Part shown: positions 1-64,000 of the stretch, one piece after another
Layout: each line of letters opens with the position of its first letter
Numbering within the stretch: position 1 is the stretch's first letter
Source of the DNA: an uncultured Pelagibacteraceae bacterium
Lineage (GTDB): Bacteria > Pseudomonadota > Alphaproteobacteria > Pelagibacterales > Pelagibacteraceae
NCBI GenBank assembly: GCA_902591535.1
Contig: CACJBA010000002.1
Coordinates: 1 to 64,000, forward strand
DNA: 64,000 nt
Direction: 5' to 3'
Translations under genes and position numbers: made by a program
Notes under the pieces: model-generated
What the model was told of the DNA's origin: nothing
Database searches by the model: none
What the model saw: only the letters and a program-made list of their open reading frames with translations

Positions 1-1
1 G

Positions 2-1567
2 AATATTAAAAATATAACAAGAATATTATTGTCATTAGTTCTAGTATTTGGATTCTCTTCAGCATGGGCTCAAACTATCAAATGGTCGATGCAGGGGGAC
101 AGTTTAACACTAGATCCACATGCACAAAATGAAGGTCCAACTACTCAAGTCTCTAGACAAGTTTATGAAGCACTTGTCGAAAGAGGTTTGGATATGAAAA
201 TAGGACCTGCTTTAGCAACAAAATGGAAAACAACAGATCCAAACACTTGGATATTTACTCTTAGAGAAGACGCTAGATTTTCTGATGGTTCTGGAATGAC
301 ATCTGCGGATGTTGTTTTTAGTATCTTAAGAGCTAAACAGAGAACATCAGACTTTAAAGAATATATTTCTACAGTATCTAATGTAGAAGCAGTGGGAGAT
401 TATGCTGTTAGAATAACAACTAGTAAACCAAATCCTATTCTTTTAAACCAATTGTCTAACATTTTTATAATGTCTAAAGCTTGGTCAGAGAAAAATTTTG
501 TAATGTCTCCTCAAAATTGGGATGCTGGACAAGAAACATTTTCAGCAACAAATGCTCTAGGAACAGGTCCGTTTAGAATTACTAAAAGAGAGCCTAATAC
601 TAGAACTGTGTTTAAAAAAAATAAATATTGGTGGGGAGAAATGAAAGATAAAGGTTTATCTTCAATTGAATTACTCCCAATTAAAAATGCTGCAACAAGA
701 GTGGCAGCTTTGTTATCTGGAGAAATTGATGTAGTTACAGATGCGCCAGTACAAGATCTAAAGAGAATAGATTTTTCATCAGGTCATAAAGTTGAAAGCA
801 CAGCCCAAATGAGAACAATTTTCTTAGGAATGGATCAAGCTGCTGATAAATTGAGAACCGGAAACACAGGTGATAACCCTTTTAAGAAAAAAGAGGTTAG
901 ACAAGCACTTTATCAAGCTATCGATATAGAAGCTATTAAGAAGAAAGTTATGAGAGGTTTAAGTGAACCTGCTGGTATCATAACTTTTCCTGGTGTAAAT
1001 GGTTATACAGCAGAACTTGATAAAAGATTGCCTTACGATGTTGATGCTGCAAAAAAACTTTTAGCTGATGCAGGATATCCTAATGGTTTCAATGTAGAGT
1101 TAAGATGTCCTAATGACAGATATGTTAACGATGAAGCGATTTGTACAGCTGTCGTTGGAATGCTAGGTAAAATCGGTGTTAATGTTAACTTGTTTGCTCA
1201 GACAAAAAGTAAACACTTTAAGGAGCTTAAAGACAATCAGGGTGATTTCTATATGCTAGGATGGGGTGTTCCAACTTTAGACAGTCACTATGTTTTTCAT
1301 TATTTATATGAAACAGGTGCTAGCTGGAATAAAGTTAATTTCAGTAATGCTGATGTAGACGCTGCTATCAGAGTGATGGAAGGTGAAGTAGACTTAGAAA
1401 AAAGAAATGCAGCAATTGCAAAAGCTTGGAAAATTGTAAGAGACGATATTGCTTATCTTCCTTTACACCACCAAGTAATTTCTTGGGCATCAAAAAGCAA
1501 TGTTAGTGTACCTATAAGACCTAACAATGAACCATTATTTAAAACTGCAGTTTACGGTTCTAAATAA
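2..1567 (+). CDS. Periplasmic solute-binding protein of a Dpp/Opp-type ABC transporter (5' end outside window)
   Basis: This is a family-5 extracellular binding protein (peptide/nickel/opine class) that captures its ligand in the periplasm for the permeases at 1630 and 2606. The reading frame is open from the first complete codon at position 2, so the true start lies just outside the window; the TTG at 29 falls inside the signal peptide and is not the start. The visible N-terminus is basic, then hydrophobic, and ends in an Ala-Trp-Ala cleavage site before Gln-Thr. The family pattern continues with a 'LDPHAQNEG' segment near the mature N-terminus and a 'LGTGPF' segment mid-protein. The ligand cannot be read from sequence. 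The gene is separated from the permeases by a strong hairpin. Confidence 0.93.
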   Translation, partial: NIKNITRILLSLVLVFGFSSAWAQTIKWSMQGDSLTLDPHAQNEGPTTQVSRQVYEALVERGLDMKIGPALATKWKTTDPNTWIFTLREDARFSDGSGMTSADVVFSILRAKQRTSDFKEYISTVSNVEAVGDYAVRITTSKPNPILLNQLSNIFIMSKAWSEKNFVMSPQNWDAGQETFSATNALGTGPFRITKREPNTRTVFKKNKYWWGEMKDKGLSSIELLPIKNAATRVAALLSGEIDVVTDAPVQDLKRIDFSSGHKVESTAQMRTIFLGMDQAADKLRTGNTGDNPFKKKEVRQALYQAIDIEAIKKKVMRGLSEPAGIITFPGVNGYTAELDKRLPYDVDAAKKLLADAGYPNGFNVELRCPNDRYVNDEAICTAVVGMLGKIGVNVNLFAQTKSKHFKELKDNQGDFYMLGWGVPTLDSHYVFHYLYETGASWNKVNFSNADVDAAIRVMEGEVDLEKRNAAIAKAWKIVRDDIAYLPLHHQVISWASKSNVSVPIRPNNEPLFKTAVYGSK

Positions 1568-1577
1568 ATAAAAATTA

Positions 1578-1611
1578 TTACAAGCCCTTTATAATGATAA
1601 AGGGCTTGTAA
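1578..1611 (+). terminator. Perfect 15-bp hairpin between binding protein and permease genes
   Basis: Arms at 1578-1592 and 1597-1611 are exact reverse complements around a 4-nt loop. There is no clear T-run after it, so it is more likely a partial terminator or 3'-end mRNA-stabilising hairpin that lets the binding protein be made in excess over the permeases than a full stop. Confidence 0.7.
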
Positions 1612-1629
1612 ATATTAAATCCTCTTAAA

Positions 1630-2613
1630 TTGATAAAATATTTTTTTAAACGACTGTTTCAATCAGCTTTGGTAATGCTTGTAGTTGCCTTTGTGTCATT
1701 CTCTTTATTTAATTTTGTTGGAGATCCAATTAATAATATGGTTGGAGAAGAAACTTCCGATGAAGAAAGAGCTGAATTAAGGGAAACACTGGGATTAATG
1801 GACCCAATTCACATTCAGTTTTCCAGATTTGTTGTAAATGCATCTAAAGGTGAATTTGGCATCTCTTATCAATTAAGAAGACCAGTATCTGAGTTGATAA
1901 TAGAAAGGTTGCCTGCCACTATTGAATTAGTCGTCATTTCTGCATTAATCGCTCTAATTAGTGGAACTTTATTAGGAGTTTATACGGGTATAAACAGAAA
2001 AGGTTTTTTAAGTGATTTTGTTCTAGCTGTTTCATTGTTAGGAGTTTCACTCCCCACATTTGTTATTGGTATATTATTCATTTATTTGTTTGCAGTAATT
2101 TTGGGAATACTACCCTCATTTGGTAGGGGAGAGGTTGTAGATATAGGTTTTTGGACAACAGGTTTTTTAACTACATCTGGACTTAAAGCAATTATTCTTC
2201 CTTCAGTCACATTAAGCCTTTTTCAAATGACTTATATCATAAGACTTGTGCGGGCAGAGATGATGGAAATATTACAAACTGATTATATTAAGTTTGCACG
2301 TGCTCGTGGTATCAGTGAAAATAATATCAAATACAAGCACGCATTAAAAAATGGATTAATACCAGTAATCACTATTGCAGGAATAAATATAGGAACACTT
2401 ATTGCATTTTCCATTATAACAGAAACTGTTTTTCAATGGCCAGGGATGGGTTTTTTATTTATTCAAGCTGTTCAATTTGTGGATATTCCAATTATGTCAG
2501 CCTATTTAGTTTTTATTGCTTTTGTTTTTGTGATGATAAATTTTATTGTTGATATTCTTTATTATTTTATTGATCCAAGAATTAGAGTGAAAGGAGATAC
2601 TGCCAGTGGATAA
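1630..2613 (+). CDS. ABC transporter permease, DppB type
   Basis: This 327-residue inner-membrane permease has the DppB/GsiC layout: one N-terminal membrane helix (about residues 9-29), a polar periplasmic stretch containing the 'LRETLGLMDPIHIQ' region, then five helices with the cytoplasmic ATPase-contact loop around 'YIKFARARGISENNIKYKHA' near residue 220-240. The start used is TTG at 1630; no ATG fits better upstream and the protein begins exactly as family members do (Met-Ile-Lys-Tyr-Phe-Phe-Lys-Arg). It overlaps the next permease gene by 8 bases, so translation is probably coupled. The solute is unknown. Confidence 0.93.
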   Translation: MIKYFFKRLFQSALVMLVVAFVSFSLFNFVGDPINNMVGEETSDEERAELRETLGLMDPIHIQFSRFVVNASKGEFGISYQLRRPVSELIIERLPATIELVVISALIALISGTLLGVYTGINRKGFLSDFVLAVSLLGVSLPTFVIGILFIYLFAVILGILPSFGRGEVVDIGFWTTGFLTTSGLKAIILPSVTLSLFQMTYIIRLVRAEMMEILQTDYIKFARARGISENNIKYKHALKNGLIPVITIAGINIGTLIAFSIITETVFQWPGMGFLFIQAVQFVDIPIMSAYLVFIAFVFVMINFIVDILYYFIDPRIRVKGDTASG

Positions 2614-3532
2614 AAGCTTGACCAGGTGGGAAAGAATTAAGGATAGTGATGTCTATCATAGTTTTATTAAATCTCCTACAGCAATAATTTCCTCAACAAT
2701 ATTATTTGTTATTTTTTTCTGTTCTTTTTTTATTGAATTTTTAACACCCTACACTCCTTTTGATCCATCCTCTTTGTCTTTAATGGATGCATTTACTCCT
2801 CCATCTTGGACAGAAGATGGTTTGTCAAAATTTATTTTAGGTACAGATGGTCAAGGAAGAGATATGTTATCAACAATTTTATATGGTTGTAGAATTTCAC
2901 TTATCGTTGGTTTCTCTGCAATAATTTTTAGTTTAATTCTTGGGGTTGGTCTGGGATTAACAGCAGGTTTTTTTGGAGGCAAATACGAAATGATAGTAAT
3001 GAGATTAACAGATGTTCAGTTAACTGTACCTAGTATTTTAATGGCACTTTTAGTTGACGGTATTGCAAGAGGACTAATTTCAAGAGAGATGCATGATGAA
3101 ATGGCAATATATGTTTTGATATTTGCTATTGGTATTTCTGAGTGGCCTCAATTTGCTAGAGTATCTAGAGCAGCTACTTTGGTAGAAAAAAATAAAGACT
3201 ATGTTTCAGCATCAACAATAATTGGTTTATCAAATATAGTTATAATGTTTAAACATATCCTTCCGAATATTTTAAGACCAGTTTTAGTAATAGGTACTAT
3301 TGGTTTGGCACTTGCTATTTTAGCAGAAGCAACTTTAAGTTTCCTAGGAGTTGGTGTACCCCCAACAACTCCTTCATTGGGAACTCTAATCAGACTTGGT
3401 AATGATTTTTTATTTTCAGGAGAATGGTGGATAACTTTTTTTCCAGCAATTTTCTTAGTGATTTTAGCTTTTTCAATTAATTTATTAGGAGATTGGATGC
3501 GAGATACTTTAAATCCAAAATTAAAAAAATGA
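2606..3532 (+). CDS. ABC transporter permease, DppC type
   Basis: This is the second membrane subunit (308 residues) of the same importer. It has an N-terminal helix at about 25-47, the DppC-specific 'LGTDGQGRDMLSTILYGCRISL' segment near residue 80, and five further helices with the EAA-type coupling loop near 'DYVSASTIIGLSNIVIMFKHILPN'. It starts with GTG at 2606, inside the 3' end of the preceding permease gene, with a good AGGAG at 2592-2596. Its stop codon overlaps the ATG of the fused ATPase gene in an ATGA arrangement. Confidence 0.93.
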   Translation: MDKSLTRWERIKDSDVYHSFIKSPTAIISSTILFVIFFCSFFIEFLTPYTPFDPSSLSLMDAFTPPSWTEDGLSKFILGTDGQGRDMLSTILYGCRISLIVGFSAIIFSLILGVGLGLTAGFFGGKYEMIVMRLTDVQLTVPSILMALLVDGIARGLISREMHDEMAIYVLIFAIGISEWPQFARVSRAATLVEKNKDYVSASTIIGLSNIVIMFKHILPNILRPVLVIGTIGLALAILAEATLSFLGVGVPPTTPSLGTLIRLGNDFLFSGEWWITFFPAIFLVILAFSINLLGDWMRDTLNPKLKK

Positions 3533-5211
3533 CCTTTTTAAAAATAAATAATCTTAGCGTCGATTATCGAATGAGAAAAGAAACAGTTTATGCTGCTAAG
3601 AATATTAATATTGAGGTAAATAAAGGAGAAATTCTTGGTTTAGTGGGCGAGTCAGGGTCTGGAAAAAGTACAGTAGGTAACGCGATTATAAATTTAATTG
3701 ATGAACCAGGGAAAGTGTCAAGCGGTTCAGTTATTTTAGGTGATTTAAATATTCATGAAAATTCAGAGAGAATAGTCAAATATAGAGGAAATAAAATTGG
3801 ATTAATATTTCAAGATCCTCAAACTTCACTCAATCCAATCCTCACAGTTGGAGAACAATTAATTGAAACAATTCAAACACATCTAAAATTAACTAAAGAT
3901 GAGGCAAAAATAAAATCAATCAGTTTACTAAAAGAAGTTGGAATAAAGGATGCTGAAAAAAGATTTTATAATTATCCTCATCAATTCTCAGGTGGAATGA
4001 GACAAAGAGTAGTTATTTCTTTAGCATTATGTTGTGAGCCTGAATTATTAATTGCAGATGAACCAACCACAGCATTAGATGTGTCAATTCAATCACAGAT
4101 TTTAGAATTAATTAAAAAATTAACAAAAGAGAGAAATCTTGCTGTAATTCTAATTACGCATGATATGGGTGTTATAGCAGAAACAGCAACTCGAGTTGCA
4201 GTTATGAAAAGTGGCAATCTAGTTGAAATTGGTGAAACAAAAAAAATATTAACCAACCCACAAGAAAATTATACAAAAAGTTTAGTAAGTTCTGTTCCAC
4301 CAACAAATAAAAAAATTTCAAGATTTATTATTGTAGAAAAAGAAAATAAAAATAACAAAGAAAATAATATTAAAATATTAAAACGATGGACAAAAAAAGA
4401 AATTATAAATCAAGATTTGGTACAAGTAAAAAATCTTAGTAAAAGTTTTGAAGATAATTTTTTTACAGAAAATTCTAAAAATTCTGTAATGGCCGTAAAT
4501 GATGTTTCTTTTGAGATAAAAGAAGGAGAATCTTTTGGCTTAGTAGGTGAAAGTGGAAGTGGAAAATCTACGATTGCTAAAATGATTGTTAATCTATTCA
4601 AACCAACCTCTGGAGATATTTTTTTTGATAAAGTTTGTATTACAAAAATAAAACAAAAATCAGAATTAATGAAATTTAGAAAACAAATTCAGATGATATT
4701 TCAAGATCCTTACTCTTCATTAAATGGTAGATTGAAAGTTAAGGATATTGTCTCAGAGCCAATTAAATTGCATAATCCAACTATATCAAACACTGATTTA
4801 AATAATTATATTCATGATTTATTAGAGTCTGTTGAACTAACACAAAGATCTGCAGATAGATATCCTCATGAATTTTCTGGAGGACAAAGACAAAGAATTT
4901 CAATCGCTAGAGCTCTCGCAACACAACCGAGGCTGCTAGTCTGTGATGAACCAACCTCAGCTTTAGATGTTAGTATTCAGGCTCAGATATTAAATTTGTT
5001 AAAAGATCTTCAAGAACAGCTCAACTTAACAATCTTATTTATTAGTCATGATCTTCCAGTTGTTAGACAAATGTGTGATAGAATTGGAGTGTTAAAAAAT
5101 GGGAAATTATGTGAAGTTTCAAATTCGGAGCAACTATTTTTGAAACCTAGCCATGATTATACTAAGGAACTTTTACATTTAATGCCTAAAATTGAGTCTA
5201 TTTATAATTAA
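3529..5211 (+). CDS. Fused two-domain ABC ATPase (DppD-DppF type)
   Basis: This protein supplies both nucleotide-binding domains of the importer in one chain of about 560 residues. Domain 1 has Walker A at residues 40-48 (GESGSGKST), the signature FSGGMRQR and Walker B LLIADEPT. Domain 2 repeats these with GESGSGKST, FSGGQRQR and LLVCDEPT. A Lys/Asn-rich linker of about 60 residues joins them. I chose the ATG at 3529, which overlaps the preceding stop (ATGA); a longer TTG-started reading from 3493 would only add residues inside the permease gene. Fused DppDF proteins such as GsiA are known, so the fusion itself is not novel. Confidence 0.93.
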   Translation: MTFLKINNLSVDYRMRKETVYAAKNINIEVNKGEILGLVGESGSGKSTVGNAIINLIDEPGKVSSGSVILGDLNIHENSERIVKYRGNKIGLIFQDPQTSLNPILTVGEQLIETIQTHLKLTKDEAKIKSISLLKEVGIKDAEKRFYNYPHQFSGGMRQRVVISLALCCEPELLIADEPTTALDVSIQSQILELIKKLTKERNLAVILITHDMGVIAETATRVAVMKSGNLVEIGETKKILTNPQENYTKSLVSSVPPTNKKISRFIIVEKENKNNKENNIKILKRWTKKEIINQDLVQVKNLSKSFEDNFFTENSKNSVMAVNDVSFEIKEGESFGLVGESGSGKSTIAKMIVNLFKPTSGDIFFDKVCITKIKQKSELMKFRKQIQMIFQDPYSSLNGRLKVKDIVSEPIKLHNPTISNTDLNNYIHDLLESVELTQRSADRYPHEFSGGQRQRISIARALATQPRLLVCDEPTSALDVSIQAQILNLLKDLQEQLNLTILFISHDLPVVRQMCDRIGVLKNGKLCEVSNSEQLFLKPSHDYTKELLHLMPKIESIYN

Positions 5212-5212
5212 T

Positions 5213-5229
5213 TTTTAGGTGGCCTAAAA
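5213..5229 (+). terminator. Weak hairpin after the Dpp-type operon
   Basis: A 7-bp perfect inverted repeat (TTTTAGG / CCTAAAA, 3-nt loop) lies two bases after the ATPase stop. A second small hairpin (arms 5267-5272 and 5280-5285) lies nearer leuA. Either could mark the operon boundary or a leuA leader; both are weak. Confidence 0.35.
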
Positions 5230-5313
5230 TGGTCCAATAAACTTAATAAATTTACTAATTATTTTGCAATCTCTCTTATAGATTGTATTATAGATTTTCT
5301 AAAAATTTTAGTT

Positions 5314-7919
<2,606 letters not shown>

Positions 7920-7924
7920 AAAAA

Positions 7925-8773
7925 ATGGCTACTGGCAGAGATGATTTTGTAATTGCCATACGGTCAGCTTTCTTAAAAAAAAAAGATAAACAGAAGTTTT
8001 CATTATTAACATTAATTTTTTTATCTATTTTTGTAATAGTTTTAAGTAACTTCAATTTTAAGGCAATTAAAATTATTAAATCAAGTATTAATGAGGTTAT
8101 TTATAGATCATCATTTTTAATTTCAGCTCCAGAAAATTATTTTAAAAATTTAAAAGAAAGCTTTGATCTGCATATGGGGCTATATGAAAATTACAATCAA
8201 ACAAAAACCGAATTAGAGGATTTAAAGCAAAAACAATTATCAAATGAATTCTTAAAAATTGAAAATGAAAAGCTAAGATCGTTAATTGATGAAAATATTA
8301 AATCTAATGAGATATTTGCTAAAGTTTTAATTGACAAAGAAAGTCCTTATTTAAAATCAATTGTTTTAAACAAGGGATCTAAAGACAAGGTAAGAATAGG
8401 CATGGCAATTATCGATGGTGTCTATTTAGTCGGACAAATAATTGAAGTTAATTATACTAATTCTAGAGCACTTTTATTATCTGATCTGAATAGTAAAATA
8501 CCATCTGTTTTGGAGCCAAACGACATTCAAGCAGTAATATCAGGAACTGGAGGTGATTTTGGAATTATTGAACATACTCAAAATGAATATGAAAAAAAAT
8601 TAGAAGATGGTGATGTAATTGCCTATACATCAGGTCTGGGTGGATTATTTAAACCAGGGATTCCAATCGGTAAAATAACAAAAGATCAGAGTGATAAAGT
8701 GAATTTTTTTTCAGACTTTACACAATTGAATTATGTAAAAATAACATCTTATGAAATAGGAAGTGAAAAATAA
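7925..8773 (+). CDS. mreC: Rod-shape protein MreC
   Basis: MreC is the bitopic membrane protein that links MreB to the periplasmic wall-synthesis enzymes. The 282-residue chain has a basic cytoplasmic start, one membrane helix at about residues 24-44, a coiled coil at about 75-120, and a C-terminal beta-rich domain with the family pattern 'KVLIDKESPYLKSIVLNKGSKDKVRIGMAI'. The gene lies 5 bases after mreB and its TAA shares a base with the mreD ATG. Confidence 0.92.
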   Translation: MATGRDDFVIAIRSAFLKKKDKQKFSLLTLIFLSIFVIVLSNFNFKAIKIIKSSINEVIYRSSFLISAPENYFKNLKESFDLHMGLYENYNQTKTELEDLKQKQLSNEFLKIENEKLRSLIDENIKSNEIFAKVLIDKESPYLKSIVLNKGSKDKVRIGMAIIDGVYLVGQIIEVNYTNSRALLLSDLNSKIPSVLEPNDIQAVISGTGGDFGIIEHTQNEYEKKLEDGDVIAYTSGLGGLFKPGIPIGKITKDQSDKVNFFSDFTQLNYVKITSYEIGSEK

Positions 8774-9291
8774 TGTCATCGCTTAATAAAAGTCCATTTT
8801 TACAAATCTTTTATTCTTATTTACCTATTTTGATATTATTTTTTTCAGTTTTTAATGAATTTGACTTTAATTATTTAAAACTTGATTATTTTTCATTTAA
8901 TTTTGTTCATTTATTAATTTTCTTTTGGACATTAAGAAATCCAGATCACCTAGGCTATCTTGCAATTTTTTTTGCGGGCATAATAAACGATGTGGTAATA
9001 GGAATACCAATAGGAATAAGTAGTTTTTGTTATTTACTTCTTTGTTCAGTCACAGCTTATATTAGAAACATCACTTTATCTCCAAATTTTATAAAAGATT
9101 GGATATCACTTTTATTTACAATTCTATTAATAAATTCAATTCAAGTAATTATTTTGGATCTTATTTTTTTAATCCAAGTTGATTATATGAACTATCTAAT
9201 AAACTCAGGATTTACGTTTTTATTTTATCCAATATTTTTTATAATTTTCAATTTTTTAAACGAAAGAATTTCAAAACAAACAAATGATTAA
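8773..9291 (+). CDS. mreD: Rod-shape protein MreD
   Basis: This is a 172-residue, very hydrophobic protein with about five predicted membrane segments and almost no soluble part, as expected for MreD. Sequence conservation in MreD is low, so the call depends strongly on position between mreC and mrdA. The gene starts on the last base of mreC and overlaps mrdA by 8 bases. Confidence 0.88.
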   Translation: MSSLNKSPFLQIFYSYLPILILFFSVFNEFDFNYLKLDYFSFNFVHLLIFFWTLRNPDHLGYLAIFFAGIINDVVIGIPIGISSFCYLLLCSVTAYIRNITLSPNFIKDWISLLFTILLINSIQVIILDLIFLIQVDYMNYLINSGFTFLFYPIFFIIFNFLNERISKQTND

Positions 9292-11188
9292 ATCAAATTC
9301 AGGCATAAGAAAAACAGACGTAATTAATAGAAGAATGTTTATAATTGGTGTAGCCAAATTTGTAGTCTTTACAGGTATTATTGCGCGTCTATTTTCGTTA
9401 CAAATAAATGAAAATAAAAAATATCTCACTCTTTCAGATAAAAATAGAATTAGAGAATGGAAACTTCCTCCCACAAGAGGAAACATAGTTGATTATTTTG
9501 GAAATGTAATTGCAGGAAATTTAAGGGTATATCAATTACATATAATACCTGAGCAAGTTGAGAATTTTAATTATTTATTGCTAAGATTAAAAAATCTTTT
9601 AGATCTAAGTGAAAAGAAAATTGCTAAAATAAATAAATTAAAATCAGAATTGAAGCCGTGGGACAGTATAATTGTTTCCGAAAACTTAAGTTGGAGTCAA
9701 TTTGTTAAAATTAACAATTATTTATATGACTTAGTTGGTGTTAAACCGGTCATGACAATTTCTAGAAATTATCCATTTAACGATGTATACACACACGTTC
9801 TTGGATATGTTAGCCAGCCAAACGAAGAAGAGATTTTAGCAAATGAAATAGTTCAAGAGAGATTTGTACCTGGAATGAAGATTGGTAAAATAGGTCTAGA
9901 AAAAAGACTTGAAAATCATTTAATTGGAACAAATGCTATTCAAAGATATGAGGTAAATGCGTATGGTAAAAGAATTAATCAACTTGAACACCAAAAAGGT
10001 AAGCAGGGATCAAAAATTCGTCTAACTGTCGATACAGAAATTCAAAAGGCTTGTGGTGAGCTGTTAAAAGAAAAAGCAGGCTCTATTAGTGTAATGGATA
10101 TCTATACAGGAGATATAATTGCTATGTATTCATCTCCATCTTATGATCCAAATTTATTTCTTTTTGGAATTAGTCAAGATGAATGGCAATTGATAAGAAA
10201 TAACCCTTTAAAACCATTAATTAACAAAACTCTTACAGGACTTTATTCACCAGGGTCCACAATCAAACCAATCGTAGCGCTTTCTGCATTAGAAAACAAC
10301 GTAATAGACACAAAATTTAAGGTTAAATGTACAGGTAAAATGGAATTGTATGGACAAACATTTCACTGTTGGAAAGAAAAAGGACATGGCTGGGTAAGTT
10401 TGAAAAATGCAATGAAGCAATCTTGTGATACTTATTTTTATGAGGTATCGAGGTTATTAGGTGTTGATAGATTAAATGCTACAGCTGAAAAATTTGGTTT
10501 AGGAAAAAAAGTACTTGGAGAATATTTTGAAAATGAAAAGAAAGGTCTTTTTCCTAATACAGAATGGAAAAAAAATAATCTTGGTCGGGGCTGGGTTTTA
10601 GGAGAAACATTAATTACTGGTATAGGTCAAGGCTATATACAGTCAACCCCATTACAACTTTGCATGATGACAGCACAAATTGCAAATGGTGGTTATGCGA
10701 TCAAACCAAAAATAATCGTAGATAACAATCCATTAACCTTAGAAGAGGCAAAAAAGTCAATGCATAACGAGCAACTACACGACTCAGGCAAAAAATTATT
10801 TAAAAACAAAAATAATATTAAGATAGTTCAAGAAGCAATATTTAGTTCAACTAACGAAAGATTTGGAACTTCTTATAGATCAAGAATTGATGACCCTAAA
10901 TATCAATTTGCAGGAAAAACTGGAACAGCTCAGGTCAAAAGAATTAGTAAAAGGGAACGTGAATTAGATTTAGAATTAGAACAAATTCCATATAAAGATA
11001 GAGATCATGCTTTGTATGTTGCCTATGGTCCTTATATTAATCCAAGATATGCCTTAAGCATAATAGTAGAGCATGGTGGATCTGGCAGTAAAGCAGCAGC
11101 ACCTATAGCAAAAAAATTATTCAAATTAATTATTGATAGACATGAGTTAAGAAATAAACAGCCAAATTTTGAGGAGATAAGCATTTAG
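9284..11188 (+). CDS. mrdA: Penicillin-binding protein 2 (peptidoglycan transpeptidase)
   Basis: PBP2 cross-links peptidoglycan during elongation together with RodA. The 634-residue protein has an N-terminal membrane anchor (about 19-38), a dimerisation domain beginning near 'PPTRGNIVD' (62-70), and a transpeptidase domain with all three active-site boxes: S325-T-I-K328, S380-C-D382 (the usual S-x-N box carries Asp, as in many PBP2 proteins), and K545-T-G-T548. The ATG at 9284 lies inside the end of mreD. The next gene, rodA, begins directly after the stop. Confidence 0.96.
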   Translation: MIKSNSGIRKTDVINRRMFIIGVAKFVVFTGIIARLFSLQINENKKYLTLSDKNRIREWKLPPTRGNIVDYFGNVIAGNLRVYQLHIIPEQVENFNYLLLRLKNLLDLSEKKIAKINKLKSELKPWDSIIVSENLSWSQFVKINNYLYDLVGVKPVMTISRNYPFNDVYTHVLGYVSQPNEEEILANEIVQERFVPGMKIGKIGLEKRLENHLIGTNAIQRYEVNAYGKRINQLEHQKGKQGSKIRLTVDTEIQKACGELLKEKAGSISVMDIYTGDIIAMYSSPSYDPNLFLFGISQDEWQLIRNNPLKPLINKTLTGLYSPGSTIKPIVALSALENNVIDTKFKVKCTGKMELYGQTFHCWKEKGHGWVSLKNAMKQSCDTYFYEVSRLLGVDRLNATAEKFGLGKKVLGEYFENEKKGLFPNTEWKKNNLGRGWVLGETLITGIGQGYIQSTPLQLCMMTAQIANGGYAIKPKIIVDNNPLTLEEAKKSMHNEQLHDSGKKLFKNKNNIKIVQEAIFSSTNERFGTSYRSRIDDPKYQFAGKTGTAQVKRISKRERELDLELEQIPYKDRDHALYVAYGPYINPRYALSIIVEHGGSGSKAAAPIAKKLFKLIIDRHELRNKQPNFEEISI

Positions 11189-12313
11189 ATGTATCAAAAA
11201 GACAGATTAAATAACGAGCTGACTATTTTTCAAAAAGTAAAAAATTTAGATTATACTCTGATAGTATCAGTAATATTGCTTTCCATTCTTAGTTTGTTTG
11301 TAATGTACTCTACAGATGGAGGTGAGATACTTTTTCATACAAAAAACCATTTTATAAAACTTGCAGTTTTTTTTCCTTTAATGATTATTGTAGCATTTTT
11401 TAATATAAAATTTTGGCATAATTTTTCCTATATAATTTATTTTATTATAATACTTTTATTAATTTGGGTTTCGTTTTTTGGTATAAAATCTTCTGGTTCA
11501 CAAAGATGGATGGATGTTTATTTATTTGTACTTCAACCTTCTGAATTAATGAAAGTAGCTATTATTCTTTGTTTAGCAAAATACTATCACAGATTAAAAA
11601 TTGAAAATGTTAATTCATTCACCAGTATAATTTTTGTTCTATCAATAATATCAATTCCAATTATTTTTGTTATATCACAACCTGATCTTGGTACTTCGAT
11701 ATTAATAGCTTTAAGTGGTTTAATAATATTATGGTTAGGAGGAGTTAAAGTTAAATATTTTATATATTCATTCATTACTTTTTTAATATCTTTACCTTTC
11801 ATAATTTCATTTTTAAAACCTTATCAAAAATTAAGAATATTAACTTTTTTAGATCCAGATAGAGATCCCTTAGGTGCCGGTTATCAAATAATACAATCTA
11901 AAATAGCTATTGGATCGGGTGGGCTCGATGGTAAAGGTTTTTTAAAAGGAACTCAGAGTTATTTGGATTTTTTACCAGAAAAACATACAGATTTTATATT
12001 TACTTTATTTTCAGAAGAGTTTGGTTTTATAGGTTCAGTTGGTCTCTTAATATTATACTCAATAATAATATTTAGAATTGTAAGAATAGGATCTATTTCA
12101 AGAAGCAATTTTGCTAGGCTCTTTTGCTTTGGATATGCTTTTGCAATTTTTATTTATATTTTTGTAAACTTATCTATGGTTCTAGGTTTGCTACCTATAG
12201 TTGGCTCGCCATTACCAATAATGTCGTATGGAGGTTCTTCAATGTTAGCTACCATGATTGGTTTTGGCATAGTATTGAGTGCAAAAATCAATCATAAACA
12301 AATAATTGCATAA
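11189..12313 (+). CDS. rodA: Peptidoglycan glycosyltransferase RodA
   Basis: RodA is the SEDS-family membrane glycan polymerase that works with PBP2. The 374-residue protein has about ten membrane helices. Visible SEDS signatures are the 'QPDLGTS' loop, 'FLPEKHTDFIF' in the large periplasmic loop, and the C-terminal 'PIVGSPLPIMSYGGSSM' region. It is the last gene of the rod-shape cassette and abuts mrdA with no spacer. Confidence 0.96.
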   Translation: MYQKDRLNNELTIFQKVKNLDYTLIVSVILLSILSLFVMYSTDGGEILFHTKNHFIKLAVFFPLMIIVAFFNIKFWHNFSYIIYFIIILLLIWVSFFGIKSSGSQRWMDVYLFVLQPSELMKVAIILCLAKYYHRLKIENVNSFTSIIFVLSIISIPIIFVISQPDLGTSILIALSGLIILWLGGVKVKYFIYSFITFLISLPFIISFLKPYQKLRILTFLDPDRDPLGAGYQIIQSKIAIGSGGLDGKGFLKGTQSYLDFLPEKHTDFIFTLFSEEFGFIGSVGLLILYSIIIFRIVRIGSISRSNFARLFCFGYAFAIFIYIFVNLSMVLGLLPIVGSPLPIMSYGGSSMLATMIGFGIVLSAKINHKQIIA

Positions 12314-12335
12314 TAAAATTTAATATTTGCATAAT

Positions 12336-12363
12336 TTGTCACTCTGATAATTTAATTTATACT
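12336..12363 (+). promoter_or_regulatory. Candidate sigma-70 promoter for the DadA-like gene
   Basis: TTGTCA at 12336-12341 and TATACT at 12358-12363 are separated by 16 bases in the 64-base gap after rodA. The predicted transcript would have a leader of only about 8 bases before the ATG at 12378. This is a consensus match by eye only. Confidence 0.5.
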
Positions 12364-12377
12364 AGTATAACAATTTT

Positions 12378-13619
12378 ATGAATAAAAATCTCAAAGTAGG
12401 AATAGTTGGAGCAGGAATTCAAGGTGTATCTAATGCTCTATTCCTTCAAAAAAAAGGTTTTAATGTAACTATTTTTGACAGAGATAACCCAGGTAGCCAG
12501 GCAGCATCTTATGGAAATGCAGGCCACTTTTCACCTTACGCATCTCTATCATTAAATAGAACTGATGTTCTTGCAGATGTACCAGCGATGTTATTAAGCT
12601 CAACAGGTCCACTTGCTTTAAAATGGAATTACGTACCTAAAATGATTCCATGGTTTATAAAATTTATAATGAATACAACTAAAACTAAAATGATGCATAC
12701 TGCCAAAAATATGCACCAAATTTTAGATTTGGCGTTACCTGCATATGATGAATTGTTCGAGGATATAGATCTAGAGGGTTTAGTTGAAAATAAAGGTATC
12801 CTTTATATATGGAATGACAAAGATTTAAAAAGTAGAGAACTAGAAATTAGAGTTAGAGACGAGTTGGGTGTTAAACAACAATTAGTCACTAAAGCTGAAA
12901 TACATGATCTTGAACCTCATATCAAACCTTTTTACCATGCCGGTGTATATTATCCTTATGCACGACATGCAAGAAACCCAAAAAGAATTCTTCTTAAACT
13001 ATTTGAACTGTTTCTAAAAAAAGGTGGAAAATTTAATAAAGTCAATATTGAAAATATTAATTTTGATGAAGAAAAACCAGTTTTTAAAACTGAAAACCAG
13101 AGTTATATTTTTGATAAAGCAGTAATAGCTTGTGGTGCTTTTTCAAAAAAATTAACAGATAATCTTGGAGAAAAAATACCTCTAGATACAGAACGAGGAT
13201 ATCACGTTCACTTTAAAAATTGTGACCACTTATTAAGCAGACCAGTAATATTTTCAAATCGTGGATTTGGTATCACACCTATGGAACAAGGTTTAAGGGT
13301 TGTTGGAACAGTTGAATTTGGTGGTTTAGATAATCCGTTGTCTAAATCCAGAGTTAAAAATTTGATAAATAATGCAAAATATATGCTAGGGGATTTACCC
13401 GAACATGAGGATGAATGGTTAGGATTTAGGCCAACTTTGCCCGATTTTTTACCTGTTATGGGGCCCTCAAAAAATTATAAAAATATTTTTTATTGTTTCG
13501 GACATCACCATTTAGGATGGACTTTGGGCCCAATTTCTGGAAAGATTGTTTCTGGAATGATAGCGAAGGAAAATACAAATTTAGACTTAAAACCTTATAG
13601 CTCGCTTAGATTTAATTAA
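12378..13619 (+). CDS. FAD-dependent amino acid oxidoreductase, DadA-like
   Basis: This is a DAO-family flavoenzyme, closest by pattern to the small subunit of D-amino acid dehydrogenase. The N-terminus has the FAD-binding G11-A-G13-I-Q-G16 motif followed by the acidic residue ending the second strand (FDRD). The C-terminal FAD site appears as 'GFRPTLPDFLPVMGPS' and 'GHHHLGWTLGP'. The 413-residue length is normal. It likely oxidises the alpha-amine of an amino acid to a 2-oxo acid. The hydroxyacid dehydrogenase and DMT exporter downstream suggest a small amino/oxo-acid module, but the substrate is not known. Confidence 0.85.
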   Translation: MNKNLKVGIVGAGIQGVSNALFLQKKGFNVTIFDRDNPGSQAASYGNAGHFSPYASLSLNRTDVLADVPAMLLSSTGPLALKWNYVPKMIPWFIKFIMNTTKTKMMHTAKNMHQILDLALPAYDELFEDIDLEGLVENKGILYIWNDKDLKSRELEIRVRDELGVKQQLVTKAEIHDLEPHIKPFYHAGVYYPYARHARNPKRILLKLFELFLKKGGKFNKVNIENINFDEEKPVFKTENQSYIFDKAVIACGAFSKKLTDNLGEKIPLDTERGYHVHFKNCDHLLSRPVIFSNRGFGITPMEQGLRVVGTVEFGGLDNPLSKSRVKNLINNAKYMLGDLPEHEDEWLGFRPTLPDFLPVMGPSKNYKNIFYCFGHHHLGWTLGPISGKIVSGMIAKENTNLDLKPYSSLRFN

Positions 13620-14522
13620 GTGACAAAAGATAATAATTTTTTAGCTTATTTATATTTATTTTTAACAGTTACTTTTTGGGCGGGAAATTTCGTTGTGGGT
13701 AAACTTGCAAGCTTTTATGAAGTTCCTCCCTTTTCTTTAAATTTTTATAGGTGGTTTTTTGCCTGGCTCATTCTAGCGCCTTTTACACTTCCTGAAATAT
13801 TAAATAAAAAAGATTATATTTTTAAAAATTACACTCTTTTTATTGTTTTAGGAGTTACGAGTATAACAATATTCAACTCTATAGTTTATTATTCATTAAA
13901 TTTTACTCAAGTAATTAGTGGTGTGTTGATGATATCAACTATACCCGTGATGATTATGTTATTTTCTTCAATTTTAAAAATTGAAAGAACAAATATTTTT
14001 CAAATTATAGGAGTAATTTTTTCTTTTGCAGGTGTAATTGTAATCATTACTAAAGCAAACTTAGAAATATTAAAAAATTTAGATTTTAATAAAGGAGATC
14101 TCACCATGGTTATAGCGATGTTCTCTTGGGCATTGTACTCCACATTGTTAAAAGGCAAAAAATACGAGCTATCTCAATTGTCATTACTTCAAGTCGTAAT
14201 TACTTTTGGTTTAATATTTTTAATTCCAGTTTATTTTATTGAATATCAAATAGGATTTAGAATTAATTTAGAACTACCATTTATTTTAATCTTGTCTTAT
14301 GTGGTTTTGTTCCCAGGTTTGGCATCCTTTCTTTTATGGATAAAAGGAATATCCATGATCGGTGCAAATCGATCAGGTGTATTTTTACACTTAATGCCAA
14401 TTTTAAGTGCAATAATGGCTATGTTTTTTTTTAGTGAAAAATTTATGTTTTATCATATTTTAGGCGCTTGTTTTATTATTACAGGAATACTGTTGTCAAA
14501 TAAGAAAGTGAAAAATGGTTAA
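13620..14522 (+). CDS. EamA/DMT-family transporter
   Basis: This 300-residue membrane protein has ten predicted helices in two EamA repeats, the standard drug/metabolite transporter layout. The second repeat begins near 'GDLTMVIAMFSWALYSTLLKG'. It starts with GTG at 13620 immediately after the DadA-like stop and overlaps the next gene by 8 bases. DMT members often export amino acids or metabolites; the substrate cannot be told from sequence. Confidence 0.87.
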   Translation: MTKDNNFLAYLYLFLTVTFWAGNFVVGKLASFYEVPPFSLNFYRWFFAWLILAPFTLPEILNKKDYIFKNYTLFIVLGVTSITIFNSIVYYSLNFTQVISGVLMISTIPVMIMLFSSILKIERTNIFQIIGVIFSFAGVIVIITKANLEILKNLDFNKGDLTMVIAMFSWALYSTLLKGKKYELSQLSLLQVVITFGLIFLIPVYFIEYQIGFRINLELPFILILSYVVLFPGLASFLLWIKGISMIGANRSGVFLHLMPILSAIMAMFFFSEKFMFYHILGACFIITGILLSNKKVKNG

Positions 14523-15465
14523 AGTTGCTATATTGGATGATTATCAAAATGTTGCCCAACAATTTGTAGATTTAGAAAAACTATCTGGAAAATATGAGTT
14601 TAAGATTTTTAGTGAACCTTTTATAGATGAGGCAGATGCAATTGATCAGTTGGCTGATTTTGAAGCTTTATTAATAATGAGAGAAAGAACTCCAATTACA
14701 AAAAATTTAATTGATAATCTTAATGATTTAAAATTTGTGATCACAAGTGGATTACGAAACAAATCTATTGATTTGGAGGCAGCAAAAAAAAGAAAAATTA
14801 TAGTTTGTGGTACAGATATAAATTTAAACCCAACACCTGAATTAACTTGGGCACTTATTCTTGGTTTGGCTAGAAATTTTAAAGAAGAGTTTGACAATAT
14901 GTATCAAGGCTATTGGCAAACTACAATTGGAGTGGAATTGAAAGGAAAAATCCTAGGTTTAATTGGTCTAGGCAGAGTAGGTACAGAAGTTGCAAAAATT
15001 GGAAAAGCATTTGGAATGCAAGTAATGGCCTGGAGTGAAAACTTAAGCTTAGATAAGTGCAAAGAATTAAATGTGCTCCCTTGTAGTAAAGATGACTTAA
15101 TTACAAATTCTGATGTACTTTCAATTCACGTTCAAGGAGGTGAAAGATACAGAGACTGTATTACCATAAAAGAATTTGATAAAATGAAAAAAACAGCATT
15201 TTTGATTAATACTTCTAGAGGACCCATTGTTAATGAAGATGATTTAATTATTGCATTGTCAACAAATGTAATTGCAGGAGCAGGAATAGATGTTTATGAT
15301 AAAGAACCTCTACCAGAGAATAACAAACTTAGATTTTTACCTAATGCACTGCTTACTCCACACATAGGCTATGTAACAGCTGAAAATTATAGTATTTTTT
15401 ATAACCAAATGATTGAAGGACTAGAGGCTTGTGTAAATGGAAAGCCTATCAGAGTTCTAAAGTAA
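14515..15465 (+). CDS. D-isomer-specific 2-hydroxyacid dehydrogenase
   Basis: This NAD(P)-dependent enzyme reduces a 2-oxo acid to a D-2-hydroxy acid or the reverse. The Rossmann domain carries G151-L-G153-R-V-G156. The catalytic trio is visible as Arg235 (TSRGP), Glu264 (DVYDKEPL) and His283 (TPHIGY). The 316-residue length is normal for the family (phosphoglycerate, glyoxylate and related dehydrogenases); it lacks the ACT regulatory domain of long SerA. It overlaps the upstream transporter gene by 8 bases and precedes the deacetylase-fold gene by 2 bases. Confidence 0.88.
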   Translation: MVKVAILDDYQNVAQQFVDLEKLSGKYEFKIFSEPFIDEADAIDQLADFEALLIMRERTPITKNLIDNLNDLKFVITSGLRNKSIDLEAAKKRKIIVCGTDINLNPTPELTWALILGLARNFKEEFDNMYQGYWQTTIGVELKGKILGLIGLGRVGTEVAKIGKAFGMQVMAWSENLSLDKCKELNVLPCSKDDLITNSDVLSIHVQGGERYRDCITIKEFDKMKKTAFLINTSRGPIVNEDDLIIALSTNVIAGAGIDVYDKEPLPENNKLRFLPNALLTPHIGYVTAENYSIFYNQMIEGLEACVNGKPIRVLK

Positions 15466-15467
15466 AA

Positions 15468-16367
15468 ATGGAGCTTCCTGTCGTAAATCATGAGGATTAT
15501 TTTGCTAAAATCGGTGATGATCATAAATTTCCAATTAATAAATTTGGAGAGATAGCAAACTACTTAACTCAAAACAAAATAGTAAGGAAATTTCATAAAC
15601 CCTCAGCCTGTTCATTTGAAACATTAAGCTACGCACATTCAAAAAATTATATCTTAGATATTAAAAATAAAACTTTAAGCAAAGAAGGAGTAAAAAAAAT
15701 TGGATTTCCACTTGTAGATAGTGTTGTGCAAAGATCTTTAGTTGCTACAGGTGGAACTGTTCTCGCATCTAAACTTGCAATAAATTATGGTATTTCATGT
15801 AATACAGCAGGAGGTAGTCATCACGCGAGTTATAATGGTGGAGCAGGTTATTGTGTATTTAATGACGTAGCAGTTGCCGCACATTATTTACTTAATAGAG
15901 GTCTAGCAAATAAAATTTTGATTGTTGATTTAGATGTTCACCAAGGAAATGGCAATTCAGAAATCTTTAAAGACAATAGAAGTGTTTTTACATTCAGCAT
16001 GCATTCTAAAACTAATTATCCTGCTAAAAAATCAAATAGTGATTTAGATGTAGAACTAGAGGATAATTTAGAGGATGACAACTATATCAAAACACTTAAA
16101 CATTATTTAAATGAGTTAAATCAAGAAAATTTTGATTTTGTTTTTTATATAGCAGGTGTTGATATCCATTTTAATGACAGATTAGGTAAATTAAAAATTT
16201 CTGACGAGGGAATAAAACTTAGAGATGAGCTTGTAGTAGAAAACTTTTTTTCTAGACGGATACCATTTTGTGGAGTTTTAGGTGGTGGTTATAATAAAGA
16301 TTTTAATAAACTTGTTGAATTACATTCAATGTTACATCAATCTTGTGCTAAATATATAAGGTCATGA
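15468..16367 (+). CDS. Histone-deacetylase-superfamily amidohydrolase
   Basis: This is a zinc amidohydrolase of the arginase/deacetylase fold, about 299 residues. Visible motifs are the catalytic His pair (GGSHHA), zinc ligands in 'VDLDVHQGNG', the 'AGVDIH...DRLG' segment that supplies the second zinc Asp, and the C-terminal transition-state Tyr loop (GGGY). Bacterial members deacetylate small amides such as acetylpolyamines or take part in acetoin-related regulation; the substrate here is open. I start at ATG 15468; an earlier in-frame codon at 15429 lies inside the preceding gene. The stop overlaps the msrB ATG (ATGA). Confidence 0.85.
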   Translation: MELPVVNHEDYFAKIGDDHKFPINKFGEIANYLTQNKIVRKFHKPSACSFETLSYAHSKNYILDIKNKTLSKEGVKKIGFPLVDSVVQRSLVATGGTVLASKLAINYGISCNTAGGSHHASYNGGAGYCVFNDVAVAAHYLLNRGLANKILIVDLDVHQGNGNSEIFKDNRSVFTFSMHSKTNYPAKKSNSDLDVELEDNLEDDNYIKTLKHYLNELNQENFDFVFYIAGVDIHFNDRLGKLKISDEGIKLRDELVVENFFSRRIPFCGVLGGGYNKDFNKLVELHSMLHQSCAKYIRS

Positions 16368-16738
16368 CCAAAAAAATAAATCCAAATTTAACCGCTGAGC
16401 AAAAATTAATTTTATTTGAGGAAGGGACTGAGCGTGCAGGATCAAGTGAACTCAATCATGAAAAAAGGGAAGGAAGTTTTCATTGTGCAAATTGTGGAGA
16501 AAAATTATTTGACTCGAAAACAAAATATGAAAGTGGATCAGGTTGGCCTTCTTTTTATGAGTCTCTACCAGATGTGTTTGAAACAAAAACAGATCACTAT
16601 TTAGGTTACGCAAGAACTGAATATCATTGTAAAAAATGTGGCGGACACCATGGTCATATATTTGAAGATGGTCCTAAACCAACTGGAAAGAGATTTTGTA
16701 ATAACGGAGTGTGTTTAGTTTTTAAACCAAAGAGCTAA
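16364..16738 (+). CDS. msrB: Peptide-methionine (R)-S-oxide reductase
   Basis: MsrB reduces methionine-R-sulfoxide in proteins. The 124-residue protein has the two zinc-binding Cys pairs (CANC and CKKC), the 'SGWPSFYE' segment, 'GHHGHIFEDGPKPTGKRFC' with the catalytic Cys in RFCNN, and a typical length. It overlaps the deacetylase-fold gene and is followed after 5 bases by the DUF1479 gene. Confidence 0.95.
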   Translation: MTKKINPNLTAEQKLILFEEGTERAGSSELNHEKREGSFHCANCGEKLFDSKTKYESGSGWPSFYESLPDVFETKTDHYLGYARTEYHCKKCGGHHGHIFEDGPKPTGKRFCNNGVCLVFKPKS

Positions 16739-16743
16739 ATTTA

Positions 16744-17976
16744 ATGTTTGAAGATATTGATATAAAGGCAATAAAAAAAGAACTAAGAAATTTTTCAAAA
16801 AATTACACAGAAAATTTTAATAAAATAGAAAAATTTGTAAAAGCTGAAATAGATGAAATTTTAACTCTTAAAAAAAAGAATACATCTATAATTCCAGAGA
16901 TAAGCTTTAATCAGCTAGATCAGGAAAATATTCAAGAAATAAACAACATTAAAAAAAGAGGCTGTGTAATTATCAGAGATGTTTTTGATGACAAAATGAT
17001 TCAAAATTTGAATGAAAAATTAGAGAAATATATCGATGAAAATAATTATTATGAAGATCAAAAAAAAAAATCTAATTTAGATAAATATTTTAGTGATTTG
17101 CAATCCGCAAAACCTCAAATTTATGGTCTCTATTGGTCCAGAGCACAGATTGAAATTAGACATTCAGAGCAAATGGCTAAAGTAAAAAAATGGCTTAATA
17201 ATCTTTGGATATATGAAAACTCTGAATATAAAGTTTTCGATCCAAATAAAGAATTATCTTATGCAGATAGAGTAAGAAGAAGAGAGCCGGGGGATGATAC
17301 TTTGGGACTTTCTCCTCATTGTGATGCTGGATCTATTGAAAGATGGACTGATGGTTATTATCAAAAAATTTATAGAGATATTTTTTCTGACAACTTTGAA
17401 AAGTATAATCCATTTGATGCAAAGTATAGGGATAGAACAATAGAGTTTGAGTCTCCTGCGGTTGCACATGTATTTAGAACATTTCAAGGTTGGACTGCAT
17501 TGACTGAACAAGGACCAAATGATGGAACTTTACAATTAATACCTATTGCTAAAGGAATTTCTTATGTTTTAACCAGAGCATTACTAGATGATGTTGAAGA
17601 AAATGAATTCTGTGGATCAAAACTAGGTAGAGCTTTATCAGTAAATAAAGATTATCATTCATTACTGTTAAAAGGTTTAGTTTCAATTCCAAAAATGAAA
17701 CCAGGTGATACTGTTTGGTGGCATCCAGACGTTGTTCATGCAGTTGAAGACAAACATTCAGGAAAAAATTATTCTAATGTTGTTTATGTTGGCGCAACTC
17801 CTTATTGTGAGAAAAATCTTGATTATACAAAAAAACAATCAAAAAAATTTTTAGAAGGCAAAAGTCCTCCCGATTTTGCTGCTGAGGATTACGAAACTAA
17901 TTATAAAGGAAGAATTAAATTAGAAGATTTAAACTCTTTAGCTAAGAAACAATTAGCTTTAGAAGAATGGAATTAA
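16744..17976 (+). CDS. DUF1479 family protein, predicted Fe(II)/2-oxoglutarate-type oxygenase (YbiU-like)
   Basis: This 410-residue protein matches the DUF1479/YbiU family by its overall pattern: a charged N-terminal region, 'KKRGCVIIRDVFDD' near residue 75, a 'PHCDAGSIERW' segment resembling the H-x-D iron site, and a late 'WWHPDVVHAVED' segment supplying the distal His. The family fold is cupin/dioxygenase-like, but no reaction is firmly established. Its stop codon overlaps the grxC stop codon on the other strand. Confidence 0.8.
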   Translation: MFEDIDIKAIKKELRNFSKNYTENFNKIEKFVKAEIDEILTLKKKNTSIIPEISFNQLDQENIQEINNIKKRGCVIIRDVFDDKMIQNLNEKLEKYIDENNYYEDQKKKSNLDKYFSDLQSAKPQIYGLYWSRAQIEIRHSEQMAKVKKWLNNLWIYENSEYKVFDPNKELSYADRVRRREPGDDTLGLSPHCDAGSIERWTDGYYQKIYRDIFSDNFEKYNPFDAKYRDRTIEFESPAVAHVFRTFQGWTALTEQGPNDGTLQLIPIAKGISYVLTRALLDDVEENEFCGSKLGRALSVNKDYHSLLLKGLVSIPKMKPGDTVWWHPDVVHAVEDKHSGKNYSNVVYVGATPYCEKNLDYTKKQSKKFLEGKSPPDFAAEDYETNYKGRIKLEDLNSLAKKQLALEEWN

Positions 17977-18230
17977 TTATTTAATAGATCTTGAAGTTTA
18001 TTTTCTTTTTCTAATGCTCTTACTTCGTCATAACCACCAATATGCTGGTCATCAAAGAAAATTTGTGGAATAGTTCTTTTTCCATTAGCTTTTTTAATCA
18101 TTTCATCCATTGCTCCATCAACTTTTGAAATATCAATTTCATTATAAGTTGCATTATTTCTAGCTAACAACCTTTTTGCAGCCTCACAATAATTACAAAA
18201 CGGACCTGTATACATGGTAATTTTTTTCAT
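17973..18230 (-). CDS. grxC: Glutaredoxin 3
   Basis: Glutaredoxin reduces disulfides with glutathione. The 85-residue protein has the dithiol active site C12-N-Y-C15, the cis-Pro loop (RTIPQIF) and the GSH-binding 'GGYDE' motif, at normal length. It lies 3 bases after the TIGR03643-like gene on the same strand. Its TAA overlaps the TAA of the convergent DUF1479 gene. Confidence 0.95.
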   Translation of the reverse strand: MKKITMYTGPFCNYCEAAKRLLARNNATYNEIDISKVDGAMDEMIKKANGKRTIPQIFFDDQHIGGYDEVRALEKENKLQDLLNN

Positions 18231-18233
18231 GGA

Positions 18234-18530
18234 CTATAGATAATCACCTTTTTTAATTTTACTAGTTATTTCTTTTCTAGAGTATTCAAATTTTTTTCGA
18301 TGTTTTATACTTTTTTGATTTACCCTTTTTCTCCATAACCTGAATGACGATGGTTTTAGAGATCTTCGCATAATTTTAATTACATCAGATTCTTTCTTTC
18401 CAGTTTTTTTTTCAATTTCCTCAAAAGTAATCCTATCTGCCCAGGCTGCCCAAATGATCCAATCGGGATCGTCCATTTTGGGCTCTGGATTCTTAACTCT
18501 AGTAACTGGCCTGTGACCTTTTTTTTTCAT
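18234..18530 (-). CDS. TIGR03643 (DUF2805) family protein
   Basis: This is a 98-residue basic protein. The core 'DPDWIIWAAWADRITFEEIEKKTG' followed by 'IMRRSLKPSSFRLWRKRV' is the pattern I associate with TIGR03643, a small conserved family of unknown function with a helix-turn-helix look. The ATG at 18530 has a good AAAGGA upstream. It precedes grxC. Confidence 0.78.
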   Translation of the reverse strand: MKKKGHRPVTRVKNPEPKMDDPDWIIWAAWADRITFEEIEKKTGKKESDVIKIMRRSLKPSSFRLWRKRVNQKSIKHRKKFEYSRKEITSKIKKGDYL

Positions 18531-18592
18531 AAATCCTTTATATTTGAAAAAAAAATTTAATGCATTTTTTTTAGCCTCTGATATTATGTTAT

Positions 18593-18647
18593 AGATAGTC
18601 CTTCTTAGCCATCTTTAGCTCCCGGTTTTTAAGGACTATCTTTTTTT
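18593..18647 (+). promoter_or_regulatory. Long-loop hairpin plus T-run in the leader of the LysE-type gene
   Basis: Arms 18593-18603 (AGATAGTCCTT) and 18631-18641 (AAGGACTATCT) are perfectly complementary over 11 bp, with a 27-nt loop. The right arm is followed by T's up to 18647, directly before the ATG at 18648. The right arm contains the only AGGA near the start, so pairing would both look like a terminator and hide the ribosome site. No + strand gene lies upstream for 670 bases, so it is not the tail of another gene. It could be an attenuator, a small riboswitch or the end of a short RNA. Confidence 0.55.
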
Positions 18648-19262
18648 ATGCTCCCCCTAGATTTTATACTTTATTTACAGATAATCATTTTTTTATTTAT
18701 TACACCCGGAACTCCCAGGATTGTAATCATCTCTTATTCAATGAATTACGGGGTCGGAAAATGTGTATGGTCTGCTTTAGGTGATGTAACTGCAAATTTG
18801 ATTCAGGCAACTTTAGTTATTTTTGTGATTGGATCTTTTTTTTCAGAGAACCCAATAATACTTAATGCGTTTAAGTGGATCGGAATAGTTTATTTATTAT
18901 ATTTAGCTTATGATATTTATAAATCTCGACCAAAAAGTATTTCAAATGAAGGAGGAATAGAAAAAAGCAACTTATCTTTTTTTAGAGATGGTTTTTTAGT
19001 TGCTGGTACAAGTCCTAAGGCTTGGATGTTTTTCCCTTTTATTTTTCCTCAATTTATTGACTTTAATTCTAATTTATTGCTTCAATTCATAATTTTAATA
19101 ACAACTTACATCGTTTTAGATTTTTTATCTTTGATTGGCTACGCAATGCTCGCACAAAAATTAATAAAATGGATAACTGCTAATCCAAAAACAATTAATA
19201 CAATTTCTGCGAGTGTTTTAGTAATTATTGCCGCAATAATTGTTTTTACTCAACAATATTAA
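18648..19262 (+). CDS. LysE/RhtB-family amino acid exporter
   Basis: This 204-residue inner-membrane protein has about six helices and the RhtB/LysE N-terminal pattern (a 'FITPGTPRIVIISYSMNYG' stretch, like the usual 'PGP' motif) with 'SPKAWMFF' in the fourth segment. It probably exports an amino acid or derivative. Its translation may be controlled by the leader hairpin ending one base before the ATG. Confidence 0.85.
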   Translation: MLPLDFILYLQIIIFLFITPGTPRIVIISYSMNYGVGKCVWSALGDVTANLIQATLVIFVIGSFFSENPIILNAFKWIGIVYLLYLAYDIYKSRPKSISNEGGIEKSNLSFFRDGFLVAGTSPKAWMFFPFIFPQFIDFNSNLLLQFIILITTYIVLDFLSLIGYAMLAQKLIKWITANPKTINTISASVLVIIAAIIVFTQQY

Positions 19263-19348
19263 TTAAATTCGGCCTTTATTGCCACTTGCATAAAATTAAA
19301 TTTCTTTATTTAATCAATTTATAATTAATTAATTAAAGAGGAAATAAA

Positions 19349-20587
19349 ATGAGATTAAATAAAATAATTTTAAGTTTTGTTTCTGCATTAGTAATTTTAT
19401 TTTCAACTTCTGTTGCATCATTTGCAAAAGTTGTTGGTGACAAAATTATTTTAGGTGCTGCTATTTCCCTAACTGGTAAATACTCATCTAATGGTGTTCA
19501 TACTCAAAATGGTTATAACATGGCCGTTGACAGAATTAACAGCATGGGTGGTGTTAAAGTTGGTGGAAAAACTTATAAGTTTGATATTATTTATTATGAT
19601 GATGAGTCAAACCCTAAGAGAGCTGCACAGCTTGCAGAAAGATTAATTTCACAAGATGGTGTTGAGTTTATGCTTGGCCCTTACAGTTCTGGTTTAACAA
19701 AAGCGATTGCACCAGTAACTGAAAAGTATGGTGTTCCAATGGTTGAAGCAAATGGTGCATCTAGATCTTTGTTTACTAAAGGTTACAAATATCTATTTGC
19801 TGTATTAGCTCCAGCTAACTTATACCTTGACGTTGCTATCGAGACAGCAGTTGAGCTTAATGGTGGAAAACCAGTAAGAATAGCTCAAGCGTTTGAACAA
19901 GATGCTTTTTCACAAGACGTTAGATTAGGTATTTTAGATGCTGCAGAAAGAACTGGCTCTAAAATTATAATAGACGATAAATTGCCTAAAGAGCTAAATG
20001 ATATGGCAGCTACTTTGGTTAAAGTAAAACAAATGAAACCAGATGTTCTTGTTGTATCAGGTCATACAAAAGGCGCATTGACTGCAATCAGACAAATTGC
20101 TGAAATGAAAGTTGATGTTCCAATGTTAGCTATGACTCACTGTGATGCTGCTAAGCTATCTAAACAGCATGGTAAAAATTCACAGTATGCACTTTGTGCT
20201 TCTCAATGGCACAAGTCTCTAACTTATAAAGATGATTTCTTTAAAGATGGAATGACTTATGCTGCAGACTTTGAGAAGGAGTTTGGATATGATCCACCTT
20301 ACCAATCTGCTGAATCATCAGCTGCTTTATTGGTATTCAAAGATGCATTTGAAAGAGCGAATTCTTTTGATCAAAAGAAAGTAAGAGATGCTCTTGCAGC
20401 TACTAACATGCAAACATTCTATGGAAATATTAAATTTGCACCTGGTGGTCAAAATGTTGACAAACCGATGGTACTTTTCCAAGTAATGTGTGATGCTTCA
20501 GGAAGTTGTGAAAACAAAGTTGTTGCTCCATTAAAATGGGCTTCAGCTAAATTGATTCACCCAATTCCTAAGTGGTCAGAAAGATAA
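19349..20587 (+). CDS. Branched-chain-type amino acid ABC transporter substrate-binding protein
   Basis: This is a LivK-like (type I fold) periplasmic binding protein of 412 residues. It has a clear signal peptide ending near Ser-Phe-Ala-Lys at about residue 27, then 'ILGAAISLTGKYSSNG', the family's N-terminal ligand-site region. A strong AGAGGAAA ribosome site precedes the ATG. It is separated from the permease gene by a strong terminator, so it should be expressed above the membrane parts. The ligand could be a branched-chain or other amino acid, urea or an amide. Confidence 0.92.
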   Translation: MRLNKIILSFVSALVILFSTSVASFAKVVGDKIILGAAISLTGKYSSNGVHTQNGYNMAVDRINSMGGVKVGGKTYKFDIIYYDDESNPKRAAQLAERLISQDGVEFMLGPYSSGLTKAIAPVTEKYGVPMVEANGASRSLFTKGYKYLFAVLAPANLYLDVAIETAVELNGGKPVRIAQAFEQDAFSQDVRLGILDAAERTGSKIIIDDKLPKELNDMAATLVKVKQMKPDVLVVSGHTKGALTAIRQIAEMKVDVPMLAMTHCDAAKLSKQHGKNSQYALCASQWHKSLTYKDDFFKDGMTYAADFEKEFGYDPPYQSAESSAALLVFKDAFERANSFDQKKVRDALAATNMQTFYGNIKFAPGGQNVDKPMVLFQVMCDASGSCENKVVAPLKWASAKLIHPIPKWSER

Positions 20588-20598
20588 AATAAAATATT

Positions 20599-20630
20599 GA
20601 AGCCCCCTAGTCATAGGGGGCTTTTTTTTA
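20599..20630 (+). terminator. Rho-independent terminator after the binding-protein gene
   Basis: A 10-bp GC-rich stem (AAGCCCCCTA / TAGGGGGCTT, arms 20599-20608 and 20613-20622, 4-nt loop) is followed by a run of about eight T's. It lies 20 bases before the permease ATG, so it probably lets only part of transcription continue. Confidence 0.9.
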
Positions 20631-20650
20631 TATAACCCAAAAATAATTTT

Positions 20651-21544
20651 ATGGATTTTCTTGTATTTCAATATCCAATGATAACTGTTCAAGCCTGTTT
20701 GGATGGAATTCTTTTAGGTGTTCTATTTGCATTAATTGCTTATGGAATGGCACTTCAATGGGGAGTGATGAATATAATTAATATTGCACAAGGAGATCTT
20801 GTTATTTTGGGAGGATACATAGCATATTTTATGTATCTATACGGTATTCATCCAGCATGGGGTGTGATTGTTGCACCAGTAATAATGTATTTTGTGGGTA
20901 TAGCAATTTACAAACTCGTAATAAATAAAGTAGTAGATAGAGATTTATTTATCTCAATTTTAGCAACTTTTGGAATAAGTATTTTATTCATGCAATTAAT
21001 GAACTTTGCATTTGGAGCAGACGTTGTGCTTGCAAACTCTGGGTATGGAACCACTATGTTGTTTGATAGCAACGTTGTTCTACCTAATTCAAAAATATTT
21101 TCAGCATTCATAAGTATTTTATTTGCTGCTTGTTTAGTAATTTACATGAAAAAATCTAAGCTTGGTAGGGCTATAAGAGCTACAGCCCAAAATGCAAGAG
21201 CTGCTAAAATTTTAGGCGTAGATACAGAAAAAGTTTATGCTGCAACATTTGGTATAAATGCTGCTCTTTGTGGTGTTGCTGGAGCATTAATTTCTATAAC
21301 ATTCACAATTCATCCTTATATGGGATTACCATATACAATTCGGTCATTTATGATTGTAATTGTTGCAGGACTTGGAAACTTACCAGGTGTAGCAATGTCA
21401 GGTATGGGATTAGGTGTATTTGAAGAATTCGCAGACTATATTTTAGGAACAGAATTTAGAATTGGCTCTGTATTTTTACTATTAGTATTAATTCTAGTTT
21501 ATAGAAGATTTAAACTTTCAAGGAAAAGAGAATATTTGAAATGA
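20651..21544 (+). CDS. livH: Branched-chain-type ABC permease, LivH family
   Basis: This 297-residue permease has about eight helices and the LivH pattern: 'GVMNIINIAQGDLVILGGYIAYF' near the N-terminus and 'KSKLGRAIRATAQNARAAKILGVD' as the cytoplasmic coupling loop. It is the first membrane subunit of the transporter whose binding protein is at 19349. Its stop overlaps the start of a 60-residue gene (ATGA). The symbol is a family name; the substrate is unproven. Confidence 0.92.
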   Translation: MDFLVFQYPMITVQACLDGILLGVLFALIAYGMALQWGVMNIINIAQGDLVILGGYIAYFMYLYGIHPAWGVIVAPVIMYFVGIAIYKLVINKVVDRDLFISILATFGISILFMQLMNFAFGADVVLANSGYGTTMLFDSNVVLPNSKIFSAFISILFAACLVIYMKKSKLGRAIRATAQNARAAKILGVDTEKVYAATFGINAALCGVAGALISITFTIHPYMGLPYTIRSFMIVIVAGLGNLPGVAMSGMGLGVFEEFADYILGTEFRIGSVFLLLVLILVYRRFKLSRKREYLK

Positions 21545-21723
21545 AAAAAGTTGAAATTACAGATGATACCGGAAATAAAATTAAAGTTGATATTAAAAAA
21601 TTTAAAGAACATTTAGATGAATATCACTTAAATGGATCAAGTATACATGAAGAGAACGGGCATTACTTTACAGTAGACCAAAAATTTAGAAATAAAATAA
21701 ATAGCTTATATGAACAAGAATAA
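21541..21723 (+). CDS. Small conserved-context protein between livH and livM, function unknown
   Basis: This 60-residue soluble, charged protein is not one I recognise. It has no membrane segment or Cys, and looks like a short beta hairpin (KVEITDDTGNKIKVD) followed by helix and a tail. Its ATG overlaps the livH stop by 4 bases and its end overlaps the livM start by 14 bases, so it is translationally coupled to both, which argues that it is a real gene. It might be a transporter accessory or regulatory peptide, but this rests on position only. Confidence 0.7.
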   Translation: MKKVEITDDTGNKIKVDIKKFKEHLDEYHLNGSSIHEENGHYFTVDQKFRNKINSLYEQE

Positions 21724-22762
21724 TTTAATTTTATATTTTGGTATTTTAATTTTTGGTTTAGCTGCTCCATTTTTATTTCCAGCTTTCAAAGTTCAGCTAT
21801 CAATACTTTGTGTGTTGATTGTTCTTGCTACTACATGGAATATCCAGGGTGGTGAGATGGGTTATAATTCATTTGGAAATATTTTATTTTACGGTCTAGG
21901 AATGTATCTTTGTGCGTCAGTTCAAGTTGGAATGTTTTTTCCATTAGCAGAATGGACTGAGAGCGGAGGTGAAAAAACATTTGTTCATACTCCTACCCAA
22001 TTTTTTCAAGGAATGGCCGTTGGGTTGGTTGTTGCAGCTATAGTTCCAACCATTGTTGCTGGTTTAATTGGATATTCTATTCTAGGTTTAAGAGGACATT
22101 ACTTTGCAATATGTACATTGGGTTTAGGAGTTGCTGCAGGTGAAATTTCTGGTGGAATAGAAATTATTGGAGCAGGTCAAGGCTTTACTACACCACCATT
22201 CCCAGATGTTGGTAGTTTAGAAGCTAGAGGAGAATTTTTTTATTTCTTAAGTTTCTTTACTTTAATTTTGACATTCATTGCAGTGCGTTCAATTTATTCA
22301 ACGAGATTTAAATTAATACTTAATGCTATCAGAGATAATGAAGATAAAGCTGAAGCAATGGGTATTGAAACAATGAAATATAAAATTATTGGCTGGATGA
22401 TCTCAGCTTTCTTTTGTGGATTGGCTGGTGGAATAATGGGTGGATTAGTTGGTTACATAGACTCTACGGACGTTGCGTTTGATGGAAGAGAAATGGGAGT
22501 GTTCATGGTATTGATGGCAATACTTGGTGGAAAAGGAACACTCTGGGGTCCAATTATAGGTGCAACTATATTTCATATATTTAAAGAGGGTTTTTGGACA
22601 TTCTTTTTAGGTTGGCAGTATGTTGCTCTTGGAGTTTTGATTGTTGTAATTGTAATTTATTTCCCAGAAGGAATTATGGGATGGTTAAGAGAAAAATATC
22701 CTGAACGATTTGGAGAAGTAGTGGATGAAAAGGATCGTAAAGCACAGGTAGAACTTAAATGA
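21710..22762 (+). CDS. livM: Branched-chain-type ABC permease, LivM family
   Basis: This 350-residue membrane protein has about ten helices. It carries the LivM segment 'LRGHYFAICTLGLGVAAGEI', the coupling loop 'LILNAIRDNEDKAEAMGIE', and 'GGKGTLWGPIIGA' near the end. A charged tail follows the last helix. Its start lies within the 60-residue gene and its stop overlaps livG by 4 bases. Confidence 0.92.
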   Translation: MNKNNLILYFGILIFGLAAPFLFPAFKVQLSILCVLIVLATTWNIQGGEMGYNSFGNILFYGLGMYLCASVQVGMFFPLAEWTESGGEKTFVHTPTQFFQGMAVGLVVAAIVPTIVAGLIGYSILGLRGHYFAICTLGLGVAAGEISGGIEIIGAGQGFTTPPFPDVGSLEARGEFFYFLSFFTLILTFIAVRSIYSTRFKLILNAIRDNEDKAEAMGIETMKYKIIGWMISAFFCGLAGGIMGGLVGYIDSTDVAFDGREMGVFMVLMAILGGKGTLWGPIIGATIFHIFKEGFWTFFLGWQYVALGVLIVVIVIYFPEGIMGWLREKYPERFGEVVDEKDRKAQVELK

Positions 22763-23499
22763 GCATTTTAGAAGTAAGCAATGTAAGTAAATCATTTGGT
22801 GGTGTTAAAGCTAATGTTGATATCTCAATGAATGTTGAAAAAGGTAAAATAGTTGGATTAATTGGGCCAAACGGTTCGGGTAAAACTACATTGTTTAATT
22901 CAATTGTAGGGACTTACCCAATAGATAATGGATCTATTAAATTTAATGGTAAAGAAGTTTCTGAATTACCAGTTCCAGTAATTGCTAAGTTAGGACTGCT
23001 AAGAACTTTTCAACAAACTAGAATTTATGGAAAACTTAATTGCATAGAAAATATGCTTATTAGTCACAAAGGTAGTGATGCAAATTTAATGAAAATATTT
23101 TCTAAAATTCCAAAAGAATTAACTGAAAAAGCAGAAAATTTATTAAATTTTGTAGGATTATATCAAAAAAGAAAGTTAAGAGCTGGAGATCTATCTTTTG
23201 GTCAGCAAAAATTATTAGAACTCGCAATGGCATTAATGAATGAACCAGAAATGCTACTGCTAGACGAGCCTACCGCTGGAATTAATCCAACACTAATAAA
23301 TGGTATTATTGATAGATTAATTAAAGTAAATCAAGATTTTGGAATAACACTTTTGGTGATTGAACATAATATGAGAGTGATTATGCAATTAGCTGAAAAT
23401 ATTTTTTGTTTAGCTCATGGTAAAATGTTGGCTAATGGATCTCCAGATGAAATTAAAAACGATAAACGTGTCATTGATGCGTATTTAGGAGCACAATAA
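22759..23499 (+). CDS. livG: Branched-chain-type ABC ATPase, LivG family
   Basis: This is one of two cytoplasmic ATPases of the transporter, 246 residues. Walker A is GPNGSGKT, the signature region is LSFGQQKLLE (a variant of the usual LSGGQ), Walker B is LLLDEPTAG, and the switch His is in 'VIEHNM'. The last two are typical of LivG. The gene overlaps livM by 4 bases and livF by 1 base. Confidence 0.93.
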   Translation: MSILEVSNVSKSFGGVKANVDISMNVEKGKIVGLIGPNGSGKTTLFNSIVGTYPIDNGSIKFNGKEVSELPVPVIAKLGLLRTFQQTRIYGKLNCIENMLISHKGSDANLMKIFSKIPKELTEKAENLLNFVGLYQKRKLRAGDLSFGQQKLLELAMALMNEPEMLLLDEPTAGINPTLINGIIDRLIKVNQDFGITLLVIEHNMRVIMQLAENIFCLAHGKMLANGSPDEIKNDKRVIDAYLGAQ

Positions 23500-24284
23500 T
23501 GGCTAATCAATATGAAGTATTGGGAAAAGCTCCAACACCAGAAGATTTAAAAAAATTATCTCCAAACGAAGTTCATTTAACTATTAAAAATTTAAATGCA
23601 GGTTATGGAAAAATGGAAATTTTACATAACTTTGACTTATTTGTGAATAAAGCTCAGTCTTTATGTTTAATTGGACCTAATGGTGCAGGTAAATCTACAA
23701 TTCTTCATTCAATATATGGTTTTACAAATATTTTTTCTGGCCAAATTGAACTTGAGGGAAAAGAAATTACAAATCTTACCCCGGCAGAAAAATTAAAGTC
23801 GGTCGGTATAGCTTATATATTACAGGATAACTCTGTATTTCCAGATATGACAGTAGAGGAAAACTTATTAATGGGAGGATATATTAAAGAAAAAACAGAT
23901 GAGTCATATGAAGAGGCAGAAAGAATTTTTGAAAAGTATGAAAGGTTAAGAAATAGAAGAAACCAACCTGCAAAAGTTTTATCTGGTGGTGAGAGAAGAT
24001 TACTAGAAATATCTAGAGCGTTAGTTATGAAACCCTCAGTACTTTTAGTAGACGAACCGTCAATTGGACTTGAACCTAGATATATTGAAATGGTTTTTGA
24101 AATATTAAGAGATCTTCAGCAAAATGAGAAAAAAACAATCATTCTAGTTGAGCAAAATGCCAAAAAAGGATTGGAGTTTGCAGATATAGGATACGTTTTA
24201 GTATCTGGTCAAACTGCAATTGCAGGTAAAGGAGATGATTTACTTCAAAATCCTGATGTTGGTAGACTGTTCCTAGGTGGATAA
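23499..24284 (+). CDS. livF: Branched-chain-type ABC ATPase, LivF family
   Basis: This is the second ATPase, 261 residues, with an N-terminal extension of about 25 residues compared with the usual LivF. It has Walker A GPNGAGKS, signature LSGGERRLLE, Walker B LLVDEPSIGL, and the LivF-type 'LVEQNAKKGLEFADIGYVL' tail. The start overlaps the livG stop by one base, and the stop overlaps azlC by one base. Confidence 0.93.
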   Translation: MANQYEVLGKAPTPEDLKKLSPNEVHLTIKNLNAGYGKMEILHNFDLFVNKAQSLCLIGPNGAGKSTILHSIYGFTNIFSGQIELEGKEITNLTPAEKLKSVGIAYILQDNSVFPDMTVEENLLMGGYIKEKTDESYEEAERIFEKYERLRNRRNQPAKVLSGGERRLLEISRALVMKPSVLLVDEPSIGLEPRYIEMVFEILRDLQQNEKKTIILVEQNAKKGLEFADIGYVLVSGQTAIAGKGDDLLQNPDVGRLFLGG

Positions 24285-24988
24285 TGATCAATAAAAATTT
24301 TTTCTTTAAAGGATATAGATCTATATTTACTCATGATAGTCCAGCTATAGCTCTTACTTGTTGTTTTATAGCTATAGGGGCTCTATTTAAAAATTTAGGT
24401 TTCAATATCCAGGAAAGTATTTTTTCAACTGTTTTAACTTACGCTTTACCTGGGTCATTGGTAATGGCAGAGTCCATGTTAATTGGTGCATCCTTATTAA
24501 ATATTTTTTTAGCGGTTTGGTTTGTTAACGCAAGACTTTATCCGATGGCTGTATCTTTATTTCCATTAATGATGCACAAAAGTCAACCTAAGTGGAAGTA
24601 TTACTTTTCTTGTCATTTCATTGCTGTTTCTGCATGGCTTATAATGAAAAGTAATTACAAAAAAATTCCAAAAGAACACAGAATTGATTACTGGATTGGT
24701 ATCGGAAGCGCGACTGTAAGTGTATCTGTTATTGGAACATTTATAGGTTTCTCTTTTTCAGAGTATTTAAATAAAGACATGATGATGGGATTAGCAATCC
24801 TTAATCCAGTTTATTTTTTATGCATGATGGTTGGAGCATCTAAGACTATACCAGTAACTCTATCAGTTTTGCTCGGAACCATATTAGGACCAATTATTTA
24901 TTTATTCTCTCCAGAGTGGTCAATTTTGTTAGCAGGTGTAATGGGTGGAACTATAGCTTATTTAGTAGGAGAGCACAGTGTCAGCTAA
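24284..24988 (+). CDS. azlC: Branched-chain amino acid exporter subunit, AzlC family
   Basis: AzlC with AzlD exports branched-chain amino acids in characterised bacteria. The 234-residue protein has several membrane helices and the family segment 'AMVMAESMLIGA'-like region near residue 60 followed by 'NARLYPMAVSLFPLM'. It is coupled to livF by a one-base overlap, placing an exporter on the same transcript as an importer. It overlaps azlD by 11 bases. Confidence 0.87.
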   Translation: MINKNFFFKGYRSIFTHDSPAIALTCCFIAIGALFKNLGFNIQESIFSTVLTYALPGSLVMAESMLIGASLLNIFLAVWFVNARLYPMAVSLFPLMMHKSQPKWKYYFSCHFIAVSAWLIMKSNYKKIPKEHRIDYWIGIGSATVSVSVIGTFIGFSFSEYLNKDMMMGLAILNPVYFLCMMVGASKTIPVTLSVLLGTILGPIIYLFSPEWSILLAGVMGGTIAYLVGEHSVS

Positions 24989-25301
24989 TATTGTTTATGC
25001 AATCCTTGTTACGTCACTAGCAACATTTTTGTCTAGATTTTTGGGCGCTCTTACATCAGAAGGTATAAAAGAAACATCTAAACTTTTTAAGTGGTTTAAT
25101 TGTTTGGCTTATGCAACCTTAGCAGCACTAATAGCTAGAACTATAATTTTTCCTGCTGGTGTTTTAGTAGATGCTAGTTATTCAAGCAGGTTTGTTGTTG
25201 TGCTGTTATCTTTAGTCGTTTTTTTTATTTCAAAGAAAAACTTTGTTTATCCAACAATTTTCTCAGCTATTTGTATGGCAATACTTAATAATTATATCTG
25301 A
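24978..25301 (+). CDS. azlD: Branched-chain amino acid exporter subunit, AzlD family
   Basis: This small (107-residue) partner of AzlC has three or four helices. The GTG at 24978 lies within the end of azlC and gives a normal AzlD N-terminus. The call rests on size, hydrophobicity and adjacency to azlC. A short gap separates it from glaH. Confidence 0.85.
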   Translation: MSANIVYAILVTSLATFLSRFLGALTSEGIKETSKLFKWFNCLAYATLAALIARTIIFPAGVLVDASYSSRFVVVLLSLVVFFISKKNFVYPTIFSAICMAILNNYI

Positions 25302-25340
25302 TTAGATTGATTTATAAAATGAGGTAAAATAAAATTTAGA

Positions 25341-26252
25341 ATGCAAAAAATTACAGGTATAGATATTCAAGAGCATGACCAATCGAATAGAATTGTAAAG
25401 ATTAGTTTAGAAAACGATTTTATAGATAAATTAATTTTCCCTTTCAACAAATTTGATTTAACAGCATTAGAGCTAAAACCATTTACAAGATTTACTTTAG
25501 CAAAAAGTTTAGATGATTTAACAAATAATAAATTAAGTGAATTAATGAATTCAATCATTAGAGATAGATCAACCGGTTGTTTTATAATAGGACCAAAAAA
25601 TATAACTGCAAAAATAAATGATACCTTTTTAGTTAAGTTATCAACTGCAATAGCTCATCTCATCGGCATACCAAATCATGATGCAATGGCAGGAAAATAT
25701 TATGCTCGTTTTCATGTAAAACACGAGGATACAAGCGACTCATATTTAAGAAAGGCTTATAGAAATATGGATCTTCACACAGATGGAACATATGTAAAAG
25801 AGGTTACAGATTGGTTAATTATGACAAAGATTGATGAGCAAAATGTAGAAGGAGGCGAAACTGCAATGTTACACCTTGATGATTGGGAACATTGTGAGGA
25901 CTTGTTTAACGATCCAGTAGGAAAGCAGAATTTTGTTTGGGGATCACCAAAAAGTAAAAATATTGATTATAAAGTTGAACACCCTGTTTTTTTTGCTGAT
26001 AATGAAGGTAGGCCAACAATTTCTTACATAGACCAATTTCCTGAACCTCAAAATATGGAACAAGGAAATTTTTTACAAAGATTATCTGATGGACTAGAGG
26101 AGAGTAAAAATAAAATAATAACAAAATTGCCTGTCGGATATTCTGTGATTGCAAATAATTATTTTTGGCTTCATGGTAGAAAACCTTTTAAAGAAAATAA
26201 GGAATTAAGCAGAGAATTACTAAGAATTAGAGGTTCTTTTTTTGTTAATTAA
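25341..26252 (+). CDS. glaH: Glutarate 2-hydroxylase (CsiD family)
   Basis: GlaH is an Fe(II)/2-oxoglutarate oxygenase that turns glutarate into L-2-hydroxyglutarate in lysine breakdown. The 303-residue protein shows the iron triad H146-T-D148 and H278, with 2-oxoglutarate-binding Arg near 295-297. The spacing equals that I recall for E. coli CsiD with an offset of 14. The surrounding segments 'MDLHTDGTY', 'DEQN..GG' and 'LHLDDWEH' are characteristic. The usual partner L-2-hydroxyglutarate oxidase (lhgO) and gabDT are absent here; the neighbours are azlCD and a proC-like gene. Confidence 0.88.
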   Translation: MQKITGIDIQEHDQSNRIVKISLENDFIDKLIFPFNKFDLTALELKPFTRFTLAKSLDDLTNNKLSELMNSIIRDRSTGCFIIGPKNITAKINDTFLVKLSTAIAHLIGIPNHDAMAGKYYARFHVKHEDTSDSYLRKAYRNMDLHTDGTYVKEVTDWLIMTKIDEQNVEGGETAMLHLDDWEHCEDLFNDPVGKQNFVWGSPKSKNIDYKVEHPVFFADNEGRPTISYIDQFPEPQNMEQGNFLQRLSDGLEESKNKIITKLPVGYSVIANNYFWLHGRKPFKENKELSRELLRIRGSFFVN

Positions 26253-26284
26253 TTCAATATAATCAATATAAAGTAACCAAAATT

Positions 26285-27052
26285 ATGATTTTAGGTTTTA
26301 TTGGCACAGGAAAAATTGCATCTTCAGTAATTACTGGAATATGTAAATCAAATATTTCATATAAAAAAATAATTATTTCACCAAGAAATAAAAAAATAGC
26401 AAAAGGTTTAAAAAGAAAGTTTAAAAAAATAGTTATTGCTAAAAATAATCAACAAATTGTAGATCAGTCTAATTGGGTATTTTTATCTGTGACACCAACT
26501 GTTGGCGAAAAAATTATAAAAGATTTAAAATTTAAATCTAAACAAACCATTGTTAGCTTTATCTCTACTATAACTTTGTCAGAATTAAAAAAAGCAATTA
26601 AAGTAAAAGCAAAAATTGTAAGGGCAATACCTTTACCTCCAATTTCATTAAAAAAAGGTCCTGTACCTATTTGTCCTCCTAATCCAAAAGTAAAAGCATT
26701 TTTCAATAATTTGGGAACAACAGTAGAAATTAAAAATGAAAAATCTTCTATTAATTTTTGGTCAACTTCAGGAATGATGGCACCTTTTTATGAAATGTTA
26801 AGAGTGATGACGGATTGGTTGGTAAAAAGAGGAGTAAAAAGAAACAATGCTCAAAAATATATTACTTCTTTATTTTTAGCTTTATCTGAAGATGCGGTAG
26901 TAAATTCAAAAGAAAATTTAAAAAATTTAGTTAAAGAATCTCAAACACCAAAAGGATTAAACGAGCAAGGTGTAAAAGAATTAACTAAGGCTGGATTTTA
27001 TAAATCTCTTGAAAAAACTTTAAATAGCATTCACCGAAGATTAAATAAATAA
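26285..27052 (+). CDS. Pyrroline-5-carboxylate reductase-like oxidoreductase
   Basis: This 255-residue protein has an N-terminal Rossmann domain (GFIGTGKIASSVI) and a helical C-terminal domain like ProC. The conserved ProC substrate loop near the C-terminus is only loosely matched ('SQTPKGLNEQGVKEL' versus the usual 'TSPGGTT' type), so it may be a paralogue acting on another cyclic imine or oxo-acid. It sits between glaH and the second Liv operon and is unusually rich in Lys. Confidence 0.75.
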   Translation: MILGFIGTGKIASSVITGICKSNISYKKIIISPRNKKIAKGLKRKFKKIVIAKNNQQIVDQSNWVFLSVTPTVGEKIIKDLKFKSKQTIVSFISTITLSELKKAIKVKAKIVRAIPLPPISLKKGPVPICPPNPKVKAFFNNLGTTVEIKNEKSSINFWSTSGMMAPFYEMLRVMTDWLVKRGVKRNNAQKYITSLFLALSEDAVVNSKENLKNLVKESQTPKGLNEQGVKELTKAGFYKSLEKTLNSIHRRLNK

Positions 27053-27057
27053 TTTAA

Positions 27058-27846
27058 ATGTCTGAGAATATTTTAGAGATTAATAATTTAAGCAAATATT
27101 TTGGTGGATTAGCTGCTGTTTCTGATTGTTCTATTAAAGTAAAAAGAGGAACAATAACAGGCATCATTGGACCTAATGGATCTGGCAAAACAACTTTATT
27201 TAATTTAATTGCTGGAAACCTCAAATCATCAGGTGGAAATGTATTATTTGATGAGGAAAATATTACAGACGTTCCATCATATGAGTTATTTTCTAAAGGA
27301 TTGCTTAGAACATTTCAAATAGCGCATGAGTTTTCAAATTTATCTGTTTTAGAAAATTTAATGATGGTTCCTGGAAATCAATCTGGAGAAAAAATAATGA
27401 CTGCATTATTTAAACCAGGTTTAGTTGCACAAGAAGAAGCTGTAGTTAAAGAAAAAGCAAAAGAAGTTGTTGAATTTTTAAATCTAGGGCATTTATCGAA
27501 TGAGCTTGCTGGAAATCTTTCAGGTGGACAAAAAAAATTGTTAGAGCTTGGAAGAACTATGATGGTTGATGCAAAATTAGTATTATTAGACGAAGTAGGG
27601 GCTGGAGTGAATAGAACTTTATTAAAAGATCTTGGAACCGCAATAGAAAAGTTAAATAAAGAAAAAGGTTATACTTTTTGCATGATCGAGCATGATATGG
27701 ATTTCATTGGAAGGTTGTGTGATCCAGTAATTGTAATGGCTGAAGGATCAGTTTTGTTTGAAGGAAGTGTTGAGGAAGCAAAAAAAGATGAAAAAGTTAT
27801 CGAAAGTTATCTTGGTAGAGGATCAAAATTAAAGGATACAAATTAA
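27058..27846 (+). CDS. livG: Branched-chain-type ABC ATPase, LivG family (second transporter)
   Basis: This 262-residue ATPase has Walker A GPNGSGKT, signature LSGGQKKLLELG, a Walker B ending LLDEVGAGV (Asp-Glu-Val rather than the usual Asp-Glu-Pro), and 'MIEHDMDFIG'. It opens a second Liv operon in the order G-F-H-M, unlike the first operon (H-M-G-F). It overlaps the next ATPase gene by one base. Its binding protein is probably the convergent gene at 32205-33386. Confidence 0.92.
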   Translation: MSENILEINNLSKYFGGLAAVSDCSIKVKRGTITGIIGPNGSGKTTLFNLIAGNLKSSGGNVLFDEENITDVPSYELFSKGLLRTFQIAHEFSNLSVLENLMMVPGNQSGEKIMTALFKPGLVAQEEAVVKEKAKEVVEFLNLGHLSNELAGNLSGGQKKLLELGRTMMVDAKLVLLDEVGAGVNRTLLKDLGTAIEKLNKEKGYTFCMIEHDMDFIGRLCDPVIVMAEGSVLFEGSVEEAKKDEKVIESYLGRGSKLKDTN

Positions 27847-28553
27847 TGGCATATTTTGAGGGAATAGAAATGACAGGCGGATACGGTAATGGTCCTGATA
27901 TAATTAGCTCGTGTTCTGTTGAAGTAAATAAAGGAGAGATAGTTTCCATTCTAGGACCTAATGGTGCTGGTAAATCAACTGCTATGAAAGCTATGTTGGG
28001 TTTGCTGAATTTAAAATCTGGATCAGTAAAAATTGATGGTAAGGATATTTCAAAATTAACTCCCCAAGATAGAGTTAAACAAGGCATTTCTTTTGTGCCC
28101 CAAACAAAAAATGTATTTGCAGGTATGACAGTTGAAGAAAATTTAGAAATGGGCGCATTCCTTGTTGAGGATGAAATCAAAAATATTATTGAGGAAATTT
28201 ATGAGTTGTTTCCAATTTTAAGAGAGAAAAGAAATCAGATGGTTGGTGAACTTTCTGGAGGTCAAAGACAACAAGTAGCTCTTGGTAGAGCTTTAATGAT
28301 TAAGCCTACGGTTTTGATGCTAGATGAACCAACTGCTGGTGTGTCACCAATTGTTATGGATGAATTATTTGATCATATTGTAAAAGTAAAAAGAACAAAT
28401 GTTGCAATTTTAATGGTAGAGCAGAATGCAAAACAAGCCTTGAGTATTTCTGATAGAGGCTACGTACTAGTTACTGGAGAAAATCGTTACTCAGGAACAG
28501 GAAAAGAATTGTTAGACGATCCAAGAGTAAGAAGCTCTTTTTTGGGAGGGTAA
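27846..28553 (+). CDS. livF: Branched-chain-type ABC ATPase, LivF family (second transporter)
   Basis: This 235-residue ATPase has Walker A GPNGAGKS, signature LSGGQRQQVALGRAL, Walker B LMLDEPTAGVSP and the 'MVEQNAKQALSISDRGYVL' tail. Length and motifs are standard. It starts on the last base of the preceding ATPase gene and abuts the LivH-type gene with no gap. Confidence 0.93.
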   Translation: MAYFEGIEMTGGYGNGPDIISSCSVEVNKGEIVSILGPNGAGKSTAMKAMLGLLNLKSGSVKIDGKDISKLTPQDRVKQGISFVPQTKNVFAGMTVEENLEMGAFLVEDEIKNIIEEIYELFPILREKRNQMVGELSGGQRQQVALGRALMIKPTVLMLDEPTAGVSPIVMDELFDHIVKVKRTNVAILMVEQNAKQALSISDRGYVLVTGENRYSGTGKELLDDPRVRSSFLGG

Positions 28554-29564
28554 ATGGATTTTGTAAATGCGATAATTCTTTTGTTAAATTATATTTTTAT
28601 TCCTGCATTAACTTATGGATCTCAATTAGCACTGGGTGCAATATTTGTAACATTAATCTACGGAATTTTAAGATTTGCAAACTTTGCAACTGGCGACATG
28701 ATGTCTTTTGGAACCATGATGACAATTTTATTTACATGGTATTTTCAATCTTTAGGTGTTTCGTTAGGTGTTTTGCCTACTGCTTTATTAGCTATTCCTT
28801 TTGGAATTATTTTTATGATTCTTTACATGCTTTTAATTGATAAATTTGTATTTAAATATTACAGAAACCAAAAAAGTCCCCCAGTTCAATTTGCGATGGT
28901 AAGTATTGGTGTAATGTTTGTAACACAAGCAGTGGTAAGAATTATTATTGGACCTGGAGATAGAAGATTTTTTGATGGAGAAAAATTTATTATTAAAGCT
29001 CGTGAATTCAAAGAGATGACGGGTTTAAATGAGGGTCTTGCATTAAAATCAACTCAAGTGATAACTATTTTTGTAACAATAGTTTTAGTTTCTTTATTGT
29101 TTTGGTTTTTAAATAGAACAAAAACTGGAAAAAGTATGAAAGCTTATTCTGACAATGAGGATCTAGCTTTGCTTTCAGGTATTGATCCAAAAAAAATAGT
29201 TATAGTTACATGGGTAATTGCAGGAATTTTAGCTACTATAGGTGGTGCTTTATACGGTTTAGATAAAAGCTTTAAACCGTTTACTTATTTCAACAATATG
29301 CTTCCTATTTTTGCTGCTGCAATAGTTGGAGGAATTGGAAACCCATTTGGAGCTTTTTTAGGTGGATATGTAATTGCTTTTTCTGAAATACTGCTCACCT
29401 ACGCATATAAAAAATTCTTTATGTATATTTTACCAGAAAGCATGGAGCCAAACACTTTAGTTCAATTACTGTCTACAGATTATAAGTTTGCGGTCTCATT
29501 TTCTATTCTTGTAATTGTGTTAATTTATCGACCTTCGGGAATATTTAAGGGGAAAGTATTGTGA
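28554..29564 (+). CDS. livH: Branched-chain-type ABC permease, LivH family (second transporter)
   Basis: This 336-residue permease has 'LIYGILRFANFATGDMMSFG' at the N-terminal family motif and 'RTKTGKSMKAYSDNEDLALLSGIDP' as the coupling loop. It is about 40 residues longer than the first LivH in this window because of an extra loop near residues 135-165. The stop overlaps the LivM-type gene by 4 bases. Confidence 0.92.
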   Translation: MDFVNAIILLLNYIFIPALTYGSQLALGAIFVTLIYGILRFANFATGDMMSFGTMMTILFTWYFQSLGVSLGVLPTALLAIPFGIIFMILYMLLIDKFVFKYYRNQKSPPVQFAMVSIGVMFVTQAVVRIIIGPGDRRFFDGEKFIIKAREFKEMTGLNEGLALKSTQVITIFVTIVLVSLLFWFLNRTKTGKSMKAYSDNEDLALLSGIDPKKIVIVTWVIAGILATIGGALYGLDKSFKPFTYFNNMLPIFAAAIVGGIGNPFGAFLGGYVIAFSEILLTYAYKKFFMYILPESMEPNTLVQLLSTDYKFAVSFSILVIVLIYRPSGIFKGKVL

Positions 29565-30931
29565 GAAAAAATTTAAATGTAATTGCAGCTTATAGCATCA
29601 TGATGGTGCTTATTCTGATGGTTGGTATATTTCAATCTTGGAATATAGCGTTATCAATATTTAATCTTTGTTTGATTTCTGCAGTTATGACAATGGGTGC
29701 GAATATTCAATGGGGCTATGCTGGTTTAATTAATTTTGGAATTATGGGATATACAGCTTTAGGTGGTTTAGCTGCTGTATTAATATCTGTAGACCCAGTT
29801 CAAGAAGCCTGGAGCGCTGGAGGCTTTGATATTCTTATGTCGTTATGGCTGATTATAGTCATGGTGCTAGTTATAAGATTTATTTTAAAAAGATTTGAAA
29901 AATCAAAAGTAAGAACCTACAGCATAGCTGCAATAATTATTTCTGGTATTTTACTAATTAGGTTCTCTGCTGAGCCAGGTATAGAAGCAATTGAAGCAGT
30001 TGATCCAGCTAAAACTGGTTTCCTAGGAGGATTTGGATTACCAATTATATTTTCATGGATTGTAGGAGCATTTTTTGCGGGTGGATTAGCTTTTATAGTT
30101 GGAAAAGTTGCACTTGGTCTTAGAGCAGATTATTTAGCTATCGCAACTCTTCTTATTTCTGAAATTGTTATAGCAATTATTAAACATGAAGATTGGCTCA
30201 CAAGAGGTGTAAAAAATGTAATCGGTTTGAAGAGACCTGCTCCTTATGAAGTAGACCTACAAACAACAGATTGGTTTATAAACTTAGTTGCAAAGTTTAA
30301 CTCTGGAAAATTAGGTTTGATTGAAAATTTAGCTGATCGACAAGCTGCGTTAAATCAACTTGTTATTGAAGGTTCATCAGTTTTTGTAAAATTATGTTAT
30401 TCAGGATTATTCTTGGTGGTAGTTATTATTCTTCTGATTTTGACACAAAAAGCACTTTATTCTCCTTGGGGAAGAATGATGAGAGCAATAAGAGATAATG
30501 AGGAAGCTGCAAACGCAATGGGTAAAAATGTTGTTAAACAACATTTACTAATTTTTATTTTAGGATCAGCTATAGTTGGTATAGCTGGTGCTATGTTAGT
30601 TACTCAAGACGGTTTGTTTACGCCAGGAAGTTATAGACCTATGAGATACACTTTTTTAATATGGGTGATGGTTATTGTTGGAGGAAGTGGAAATAATTTT
30701 GGAGCAATTCTTGGTGGGTTTGTTGTTTGGTTCTTATGGATTGAAGCAGCACCAATTTCTTTATTCTTAATAAACTTTTTCACAGCTGGAATTCCTGAAA
30801 CCAATGCACTTAAAGCTCACTTAATAGAAAGTGTTCCTTATTTTAGATTTTTAATGATGGGATTAGGACTGTTATTCATAATGAGGTATAGACCTAAAGG
30901 TATACTTCCTGAAAAAATAGAAATAAAGTAA
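29561..30931 (+). CDS. livM: Branched-chain-type ABC permease, LivM family, enlarged (second transporter)
   Basis: This 456-residue permease is about 100 residues longer than the first LivM. The extra length lies in an N-terminal pair of helices around residues 95-130 and a soluble loop at about 215-265 that precedes the C-terminal part. Family segments are 'LGLRADYLAIATLLISEIV', 'MRAIRDNEEAANAMGKN' and 'GGSGNNFGAILGG'. It starts with GTG at 29561. The enlargement suggests a substrate different from the first transporter's. Confidence 0.9.
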   Translation: MRKNLNVIAAYSIMMVLILMVGIFQSWNIALSIFNLCLISAVMTMGANIQWGYAGLINFGIMGYTALGGLAAVLISVDPVQEAWSAGGFDILMSLWLIIVMVLVIRFILKRFEKSKVRTYSIAAIIISGILLIRFSAEPGIEAIEAVDPAKTGFLGGFGLPIIFSWIVGAFFAGGLAFIVGKVALGLRADYLAIATLLISEIVIAIIKHEDWLTRGVKNVIGLKRPAPYEVDLQTTDWFINLVAKFNSGKLGLIENLADRQAALNQLVIEGSSVFVKLCYSGLFLVVVIILLILTQKALYSPWGRMMRAIRDNEEAANAMGKNVVKQHLLIFILGSAIVGIAGAMLVTQDGLFTPGSYRPMRYTFLIWVMVIVGGSGNNFGAILGGFVVWFLWIEAAPISLFLINFFTAGIPETNALKAHLIESVPYFRFLMMGLGLLFIMRYRPKGILPEKIEIK

Positions 30932-30936
30932 GCGAA

Positions 30937-31008
30937 ATGAAATATATTATACTAGGTGCTGCTGCGGCTTGGGCTTTATATATGGCTGATAAGTATTTAT
31001 TCTTTTAA
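30937..31008 (+). CDS. Possible 23-residue single-helix membrane peptide
   Basis: An ATG at 30937, 5 bases after the LivM-type stop, opens a 23-codon frame. It encodes two basic/polar residues, an Ala-rich hydrophobic helix, and an aromatic Tyr-Leu-Phe-Phe end. Its TAA shares one base with the ATG of the MFS gene (TAATG), the same coupling seen between real genes here. Translation is not proven, but the placement suggests a coupled small membrane protein. Confidence 0.5.
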   Translation: MKYIILGAAAAWALYMADKYLFF

Positions 31009-32180
31009 TGAATAAAAATCTATCGTTACTTATTTTAAGCCAGATTTTTGCTTTTACAGCTGCTCCCGTAACCGTTTTTTTAAGCGGAATAATTGGTTCT
31101 GAATTTAGTCCAACAAAATCTTTAGCAACTCTTCCAATGGCTTTGTCAGTTGTTGGAATTGCGCTATTCGCTTTGTTTGCTGCAAAGCTCATGAGTATAA
31201 TTGGTCGAAAATTTGGATTTATTTTTGCATCTATAGGTACATGCCTTGCATCTCTTTTAACCTCATACTCTATAATAATAGAGAGCTTTGCCTTATATAA
31301 TTTAGGATGCTTTTTAATTGGTGGAGGTATAGCTTTTAGTCACCAATATCGTTTTGCAGCAGTCGAAGTTGTGGATAAGGATTATGCACCAAAAGCTATT
31401 TCTATAATATTATTAGCAGGAATAGGTTCTGCATTTATTGGTCCAAATATTGCAAATATATCTAAAGAATTTATTTCAGATCACATGTATGCTGGTTCTT
31501 ATCTTGCTCTTGCTTTATTATCTATTTCATCAACTATTTTTTTATTTTTTTATCAGGAACCAAAAAAACCATCAAATAATCAATACAAAACTGGAAGAAG
31601 TTTTTTTGAATTAATTTCACAACCTAGATTTCTACAGGCACTTATGGCTTCAGCTTTTGCATATGCCGTAATGACATTTTTAATGACAGCCACCCCTATA
31701 AGTATGCATTTAATGGAGAAAATAAGTTTGTCCAAAACTGGTTTTGTTATTCAGCTTCATATAGCAGCTATGTTTTTGCCTTCGCTAGTTACTGGAAATT
31801 TAATCAAAAGGTTTGGTCATAGTAAAATCATGTACATGGGAGTTTTATTATTTTTAGTTACAATTATTACAAGTTTATTTGAACAAAATTTTATTAATTA
31901 TATGATTGCTCTCATCTTTCTGGGGCTGGGATGGAATTTTCTATTTATTTCAGGAACAAGTTTACTTGTTCTGTGCTACAGAGAGGAAGAAAAATTTACA
32001 GCTCAAGGCTATAACGATTTAGTGGTTTATTCTATACAAGCAGTAGCTAGTTTGTCTGCTGGAGTATTTCTTAGTTTAACTAGCTGGAAAACTATGAATT
32101 TAATTTGTCTAATTTTTTTAATTATAATTACTCTTTCTACTTTAAGAGCTGACCACATAGAGAAAAGCCCCAGTAAGTAA
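31008..32180 (+). CDS. Major facilitator superfamily transporter
   Basis: This 390-residue protein has 12 predicted helices and the MFS loop motif 'GRKFGF' between helices 2 and 3 (about residue 65). The closest look-alikes are YbfB/CynX-type and drug-type MFS proteins; the substrate is unknown. The start overlaps the 23-residue frame by one base. A shared terminator follows. Confidence 0.87.
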   Translation: MNKNLSLLILSQIFAFTAAPVTVFLSGIIGSEFSPTKSLATLPMALSVVGIALFALFAAKLMSIIGRKFGFIFASIGTCLASLLTSYSIIIESFALYNLGCFLIGGGIAFSHQYRFAAVEVVDKDYAPKAISIILLAGIGSAFIGPNIANISKEFISDHMYAGSYLALALLSISSTIFLFFYQEPKKPSNNQYKTGRSFFELISQPRFLQALMASAFAYAVMTFLMTATPISMHLMEKISLSKTGFVIQLHIAAMFLPSLVTGNLIKRFGHSKIMYMGVLLFLVTIITSLFEQNFINYMIALIFLGLGWNFLFISGTSLLVLCYREEEKFTAQGYNDLVVYSIQAVASLSAGVFLSLTSWKTMNLICLIFLIIITLSTLRADHIEKSPSK

Positions 32181-32196
32181 TTATACCAGGGCTTTT
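32163..32196. terminator. Bidirectional terminator between convergent genes
   Basis: Arms AAAAGCCC (32163-32170) and GGGCTTTT (32189-32196) flank the MFS stop codon. A-rich and T-rich flanks on the two sides allow it to work for the MFS gene on + and the binding-protein gene on -. Confidence 0.75.
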
Positions 32197-32204
32197 AATA
32201 AAGA

Positions 32205-33386
32205 TTATCTTTGTTTTTTAGTTTGGAATTTTCCGCCTTTAACTTCTTGTTCTAAGAAAGAACCTTCAGCTTCACCAACTCCAGTAAATGATACTCCAGT
32301 AGCACCTTCGTAATCTATTTTTTTACCTTTTGCTAGTAAGTCTAAACCTTTCTTAAGCTCACCTGGATAAATTTTTGTTCCAGGACCATTAGCAACATCC
32401 ATTACATGTTTTGCAATTGATGCTCTATCAGCAGAGTTACCTGCTTGCATTGCAAGAACGATTAAAGCAGCTGCATCGTAAGATTCGCCAGTGTAAGGAC
32501 CAGAAGCTTCTACACCTCCAGCTTTAGCAACTTCAGCAAATATACCTGCACCTTTACCAGTAGAACCTGGTAGTGATCCAAATGATTTACTTAAATCTTT
32601 TCCAAATGCATCAACCAAAGACTGACCAATCATACCATCTGATAAAATAAATGTATCAAATGCACCTGAGTCTAAAGAAGCTTGAATAATTCCTTTTCCT
32701 CCTTGGTCAAGATATCCAATAACAGTTACAGCATCTCCACCTGCAGAAGCAAGAGTTGCTACTTCAGATGAGTAATCTGCTTTTCCGTCTTCGTGAGCTG
32801 TTACAGTTGTAACTTTAATACCATGAGCTTTAACTGCTGCTGTATAAACATCAGCTAAACCTTTACCATAGTCATTGTTAGTATAAGTGATTGCAACACT
32901 TTTTACTTTTCTATCTTTAGTTATGTCAGCTAAAATTTGACCACCTCTAGCATCTGATGGAGCAGTTCTAAAGAAATATCCATTATCATCTAGAGTTGTT
33001 AATCCTGGAGAAGTAGCTGAAGGTGAAATCATTACTACACCATTTGGTACAGCAACGTTAGTTGCAATAGCACCAGTTACACCTGAACAGTCTGCTCCCA
33101 TGATTGCAGCTACACCACCTGAAATTAAACCTTCAGCTGCTGCTGTTGCTGCTGCTGAGTCTACACAAGTTGAGTCTGCTCTCATTGCCTCAATTTTTTT
33201 TCCACCTAATAGCGAACCTGAATCAGAAGCTTCTTTAAATGCAAGCTCTGCAGATGCAGCCATAGCAGGAGTTAGAGATTCAATAGGACCAGTAAATCCT
33301 AAAATAATCCCCATTTTAATATCTGCCATTACTTTTGTTCCAAAAATAGAAACAAACATAAAAGCAGCGATAAATAGTTTTCTCAT
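32205..33386 (-). CDS. Branched-chain-type amino acid ABC transporter substrate-binding protein (second transporter)
   Basis: This is a LivK-like periplasmic protein of 393 residues, with a signal peptide (RKLFIAAFMFVSIFGTKVMA) and 'IKMGIILGFTGPIESL' at the mature N-terminus. I start at ATG 33386 because an AAGAGGAA ribosome site precedes it; the longer TTG/ATG-type reading to 33425 would place 13 residues before the signal peptide. It is convergent with the G-F-H-M operon at 27058-30931, which lacks its own binding protein, so I infer it serves that transporter. Confidence 0.92.
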   Translation of the reverse strand: MRKLFIAAFMFVSIFGTKVMADIKMGIILGFTGPIESLTPAMAASAELAFKEASDSGSLLGGKKIEAMRADSTCVDSAAATAAAEGLISGGVAAIMGADCSGVTGAIATNVAVPNGVVMISPSATSPGLTTLDDNGYFFRTAPSDARGGQILADITKDRKVKSVAITYTNNDYGKGLADVYTAAVKAHGIKVTTVTAHEDGKADYSSEVATLASAGGDAVTVIGYLDQGGKGIIQASLDSGAFDTFILSDGMIGQSLVDAFGKDLSKSFGSLPGSTGKGAGIFAEVAKAGGVEASGPYTGESYDAAALIVLAMQAGNSADRASIAKHVMDVANGPGTKIYPGELKKGLDLLAKGKKIDYEGATGVSFTGVGEAEGSFLEQEVKGGKFQTKKQR

Positions 33387-33461
33387 TATCTTCCTCTTTA
33401 TTGTTAACAATTTATAAAAAGGCAATTTAAGTATGAATACAATTAATATTCAATGACAAAA

Positions 33462-34319
33462 TTATCTCGTTTTTTGAAGCATATATATTGAACTTATTAC
33501 AATTATTCCTCCAAGTATTGTTATAACAGAGGGAACTTCACCAAAAATAAAAAAAGATAGTATTAATCCAAAGATTGGAAATAAAGAATAGAAAGGCATA
33601 ACCATGCCAACTGGATAAAATTTATAAAGGTAAAACATCATCATATGACCAAAAATTGAAATAATCATTCCAGCATACATAACCGCAAGCCAACCACTAG
33701 TTTCGACTTTATTGACTTGGTGAAAAATATTTCCTTCGAATATTTGTGAAAAAGTTATTAAAACTAGGAAACCCACAAGACCCATAAAGAAATTAGTAAA
33801 CTTCACATCGAGATCTTTGATGTATCTTGAAAAAACTTGAGATAATCCATAAAAAAATGCCATTCCAAAAACTAAAAATGTACCAATAATTTCATCCAAT
33901 ATTTTTGGATCAAAAGATATTAATAATATTCCTATAAACGAGGAAAAAATAAAAATCCATTTTTTTAATCTAATACTTTCTTTCAAAAATAAAGAGCTAA
34001 TTAAAATTGAGAATGGGATAGATAATTGTGCTCCAATTGTAATAGGAGCTAATAATGAAACTGAATTAATAGATAGATATAAAAACATATTTACTCCAGC
34101 ACCCATACAAATAGAAAATCCAATTAAGGGTAATATATATTTTTTTTCAGGAATAATTATTTTACAAAAAGGTAATAAACATAAAAAAACAAAACCCATT
34201 CTTAAAGCCCCAAAGAAGAGAGGGTTCATTGATGCGTTTAAACCAAATTTGCCTAAAGGGTATGCACTTCCAAGAAAAAACATTACCAAAACAATTAAAC
34301 CTGTGTGTTTTGGAGACAA
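33462..34319 (-). CDS. EamA/DMT-family transporter
   Basis: This 285-residue protein has ten predicted helices in two EamA repeats and ends just after the last helix. The only start consistent with the first helix is TTG at 34319, 3 bases after the aldehyde dehydrogenase stop, so it is probably translated by coupling. As the last gene of the LLM-flavin operon it is a candidate exporter or importer for that pathway. Confidence 0.82.
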   Translation of the reverse strand: MSPKHTGLIVLVMFFLGSAYPLGKFGLNASMNPLFFGALRMGFVFLCLLPFCKIIIPEKKYILPLIGFSICMGAGVNMFLYLSINSVSLLAPITIGAQLSIPFSILISSLFLKESIRLKKWIFIFSSFIGILLISFDPKILDEIIGTFLVFGMAFFYGLSQVFSRYIKDLDVKFTNFFMGLVGFLVLITFSQIFEGNIFHQVNKVETSGWLAVMYAGMIISIFGHMMMFYLYKFYPVGMVMPFYSLFPIFGLILSFFIFGEVPSVITILGGIIVISSIYMLQKTR

Positions 34320-34322
34320 ATT

Positions 34323-35804
34323 TTACCTTATTGAAAAAGGGTCTAGTGTTGGTTCGTCTGAGGTATAGAACCAAGTTGTTTTAACTCTTGTATAATCTTT
34401 AATTGAATCAATTCCTGCTTCTTTACCATATCCACTATCTTTAATACCTCCAAATGGTGCAGAAGGAGAAATCAACCTATATGTATTTACAAAAGTTATT
34501 CCCGCTCTAATTGCTTTAGATACCCTCATTCCTCTAGATAAATTGCTTGTATAAACTCCCGAAGATAATCCATATTGGTTATCGTTCATTTTAGAAATAA
34601 CTTCTTCTTCTGTTTCAAATTTCATTACTGACAAAACAGGTCCAAACAATTCGTTTTCTGCAACAGGTAGATTGTGATTATCACATTCAATAATAGTTGG
34701 TGGAAAGTAATATCCTTTATTTGAAAAAGAATGTCTTTTACCACCACATTTGATTTTTCCACCTTGATCAATTGTATCTTTTATATTTTTTTCAATTACC
34801 TCTAATTGTTTAAAATTACTTAGTGGACCCATTTCTGTTTCAGGATCCATGGGAGCTCCAATTTTAATTTTTGATGCTCTTTGAGAAAGTTTATCTAAAA
34901 AATCGTCATAAATACCTTTTTGAATGTAAAGCCTAGAACCAGCTATACAACTTTGACCACTTGCACCAAATATTCCAGCTGTTATTCCATTAATTGCATT
35001 TTCTTGTTCTGCATCATCAAACACTGCAACTGGACTTTTTCCACCTAACTCTAAACTTACTTCTGATAAATTTTCTGCAGAGTTTCTTATTATATGTCTT
35101 GCAGTTTCTGGTCCCCCAGTAAAAGCAACTTTTTCAACTGAATTATGAGTGGTAAGAGCCTTACCACACGGATCCCCAAATCCAGTAATTACATTTACAA
35201 CTCCTTTAGGAATACCGGTTTTTTCAACTAATTTTGCGAATTCAAATAAAACTGCTGGAGCAAGTTCAGAAGATTTTATCACAACCGTGTTACCCATCGC
35301 AAGTGCAGGAGCTAGCTTTGTTGCTGTTAAAAACATTTGTGAGTTCCAAGGAATAATTGCAGCAACGACACCTATTGGTATCCTAGTTGTTATTGCTTGA
35401 ACATTTGGTTTATCTATTGGTAACACAGTGCCTTCTACTTTATCTGCCAAGCCTGCATAGTAATCATAATATTCAGCGATATAGATGGCTTGTTTTTTTG
35501 TTTCTCTATAAAGTTTTCCTGTATCAATTGTCTCTATTTCACCAAGCATCTCAGCGTTAGCTCTAAGCTGATCTCCAATCGCTCTTAAAAACTTAGCTCT
35601 TTCTCTTGGAAGTAATTTAGGCCATTTACCCTCGAAGGCTTTTTGTGCCGCTTGAACAGCTTTATCAACATCCTTACTACTAGCTTCAGGTACAATCGCC
35701 CAAGGCTCATTATTTTCTGGATTAAGAGTTTCAAAAGTTTTTTTACTTTCAGACTCAACCCATTCACCGTTAATGAACATTTTATATTCTTTAAGTTTAG
35801 TCAT
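34323..35804 (-). CDS. Aldehyde dehydrogenase
   Basis: This NAD(P)-dependent enzyme oxidises an aldehyde to an acid. The chain of 493 residues has the cofactor loop 'IPWNSQMFLTATKLAPALAMGNTVVIKSSE', the catalytic Glu at about 252 (ELGGKSP) and Cys at about 286 (GQSCIAGSR). I start at ATG 35804, which overlaps the preceding hydrolase stop by 8 bases, rather than the TTG three codons upstream. Family members include betaine-aldehyde, semialdehyde and hydroxymuconic-semialdehyde dehydrogenases; the substrate is not clear. Confidence 0.92.
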   Translation of the reverse strand: MTKLKEYKMFINGEWVESESKKTFETLNPENNEPWAIVPEASSKDVDKAVQAAQKAFEGKWPKLLPRERAKFLRAIGDQLRANAEMLGEIETIDTGKLYRETKKQAIYIAEYYDYYAGLADKVEGTVLPIDKPNVQAITTRIPIGVVAAIIPWNSQMFLTATKLAPALAMGNTVVIKSSELAPAVLFEFAKLVEKTGIPKGVVNVITGFGDPCGKALTTHNSVEKVAFTGGPETARHIIRNSAENLSEVSLELGGKSPVAVFDDAEQENAINGITAGIFGASGQSCIAGSRLYIQKGIYDDFLDKLSQRASKIKIGAPMDPETEMGPLSNFKQLEVIEKNIKDTIDQGGKIKCGGKRHSFSNKGYYFPPTIIECDNHNLPVAENELFGPVLSVMKFETEEEVISKMNDNQYGLSSGVYTSNLSRGMRVSKAIRAGITFVNTYRLISPSAPFGGIKDSGYGKEAGIDSIKDYTRVKTTWFYTSDEPTLDPFSIR

Positions 35805-36579
35805 TTTGGTCAATAAATTTTTTAATTGCTAAATTTACCTCATCTGCACACTCAATACCACAAAGATGTTTACCATCCTTAATAATTTTCAACTGACTAT
35901 TTTGGATAATATTGTCTAATTCTTTTGACATCTCTACAGTAGAACCAACATCTTGCTCTCCTGTCATCACTAAAGTATTAACTTTAATTTTTTTAAAATC
36001 TTCGTCATTTTTGTGATTTACAAATAGCTCATACACTTTTAAAAAATTTGGCATATTGTTTGCAGATAAAATATTGCTTATTTTTTCATAAATATCTGGA
36101 TTATTTTCTAAATATTTATCTGTAAACCATCTTTTTAAAGCTTGTCTGGAAAGTTTTAATTCCTTTTTAACTTGTTCAAATCTTTGATTAACTATTTTTT
36201 GTTGTTCATCTGATCTTTTGTAAATTGAACCTAATAATATTAATGATTGTAAGCGATCATTAAATCTAGTTGCAAAATTTCTAGCAATTAATGAACCAAT
36301 TGAAAAACCAATTAAATGTATCTTATTTATATTAAGCTCCTCCATAAGGTTAATTAATTGATCAGAAAAATCATCAAAACTTATTTTTTCTTTTTCCAAT
36401 GAAGATTTTCCATGACCTAAAATATCGTATGATAGATTGCTATGATTTTTAAAGAAATCTAATTGAGGCTCCCAGATTTCATGAGTTAAGCCAACGCCAT
36501 GAACGAACACTATGGGATTTTTTTGTTCCTTTTTATTAAAGATATAAAATGTACCAGATTCAGTAGTTCCTGTTGTCAC
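35797..36579 (-). CDS. Alpha/beta hydrolase
   Basis: This 260-residue hydrolase has the oxyanion segment 'VHGVGLTHEIW', nucleophile Ser93 in G-F-S-I-G, an acid in 'GEQDVGS' and a His in 'DGKHLCG'. The fold resembles enol-lactone hydrolases and RutD. It starts with GTG at 36579, 5 bases after the DUF1185 gene. In this operon it probably cleaves an ester, lactone or carbamate-like intermediate. Confidence 0.88.
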   Translation of the reverse strand: MTTGTTESGTFYIFNKKEQKNPIVFVHGVGLTHEIWEPQLDFFKNHSNLSYDILGHGKSSLEKEKISFDDFSDQLINLMEELNINKIHLIGFSIGSLIARNFATRFNDRLQSLILLGSIYKRSDEQQKIVNQRFEQVKKELKLSRQALKRWFTDKYLENNPDIYEKISNILSANNMPNFLKVYELFVNHKNDEDFKKIKVNTLVMTGEQDVGSTVEMSKELDNIIQNSQLKIIKDGKHLCGIECADEVNLAIKKFIDQND

Positions 36580-36584
36580 AAATA

Positions 36585-37172
36585 TTATTTAGGCTCTATG
36601 CCCATTTCTTTCATATCTTGGTATCTGTCACCTGTTCTCGCATGTGCTCTTCCACTTGATGCACCACCTATCGCAATTACCACTTCATCATCAAAAGGTG
36701 CATCATGAATAGTAAATTCATGAGTAAGATAATATGGTCTTAGTCCGGAATCTGTTTTATGCATCATAGGGATCGCTATCTTTGATCCAGCAGGACCTCT
36801 TATGTTAGTAAAACTTAAATAGGATGTTCCACCAACAGCATCTCTAAATTTATTTCCAAACCTTAAAGTATGAATAAACGCTGAAGCATGCTCAATTTCT
36901 CCATTTAAACCAACTATACCAGCTTTACCATATGCTAATATTTTTTCAGGAGATCCTATTTCTTTTATTAATTCTGGAACAAGTAAATCACCTAACTTAG
37001 GAGCTAGATCTAAAATAGTTGGTCTTAAGTCCTCAACAAATCCTTGACCATGCCAAGGATTTTTAAATACTGCAGCAACAGATACCATCAAAACAGGTTC
37101 TTTTGCCTCTTTACCACCTTCAATAAAAGTTTTATCTACAAATTTATTAAATTTTCTTAATTCTAACTTCAT
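36585..37172 (-). CDS. DUF1185 ('amino acid synthesis') family protein
   Basis: This 195-residue soluble protein matches the DUF1185/AA_synth family by the pattern 'NPWHGQGFVEDLRP', 'GKAGIVGLNGEIEHASAFIHT', 'NIRGPAGSKIAIPMMHK' and 'DEVVIAIGGASSGRAHARTGDR'. The family has solved structures but no firm reaction that I know of. It overlaps the TPP-enzyme gene by 4 bases. The operon partners suggest a hydrolytic or isomerising role in breakdown of a nitrogenous compound. Confidence 0.85.
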   Translation of the reverse strand: MKLELRKFNKFVDKTFIEGGKEAKEPVLMVSVAAVFKNPWHGQGFVEDLRPTILDLAPKLGDLLVPELIKEIGSPEKILAYGKAGIVGLNGEIEHASAFIHTLRFGNKFRDAVGGTSYLSFTNIRGPAGSKIAIPMMHKTDSGLRPYYLTHEFTIHDAPFDDEVVIAIGGASSGRAHARTGDRYQDMKEMGIEPK

Positions 37173-38872
37173 TTTTTTTCTCTATGTTTGAAACTATCCC
37201 TTCTAAAACTGTATAACGCTTTTGGATCTACATCAACATCTATCACAGATGGTTTGTTTGATTTAATTGCAGCTCTCACTGCTTCGTTAATTTCAGAAAT
37301 CTTTTTAACTTTAAAACCTCTAGCACCATAAAGTTCTGCAACTTTATCAAAGGATGGACTAGTAATATCTGCACCTAAATATCTTTTTCCAAAAAAATCC
37401 TTTTGGTAAGCTTTTTCTGCTCCCCAGCTTTTATTGTTCATGACAATAGTTGTAGTGTTAATTCCATATTCAACAGCAGTGCTCAATTCAGATATCGTCA
37501 TACCAAAACCACCATCGCCCATAAGACTTACAACTGTTTTTCTTGGTTTTGCAATTTTAACTCCAAGACCACATGCAAATGAAAAACCAACTAAACCAAA
37601 ATCTAATGGAGTAAATAATGATGGAGGATCATAATATTCTAAAGCATCTGTTGCCTGTAAACATAATGTTCCTGCATCTAGAGTGATTGCTGAGTTTTTT
37701 GGTAGCACTTTTCTTAATTGTTTGAAAAGCCCTTTTGGTTGTATAGGGAAATTTGGACCTAAATTTTCATTATCTCTATTTAATAAGTATTCTTTTCTCT
37801 CTTTTAAATATGAATTGGTCCAATTTTTAACATTTAATTTTATTTTCTCTTTTTTAATCTCTTCATAAAGTTGGTTAGTTGCTGTAGCAGCATCTGCGTA
37901 TATCTTTACTTTTACTGGAAAATATTTTCCTAGCATTTTTTTTTCTAGCTCAATTTGAATAATTTTTGCGTTTTTATTAATATTTTCATAAGAATAAAAT
38001 GTGGAATTAAAACCTAGACGCGTTCCAATTGCTAAAATTACATCAGCATTTTTAACCAATCTGGATGCAACAGGATTTCCTCTAGGACCCATTTGTCCAG
38101 CATTTAATTTATGATTAAATGGAATTGCATCTCCATGTCCTGCAGCTGTAACTATTGGTATATTACATAATTCAGCTAATTTTATTACTTCTTTAAAACT
38201 AGAATTATACTTAATTCCTGCTCCAACAATTATTACTGAACGGTTTGATGATCCGATTAATTTAGCTGCCTTTTTAATATTTTCTTTACCTCCTTTTTGT
38301 TTGCTCTCGTTTGCAAAGGATGGTTTTTTAGTATTAATATTATATGAGATTGAAGCTGCTAATATATTTCTTGGTAAATTCAAACAAACAGGTCCTCTCC
38401 TAGGTTTCATTGCCAAATTAAAAGCATTACTCATTATTTTTGGAATTATTTTTGAATTTTTTACTGTCCAAGTTTTTTTTGTAATAGGTGTAAACAAAGA
38501 TTGTTGATCTAAACCTTGAAAAGCATCTTCCATTTTGTCTTTAGTTGAATAGGAACCTGCAATTGCTATTACAGGAGAAAATGCTGCTTTAGCTTGTGCT
38601 ACTCCTGTCACTAAGTTAGTTGCACCAGGTCCGTTTTGTCCTGCAATAATTACCCCAGGTCCGTTTGAGGCTCTAGCATAACCATCAGCCATATGGGTAC
38701 CAGTTCGTTCATCTCTAACACCAATAAATTTTATACTTTTTTCATGATAAAGAGCATCAAACATTTCCATTGTAGCTGAACCAATAAGTCCAAACACATG
38801 TTTTACTTTTTCTTTTTTTAATGATTGAACAGCAGCTTGTCCGCCGCTGATAATTTTTCGTGTTTTTGTCAC
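37169..38872 (-). CDS. Thiamine-diphosphate-dependent enzyme, acetolactate synthase/Xsc-like
   Basis: This 567-residue enzyme has the three-domain POX/ALS architecture. The ThDP-activating Glu is E55, the 'GQNGPG' loop is at 78-83, and the ThDP/Mg motif runs from GDG (452-454) to NN (479-480). The usual FGxPG start of acetolactate synthases is replaced by 'FGLIGSAT', as in sulfoacetaldehyde acetyltransferase-type and some oxalyl/glyoxylate-type enzymes. Xsc, a carboligase or a decarboxylase are all possible. It lies between the LLM oxidoreductase and DUF1185 genes with 4-base overlaps on both sides. Confidence 0.85.
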   Translation of the reverse strand: MTKTRKIISGGQAAVQSLKKEKVKHVFGLIGSATMEMFDALYHEKSIKFIGVRDERTGTHMADGYARASNGPGVIIAGQNGPGATNLVTGVAQAKAAFSPVIAIAGSYSTKDKMEDAFQGLDQQSLFTPITKKTWTVKNSKIIPKIMSNAFNLAMKPRRGPVCLNLPRNILAASISYNINTKKPSFANESKQKGGKENIKKAAKLIGSSNRSVIIVGAGIKYNSSFKEVIKLAELCNIPIVTAAGHGDAIPFNHKLNAGQMGPRGNPVASRLVKNADVILAIGTRLGFNSTFYSYENINKNAKIIQIELEKKMLGKYFPVKVKIYADAATATNQLYEEIKKEKIKLNVKNWTNSYLKERKEYLLNRDNENLGPNFPIQPKGLFKQLRKVLPKNSAITLDAGTLCLQATDALEYYDPPSLFTPLDFGLVGFSFACGLGVKIAKPRKTVVSLMGDGGFGMTISELSTAVEYGINTTTIVMNNKSWGAEKAYQKDFFGKRYLGADITSPSFDKVAELYGARGFKVKKISEINEAVRAAIKSNKPSVIDVDVDPKALYSFRRDSFKHREKK

Positions 38873-40038
38873 GAAACTTTTTTTACTTCAGTATCAAAAT
38901 CATCCTGAAAATGTGGCATAACTTTTTCAGTGAAAAGTTTTATACTTTTCATACAATCTTTATGCTTCACTCCTGGAAAATTAGACCAAACTTGTAAATT
39001 TTGTAAGTTAAGTTCAGATTTTAATTCATGAATTTTATCTATCACGTACTCAGGGGTTCCAAATAACATGTTTCTTTTGTGTAAAAATTCATAATTTAAT
39101 AAATCCAATTTACCTTTTGTTTCAGGCAATTCTTCACCTGGATCCATGTGATTTCCTAAACCTCTCCAATGACAAACCCATCTCATGTAATTCACCATAT
39201 GTTCACCAGCTTTTTCTTTTGCTTCTTCCATTGTATCAGCAACAAACATATCTCTTACAAGAGAAACTCCTTCACCAAGAGGTATATTTTTTTTTGTTAC
39301 CTCTGATCTTTTATTTTTATAGGCCTCAAATTTTGCTTTCAAAGCTTTCACTGTTGGTATCCACATAATAATATTAATATTATTTTCAGCAGCCCACTCA
39401 ATTGACCTAATGCCATCAACAACTTGATGAATAGGTGGGTGTGGTTCTTGATATGGATGAGGCAAAACACTAATTTTTTTCATAGTATTATCCTCCATAT
39501 TCATAAACTCATCACTTGGCGGACTCATATCGTGTTGCCAGACATAATTCGGCGATGGATAAGTATAAAATTCACCTTGATGACTAAAAAATTTTTCAGT
39601 CCAAGCTTTTTTTAATACTTCTAAAGTTTCTGCAAATAATCTGAAATTTTTTGCCTGATCTTTTAAATCAGCTTCTTTATTTAAGTTTATTGCTTCTCTT
39701 CCATAAATTCCTCTTGCTACACCTACTTCAACTCTGCCTTTAGAAAGTTGGTCTAATGTTGCAATATCTTCTGCTAATCTTATTGGATTATGAAAAGTAA
39801 TAACATTTGCAGCTTGACCTATTCTAATATTTTTTGTTCTCGCTGCTGCATCTGCGCCCATCATTAATGGATTTGTACAAGACTCCATTCCTTCGTGATT
39901 GAAGTGATGCTCTGTAAACCATATTGAATTCCATTTATTTTGATCACAATATTCTGTGATTTCTTTAGTTTCATCTAATAGCTGATGATAAGGTTTGTGT
40001 GTCCAGTTTGTGGTATTACAAAAATAACCAAATTTCAT
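38869..40038 (-). CDS. LLM-class (luciferase-like) flavin-dependent monooxygenase
   Basis: This 389-residue TIM-barrel flavoenzyme begins with a 'MKFGYFCN' strand and carries the family segments 'WFTEHHF' and 'ATLDQLSKGRVEVGVARG'. Such enzymes use reduced FMN and oxygen to cleave C-N or C-S bonds (for example RutA, SsuD) or to oxidise aldehydes. I start at ATG 40038 because of a strong AGGAGG at the right distance; a GTG/ATG-type start 14 codons upstream has no such site. It is the first gene of a six-gene operon and is preceded by two bulged hairpins. Confidence 0.9.
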   Translation of the reverse strand: MKFGYFCNTTNWTHKPYHQLLDETKEITEYCDQNKWNSIWFTEHHFNHEGMESCTNPLMMGADAAARTKNIRIGQAANVITFHNPIRLAEDIATLDQLSKGRVEVGVARGIYGREAINLNKEADLKDQAKNFRLFAETLEVLKKAWTEKFFSHQGEFYTYPSPNYVWQHDMSPPSDEFMNMEDNTMKKISVLPHPYQEPHPPIHQVVDGIRSIEWAAENNINIIMWIPTVKALKAKFEAYKNKRSEVTKKNIPLGEGVSLVRDMFVADTMEEAKEKAGEHMVNYMRWVCHWRGLGNHMDPGEELPETKGKLDLLNYEFLHKRNMLFGTPEYVIDKIHELKSELNLQNLQVWSNFPGVKHKDCMKSIKLFTEKVMPHFQDDFDTEVKKVS

Positions 40039-40082
40039 AAAGCCTCCTTTAAAAGTTAATTTAAAGACGACCGATCCCACTT

Positions 40083-40137
40083 TCGTAAATCTTTGATTTA
40101 AACGACGAGTTATGTATCGCTTTATGAAAGAACGATA
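40083..40137 (-). promoter_or_regulatory. Two tandem bulged hairpins in the leader of the LLM operon
   Basis: Hairpin 1 (40115-40137) pairs a 5-bp outer and a 4-bp inner stem around a 3-nt loop. Hairpin 2 (40083-40105) pairs a 3-bp outer and a 6-bp inner stem around a 3-nt loop. Both have the same 2-nt bulge (TT on the - strand) right after the sequence TCG. The repeat of this shape in a 123-base gap suggests a structured mRNA leader or protein-binding RNA, but no known class is recognised. Confidence 0.4.
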
Positions 40138-40161
40138 TCACTTTTTTAAAGCAGTGGAAAT

Positions 40162-41313
40162 CTAAAAAAGCTTTTTTTTGTCAGTCCATGGACCTTTTTT
40201 TGTCTTAGGTAAAAACTTTTTAAGGTCAATTAGGACTTTTTCAGACAGCTTTCTGTAGGTAGTAAGTTTTCCTCCATAAATATTCAATAGAGGCAATTTT
40301 TTTATAACCTTTAAATCAAAAACATAATCTCTAGTAACTTTAGAAGCTGTGTTAAAATCCTCAATAAGAGGTCTAATTCCTGAATAAGTATCCACTATAT
40401 CTTTTGTACTTATTTGTTTTTTTAAATAATTGTTTACTGAATTAATTAAATATCTAATTTCTGTTTTTGATATACCTTTATTTTCAGGTGATTTAACTTC
40501 TATTTCTGTAGTCCCAATTAATGAAAATTTTCCTTTATAAGGTATGACAAAAATTATTCTTTTATCAGTATTTTGAAATGTAAAAGCAATATTATCTTTA
40601 TATAATTTTTTTGTAATAATATGACTTCCTTTAACTAGTCTTATTTTTTTTTTGGATTTAATTTTTATATTTTTCTTTAAAGTTTCATTTATCCATGGTC
40701 CGGATGCATTAATTAAAACTTTTGATTTTATTTTTTTCCCATTTTGAAGACTAATGATCCAGTCATCACCAATAATTTCAGCTTTTTTAACTTTGTTATA
40801 TTCTAGTATTTTAGCTTTATTTCTTTTTGCATCTTTAACATTTAACTTCGTCAATTTTTTATCATCAATTTGAATATCGAAATATTGAAAACCAGTTTTA
40901 TATTTTTCCTTAAGAATGTTTGGGAATTTTTTTTTAAGATCTAATGTTTTTGATTTTGGAATATTGGTTTTTCCACCTAAATTATCATACAAAAACAAAC
41001 CAAATTTAATTAACCAGGCTGGTCTAATTTTATCAGTATGAGGAATAATAAATGGAATAGGTTTTGAAATATGTCTAGCAATTTTGTAGACAATTTCTCT
41101 TTCTTTTAAAGACTCTCTTACTAATTTAAATTCATAATTTTCTAAATAACGAAGACCACCATGTATTAATTTTGTAGACCAAGATGATGTTGCTCCCCCG
41201 ATCTCGCCTTTGTCAGCTAGACAAACGGACAAACCTCTTCCAGCAGCATCCCTTGCAATACCTGCACCGTTTATACCACCACCTATTATGAATAAATCAA
41301 ATACTTTAGACAT
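40162..41313 (-). CDS. glpD: Glycerol-3-phosphate dehydrogenase (FAD), lacking the C-terminal domain
   Basis: GlpD oxidises sn-glycerol-3-phosphate to dihydroxyacetone phosphate at the membrane. The N-terminus has the FAD motif GGGINGAG and the GlpD signature 'SSWSTKLIHGGLRYLE', and the chain reaches 'YGGKLTTYRKLSE' and 'GPWT' near the end. It stops at 383 residues where usual GlpD proteins (about 500) continue into a helical C-terminal domain. The stop falls near A- and T-runs, but neither other frame restores a GlpD-like continuation before the next gene, so it looks like a natural short form or an old truncation. Confidence 0.85.
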   Translation of the reverse strand: MSKVFDLFIIGGGINGAGIARDAAGRGLSVCLADKGEIGGATSSWSTKLIHGGLRYLENYEFKLVRESLKEREIVYKIARHISKPIPFIIPHTDKIRPAWLIKFGLFLYDNLGGKTNIPKSKTLDLKKKFPNILKEKYKTGFQYFDIQIDDKKLTKLNVKDAKRNKAKILEYNKVKKAEIIGDDWIISLQNGKKIKSKVLINASGPWINETLKKNIKIKSKKKIRLVKGSHIITKKLYKDNIAFTFQNTDKRIIFVIPYKGKFSLIGTTEIEVKSPENKGISKTEIRYLINSVNNYLKKQISTKDIVDTYSGIRPLIEDFNTASKVTRDYVFDLKVIKKLPLLNIYGGKLTTYRKLSEKVLIDLKKFLPKTKKGPWTDKKKLF

Positions 41314-41370
41314 TTAAATTATGAATTGTTTATAAAATGTAATTATAAATTATCAATGACTTAAAGTATT

Positions 41371-42339
41371 TTATCGCTGATATTCAACAAATTTCTTTAA
41401 AGATTGATTTAAAAATTTTTCATAAATCTGGCCTGAGTTTGAATTTTTTGTAGAGTTTAGGAAAGATTTATTCATTTTGAAGTCATAAGATGGTTCAAAG
41501 AAGAAAGGAACTGAGAGTCTCTTACTTTTATTCCACAATACTCTGTGATTTGTTGCTTTAAACTTACCTTCGCTTAAAAATTCTAAAGCACGACCAGTAT
41601 TCACCACTAAAGCTTTTTTATTAAACGGTACATCATACCATTTCTTAGTTTTTCTATTTTGAACTTGAAGACCACCTCTTCTATCCTGATATAGAACAGT
41701 AAATACTCCACTATCAACATGTGTTTCGCATCCAAGGGCTACTCCATCTTGTTTTGATATCTCTACAGGTTTTGTCTGGTTAGGATAATAATTAAATCTT
41801 AAAGTGCTTAGTGTTTTTAATCTTGAAAAAGCTTTATTTGATATATTTGGATTTTTTTTATTTAACTTAATCACACTTTTAAACAACGTTTCGCTTAAAC
41901 TATAAATACTATCAAAGTATTTATCTAATGCTTTGATAGAAGTTTTGTTAAAACATTTATTAAGATTTAAATGTTCAATATATTGGTTTTTTAATTTAGA
42001 GGAATATGATTTAGTTACTTTTAAATCACCTATATCCAAACCCTCTTTTCCATTTACATCATTAGGAAAATATCCTCTATAAAGGTTTTTATTTTTTTTA
42101 TTCCATTTTTTAGGCGCTAATTTTATTTTTTTATTATCTGGTAAATTAAAAAATTTGTTTCCAACATCACATATTTTTTTTATTTTATTTAAATTAAGTC
42201 CGTGTCCAATTACTTGAAAAAAACCTACATTGACGCAGGCTTTTTCAATTTCTTTAATTGTTTTAAATGCACTTTGAGTTTCAAAATTATTTTTGATTAG
42301 TGAGGACACATTAATCGTTGGGATATAGCTTTTGGTCAT
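41371..42339 (-). CDS. Isopenicillin-N-synthase-like Fe(II)/2-oxoglutarate dioxygenase
   Basis: This 322-residue enzyme has the DIOX_N N-terminal domain (FFQVIGHGL) and a 2OG-FeII core with iron ligands H207-V-D209 and H265, and the co-substrate R274-L-S276 pair. Plant and bacterial relatives oxidise many small molecules, so the substrate is unknown. It is very Lys/Asn-rich. It overlaps the DMT gene by 4 bases (ATGA), so it is cotranslated with the transporter pair. Confidence 0.87.
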   Translation of the reverse strand: MTKSYIPTINVSSLIKNNFETQSAFKTIKEIEKACVNVGFFQVIGHGLNLNKIKKICDVGNKFFNLPDNKKIKLAPKKWNKKNKNLYRGYFPNDVNGKEGLDIGDLKVTKSYSSKLKNQYIEHLNLNKCFNKTSIKALDKYFDSIYSLSETLFKSVIKLNKKNPNISNKAFSRLKTLSTLRFNYYPNQTKPVEISKQDGVALGCETHVDSGVFTVLYQDRRGGLQVQNRKTKKWYDVPFNKKALVVNTGRALEFLSEGKFKATNHRVLWNKSKRLSVPFFFEPSYDFKMNKSFLNSTKNSNSGQIYEKFLNQSLKKFVEYQR

Positions 42340-43289
42340 CTTCTTACCGGTGTTTCTGTTGCAATATATTGATCTCTAGCTTTTTCTCTTAAATAAATAT
42401 AAATCCCAGCAGCTATAATGCATGCTACTCCAAAAAATGTTCTACCTGATGGAATTTCATTAAATAAGAAATATCCAGGGATCATTGACATAATAATTAA
42501 AGAATATTCAAACAACGAAACTACCGAAGGTGAAGCAACAATGTATGCAGAAAATATACATACAAATGCTATTGATGCAGCAAAACCAAAAAATAAAATA
42601 AATTTCCAAGTATATTCTATATTTGAAAACCACTCTCTAAATATAAATTGAGTAGTTGGGTCAAAACTTGTGTTATTAAATTGACCTTTGCCCATAAACA
42701 CAAAAATTATTACGCAAAGTAAGATTGCAATAAGATAGAAATAAAATAATTGAGTATATACCCCATCTTTATCTGAGGTATATTTTGTAATTGTCATTGA
42801 AGCTGCATAACAAAATGCACAAAAAACTGGTAATAAATTTCTGTATTCAAAGTCGGAAAAATTTGGGTTTAATACTATAAAAACACCAATGAAACCAAAA
42901 ACAATAGCAGACCACCTTCTTATTCCAATAAATTCTTTTAAAAAAAATTTAGCAAATATTGAAACAAAAAAAGGACATGAAAAAAAAAGTGCATTAGCTG
43001 TTGCTAAAGGCATGTAAGTTAAAGAAATGAAGAATGCAGAAAAAGCTATGAAATGTAAAAGCACTCTAAATAAAGTTAAAAAGGGATAATAAGTTTTTAA
43101 AGATACTTTTTCTCTTTTAAATTTAACATAAAAAAAAAGTAAAACTGCAGCAACAAAGTATCTTCCAAAAAAAATTTCATAAAGGGCTGCTTTTTCAAAA
43201 ATATATTTAATTAAAGAGTCTTGCATTGCGAATAAAGTCATCGCTATAATTATCAAAATAATACCCTTTGAATTGTTATCCCTTGTCAT
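42336..43289 (-). CDS. EamA/DMT-family transporter, tandem paralogue B
   Basis: This 317-residue ten-helix transporter has EamA repeats and a basic tail (TETPVRR). It is clearly paralogous to the gene at 43290-44240: both share 'IRRWSAIV.GFIGV', 'LNP.FS.F.Y' and 'LFKREWF'-like segments at the same places, and both end with a similar Ala-Thr-Glu tail. The two genes abut with no spacer. Confidence 0.87.
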   Translation of the reverse strand: MTRDNNSKGIILIIIAMTLFAMQDSLIKYIFEKAALYEIFFGRYFVAAVLLFFYVKFKREKVSLKTYYPFLTLFRVLLHFIAFSAFFISLTYMPLATANALFFSCPFFVSIFAKFFLKEFIGIRRWSAIVFGFIGVFIVLNPNFSDFEYRNLLPVFCAFCYAASMTITKYTSDKDGVYTQLFYFYLIAILLCVIIFVFMGKGQFNNTSFDPTTQFIFREWFSNIEYTWKFILFFGFAASIAFVCIFSAYIVASPSVVSLFEYSLIIMSMIPGYFLFNEIPSGRTFFGVACIIAAGIYIYLREKARDQYIATETPVRR

Positions 43290-44240
43290 TTATCTAAGAG
43301 GTTTTTCTGTAGCTATAGATTGATTTTGTGCTTTTTCACGCATAAAGATATAAATACCACTGGATACAATTATTAAAATTCCAATCACTGTATTTAATGA
43401 TGGTATTTCATCAAAATATAACCATCCAACAAGTGGTGACCAAAATAATATGGAATATTCAAAAGGCGAAACTACAGAGGGAGAAGCTATACTGTAAGCT
43501 TTAAATAAAAAAAGAAAAGCAAGAGTAGCCGTAACTCCGGTTGCAGTCATTAATAAAATATTAGTATTAAAATCAACAAACCATTCCCTAAATATAAATT
43601 GAGAAGCTGGATGATCTGAAGTGTTGTATTGACCATCACCAATAATAAAATAAAAAATTATACTAAGAATTATTGCGCCAATATAAAATGTAAATGTTTG
43701 TGTATAAACGCTATCTCTATCAGATGTTTGTTTTATTATAATCATTGATAATGAATAACAAAATGCGCACAAAATGGGCAGTAAACTTAAATAGTTAAAA
43801 TTACTAAAATCAGGATTTAAAGTTATATAAACCCCAATAAATCCTACGACTATTGCAGACCATCTTCTTATTCCTATTTCTTCTTTTAAAAAAAAATGAG
43901 CAAATATTGTAATTAAAAATGGAGTAACAAAAAATAAAGCTGTAGCCGTACCAAGTGGTAAGACAGTCAAAGAAACATAAAAAGAACTAAAACCAAAGAA
44001 AAAAAGTATTACACGGGTAATAGTTAAAAGAGGATATTGGGTTCTAAATACTATTGGTTGTTTTGTAATTATTAAAAACATTAAAATGAGTACAAAACTT
44101 ATTACTGTTCTGATCAAGTAAATTTCATAAAGTGAAACAAAATTATAAATATGTTTCATAATTCCGTCTTGTACGGAAAAAACCATCATTGCAATTAAGA
44201 TGTAGACTATCCCTTTTGGATTATTATTTGGGGTAGACAT
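43290..44240 (-). CDS. EamA/DMT-family transporter, tandem paralogue A
   Basis: This 316-residue ten-helix transporter begins 'NNNPKGIVYILIAMMVFS' and matches its neighbour at 42336 along the whole length, so the pair arose by tandem duplication. It lies 20 bases after the amidinotransferase gene on the same strand. The pair may form a two-subunit exporter or have diverged in substrate; nothing in the sequence decides this. Confidence 0.87.
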   Translation of the reverse strand: MSTPNNNPKGIVYILIAMMVFSVQDGIMKHIYNFVSLYEIYLIRTVISFVLILMFLIITKQPIVFRTQYPLLTITRVILFFFGFSSFYVSLTVLPLGTATALFFVTPFLITIFAHFFLKEEIGIRRWSAIVVGFIGVYITLNPDFSNFNYLSLLPILCAFCYSLSMIIIKQTSDRDSVYTQTFTFYIGAIILSIIFYFIIGDGQYNTSDHPASQFIFREWFVDFNTNILLMTATGVTATLAFLFLFKAYSIASPSVVSPFEYSILFWSPLVGWLYFDEIPSLNTVIGILIIVSSGIYIFMREKAQNQSIATEKPLR

Positions 44241-44260
44241 TAATTATTTTACATCAAATT

Positions 44261-45370
44261 TTATTGTTTGGGAAAATAATTTTGAAGATCACCTTCTCTG
44301 AAAACATCTGTAGTACTACAATGTAAGCTACCACCAAAAGCATAAACTTCTCTAAAATCTATTGGGATCACTTCCATCCCAAGTTTATCCAATTGTTCAG
44401 CTTGATAAACTTCTGTCTTTTCTACACATACTGTTTTTGGGTCTAGAACTAAAACGTTCATTGATAACCATATAGAGTAATAACTTAGATTTGGAGGTGA
44501 ATTATGGGCTGGTTGCGCCGCATAAACAATTTCCCAACCGTTATCCTCAAAAAGTTTCCTTTGTTCTTTTGGAAGTTTTCTAACTGGATTATTTAAAATT
44601 AATCCAGGTTTTATAGGTGTGAAAGTTGCATCTATGTGAATCGGGTAGGGATCTCCTGGAAAATTTACGGTGTGGATTCTATGATCAGGAAAATGTCTTT
44701 TTAACCAGTCAATTCCTTTTAGATTAGTTGTAAATCCATGTTGAACAATTAAATCTTTTCCAAATCTTAAAATATCTGCAGCATCAAAAAGGGGCTCTTC
44801 TTCAGTTGTAACAAAATATTTTTTCTCTGCCCACTTTAATCTTTGCTCGATACTCACATCGTCTGATAAATAATTCATATGATAATCTGCATCAGTTAAT
44901 CTAGGCTTAGGTGCTGTTTCATGTCTCATGCCTGGATCTTCAGTAAAATACTTTTGTAATAATGGTCTGTAGGCTAAATACTCAAACCATCTACATCTAA
45001 AACTCATTGTGGCTTCGAGCATTTCTTTTCCAACTGTAATTATAACATCTCTTGATGGCATACATCCAAACATATGCTCTACTTCCCAATCAGGAGTAGC
45101 AATTTTTTCATCAAATTTAAGTGGAGTTGGCCTATCGACCCTTATACCTCTGCCCTCAAGCGTTTTAACAAATTTGTCTAAAAGTTCGTTAGCTCTATCT
45201 ATAGAATCTTGTGTACGTCTTCCGTGCTTACCTTTCATAACAGAGTCAGGTGGAATTTTACAATCGACAGCCGGTTCAGGTGCAGGAATACAGCAATTAT
45301 CTGCTCTTCCAACAATCACATGTTTCAATGGATCCCATTCATTCCAACTTTGAACAATAGTCTTTTTCAT
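44261..45370 (-). CDS. Amidinotransferase (glycine amidinotransferase-like)
   Basis: This enzyme transfers the amidino group of arginine to an amine acceptor such as glycine, or hydrolyses a guanidino compound. The 369-residue chain holds the triad Asp196, His245 and Cys351 with the same Asp-His spacing (49) and nearly the same His-Cys spacing as I recall for human AGAT (254/303/407). The segments 'FDAADI', 'HIDATF' and 'GSLHC' surround them. Products could be guanidinoacetate plus ornithine. It sits between the GMC oxidoreductase and the DMT pair. Confidence 0.88.
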   Translation of the reverse strand: MKKTIVQSWNEWDPLKHVIVGRADNCCIPAPEPAVDCKIPPDSVMKGKHGRRTQDSIDRANELLDKFVKTLEGRGIRVDRPTPLKFDEKIATPDWEVEHMFGCMPSRDVIITVGKEMLEATMSFRCRWFEYLAYRPLLQKYFTEDPGMRHETAPKPRLTDADYHMNYLSDDVSIEQRLKWAEKKYFVTTEEEPLFDAADILRFGKDLIVQHGFTTNLKGIDWLKRHFPDHRIHTVNFPGDPYPIHIDATFTPIKPGLILNNPVRKLPKEQRKLFEDNGWEIVYAAQPAHNSPPNLSYYSIWLSMNVLVLDPKTVCVEKTEVYQAEQLDKLGMEVIPIDFREVYAFGGSLHCSTTDVFREGDLQNYFPKQ

Positions 45371-45421
45371 TTTATTTAAATGATTAATTTAAATAGAAGT
45401 TAAATTCAATAAATTTTAATG

Positions 45422-47005
45422 TTAAGAATTTAAAATAAACTCTGATGCTCTTTCGGCAATCATTAATGTTGGAGCATTTAAATTTCCACTTGTAATTTCA
45501 GGCATGACAGAAGCATCAACTACTCTTAAATTTTCTACTCCATGAACTTTTAGTTTTTGATCAACTACAGCCATATGATCGTATCCCATTTTTAAAGTAC
45601 AAGATGGATGATACGCTGTCTCAGCTTTGGAACGAATATATTCCTCGAACACCTCATTCGTTTTAGCGTGATTTCCCGGTCCAATCTCTTTTCCAGCATA
45701 TGGTTTTAAAGAATTTTGTCCTAAAATTTTTCTTGCTACATGAATACACTCTATTGTTTGTTTTAAATCATCTTCATGTTCTAGATAATTAAATTGAATT
45801 TTTGGATAATCATAAGGATTTGAACTATTTAAAGTTATATGACCTCTACTTTTTGGATGGTTAGGACTTGCATGTAATTGATAACCATGTCTATCTGGAT
45901 CAACCAATCCATGATCTATCACAAAAGCTGGAAAAAAATGAAATTGAATATTTGGATATTCTCGTTCAGGTGAAGATTTACAAAATCCCCCAGCTTCTAA
46001 AAAAGAAGTTGAGCATGGACCGCTCCTATTTAGAAACCACTGGATACCAATTTTAATCATATTAATTTTATTTACATAAGAATACAAAGTATCATTTGTT
46101 TTACACTCTTGTTGTACATAAGTTTCCAAATGATCCTGTAAATTTTTTCCCACACCTTCTAAGCTGTGAATTATATCAATTCCCTTATCTTTAAGATGTT
46201 GGCTTGGACCAATTCCTGAAAGCATAAGTAACTGTGGAGAATTAATGGCACCACCGCTTAAAATAACTTCTTTATTTGCATAAATTTTTTCAACTTTATT
46301 TTTAATTTTAACCTCAATGCCAATTGCTTTTTTTCCATCAAAAATAATTTTCTCAACAAAAGCTTCTGTAAATACTTTAAGATTATTTCTCTTTTTTGCA
46401 GGGTTTAAATAATATTTAGAAACACTAGCTCGTTCTCCTTTATGTATAGTAACGTCATACATCCCAAAGCCTTCTTGTTCTTTACCATTCATGTCATTAT
46501 TTATTTTGTAACCAGCCTCACCAGCTGAGTCGATAAATGCTTTAAATAAAGGATTTTTATTTTTAGATTGGTTTACGGGCAATATTCCGCTACCACCTCG
46601 ATATTCGTTTTCACCTTCAGACCATGTTTCAATTTTTTTAAAATAAGGAAGAACTTTTTCATAGGACCAATTATCTAGTCCAAAAGAAGCCCATCTTTGA
46701 TAATCATTTGGATTTCCTCTTACAAATACCATTCCATTATGTGCAGAACATCCACCAATCATTTTTCCTCTTGGGCAAAATAATCTTCTATTCTGTAGAT
46801 GTGGTTCTGGTTCTGAATAGTATTTGTAATTATATTTTGGATCATGCATTGTGTATAAAATTGCAAGTGGCATGTTTACTTTCCAAATATCGCTAGGTTT
46901 TCCAGCCTCAAATATCGCTACATTATTTTGATTGTTTTCACTCAATCTATTTGCAAGCACACAGCCAGCACTCCCAGCCCCAATAATTAAATAATCAAAA
47001 TTCAT
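45422..47005 (-). CDS. GMC-family FAD oxidoreductase, choline dehydrogenase-like
   Basis: This 527-residue flavoprotein starts with the FAD motif GAGSAGCVLANRLSE, has the GMC signature 'GGCSAHNGMVFVRGNPNDYQRW' near residue 85, and the second signature 'SGGAINSPQLLMLSGIG' near 255. The C-terminal 'AYHPSCTLKMG' has the active-site His. Relatives oxidise choline or other primary alcohols to aldehydes. It overlaps the HD-oxygenase gene by 4 bases, so it likely acts on the same compound class. Confidence 0.9.
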   Translation of the reverse strand: MNFDYLIIGAGSAGCVLANRLSENNQNNVAIFEAGKPSDIWKVNMPLAILYTMHDPKYNYKYYSEPEPHLQNRRLFCPRGKMIGGCSAHNGMVFVRGNPNDYQRWASFGLDNWSYEKVLPYFKKIETWSEGENEYRGGSGILPVNQSKNKNPLFKAFIDSAGEAGYKINNDMNGKEQEGFGMYDVTIHKGERASVSKYYLNPAKKRNNLKVFTEAFVEKIIFDGKKAIGIEVKIKNKVEKIYANKEVILSGGAINSPQLLMLSGIGPSQHLKDKGIDIIHSLEGVGKNLQDHLETYVQQECKTNDTLYSYVNKINMIKIGIQWFLNRSGPCSTSFLEAGGFCKSSPEREYPNIQFHFFPAFVIDHGLVDPDRHGYQLHASPNHPKSRGHITLNSSNPYDYPKIQFNYLEHEDDLKQTIECIHVARKILGQNSLKPYAGKEIGPGNHAKTNEVFEEYIRSKAETAYHPSCTLKMGYDHMAVVDQKLKVHGVENLRVVDASVMPEITSGNLNAPTLMIAERASEFILNS

Positions 47006-47538
47006 ATAAGTTTTGAACTTAACAACTTTTCATAGTGATGAATAGATTTCATTTTAATGTTAGTTTTTTTTGCAGCTTCATCAAATTTTCGAAGCAGAAT
47101 TGATGGCTTAAAGTAAGTTTTATTTTTAAAGTTTTTACTTTCTTTATCGTTTAAAACCCCACCTTGTAACTTTAAGCTAATTTTTGACGCATCTGATAAT
47201 AAATCAAAGTATTTTTTATCTCTTGCTAAATAACGTTTGGCTAAAACGTGGTATTTAATAGGCTCAACAACTTTAGCTCCAAAAAATTTTTTTAAATACT
47301 GGTAGGCTATATTTTCGTGTTCCCCATCTAGCTTGTTTTTGACCAATTCGTTAGGGTCTTCTAAAAGAAAATGACCATAGTCATGAAGTAAACAAGCACA
47401 AATTAAATCATCATCACATTTAGCCTTTTCTGCAAGCATAGCTGTTTGAATCATATGTTCCGACATAGTTACTTTTTCACCAATGTATAAAGATTTATTA
47501 TTTATAAAATTTGATATTATTTTATAAATTATTTTCAT
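47002..47538 (-). CDS. HD-domain mixed-valent diiron oxygenase, PhnZ/TmpB-like
   Basis: PhnZ and TmpB cleave the C-P bond of 2-amino- or 2-trimethylammonio-1-hydroxyethylphosphonate. This 178-residue protein retains the substrate-gating Y18-I-G-E21 and the metal-site residues H28, H52-D53, H56, H74, H97, K101 and D153. Their spacing matches what I recall for PhnZ (Y24/E27, H34, H58/D59, H62, H80, H104, K108, D161). 'LLSDASK', 'QGG' and 'RKFDEAAK' also fit. Other HD oxygenases act on inositol or other polyols, so the phosphonate substrate is an inference. The gene lies 3 bases after a TauD-type dioxygenase gene. Confidence 0.82.
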   Translation of the reverse strand: MKIIYKIISNFINNKSLYIGEKVTMSEHMIQTAMLAEKAKCDDDLICACLLHDYGHFLLEDPNELVKNKLDGEHENIAYQYLKKFFGAKVVEPIKYHVLAKRYLARDKKYFDLLSDASKISLKLQGGVLNDKESKNFKNKTYFKPSILLRKFDEAAKKTNIKMKSIHHYEKLLSSKLI

Positions 47539-47541
47539 TTC

Positions 47542-48375
47542 TTATTGTGGATGATCTCCTTGAATAGCGATACGATCCATTATTCTTTCAAATCCAAGTC
47601 CTTTATTTGGATAAAAATCAGCAATAGCATAGTGTTGAACACTTCTATTATCCCAGATTGCAATTGCATTCTCTGTCCATTTAAATCTACAAGTAAGATC
47701 TAATCTTGCCTGGTGTTCAAATAAATATTTTAATATTTCATCACTTTCATTTTTATCCATATCAACTATTTGTTTTGTGTAAGTCCAATTTACAAAAAGA
47801 ATTTTTTTTCCAGTTTCTGGATGAGTTCTTAAAATTGGATGTGTATTAGAATATTCATCCATATTACCGTTACTTTCCATTGCTTTATATTTATCTAGGA
47901 AAAATCCTCCACCTAATGAAGAATGAACTGCTTTTTTGTTTTTAATCTTATTTTTTATCTCCTCATCTAATGTTTCCCATGCAAGTTCCATGTTTGAAAA
48001 AACAGTATCTCCTCCTACTGGTGGAATTTTAATTGATTTTAAAATTACTGCTTTTGTTGGTTTTTCATTATAGCTTACATCAGAATGCCAACCTTCACCC
48101 CATTGTGTTTTTTCTTCAGGTTTTTTAATTATTCTAACAATTTCTGGAAATTTGTTTAGACCTTTTACATAAGCATGTGTTTCTAAAGGTCCAAATTTTG
48201 AAGCTAAAGCAATATGTTGTTCTGATGTTAATTGTTGATTTCTAAAGAAAATAACTTTGTGTTCCAATAGTAGATTATTTATTTTCTCAAAATTTTCATT
48301 TGATATATCTGTTAAATCTATTCCATTTATTTCTGCACCTAAAGCTCCAGATAATAAATCTATTTTAATACTCAT
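47542..48375 (-). CDS. TauD-family Fe(II)/2-oxoglutarate dioxygenase
   Basis: This 277-residue oxygenase has iron ligands H97-S-D99 (GWHSDVSY) and H248 (WDNRSVQHYA), with Arg264/Arg268 positioned to bind 2-oxoglutarate. TauD proteins hydroxylate a carbon next to sulfonate, carnitine-like or other groups. In characterised phosphonate pathways a dioxygenase makes the 1-hydroxy substrate for the HD oxygenase; here a TauD-type enzyme occupies that position, whereas PhnY is PhyH-like and TmpA is BBOX-like. It lies 11 bases after the thioesterase gene. Confidence 0.88.
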   Translation of the reverse strand: MSIKIDLLSGALGAEINGIDLTDISNENFEKINNLLLEHKVIFFRNQQLTSEQHIALASKFGPLETHAYVKGLNKFPEIVRIIKKPEEKTQWGEGWHSDVSYNEKPTKAVILKSIKIPPVGGDTVFSNMELAWETLDEEIKNKIKNKKAVHSSLGGGFFLDKYKAMESNGNMDEYSNTHPILRTHPETGKKILFVNWTYTKQIVDMDKNESDEILKYLFEHQARLDLTCRFKWTENAIAIWDNRSVQHYAIADFYPNKGLGFERIMDRIAIQGDHPQ

Positions 48376-48386
48376 TTATAAATTAG

Positions 48387-48854
48387 CTATTTTTTAAGTT
48401 TATTTGAAAAATGTAAATTATCGAACTTAAATTTAGACTTATTTTCTTCTATAAAATTATTCATTATCAGTATTTTTTCCTTTTCAAATTCAGCAACTTT
48501 TCTTAATTCAAGGTTGATATATAAAGCTAATACTTCAGTTGTAGAAGATAAAAGATTTTTACTTTTTTCGTACATTTCTAATTTATAATGCAATCTTTTT
48601 TTATCATGGTCACAATAGGATAAATAAATATCTACTTCTTCTCCTTCTTTAACCTCATTATTATAAGTAGTATGAGTTTCAACAACCATCGTACTTCTTT
48701 TTGTGTTTATTGCAGCCTCTTCACCCATTTTAAAATTAGACAGCATTTTTTCCGCAGCTTTATCAAAAACTAAAATATAATACGATAAATTCATATGATT
48801 ATTATAATCTGTCCATTCATTAATAATTTTTGTAGTTTTAAGAAGTACAGACAT
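48387..48854 (-). CDS. Hotdog-fold acyl-CoA thioesterase, betainyl-CoA-thioesterase-like
   Basis: This 155-residue protein has the 4HBT pattern 'EWTDYNNHMNLSYYILVFDKA', with the catalytic acidic residue in this region, then 'YNNEVKEGEEVDIYL' and a 'HDKKRLHYKLEMYE' strand. It resembles the thioesterase partnered with carnitine dehydrogenase (CdhB type). A role in releasing glycine betaine or another acyl group from CoA is possible but inferred. It overlaps the ParA gene by one base. Confidence 0.75.
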   Translation of the reverse strand: MSVLLKTTKIINEWTDYNNHMNLSYYILVFDKAAEKMLSNFKMGEEAAINTKRSTMVVETHTTYNNEVKEGEEVDIYLSYCDHDKKRLHYKLEMYEKSKNLLSSTTEVLALYINLELRKVAEFEKEKILIMNNFIEENKSKFKFDNLHFSNKLKK

Positions 48855-49495
48855 TACTGATTTAATTCTTGCAAAATTTGATCTGTTAGCTTTTTAATTT
48901 CATCTACAGCACTCCCTTTTCTTTGTTTTTCAATTGCTGTTTTGCCTTCACCCATAGACGAGGCATATATTTGACGATTGCCAATTATTGTATCAACTGC
49001 AGGTACATTTAAGCTTTTGATATAATCATTTGTTTTAATAATTTGTTTTGATCTTTGGTTGGCTCGATTAATTTGTATCATAATTTTTTTATTTGCTTTT
49101 TTTGCAATCTCTATGATTGCTTCTGTTGCCCAAAAATCTACATGTGATGGTGTCATTGGAATTAAAACTAAATCGGAAGCTTCAATTGATGGTCGAGCAT
49201 CAGATTCTATTTTGGGAGGAGTATCTATTATAACAATATCATGATCTTTTTTTAAATTTTTAGACTCATACTGTGCACCCCAAAGACTAGCAGTTTTAAA
49301 ACTCAAATTGTCGTTTGAAATATTTTTTTCAGACCTGATCATAAACCACTGTCCGAGACTACCTTGAGGATCAGTGTCAACAACAGCAACTTTTAAATTT
49401 TGAAATTTAATAAAACCCATTGCTAAGTGAATTGCCAAAGTTGTTTTTCCAGTGCCACCTTTTTGTTGAGAAATAGTTATAACTTTTGAGAGCAT
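48854..49495 (-). CDS. Orphan ParA/MinD-family ATPase
   Basis: This 213-residue Walker-type ATPase has the deviant Walker A KGGTGKTT at about residues 12-19, 'VVDTDPQGS' and 'IIDTPP'. No ParB or parS-like repeat is visible nearby, so it is probably not the chromosome-partition ParA; single ParA proteins position other cellular cargo. It is the first gene of the - strand run, divergent from the rhodopsin operon. Its stop overlaps the thioesterase start by one base. Confidence 0.85.
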   Translation of the reverse strand: MLSKVITISQQKGGTGKTTLAIHLAMGFIKFQNLKVAVVDTDPQGSLGQWFMIRSEKNISNDNLSFKTASLWGAQYESKNLKKDHDIVIIDTPPKIESDARPSIEASDLVLIPMTPSHVDFWATEAIIEIAKKANKKIMIQINRANQRSKQIIKTNDYIKSLNVPAVDTIIGNRQIYASSMGEGKTAIEKQRKGSAVDEIKKLTDQILQELNQ

Positions 49496-49598
49496 ATTCT
49501 TAGATAATATATTTATAAAACTGATCTAGAAATATAATTTTAATTTCAATCTGAACGATAAAAAATTTTTTCTACTTTTAATTGAATTTTTTTTTTAG

Positions 49599-49627
49599 AG
49601 TTTAATAACTCGCTTATTTATTAAACT
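49599..49627. promoter_or_regulatory. 10-bp perfect inverted repeat upstream of the rhodopsin operon
   Basis: Arms AGTTTAATAA (49599-49608) and TTATTAAACT (49618-49627) are separated by 9 bases in the 240-base divergent gap between parA-like and rhodopsin genes. The rest of the gap is long A and T runs with no reading frame I can support. The repeat fits a dimeric regulator's operator better than a terminator, since no T-run follows. No factor is identified. Confidence 0.45.
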
Positions 49628-49735
49628 ATAAACTTATAAAAAATATATATAAAAAAAATAAAGAATTTTTATTTCAATTTGTGTCAAAGTTACAGAATAA
49701 TTAGTTTTTTTTAACAGACTATTTAGAAAGGGTGA

Positions 49736-50440
49736 ATGAATAAGTTATTGTTACCAGCGGATATAGTAGGAGGGTCATTTTGGTTAATCTCTGTTGCTAT
49801 GATTGGTGCAGCAATTTTTTTCTTTTTAGAGAGAGGTAGAGTTTCACACAGATGGGGTACGGTAATGAACCTTGTTGGAGTGATAGCTTTAATGTCTTCA
49901 ATTCATTATTTCTACGCAAAAAACTTGTGGGTGTTAAATGGACAGGCACCTACTGCATTAAGATATATCGATTGGCTATTAACTTTCCCACTTACGATAC
50001 TGACTTTTTATGTCATGCTAAAATCTGTTTATGATGTGAAGAGAGGAATGTTTTGGAGATTATTAGTTGGGACTCTAGTTTGGGTAATCGCACAATTGTT
50101 AGGAGCTTATGGTTATATGAGCGTAACATTGGGCTTCTTAGTTGGAATTGTTGGATGGCTATACATTATTGGTGAGCTTTATATGGGTGATACTGGTAGA
50201 GCTAATAGTGCATGTAACAATGAAAGTGTTCAAATGGCATTCTTCGCTAACAGACTAATAATCACAATTGGTTTTTCAATTTATCATATTGGATATTTTA
50301 TAGAGCATTTAGCGGGCGGAGCTAACATCAATAGTTTAAACGTGATTTATAATTTAGCAGACGTATTAAATAAAATTATATTTGGAATGATTATTTATAG
50401 CGCTGCACTTCAAGATACTAAGAAAGGGGCACAACAATAG
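49736..50440 (+). CDS. Divergent microbial rhodopsin with a D-T-T motif
   Basis: This seven-helix retinal protein of 234 residues is related to proteorhodopsin but lacks the usual N-terminal signal peptide. Aligned by eye, retinal Lys is K213, counter-ions R76, D79 and D209 are present, His57 matches PR His75, and T83 matches PR T101. The proton-donor position (PR E108) is T90 and the colour-tuning position (PR 105) is T87, neither Leu nor Gln. Helix F has Phe180 and His184 where PR has Trp and Pro. It could be a slow proton pump or a sensor. An AAAGG site precedes the ATG closely. It heads a long operon. Confidence 0.9.
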   Translation: MNKLLLPADIVGGSFWLISVAMIGAAIFFFLERGRVSHRWGTVMNLVGVIALMSSIHYFYAKNLWVLNGQAPTALRYIDWLLTFPLTILTFYVMLKSVYDVKRGMFWRLLVGTLVWVIAQLLGAYGYMSVTLGFLVGIVGWLYIIGELYMGDTGRANSACNNESVQMAFFANRLIITIGFSIYHIGYFIEHLAGGANINSLNVIYNLADVLNKIIFGMIIYSAALQDTKKGAQQ

Positions 50441-50453
50441 GGAGGTTTAATTT

Positions 50454-52436
50454 ATGACTAAAGGAGCAGATATAATAGCAGGAATAATATTACTAGCGTT
50501 AGCAATAGCAATTATTGTTTATTTGTTACACTGGCTTTACAGAAGATCTTCAAAAGAAGTTTCATTTGTGAGAACAGGAATGTTGGGAGAAAAAGTTGTA
50601 ATATCTGGAGGAGCCTTTGTCTTACCTATTATTCACAACATTACTCAAGTAGGTATGCGTACTTTAAGTATAACAATTAAACGAGGTGGAGATAAATCTT
50701 TAATCACGAAAGATAGAATGAGAGCAGAACTAGTTACAGAATTTTTTACAAAAGTTCCACCTGAAGCTAAAGCAGTATCTACTGCAGCCCAAACATTAGG
50801 AAACAGAACTTTAGATCCTGAACATTTAAGAGAAGTTGTTCAAGGTAGATTTGCAGATGCACTTGGAGAAGTTGCTGCGAAAATGACTCTTGATGAGATA
50901 CAAGAAAACAGAGGTACGTTTGTTAAAGAAGTTAGAAAGATAGCAGATGAGTCTATTGGTCATACTGGTTTAGCTCTAGAGACTGTTTCAATAATTTCTT
51001 TAGACCAAACACCTATTGAGCAATTTAATCCTGCAAACACTTTTGACTCTCAAGGTTTAACTCAGTTAACAGAACAAATTGAAGCAAGAAAGAAAAAAAG
51101 AAACGACATCACGCAAGATACAAAAATTTCTATAGAAAACAAAAATTTAGAAACAGTTCAAAAAGAATTGCAGATTAAAAAAAATGAAGAATTTTCAAGG
51201 TATCAGCAAGAAAGAGAAATAGCTGTACAAAAAGCTAATGAAAGAACTGAAACTATAAAGAAAAAAGCTGAAAAAGAGCGAGAAGCAGAAGAGTCTGAAA
51301 TTAAAAATCAAGAAGCTGTAGAGGTTGCAAAAATCTCTCAAAACCAGGTAATTGAAGTAGAGAGAAAATTAACTGAAACAAGATTAATTGAAGAAATAGA
51401 AAAAAGAAGAAGAGAGCAAAATGCACTCGAACAAGACGCAGCTTTAGATATCAGACAAAAGAATTTGGATACTGAAATTAAAATTTTGGATCTAGATAAA
51501 GAGAGCGAATATGCTAGGCTGGAAAAACAAAGACTAGTAGATACTAAACGAGCTCAAGAGAAGGCGGAAATTATTAAAGAACAATCTGACAAACAAAGAG
51601 AGTCAGAGGAAGCACAAATTATCGCAGAGCAACAAATTAAAAATGCAAAAATTGCGCAACAAAAAAATATTGATGCGCATAGAATTGAGTCTGAAAAAGA
51701 AGTTAGAACTTTAGATATAGAGAAAGCCAAAAGAATTCAAATTGAAGAACATCAAAAAGAACTTGAAATACTTGAAAAATCTAAAGAAGTTCTAAAATCT
51801 AAAGCAGACGAGCAAAATACTAGAGCTAAAGCAGTTGAAGCTGAAGAAAAAGCAAATTCAACAAGATATATCGAAAAAGCTGAAGGAATGAAACAGGTTG
51901 ACGTTATATCTGCTGCATCTAAAGCAGAGCAAGATAAATATGAAACTATGGCGGCGAAATTAAGATATGAAATTGATGCTGCTGGTAAAGAAGCTCTTAA
52001 TATGGCTGAAAATGTTAGAAGTGATGCGAGCAGAAGAAGCGCTTTAAGAAATAAATTAGCTGAGAAAATAGAGTCTATAATCAGAGAAAGTGTTAAGCCA
52101 ATGGCAAATATTGGGGATATCAAAATTGTTGATGTTAGTGGCTTACCAGGTTTCAGTGGAACAGCTGGCGGAGGGTCTGCTGGTGGAGGCAAAGACGTTT
52201 CAGGTGGCAAGAGCTCAGGTAACTTAGCAGATAATGTTGTAAGCTCAGCATTAAGATACAGAGCTCATCAACCATTTTTAGACAGTCTTCTGAAAGAAAT
52301 CGGAATGAATCCTGGAGAAATTAGCAACATTAGAAATATCTTAGGTGATTATGGTAATCCTAAAAAAGATTATCACATGAACTTTGGTGAAAATGTTAAC
52401 GCAGATTTAAAAGGAGACAAGAGTCCAAAAAAATAA
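50454..52436 (+). CDS. Flotillin-like SPFH-domain membrane scaffold protein
   Basis: Flotillins assemble in membrane microdomains and organise other membrane proteins. The 660-residue protein has an N-terminal membrane helix (about 8-28), an SPFH domain (about 35-210), a long Glu/Lys-rich coiled coil (about 210-500) with repeated 'EIKNQEAVEVAK' and 'EREAEES' type stretches, a Gly-rich linker (about 562-590), and a unique C-terminal tail of about 60 residues. A strong GGGAGG site lies 8 bases before the ATG, 13 bases after the rhodopsin stop, so the two are surely cotranscribed. Confidence 0.9.
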   Translation: MTKGADIIAGIILLALAIAIIVYLLHWLYRRSSKEVSFVRTGMLGEKVVISGGAFVLPIIHNITQVGMRTLSITIKRGGDKSLITKDRMRAELVTEFFTKVPPEAKAVSTAAQTLGNRTLDPEHLREVVQGRFADALGEVAAKMTLDEIQENRGTFVKEVRKIADESIGHTGLALETVSIISLDQTPIEQFNPANTFDSQGLTQLTEQIEARKKKRNDITQDTKISIENKNLETVQKELQIKKNEEFSRYQQEREIAVQKANERTETIKKKAEKEREAEESEIKNQEAVEVAKISQNQVIEVERKLTETRLIEEIEKRRREQNALEQDAALDIRQKNLDTEIKILDLDKESEYARLEKQRLVDTKRAQEKAEIIKEQSDKQRESEEAQIIAEQQIKNAKIAQQKNIDAHRIESEKEVRTLDIEKAKRIQIEEHQKELEILEKSKEVLKSKADEQNTRAKAVEAEEKANSTRYIEKAEGMKQVDVISAASKAEQDKYETMAAKLRYEIDAAGKEALNMAENVRSDASRRSALRNKLAEKIESIIRESVKPMANIGDIKIVDVSGLPGFSGTAGGGSAGGGKDVSGGKSSGNLADNVVSSALRYRAHQPFLDSLLKEIGMNPGEISNIRNILGDYGNPKKDYHMNFGENVNADLKGDKSPKK

Positions 52437-52452
52437 AATTAAATAAAAAATT

Positions 52453-52842
52453 ATGAGTGTGGAATTAGAAAACTGGGCAAAAAAATACGAAGAGTTTACA
52501 AATAATGATGAAACCATCAAAGCGATGGCAAAATATTATACTTGCTCTTTTATGTTTGACATGGAAAGTGCAAAAGTAATTATTGAAATGCATGATGGAA
52601 AAGTAAAAAATATTAATACCAATCCATCACCTTTAGACCCTTATGATTTTGCATTAAGAGCATCAGCCAATACGTGGAAAGAATTTGGCCAGCCGATACC
52701 AAAACCTATGTATCATGGAATTTGGTCAGCTAGTTTTTTAAGAGATTTAAAAATTGAAGGTAATCACTTAATCCTTATGAAAAATCTAAGAAACTTTACT
52801 GTTCAATTTGAATTATTAAGAAAGACAGGAGTGCCGGTTTGA
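52453..52842 (+). CDS. Small protein, possibly SCP2-like, function unknown
   Basis: This 129-residue soluble protein is not one I recognise with confidence. The middle and end ('PYDFALRASANTWKEFGQPIPKPM', then 'LRDLKIEGNHLILMKNLRNFTVQF') loosely resemble the SCP2 sterol-carrier fold, which binds hydrophobic or CoA-linked ligands in a pocket. It could be a carrier or an enzyme accessory. It lies 16 bases after the flotillin gene and 25 bases before the hydrolase gene. Confidence 0.6.
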   Translation: MSVELENWAKKYEEFTNNDETIKAMAKYYTCSFMFDMESAKVIIEMHDGKVKNINTNPSPLDPYDFALRASANTWKEFGQPIPKPMYHGIWSASFLRDLKIEGNHLILMKNLRNFTVQFELLRKTGVPV

Positions 52843-52867
52843 TGTCTAAAAATTGGAGGATTTTAAA

Positions 52868-53722
52868 ATGGTAAAACATCATGATGTAGTTGGGCGATAT
52901 GTAACAATTGAAGTTGATGATTGTGAGTATAAGGTATTTTATCTTCAAAATGGAAAAGGCATACCTTTAATTTGTCAACATACAGCAGGATGTCATAATC
53001 ATCAATGGAGAGGACTATTGGAAGACCCAGAAATAACAAAAAATTATAATGTGATTGCATATGATTTACCTCGTCATGGGAAATCGGATCCTCCACATAA
53101 TAAAGAGTGGTGGAAAGAAGAATACAAACTTACTGCAGAGCATTATTGTAACTTCATAGTCAAATTATGTGATGCTTTGGGTCTACAAAATCCAATTTTC
53201 ATGGGGTCGTCTTTTGGAGGAAATGTTGCTTTACAACTAGCATTAAGACATCCAAATAAATTTAGAGCTGTAATTCCAGTAGAGGCAGCTGATTATGCCC
53301 CAGGATTTTATCTTGATTGGTGGAGACATCCTCACGCAAATGCTGCTCAGGTTTGTGCAAGCGGTACATGGGATTTGATGGCACCACAGTCACCAGAAAA
53401 AGATAGATGGTTAACTTGGCATTATTATACTCAAGGTTCTGAGGCTTTTAAGGGTGATTTATACTTTTATTCTGTAGATCATGATTTAAGAAAAGAATTA
53501 CAAAATATTGATGGCCATAAGTGTCCAGTAATAATGCTTACAGGAACTTATGATTATTTAACACCCCCAGAGGCCACAGAAAATACCGCGCGACAAATCA
53601 AAGGTGGAGTTTACATAGAAATGGCTGATATAGGCCATTTTCCAATGAGTGAAAATCATGAAGTTTTTAGAGTTTATTTAATGGAAGCCTTAAAAATAAT
53701 TCAAGAAAGGACTAGTAAATAA
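52868..53722 (+). CDS. Alpha/beta hydrolase
   Basis: This 284-residue hydrolase shows 'QHTAGCHNHQWRG' as the oxyanion region, nucleophile Ser115 in G-S-S-F-G, an acid in 'GTYDYLTPPE' and a His in 'DIGHFPMSE'. The ATG at 52868 follows a GGAGG site (52855-52859), which is why I prefer it to a TTG upstream. Haloalkane dehalogenase, esterase and C-C hydrolase activities all occur in this fold. It sits just before the DMFase-like subunits, so it may act on a related amide or ester. Confidence 0.88.
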   Translation: MVKHHDVVGRYVTIEVDDCEYKVFYLQNGKGIPLICQHTAGCHNHQWRGLLEDPEITKNYNVIAYDLPRHGKSDPPHNKEWWKEEYKLTAEHYCNFIVKLCDALGLQNPIFMGSSFGGNVALQLALRHPNKFRAVIPVEAADYAPGFYLDWWRHPHANAAQVCASGTWDLMAPQSPEKDRWLTWHYYTQGSEAFKGDLYFYSVDHDLRKELQNIDGHKCPVIMLTGTYDYLTPPEATENTARQIKGGVYIEMADIGHFPMSENHEVFRVYLMEALKIIQERTSK

Positions 53723-53742
53723 TTTTTTACTGAGGAGAAGAT

Positions 53743-54162
53743 ATGGATAAAGATAAAACTGGAGTTCAATTAAATTTAGGTCACACCAGTACGGATGATT
53801 TCATCACAGAGAAATATGTTTTGCCTCTGTTAAGAGATGAAAAAATGAGAAATAAGCTAATAGAAGAACACAGAGCAACTCCCGTTGGTAAAGCACCCCA
53901 ACCTCACAAAGGTCAGCCAATGGTTGAGCACAGTAAGGAATTACAAATTGTACTAGATAAACTTAGACGACAGCCGATGCATATAAAAAAATATGTAACA
54001 ATATGCAAAAAAGATTTTGAGGATTATAGAATTGGAATAGTTACAGGTGTTAGAGGCGAACCTGTAGAAATATTAGAAGACTCATATTCTTCAGAGGAAG
54101 CCTGTGAGCATGCAATATTTTTGAAAAGAATTTTAGATTTATTAGAAAGACACGGTGGATAA
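53743..54162 (+). CDS. DMFase-like small subunit
   Basis: This 139-residue protein matches, from memory, the small (alpha) subunit of N,N-dimethylformamidase (about 130 residues): 'LRRQP' in the middle, 'FEDYRIGIVTGVRGEPVE', and a helical 'SSEEACEHAIFLKRILDLL' end. It has no catalytic motif of its own and is expected to form an alpha2beta2 complex with the next gene, 4 bases downstream. It has a GAGGAG ribosome site. Confidence 0.72.
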   Translation: MDKDKTGVQLNLGHTSTDDFITEKYVLPLLRDEKMRNKLIEEHRATPVGKAPQPHKGQPMVEHSKELQIVLDKLRRQPMHIKKYVTICKKDFEDYRIGIVTGVRGEPVEILEDSYSSEEACEHAIFLKRILDLLERHGG

Positions 54163-54166
54163 TTAA

Positions 54167-56524
54167 ATGTTAAGAATAACTGGTTACAGTGACAAATATA
54201 CTGCGTTCCCTGGAGAGGAAATAAAATTTTATGTTAATGCTGAAAAAAATGAAAATTACGAAGTTCAAATAGTTAGATTAATACATGGTGACACGAATCC
54301 TGAAGGTCCTGGTTATAAAGATGAAGAGGTAGGAGCTGAATGTAATGGAAACTATCAAGGAAGAAATCAAAAAATTCATGGTGGTTCTTATTTAATTGTT
54401 CCTCAAGATGATAGACTAAATACATCTAGTTTTACTCTACAAGCTTATATTTTTCCAACAACTCCAGACAAAGGTAGACAAGGAATTTTAACTAAGTGGA
54501 ATCAAAAAACTAAAAGTGGTTATGGACTTTTTATTGATGAAAATGCATGTTTATCAGTATCAATAGGAGATGGTAACGGACAAATATCGGCACTTTCAAG
54601 TGAAAAGAAATTAATGAGAAAAGTTTGGTATTTAGTAGCCGCTTCTTATGATGCTGAAACAGGTAAGTTAAAACTTTATCAAGAGCCTTGTGTGACACCG
54701 ACAAATGGTGGATTAGGTATGTCACTTCTTCATCCGGCAGATGAAACGACATCCTATGTAGAGTCAATTAGCAATTTAAAGCCAAGAGCGAATGATGCTC
54801 CTTTCTTAATGGCAGCTTGTTCTTTAAATGACAGATCAGGCAGACATATACATGGTGCACATTATAAAGAAGCTACAAGCCCTGTTGAGTTACCTGAGCA
54901 AACTTTAACTTATAATGGTAAAATCGATAGACCAAGATTAAGCAAAAAAGCATTATCAAAATCTGATATAGAGTCTCTTGCAAGAGGATTTACTGATTGT
55001 ACATCTGAGTTAAGATCTGAAGTAATTGGTGCATGGGATTTCCATGCTAATATCTCTAAAAATATAGCTTCTACGCACATTGTAGATAAAACCTCAAATC
55101 ATTTAAACGGATTTATAATAAATTTACCATGTCGAGGAATGACAGGTTACAATTGGACTGCAGATGAAATGGTGTTTCATCACAAACCCGAGGAATATGG
55201 GGCTATACATTTTCATGATGATGATATTGATGATGCAAGATGGGATGTAGATTTCACTTACAAAGTCCCAGATTTAATAAGAAGTGGAGTTTATGCTGCT
55301 AGGTTAAGAATTAATGGTGAGGAGTCAGCAGAAACTGAGGATTTTATACCATTTGTAATCAAACCACCAAAAGGCAAAACAACTTCTGATCTTCTTTTTG
55401 TTTTACCAACAAATAGTTACATCGCTTACTCAAATGATAATTTAGGAACTAATTCTGTTGTAGCACAATTACTAGCCGGAAAAGTTCCTGTTTTAGGTGC
55501 ATCTGATTTATATCTTAATGAACATAGAGAATATGGCTTATCAACTTATTCACAACACTCCGATGGAAGTGGTGTAGCAATTTCATCAAGATTAAGACCA
55601 ATTCTTAATATGAGACCAAAATATAGACACTGGTTATCTCCTTCACTATGGCAATTGAATGCAGATCTTCATTTAACAGATTGGTTAGAAGAAAAGAATT
55701 TTGATTTTGATGTCGTTACTGACGAAGATTTACATCTAGAGGGTGTTGAACTGTTAAATCGTTATAAATGTGTTTTAACTGGATCACACCCAGAATACAG
55801 TTCTGAAAAAATGTTAGCTGCTTATGAACAATATCAATTGAACGGTGGAAGATGGATTTATTTAGGATCAGATGGATTTTACTGGATAAGCGAATATCAC
55901 CCTGACAATCCAAATATAATTGAAGTTAGAAAAGGTGAGGCAGGCACAAGAGCTTGGACTGCAAACCCTGGAGAGTATAACAACGCATTTGATGGAAAGT
56001 ATGGAGGGATGTGGAGAGCAAGAGGAAGAATACCTTCAAAAGTTTGTGGACTTACATTTACTGCATATGGATTTGATGTAAGTTCTTATTACAAAAGATG
56101 TCCTGATAGTAAAAGACCAGAATGTTCATGGATATTTGATGGAGTTGGTGAAGATGAGGTAATTGGAGATTTTGGTTTAGTTGGTGGGGGTGCAGCTGGT
56201 TTAGAGCTCGACAGATATGATTTAGAATTTGGGACACCTCATAATGCTTATTTATTAGCAAGGTCTGAAAATCATACTAATCTTATGATGCAGGTAAACG
56301 AGGAAATTCACTTTACTGTAAGAGGATATTATGGGGGTGGAACAGAAAACCCGATGGTAAGAGCAGATATGATTTATTATAAAACTCCAAATGATGGAGC
56401 GCTTTTTGCTCCAGGCTCGTTGTCATTTTGTGGAAGTTTATCTTACAATAACTACAACAATAACGTTTCAAAAATTCTTGAAAACGCAATTAGAGGATTT
56501 TTAAAAGAAGGTCCTTTACCATAA
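54167..56524 (+). CDS. N,N-dimethylformamidase-like large subunit (mononuclear-iron amidohydrolase)
   Basis: DMFase hydrolyses dimethylformamide to dimethylamine and formate; relatives act on other small amides. The 785-residue chain has an N-terminal beta-rich region, a LamG-like domain (about 85-275), and the catalytic C-terminal domain from about 300. Candidate iron ligands are Tyr421 (SYIAYSN), Tyr461 (STYSQHSDGSG) and Glu543 (GSHPEYSS). Their spacing (40 and 82) is close to the Tyr399/Tyr440/Glu521 iron site I recall for the Paracoccus enzyme (41 and 81). The true substrate in a marine bacterium is unknown. The stop overlaps the next gene by one base. Confidence 0.8.
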   Translation: MLRITGYSDKYTAFPGEEIKFYVNAEKNENYEVQIVRLIHGDTNPEGPGYKDEEVGAECNGNYQGRNQKIHGGSYLIVPQDDRLNTSSFTLQAYIFPTTPDKGRQGILTKWNQKTKSGYGLFIDENACLSVSIGDGNGQISALSSEKKLMRKVWYLVAASYDAETGKLKLYQEPCVTPTNGGLGMSLLHPADETTSYVESISNLKPRANDAPFLMAACSLNDRSGRHIHGAHYKEATSPVELPEQTLTYNGKIDRPRLSKKALSKSDIESLARGFTDCTSELRSEVIGAWDFHANISKNIASTHIVDKTSNHLNGFIINLPCRGMTGYNWTADEMVFHHKPEEYGAIHFHDDDIDDARWDVDFTYKVPDLIRSGVYAARLRINGEESAETEDFIPFVIKPPKGKTTSDLLFVLPTNSYIAYSNDNLGTNSVVAQLLAGKVPVLGASDLYLNEHREYGLSTYSQHSDGSGVAISSRLRPILNMRPKYRHWLSPSLWQLNADLHLTDWLEEKNFDFDVVTDEDLHLEGVELLNRYKCVLTGSHPEYSSEKMLAAYEQYQLNGGRWIYLGSDGFYWISEYHPDNPNIIEVRKGEAGTRAWTANPGEYNNAFDGKYGGMWRARGRIPSKVCGLTFTAYGFDVSSYYKRCPDSKRPECSWIFDGVGEDEVIGDFGLVGGGAAGLELDRYDLEFGTPHNAYLLARSENHTNLMMQVNEEIHFTVRGYYGGGTENPMVRADMIYYKTPNDGALFAPGSLSFCGSLSYNNYNNNVSKILENAIRGFLKEGPLP

Positions 56525-56892
56525 TGAGCAATCATCAATTTACTAGGCCAGAAGGAACTGGGGGAAAAAGTATCTTAGGATCTGATGATAAAACACCATT
56601 AAATCAGTTAGAGAAGGAAGCTTTAGGTGATTTGGATCAAGATAAATTAAATGAATTAGCAAAATGCTTATTTACACTAAATAATAGAAGATACGGACCA
56701 ATACCAGGAGCTTATATGGTTATGTGCACAAATCCTGGTAAAGAGTGGTGTGTCGCTCAACTAAATGCAGATCGAGCTAAGCCATTTATTATTTTTGAGG
56801 ATAAAAAATATTCATCAATAAAAGAGGCCCAGCAAGAAGCAGAGAGAATTAAAAAAGAAAAAGGTGAAACAGCACCAAGACGCTGCACTTGA
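56524..56892 (+). CDS. Unknown 122-residue protein in the rhodopsin operon
   Basis: I do not recognise this protein. It is soluble and charged, with an N-terminal low-complexity part (TRPEGTGGKS), a helical 'LDQDKLNELAKCLFTLNNRRYG' segment, a compact core with 'MVMCTNPGKEWCVAQLN' containing two Cys, and a basic helix at the end. It starts on the last base of the DMFase-like large subunit gene, so it is probably made with it, perhaps as an assembly or chaperone subunit. Confidence 0.72.
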   Translation: MSNHQFTRPEGTGGKSILGSDDKTPLNQLEKEALGDLDQDKLNELAKCLFTLNNRRYGPIPGAYMVMCTNPGKEWCVAQLNADRAKPFIIFEDKKYSSIKEAQQEAERIKKEKGETAPRRCT

Positions 56893-56913
56893 TCAATAGA
56901 AGGGATCTAAGTT

Positions 56914-57192
56914 ATGGCAAACTCTAAAGTCCTTGTTAAAAATGATAAAGTCATTGTGACAGAATGGTCTTTTGATATAGGTGATAGTACCGGTCATCAT
57001 ATACATCAATATAATTATGTTGTGGTTCCAATGTTGGATGGTGAGCTTAAAATAATTGATAAAAACAACAATGAAACAATATCAAAATTAACAAAAGGTG
57101 TTGCTTATTACCGAGACAAGGGAGTAGAGCACAACGTATTTAATAACAATAATTTTCCGTATTCTTTTATAGAAGTTGAAATGGTAGATTAA
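56914..57192 (+). CDS. Small cupin protein
   Basis: This 92-residue single-domain cupin has 'GDSTGHHIHQYNYVVVPMLDGELKI' as the first cupin motif and 'GVEHNVFNNNNFPYSFIEVEM' as the second, with likely metal-binding His residues in both. Small cupins bind metals, sugars or amides, or act as sensors. It lies 21 bases after the 122-residue gene and 1 base before the symporter gene. Confidence 0.85.
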   Translation: MANSKVLVKNDKVIVTEWSFDIGDSTGHHIHQYNYVVVPMLDGELKIIDKNNNETISKLTKGVAYYRDKGVEHNVFNNNNFPYSFIEVEMVD

Positions 57193-57193
57193 A

Positions 57194-59260
57194 ATGTCAG
57201 AAAAGTCTGTTTGGTTATTTTTATTTATTTTACTTTATGCAGCATTTTGTTTTTTTTGGGGAGTAAGAGGATCAAAGTTTAATTCAGAGAATCCTCAAAA
57301 ATATTATTTAGCTGACAAAAATGTTTCCTCGTGGGTATTTTTCTTTGCTGCAACAGCTGCAACATTTGCTGGTTTAACTATAATTTCTCAAACAAGTTTA
57401 ATATACAACGATGGATTTCAATATGTTGGAACGGCATTTATAGCGATTACTGTTCCACTTGGTAGTATCTTTTTCTTTAAAAGACAATGGATGTTAAGTA
57501 GGAAGTTTGGCTACATAACACCTGGTGAAATGTATTATGACTATTATAAAAGTGATACCTTAAGAATAATTACAGTTCTTGTAACTTTTTTTGTAGCAAT
57601 ACCTTTGTTAGCAGTTTTTTTTGGAGCAACAGGTTTTTTGGTAAACATTTTGTCTGATGGATACATTTCAAGAGATCTTGGGATGTGGGTTATTTCAACA
57701 ATTGTATTATTTTATGTTACAAGAGGAGGTTTTAAATCTGTTGTTAGTGTAGGCGTGGTACAATCTTGGTTATACTTTTTAACCGTTATTATACTCGGTC
57801 TTATTATTTATTTTTTTGTAGGAAATTTTGAAACTTTTGGAAGAGCATTATCTAAAATTGCAACTACACCTATAAGTAATTGGGGTAATACTCAAGGATA
57901 TGGAGGAGGAGATTTCAATGGATATTTTGCATTACCTGGTGTTATTCAATGGGTAGCAGGCCTAGGAAAAAATCCTGCAGTTGGAGGACCATGGACTGCT
58001 ATGATGATATTTACTTTTGCTATTTCTTTTATGGGTGTAGTCTTATCTCCATCTTTCTCAATGTGGAGCTATACCGCAAAACATCCAAAAGTATTCTCTT
58101 ATTATCAAATTTGGGGTTCAGCGGTAGTAGTTGGCATTTTATTGTTTGTATTTGCTACTTATCAGGGTGTAGGCGCTAGTTTGTTGGGAGCAAATTCTGA
58201 GATAAATAGTAGTGGTTTATCAATAAACAAAATACTCCCAGAAGTATCATCAGAAGATCATTCACTGCTAATTTATCAAATTATAAATTTAATGGATAAC
58301 AGTGCTTTATGGGTAACTGGATTGTTAGCCGTAGGGGTAATAGCAGCAATTCAGTCTACTGCAGCGGCTTTTTTAATTACATCAGGTGGCATTATTACCA
58401 GAGATCTTTATAAAACTTATGTTAATAAAAATATTTCCTGGGAAAATGAATTAGTAGCAGTTCGAATAATTACAATGTTAATATTTTTAGCTGCACTTTA
58501 TCTTGCAACATTTGCAAAACCTGCCATGGTAATTTTTAGTGGTATATCAATATCAATAGCTTTTCAGTTTTTAATCGTTCTATTAGGCTTAATTTGGTTT
58601 CCGTGGATAACCAGAGGGGCTGCAATATCTGGAATTATCATAGGAATTATTATTGTAATTTTAACAGAGACTATCGGACAACAAATTTCAGGTAATAGAT
58701 TACCATGGGGAAGATGGCCATTAACAATTCATTCTGGTGTTTGGGGATTGTTATTTAATGTATTTATATGCTTTTCTGTTTCAGCTTTTTCTTCACTAAC
58801 AAAAATAGATTCAGATAGAAATCATAGACAAAAATATCATGACTTCTTAAATGATCACATGGGTCTTCATCCAAGTAGAACTAAACTTAGATCATTTGCT
58901 TATGTAATTGCTTTGATATGGTTATTTTTTGGTGCAGGTCCTGGACAAGTTCTTGGAAATAGTTTTTTTGGTGAACCAAGTGCAGGATATGAAGAATGGA
59001 TTTTAAAAATACCTTCTTTATGGGGATATCAATTAATCTGGTGGTTTTTTGGTATAGGTTTAATTTGGTTCTTGGCTAGTAAAATGGATCTATCAACTTT
59101 ACCCAACAAACCTATACAAGCAAACGATTTATATAAGAGTCCAGATGAAATATCAGGAGAAGTTAATTATATTGATAAACTAGGAACAGGCTACGGTTGG
59201 ATTTTAATACTAATTGGTATGGCTATTTTTGCAATAATCTTTTACGTATATTTTGTTTAG
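57194..59260 (+). CDS. Sodium:solute symporter (SSS family), enlarged
   Basis: This 688-residue permease has the LeuT-type SSS core of about 13 helices starting near residue 5 ('FILLYAAFCFFWGVRGS') and extra C-terminal helices to about 685. SSS transporters couple sodium or proton entry to uptake of sugars, amino acids, choline-like compounds or organic acids. It is the only transporter in the operon, so it is the best candidate for bringing in the pathway substrate. It is about 150-200 residues longer than typical SSS proteins. Confidence 0.88.
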   Translation: MSEKSVWLFLFILLYAAFCFFWGVRGSKFNSENPQKYYLADKNVSSWVFFFAATAATFAGLTIISQTSLIYNDGFQYVGTAFIAITVPLGSIFFFKRQWMLSRKFGYITPGEMYYDYYKSDTLRIITVLVTFFVAIPLLAVFFGATGFLVNILSDGYISRDLGMWVISTIVLFYVTRGGFKSVVSVGVVQSWLYFLTVIILGLIIYFFVGNFETFGRALSKIATTPISNWGNTQGYGGGDFNGYFALPGVIQWVAGLGKNPAVGGPWTAMMIFTFAISFMGVVLSPSFSMWSYTAKHPKVFSYYQIWGSAVVVGILLFVFATYQGVGASLLGANSEINSSGLSINKILPEVSSEDHSLLIYQIINLMDNSALWVTGLLAVGVIAAIQSTAAAFLITSGGIITRDLYKTYVNKNISWENELVAVRIITMLIFLAALYLATFAKPAMVIFSGISISIAFQFLIVLLGLIWFPWITRGAAISGIIIGIIIVILTETIGQQISGNRLPWGRWPLTIHSGVWGLLFNVFICFSVSAFSSLTKIDSDRNHRQKYHDFLNDHMGLHPSRTKLRSFAYVIALIWLFFGAGPGQVLGNSFFGEPSAGYEEWILKIPSLWGYQLIWWFFGIGLIWFLASKMDLSTLPNKPIQANDLYKSPDEISGEVNYIDKLGTGYGWILILIGMAIFAIIFYVYFV

Positions 59261-59266
59261 GTGATT

Positions 59267-60439
59267 ATGAATTTAAATAATTTTACATTTAATACAACAT
59301 CAGGAATTAGATTTGGCAATGGTACGTCTAAAAGTTGTGTTTCAGAAATATCTCAAAAACTTGGACAAAATATTTTATTTATTACAGACAAAGATTTAAT
59401 GTCATTAAAATTAACAGAACCTACTTTAATTGAATTAAACAAATTATCCTCAAAAGTAGAAGTTTTCCAAGATGTTGAGGCTGATCCTTCACTAAAAACA
59501 CTAATGAATGCGATAGAGATTGGGAAAAAAAATAAAATTACAGGAGTTATTGGTTTTGGAGGCGGGTCATCAATGGATGTTGCTAAGCTAACTTCACTAA
59601 TCCTAGGTTCAAACGAAAATATTGAAGAGGCATGGGGTGTTTCTAACGCTAAAGGTCCAAGATTACCTTTAATATTAGTTCCAACCACAGCAGGAACAGG
59701 TTCGGAAGTGACTCCTATATCTATAATTACTGTAGGAGAAGAGGAAAAAAAAGGTGTATCTTCTCCAATTATTCTTCCAGATATAGCTATTTTGGATCCA
59801 GAATTAACCGTTGGTTTACCAGCCCATACTACTGCAGCAACAGGTATTGATGCAATGGTTCATGCAATAGAAGGTTATGCCTCTGCAAATAAAAATAACA
59901 ATCCAATATCGAAAATGATTGCTGTAGAGGCACTGAAGCTTTTAGGAGGTTCAATTGAAAAAGCTGTTTTTGAAGGCTCAAATATTGAGGCAAGAGGCAA
60001 TATGTTATTAGGTGCAATGTTAGCAGGAAAATCTTTTGCTAATTCTCCAGTTGCTGCTGTTCATGCCCTAGCATATCCTATTGGAGGAACATTTCATGTA
60101 TCCCATGGTCTTTCAAACTCTCTAGTTCTCCCATATGTTTTAAGATTTAATAGTGTAGATAATAAAGCTACAAAAGACTATTCAGAGTTAGCTCCGTTTC
60201 TTTTTCCAGATATCGATATGAGTAAGGGAAGCCAAGCTATTTGCAAGGAATTTATAGATAGGCTTGAAAATTTGTCAAAAAAACTTGGTCTTCCACAAAA
60301 ATTAAGGGAGGTCAATATTCCTAAGGAAGCATGTAAAAAAATGGCTTCAGATGCAATGAAACAAACCCGTTTATTAGTAAATAATCCGAGAGAGGTGACA
60401 GAAAATGACGCTCTTAACATTTATGAGGCTGCCTGGTAG
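59267..60439 (+). CDS. Iron-type alcohol dehydrogenase
   Basis: This 390-residue enzyme is a group III (iron-dependent) alcohol dehydrogenase with 'GGGSSMDVAKLTS' as the NAD site and 'GIDAMVHAIEGY' and 'HALAYPIGGTFHVSHG' carrying the metal Asp and His ligands. Members include 1,3-propanediol, lactaldehyde and 4-hydroxybutyrate dehydrogenases. The ATG at 59267 follows an AGGTG site; a GTG two codons upstream is less likely. Next to a lactonase-like gene it recalls the blcBC gene pair of gamma-butyrolactone use. Confidence 0.87.
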   Translation: MNLNNFTFNTTSGIRFGNGTSKSCVSEISQKLGQNILFITDKDLMSLKLTEPTLIELNKLSSKVEVFQDVEADPSLKTLMNAIEIGKKNKITGVIGFGGGSSMDVAKLTSLILGSNENIEEAWGVSNAKGPRLPLILVPTTAGTGSEVTPISIITVGEEEKKGVSSPIILPDIAILDPELTVGLPAHTTAATGIDAMVHAIEGYASANKNNNPISKMIAVEALKLLGGSIEKAVFEGSNIEARGNMLLGAMLAGKSFANSPVAAVHALAYPIGGTFHVSHGLSNSLVLPYVLRFNSVDNKATKDYSELAPFLFPDIDMSKGSQAICKEFIDRLENLSKKLGLPQKLREVNIPKEACKKMASDAMKQTRLLVNNPREVTENDALNIYEAAW

Positions 60440-60447
60440 AATTAATT

Positions 60448-61284
60448 ATGGAAAATAATAAAGAAGATATTTTTGAAAATACAACAAAGTTTAATTCTGG
60501 AATTAAACTTTATATGTTCCAAACAGGATCTATAAAAACAAAATTAAAGTTCATTAAAATGAATCATAGTGAGGAACCTTATGAAATTCCAGTTCCATGG
60601 TTTTTAATAAAGCATCCTCAAGGAGATGTAATTATTGATGGCGGAATGCCAATTGAAGCAGCACTCGATAAGCATAAACATTGGGGTGATGTAGTAGAAG
60701 CTTACGATCCAGTTATGAAAGTATCTGAATGGTGTAAAGAGGTAGTTAAAACTGTAAATACAAACCCCGAGGATGTTAAATATGTTATACAAACTCATTT
60801 ACATTTAGATCATTCAGGGGCGATTGGACATTTCCCAAACGCTACCCATATAACTCAAAGAATAGAATATGATTATGCCTTTAACCCTGACTGGTTTTCT
60901 CAACCCGCATATATAAGAGCAGATTTTGACAAACCAAATATAAGATGGAAATTTTTACAAGGCAAAAAAACGGATTTTTATGATGTCTATGGCGATGGAG
61001 TTATTAAAATAATATTTACTCCTGGCCATACACCGGGTCATCAATCTGTTCTAGTAAATCTTCCAAAAACTGGATACATGCTGTTTACTGGAGATGCTTG
61101 TTATACAGGAGATCATTGGTGTGATAAATGCTTGCCAGGTCTTGTAGCATCTGCTTCTGACGCTGCTGACTCTGTTAAAAAATTAAGAAAGGTCGCAAAA
61201 GATCATAATGCTAAAGTAGTTTGGGGTCATGATCCTGTTACTTGGTTAGATTGGAAAAAAGCTCCAATGTTTTATTACGATTAA
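60448..61284 (+). CDS. Metallo-beta-lactamase-fold hydrolase, AHL-lactonase/BlcC-like
   Basis: This 278-residue protein has the zinc motif H117-L-H119-L-D121-H122, 'FTPGHTPGHQSVLVNL' with the third His, 'FTGDACY' with the bridging Asp, and a terminal 'GHDP'. The layout is that of N-acyl-homoserine lactonases and gamma-butyrolactonase BlcC. It probably opens a lactone or a related cyclic ester or amide. It is the last gene of the operon; its stop directly abuts the stop of the convergent GST gene. Confidence 0.87.
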   Translation: MENNKEDIFENTTKFNSGIKLYMFQTGSIKTKLKFIKMNHSEEPYEIPVPWFLIKHPQGDVIIDGGMPIEAALDKHKHWGDVVEAYDPVMKVSEWCKEVVKTVNTNPEDVKYVIQTHLHLDHSGAIGHFPNATHITQRIEYDYAFNPDWFSQPAYIRADFDKPNIRWKFLQGKKTDFYDVYGDGVIKIIFTPGHTPGHQSVLVNLPKTGYMLFTGDACYTGDHWCDKCLPGLVASASDAADSVKKLRKVAKDHNAKVVWGHDPVTWLDWKKAPMFYYD

Positions 61285-61887
61285 TTAAACGCTCTCTTTT
61301 GGAATTGTATTTTTCATAAAATCTTTTTGGTTAAAAATTTTTAACCATCTATCCAAAATTACGCAATCTTTAGTCCATTTGTCAGTGAATCTAAATTTTG
61401 TATATTCTAGAGCACAAGCAACCGCTATTTGATCCATTGATAAATCATCGATTGCGTGCCTTTTCCATTGGTTTTCAAGCCATTTTATTGTTCTAAAAAT
61501 TCTAATTTCTTGCTTATCAATGAAAGATTTACTTTGTTCATTTGAAGGTCTAATTATTTCCATTCTTCTTTCTAGACCTGCTTCCATTAAACCATTTGCT
61601 AAAGAAATAATGGTCATTATTTCCCAGTAATTTTTTTGGTCAAATAAAGTTTTTTTTTGAGATATTGATTCAAAATATAAACAAATATTGTCACTATCAA
61701 CGATTGTTTGATTTTCATTAATAACTAGAGTTGGAATTTTTCTTAAAGGGTTAAAAGTATCTAAAAATTCAGACTCTTGTACTTTTATAATTTTCTCTTC
61801 TATTTGGATATCATGAATTAGGGCAGCAATTTTTGTTTTTCTGCCAAATGGCGAGTTTGGGCCGTTATAGAGAATAAGCTTTTTCAC
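61285..61887 (-). CDS. Glutathione S-transferase
   Basis: This 200-residue protein has the thioredoxin-like N-terminal domain ('NGPNSPFGRKTKIAALI', and 'FNPLRKIPTLVINENQTIVDSDNICLYFE' with the glutathione-binding Pro and Ser) and a helical C-terminal domain. Substrate unknown. It is the last of the - strand group at the right edge, 4 bases after the small unknown gene. Confidence 0.87.
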   Translation of the reverse strand: MKKLILYNGPNSPFGRKTKIAALIHDIQIEEKIIKVQESEFLDTFNPLRKIPTLVINENQTIVDSDNICLYFESISQKKTLFDQKNYWEIMTIISLANGLMEAGLERRMEIIRPSNEQSKSFIDKQEIRIFRTIKWLENQWKRHAIDDLSMDQIAVACALEYTKFRFTDKWTKDCVILDRWLKIFNQKDFMKNTIPKESV

Positions 61888-61891
61888 TGAT

Positions 61892-62101
61892 TTATAACTT
61901 ACATATTAGAGAGAAAATATTTATTGTGATAAATGTTTTAATCTCTGCTTTAAGTTCCTCAAAATTAATTAATTTTGGGTTTTGGCTTGATAAGCTAATA
62001 TCCAAAATTGTCTTAGTTTCTTTTTTTGACATTCCTGTTTCATTTGAAAGTTCAACAATTGTTTTTAAATACTGTGTAATAAATTTTTGATCTTGATTCA
62101 T
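61892..62101 (-). CDS. Small protein of unknown function
   Basis: This protein of 69 residues begins 'MNQDQKFITQYLKTIVELSNETG' and has a hydrophobic C-terminus, with no motif I recognise. I start at ATG 62101; a TTG four codons upstream (62113) would overlap the biotin carrier gene by 8 bases. It sits between the carrier protein and GST genes and may be an uncharacterised part of the 5-oxoprolinase-type cluster. Confidence 0.55.
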   Translation of the reverse strand: MNQDQKFITQYLKTIVELSNETGMSKKETKTILDISLSSQNPKLINFEELKAEIKTFITINIFSLICKL

Positions 62102-62105
62102 AATA

Positions 62106-62324
62106 TTATTCAATAACTATTGCTACCATTCCAGGCTCAACTGCCTCCTGATCGTTATGAATATTAACCTGGACTACTTTGCCATCAACAGGTGAACTAT
62201 GATGCACCTCAGTCTTCATAACCTCCATGATAAATAAATTATCATCTTTTTTAACCTCATCTCCTTCCTGAACTAACACTTTCCATATATTTCCAGGGAC
62301 TGTTGTTTTAACTTCTGTAGTCAT
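62106..62324 (-). CDS. Biotin/lipoyl carrier protein
   Basis: This 72-residue stand-alone biotinyl domain has the expected Lys37 in 'MEVMKTEVH' (the common form is EAMKM; Ala to Val and Met to Thr are substitutions). A mini-AccB of this size usually sits beside KipI/KipA-type genes, as here. It probably carries biotin for the carboxyltransferase-family protein upstream. Confidence 0.87.
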   Translation of the reverse strand: MTTEVKTTVPGNIWKVLVQEGDEVKKDDNLFIMEVMKTEVHHSSPVDGKVVQVNIHNDQEAVEPGMVAIVIE

Positions 62325-62339
62325 AATTTATGATTTAAT

Positions 62340-63464
62340 TTAAAAATATTTTACCTTGATGTCTTTCATTCCTTTTTTTTCAATAATTTTTTCTCTAATT
62401 TTTTTATCTCTATTTATCTTATCAAAATCTACAATTTTTATTTTATCAACCTTAATATTAGATTTTTTATTTTCATTTAGAAAGTTTTGATCAGATTTAG
62501 CTATACTTTTTTCACTACAAATGAGAGTTTGCTCTAATCTCATCTCTTGAGCTTTCTCGAGTGGTATTTCTTTAAACTTTAACATGTCACCAGGTTTTGC
62601 TTGTCCCAATTTCCAAAAAGCAGCTGATGGAACTGTATATGGTACTATAAATCCTCCCATACTAGGTCCATCGTTAACTAAAATAATTGGAGTTTGCCCA
62701 GCAATATTAATTGCACCAATAGGATATCCTTGGTCTATAATATTTGATGGTTCGGCTCCGTGTTCTAAACCTTTATTGGTTGCTTTTTCAGTGAATGTCC
62801 AATTGGGACCTTCTAATCTATATCCTGTTCTATCGCTTTTAGATTGTAGTTTCCAATTCGTATTTAAAAACATTTTATGACCATTATCATCTATCCAATC
62901 ATCGTTTGGTCCTTTTACTACTTCTACTTCCCAAGTTTTATCTTTTGAAAATTTAGGAATAAATTCATTTTTAATTTTTCTTCCAATCTCTGATTTTGAT
63001 TTATTAATTTTAATTTCTTGGCCATCCTGAATAGCTTTTCCGTCTATACCTCCGACTCCAGCTTTATGAAAAGTAGATCTTGATCCAAGCCAAGGCTTGC
63101 TATCGATACCTCCTGAAAAAGCAATATAGGATCTTGCTCCTATAGTCGCAAAACTCATTTCTAATATTTGGTCCTTTTCCACCTTAATACTTTCCCAAAG
63201 AGATATAGGTTTTCCATCAATCTTTGGATCCATATTTGCCCCAGTAATTGCTATAACTGCATCATTTTCAAATTTCAGGCTTGGACCCATAAACTGACAT
63301 TCTAAAGCGGGTGCACCAGGATCATTTTGTACTAGAACGTTTGCAAGTCTAAATGACCAACTATCCATAGGACCTGATGGAGGAAAACCTTGATTTAAAG
63401 TTCCTATTCTTCCTGGATAATCTTGAACTGAAGTTTCTAAACCTTTTTTAATTACTTTGATCAT
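62340..63464 (-). CDS. pxpC: 5-oxoprolinase subunit C family (biotin-dependent carboxyltransferase-like, KipA)
   Basis: PxpC with PxpB and PxpA hydrolyses 5-oxoproline to glutamate using ATP; the family is also called allophanate hydrolase subunit 2/KipA. The 374-residue protein has 'VQDYPGRIGTLNQGFPPSGPMD' at the start, 'AITGANMDP', 'YIAFSGGID' and 'GPSMGGFIVPYTVPSAA'. A Lys-rich tail of about 50 residues follows the domain. No PxpA gene is inside the window. Confidence 0.88.
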   Translation of the reverse strand: MIKVIKKGLETSVQDYPGRIGTLNQGFPPSGPMDSWSFRLANVLVQNDPGAPALECQFMGPSLKFENDAVIAITGANMDPKIDGKPISLWESIKVEKDQILEMSFATIGARSYIAFSGGIDSKPWLGSRSTFHKAGVGGIDGKAIQDGQEIKINKSKSEIGRKIKNEFIPKFSKDKTWEVEVVKGPNDDWIDDNGHKMFLNTNWKLQSKSDRTGYRLEGPNWTFTEKATNKGLEHGAEPSNIIDQGYPIGAINIAGQTPIILVNDGPSMGGFIVPYTVPSAAFWKLGQAKPGDMLKFKEIPLEKAQEMRLEQTLICSEKSIAKSDQNFLNENKKSNIKVDKIKIVDFDKINRDKKIREKIIEKKGMKDIKVKYF

Positions 63465-63466
63465 TG

Positions 63467-64000
63467 TTAAAATCTCTTATTTGAATCTATCGTAGTTAAC
63501 CATTTTTTATAATTCTTCACAGAAAATTTTTGATAATCAACAATATTGTAGTCATAAGACCCATCTTCAATTTTATTATATACATGATCAAACTCTTCAT
63601 AACTTGTTGGAACAAATTTAACTCTATCGCCAGGTTGAAATAAACAAATATTATTTTCAAAAACTGGAAAACTTTTTTTTGTATCCCAAATAGGTACAGG
63701 AATTATTCCAAATATTTGATAACCACCGGGCAATCTATCGGGATATATACAAGTAGAAGCACCTCCCATTCCTACTGTGCCTTTAGGTGTCCATGTCCTT
63801 GGAGGATTATATTTAGGAACTGTTAATTTACATCGAGGGTCTAACGCCATCATAAATGGTAAGCCAGGCCAAAATCCAATTGCAGCAACCCAATATTCTG
63901 TTGATGAGTGAACTCTAACAAATTGTTCAGTGCTTTCTAATTCATTTAGTTCTGCAATAAGTTCTGGATCTGGCTTTTTTTTTGCAATTTTTTTGGAGTA
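63467..64000 (-). CDS. pxpB: 5-oxoprolinase subunit B family (KipI), 5' end outside window
   Basis: The - strand frame is open from the stop at 63467 to the window edge, giving 177 visible residues; the start lies beyond 64000. The family segments are 'IGFWPGLPFM', 'TWTPKGTVGMGG', 'IYPDRLPGGYQIFG' and 'LFQPGDRVKF'. An internal ATG at 63853 is not the start, because the conserved segment 'STEYWVAAIGFWPGLP' lies before it. It is 2 bases upstream of the PxpC gene. Confidence 0.88.
   Translation of the reverse strand, partial: YSKKIAKKKPDPELIAELNELESTEQFVRVHSSTEYWVAAIGFWPGLPFMMALDPRCKLTVPKYNPPRTWTPKGTVGMGGASTCIYPDRLPGGYQIFGIIPVPIWDTKKSFPVFENNICLFQPGDRVKFVPTSYEEFDHVYNKIEDGSYDYNIVDYQKFSVKNYKKWLTTIDSNKRF

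Follow-up and report, generated by a model that had tools for sequence, protein, structure and literature searches.

Rhodopsins with a DTT motif, Thr at the colour-tuning position 105 of proteorhodopsin (PR) and no signal peptide have been described from deep SAR11 bacteria at Station ALOHA (Olson et al. 2018, PMC5864233) and, as FArhodopsins, from Pelagibacterales genomes (Haro-Moreno et al. 2023, PMC10308929). According to the available parts of the first paper, DTT ranks among the top two pump motifs by frequency at the station, where it occurs mostly at 200-1000 m, and T105 is present in 1440 of 4483 sequences. When SAR11 DTT-T rhodopsins were produced in E. coli, neither a light-driven pH change nor apparent retinal binding was seen, an added leader brought no improvement, and working pumps converted to DTT-T lost their pumping (PMC5864233). 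One SAR11 DTQ-Q rhodopsin pumped in E. coli (PMC5864233), so pumping may still occur where the carboxylate is lacking. In addition, failure in E. coli may reflect misfolding or failed insertion (PMC5864233, PMC10308929), and the absence of the partner flotillin from this host is a caveat raised in the second paper. The accessible sections of that paper also place FArhodopsins shallower in the Mediterranean, report the highest recruitment of HIMB59 FArhodopsins in upper photic water, and describe freshwater relatives as mostly devoid of the retinal lysine (PMC10308929). The family is abundant in dim ocean layers and matters as an open functional question, not as a new find. Among available structures, the closest by sequence are PDB entries 9r21 and 9r23, titled flotillin-associated rhodopsin. 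The PsFAR structure (9r21) has been public since July 2025, and our search found no paper on 9r21-9r23; preprints and most subscription journals lay outside its scope, so one may exist.

The window analyzed here is a stretch of 64,000 nucleotides from an uncultured Pelagibacteraceae bacterium (contig CACJBA010000002.1), whose assembly comprises 1.15 Mb and is 78.7% complete. The gene at 49736-50440, on the forward strand, is almost certainly that of a Pelagibacterales FArhodopsin, a PR paralogue encoded directly before flotillin. Its 234-aa product matches Pfam Bac_rhodopsin (94 bits), with no family returned by an NCBIfam search, carries the DTT motif and a Thr at PR position 105, retains K213 and has no leader peptide. 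All of these traits are found in the FArhodopsins of PMC10308929, which, as far as the available text goes, also share with this locus a same-strand adjoining flotillin, a canonical PR elsewhere in the genome and similar cluster genes. Flotillin follows after 13 nt in the window and after 16 nt there, and no essential difference was seen. The reference of that study, SAG AG-390-L03, encodes a protein 94% identical to ours, and SCGC AAA288-N07, named in PMC5864233, one that is 92% identical; from the Olson group, which has the same motif, the window protein differs in sequence details only, judging by the portion of the paper available. Furthermore, identical proteins are encoded in the Pelagibacteraceae single-cell genomes AG-891-I18 and AG-390-C23. 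The window protein is an already described kind, its clade, motif, colour-site Thr, absent leader and gene neighbourhood having been published between 2018 and 2023. The original prediction had called this combination of residues uncommon, which is wrong in view of the ALOHA counts given above (PMC5864233), and had regarded a known clade with exactly these positions and function as a refutation; the Pelagibacterales FArhodopsins, in the text at hand, are such a clade with respect to the positions only (PMC10308929).

The same family is encoded at 50 further loci in public genome contigs (51 with the window). The median pairwise dN/dS was 0.030 over 306 FArhodopsin pairs versus 0.119 over 366 PR pairs, values that are approximate because dS is high and the count was restricted to pairs in the dS range 0.2-1.5, the incomplete sequences L040 and L046 being left out. 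FArhodopsin is under strong purifying selection and, with 50 further loci, the observation is not due to chance. For the alignments we used the window protein, 50 of the 51 loci from public genome contigs and 30 PRs of the same order; L051 (a 27-residue match) and L053 (a copy of the window) were kept out of all of them. An 83-row tree, which also omits L040 and L046, placed 49 FArhodopsins and 9r21 on one side of a single branch with 100/100 support. A long-branch warning concerned both the PDB reference rows and the joining of 9r22 to the long stem of the FArhodopsins, and the two rows used as outgroup did not fall on one side of a branch, so the position of the FArhodopsin clade among PRs is unsure. 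Three scans of viral contigs for rhodopsins that might deepen the alignment gave no relative. The window motif, D79, T83 and T90 with T87, fits the DTT, DTL or DNI motifs of FArhodopsins and the Thr at 105 of those from Pelagibacterales. Across the 51 FArhodopsins, motif and position 105 read DTT-T in 38, DTT-S in four, and ETT-T, DTT-Q and DTL-Q in two each, with single cases of DTT-I, DNI-Q and DNV-Q. The retinal lysine K213 was present in all 50 sequences that reach the site, R76, H57 and W80 in 51/51, T83 and D79 in 49/51, and D209 in 49/50. The two ETT-T proteins, L022 and L037, carry Glu in place of the counterion Asp at residue 79.

A flotillin with Band_7 and Flot domains (50454-52436, forward strand) begins 13 nt after the rhodopsin stop and is the sole Flot match of the 78.7% complete assembly. 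A flotillin homologue lies downstream on the same strand in all 51 family loci, window included, with a gap, counted up to the first possible start codon, of 3-22 nt in 44 of them and 30-67 nt in six more distant ones. Co-transcription of the two genes has been reported for AG-390-L03 (PMC10308929, available text). Upstream, a divergent ParA/MinD-like ATPase (48854-49495, reverse strand) has opposite-strand homologues in 44/51 loci. It was not found in the six more distant loci L038, L039, L044, L045, L047 and L048, of which L044 has only about 1 kb of upstream sequence, nor in L040, where the contig breaks off at the rhodopsin. When 44 loci, with the window among them, were compared, the AT-rich 240-nt spacer between the ParA-like gene and the rhodopsin (49496-49735) showed a few conserved patches, and a promoter scan of it gave four sites versus 5.7 expected in shuffles, none above chance. 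Downstream of flotillin, on the forward strand, follow a small protein without Pfam match (52453-52842), an alpha/beta hydrolase (52853-53722), a second small protein without Pfam match (53743-54162), an N,N-dimethylformamidase beta-subunit-like protein with a laminin-G-like domain (54167-56524), a sodium:solute symporter (57194-59260) and an iron-containing alcohol dehydrogenase (59261-60439), and, on the reverse strand, two carboxyltransferase-domain ORFs (62340-63853; CT_A_B, and CT_C_D matched by its profile end only). The published FAR cluster is partly alike, with dimethylformamidase-like, alpha/beta hydrolase, sodium symporter, iron alcohol dehydrogenase and carboxyltransferase genes here too. 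Its sterol-binding, PxpA-like and aldolase genes were absent among the 26 neighbours scanned and, as the window ends at 64000, may lie beyond it.

The residue assignments of the original prediction were confirmed by the alignment, on which the customary PR residue numbers were placed. K213, R76, D79, D209 and H57 fall in the columns of PR K231, R94, D97, D227 and H75, T90 in that of the proton donor E108 (E in 30/30 PRs), and T87 in that of the colour site 105 (Q in 27/30 PRs and L in 3/30), while F180 and H184 of helix F occupy columns that hold W and P in 30/30 PRs. The stop-to-stop frame opens exactly at the ATG at 49736, which makes a signal peptide impossible, as had been claimed. A shift in the helix C register was considered and rejected: helix C aligns without gaps and the T90 column holds E throughout the 30 PRs, so no carboxylate is moved to the donor site. 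The carboxylate at position 108 is thus absent, T90 standing in its place. Additionally, we found changes that the original prediction had not mentioned, namely V102F (F84), M134W (W116), G137A (A119), G138Q (Q120), E142A (A124) and Y164G (G146), besides the adjoining flotillin gene.

These changes were not spread evenly over the retinal pocket, and this split is what the present analysis adds. Counting sites fixed in both groups, 7/8 ring-half positions were changed, compared with 0/10 in the Schiff-base half and 54/127 overall; the position lists, which we take to reflect the bacteriorhodopsin and PR structures, were written after several changes had already been seen, so the Fisher p values (0.010 and 0.005) serve for description only. 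The count excludes ring sites 87 and 148, which are not fixed in both groups, and the SAR11-type group omits L044, L045, L047, L048, L040 and L046. As judged from sequence, the ring end of the pocket is rebuilt and the Schiff-base end unchanged, which points to residues and ligands worth testing. F84 (V102 in PR), W116 (M134), Q120 (G138), H184 (P201) and F180 (W197) are fixed in 45/45 SAR11-type sequences. In AlphaFold models of Pelagibacterales FArhodopsins, four conserved residues would intersect retinal (PMC10308929, in the text available); our alignment suggests that these may be F84, W116, Q120 and H184, with F180 for W197. In this regard, L136 and P202 of GPR, which flank the retinal ring (PMC11322631, accessible part), align with V117 and H184 of the window protein. 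An AlphaFold model that we built from 27 FArhodopsin sequences was poor (pLDDT 51.6), and the Foldseek search made with it served for PDB titles, since matches of so weak a model prove nothing alone.

The comparison with PsFAR suggests how the pocket may have changed. PsFAR shares 132 of 229 residues with the window protein without gaps, belongs to the same 100/100 clade, lacks a leader and keeps K213, but it has Phe at the H57 site, His at 84, Gln at 87, Met at 90, Met at 116 and Glu at 120, and it retains W180 and P184. The latter two are also kept in L044, L045, L047 and L048, so the tree suggests that helix F changed later, on the SAR11 branch. In PDB 9r23, PsFAR carries the double mutation H84V/E120G, and both positions align gaplessly with F84 and Q120 of the window protein, which indicates that its makers targeted the same two places. 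Each of 9r21 and 9r23 contains five chains of one sequence, which fits a pentamer.

Taken with the fixed flotillin neighbour, this pocket leads us to propose, with a probability of about 0.55, that the protein is a retinal-free, light-independent partner of flotillin in membrane microdomains that keeps the PR fold. The larger side chains of F84, W116, Q120 and H184 at the place of the ring would prevent all-trans retinal from being held and the protein from pumping, and loss of the cytoplasmic proton donor would be a second reason for the lack of pumping. A PR-like oligomer would sit with flotillin in membrane microdomains, and this assembly could organize or regulate neighbouring membrane proteins. 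For the window protein itself we infer retinal loss, the oligomeric state and the microdomain role as the most likely condition. This proposal is close to what Haro-Moreno et al. suggested, as far as the available text shows (PMC10308929). A role as phospholipid scramblase or lipid-packing protein of flotillin rafts, by analogy with actinorhodopsin, which scrambles phospholipids as a retinal-independent pentamer (PMC12805836), would suit the five chains of 9r21. It is nevertheless highly improbable, as the canonical PR of the same cell might scramble too and the available text of PMC12805836 contains neither 'flotillin' nor 'FArhodopsin'.

A role as scaffold only would make the fixed lysine (50/50) and the counterion site hard to explain. 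One conceivable answer, though a quite unlikely one, is that a ligand slimmer than retinal, for instance a medium-chain fatty acid or a shortened apocarotenoid, is bound by K213 and the intact counterion site, which would make the protein a lipid-responsive part of the flotillin domain. The split pocket would agree with it, and so would the binding of decanoate by retinal-free PR, where a salt bridge ties it to the retinal lysine and the slender chain needs less room than the ring (PMC11322631, accessible part); such a ligand is thus a live alternative. In the simulations of that work, however, the ring end was opened by decanoate, and closure was seen for the empty pocket only; moreover, the freshwater relatives mostly without the lysine (PMC10308929) and the failure to find an RPE65-type carotenoid oxygenase in the 78.7% complete assembly speak against it. 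It is more doubtful still that lysine and counterion site are kept for such an acyl or apocarotenoid ligand so that the protein may report the lipid state of the membrane to flotillin without light.

A light-active protein would bind retinal in its native membrane, with folding dependent on flotillin or special lipids, and act as a slow-cycling light sensor or weak pump. This is unlikely, although the ten unchanged Schiff-base-half sites, the invariant K213 and a Blh-like retinal-forming enzyme encoded in the assembly, so that retinal may be available, all favour it, as does the E. coli caveat of the missing flotillin (PMC10308929, available sections). The claim that the protein is not an ordinary proton pump was borne out, the donor being replaced by T90 and the expressed DTT-T relatives, even when fitted with a leader, not pumping in the available data (PMC5864233). 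The slow photocycle or weak pump predicted alongside it is unlikely given that these relatives showed no apparent retinal binding either. Several larger residues at the ring end, and the depth range of DTT at ALOHA (PMC5864233), though shallower in the Mediterranean (PMC10308929), argue in the same direction. Nor does the neighbourhood favour the suggested sensor: no transducer gene was detected by Pfam among the 26 neighbouring proteins (35797-63853), though a hybrid sensor kinase is reported in the Pseudothioglobus cluster (PMC10308929, available text).

The genome also encodes a canonical SAR11 PR (C1:73286-73933) of the same fold family and alike at the K, R, D, D, H and T sites, which differs in its 45% identity, DTE-Q motif, leader-like N-terminal stretch and V, M, G, W and P in the ring pocket. 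Mixed oligomers of both rhodopsins in flotillin microdomains, with the pump tuned for dim light, have been hypothesized (PMC10308929, accessible text), and we consider them rather unlikely. Eight of 397 genomes of the order, our own included, encode the window protein at 92-100% identity, the next match being, among the matches listed, at 50%. Each of the eight has two rhodopsin matches, the DTE-Q motif of the second being established for our own genome, but this co-occurrence is weak evidence because 354/397 genomes have some rhodopsin match anyway. W16, E32 and H57 are common to the window protein and PR, where the corresponding W34, E50 and H75 are, we assume, oligomer interface positions; PsFAR, on the other hand, has Phe at the H57 site, and 9r21 and 9r23 hold a single sequence, although there is no sign that a PR was offered. 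The upper photic recruitment of HIMB59 FArhodopsins (PMC10308929, available text) likewise speaks against this hypothesis.

Lastly, two loci of the family stood apart. In L046 the rhodopsin frame (1126-1743) is broken after about residue 170, which may be a sequencing error, and flotillin is present after a gap of 194 nt. The MAG casp150-mb.165 contains two FArhodopsins of different lineages on separate contigs (L031, DTT-S; L045, DNV-Q), pointing either to a mixed bin or to two copies.
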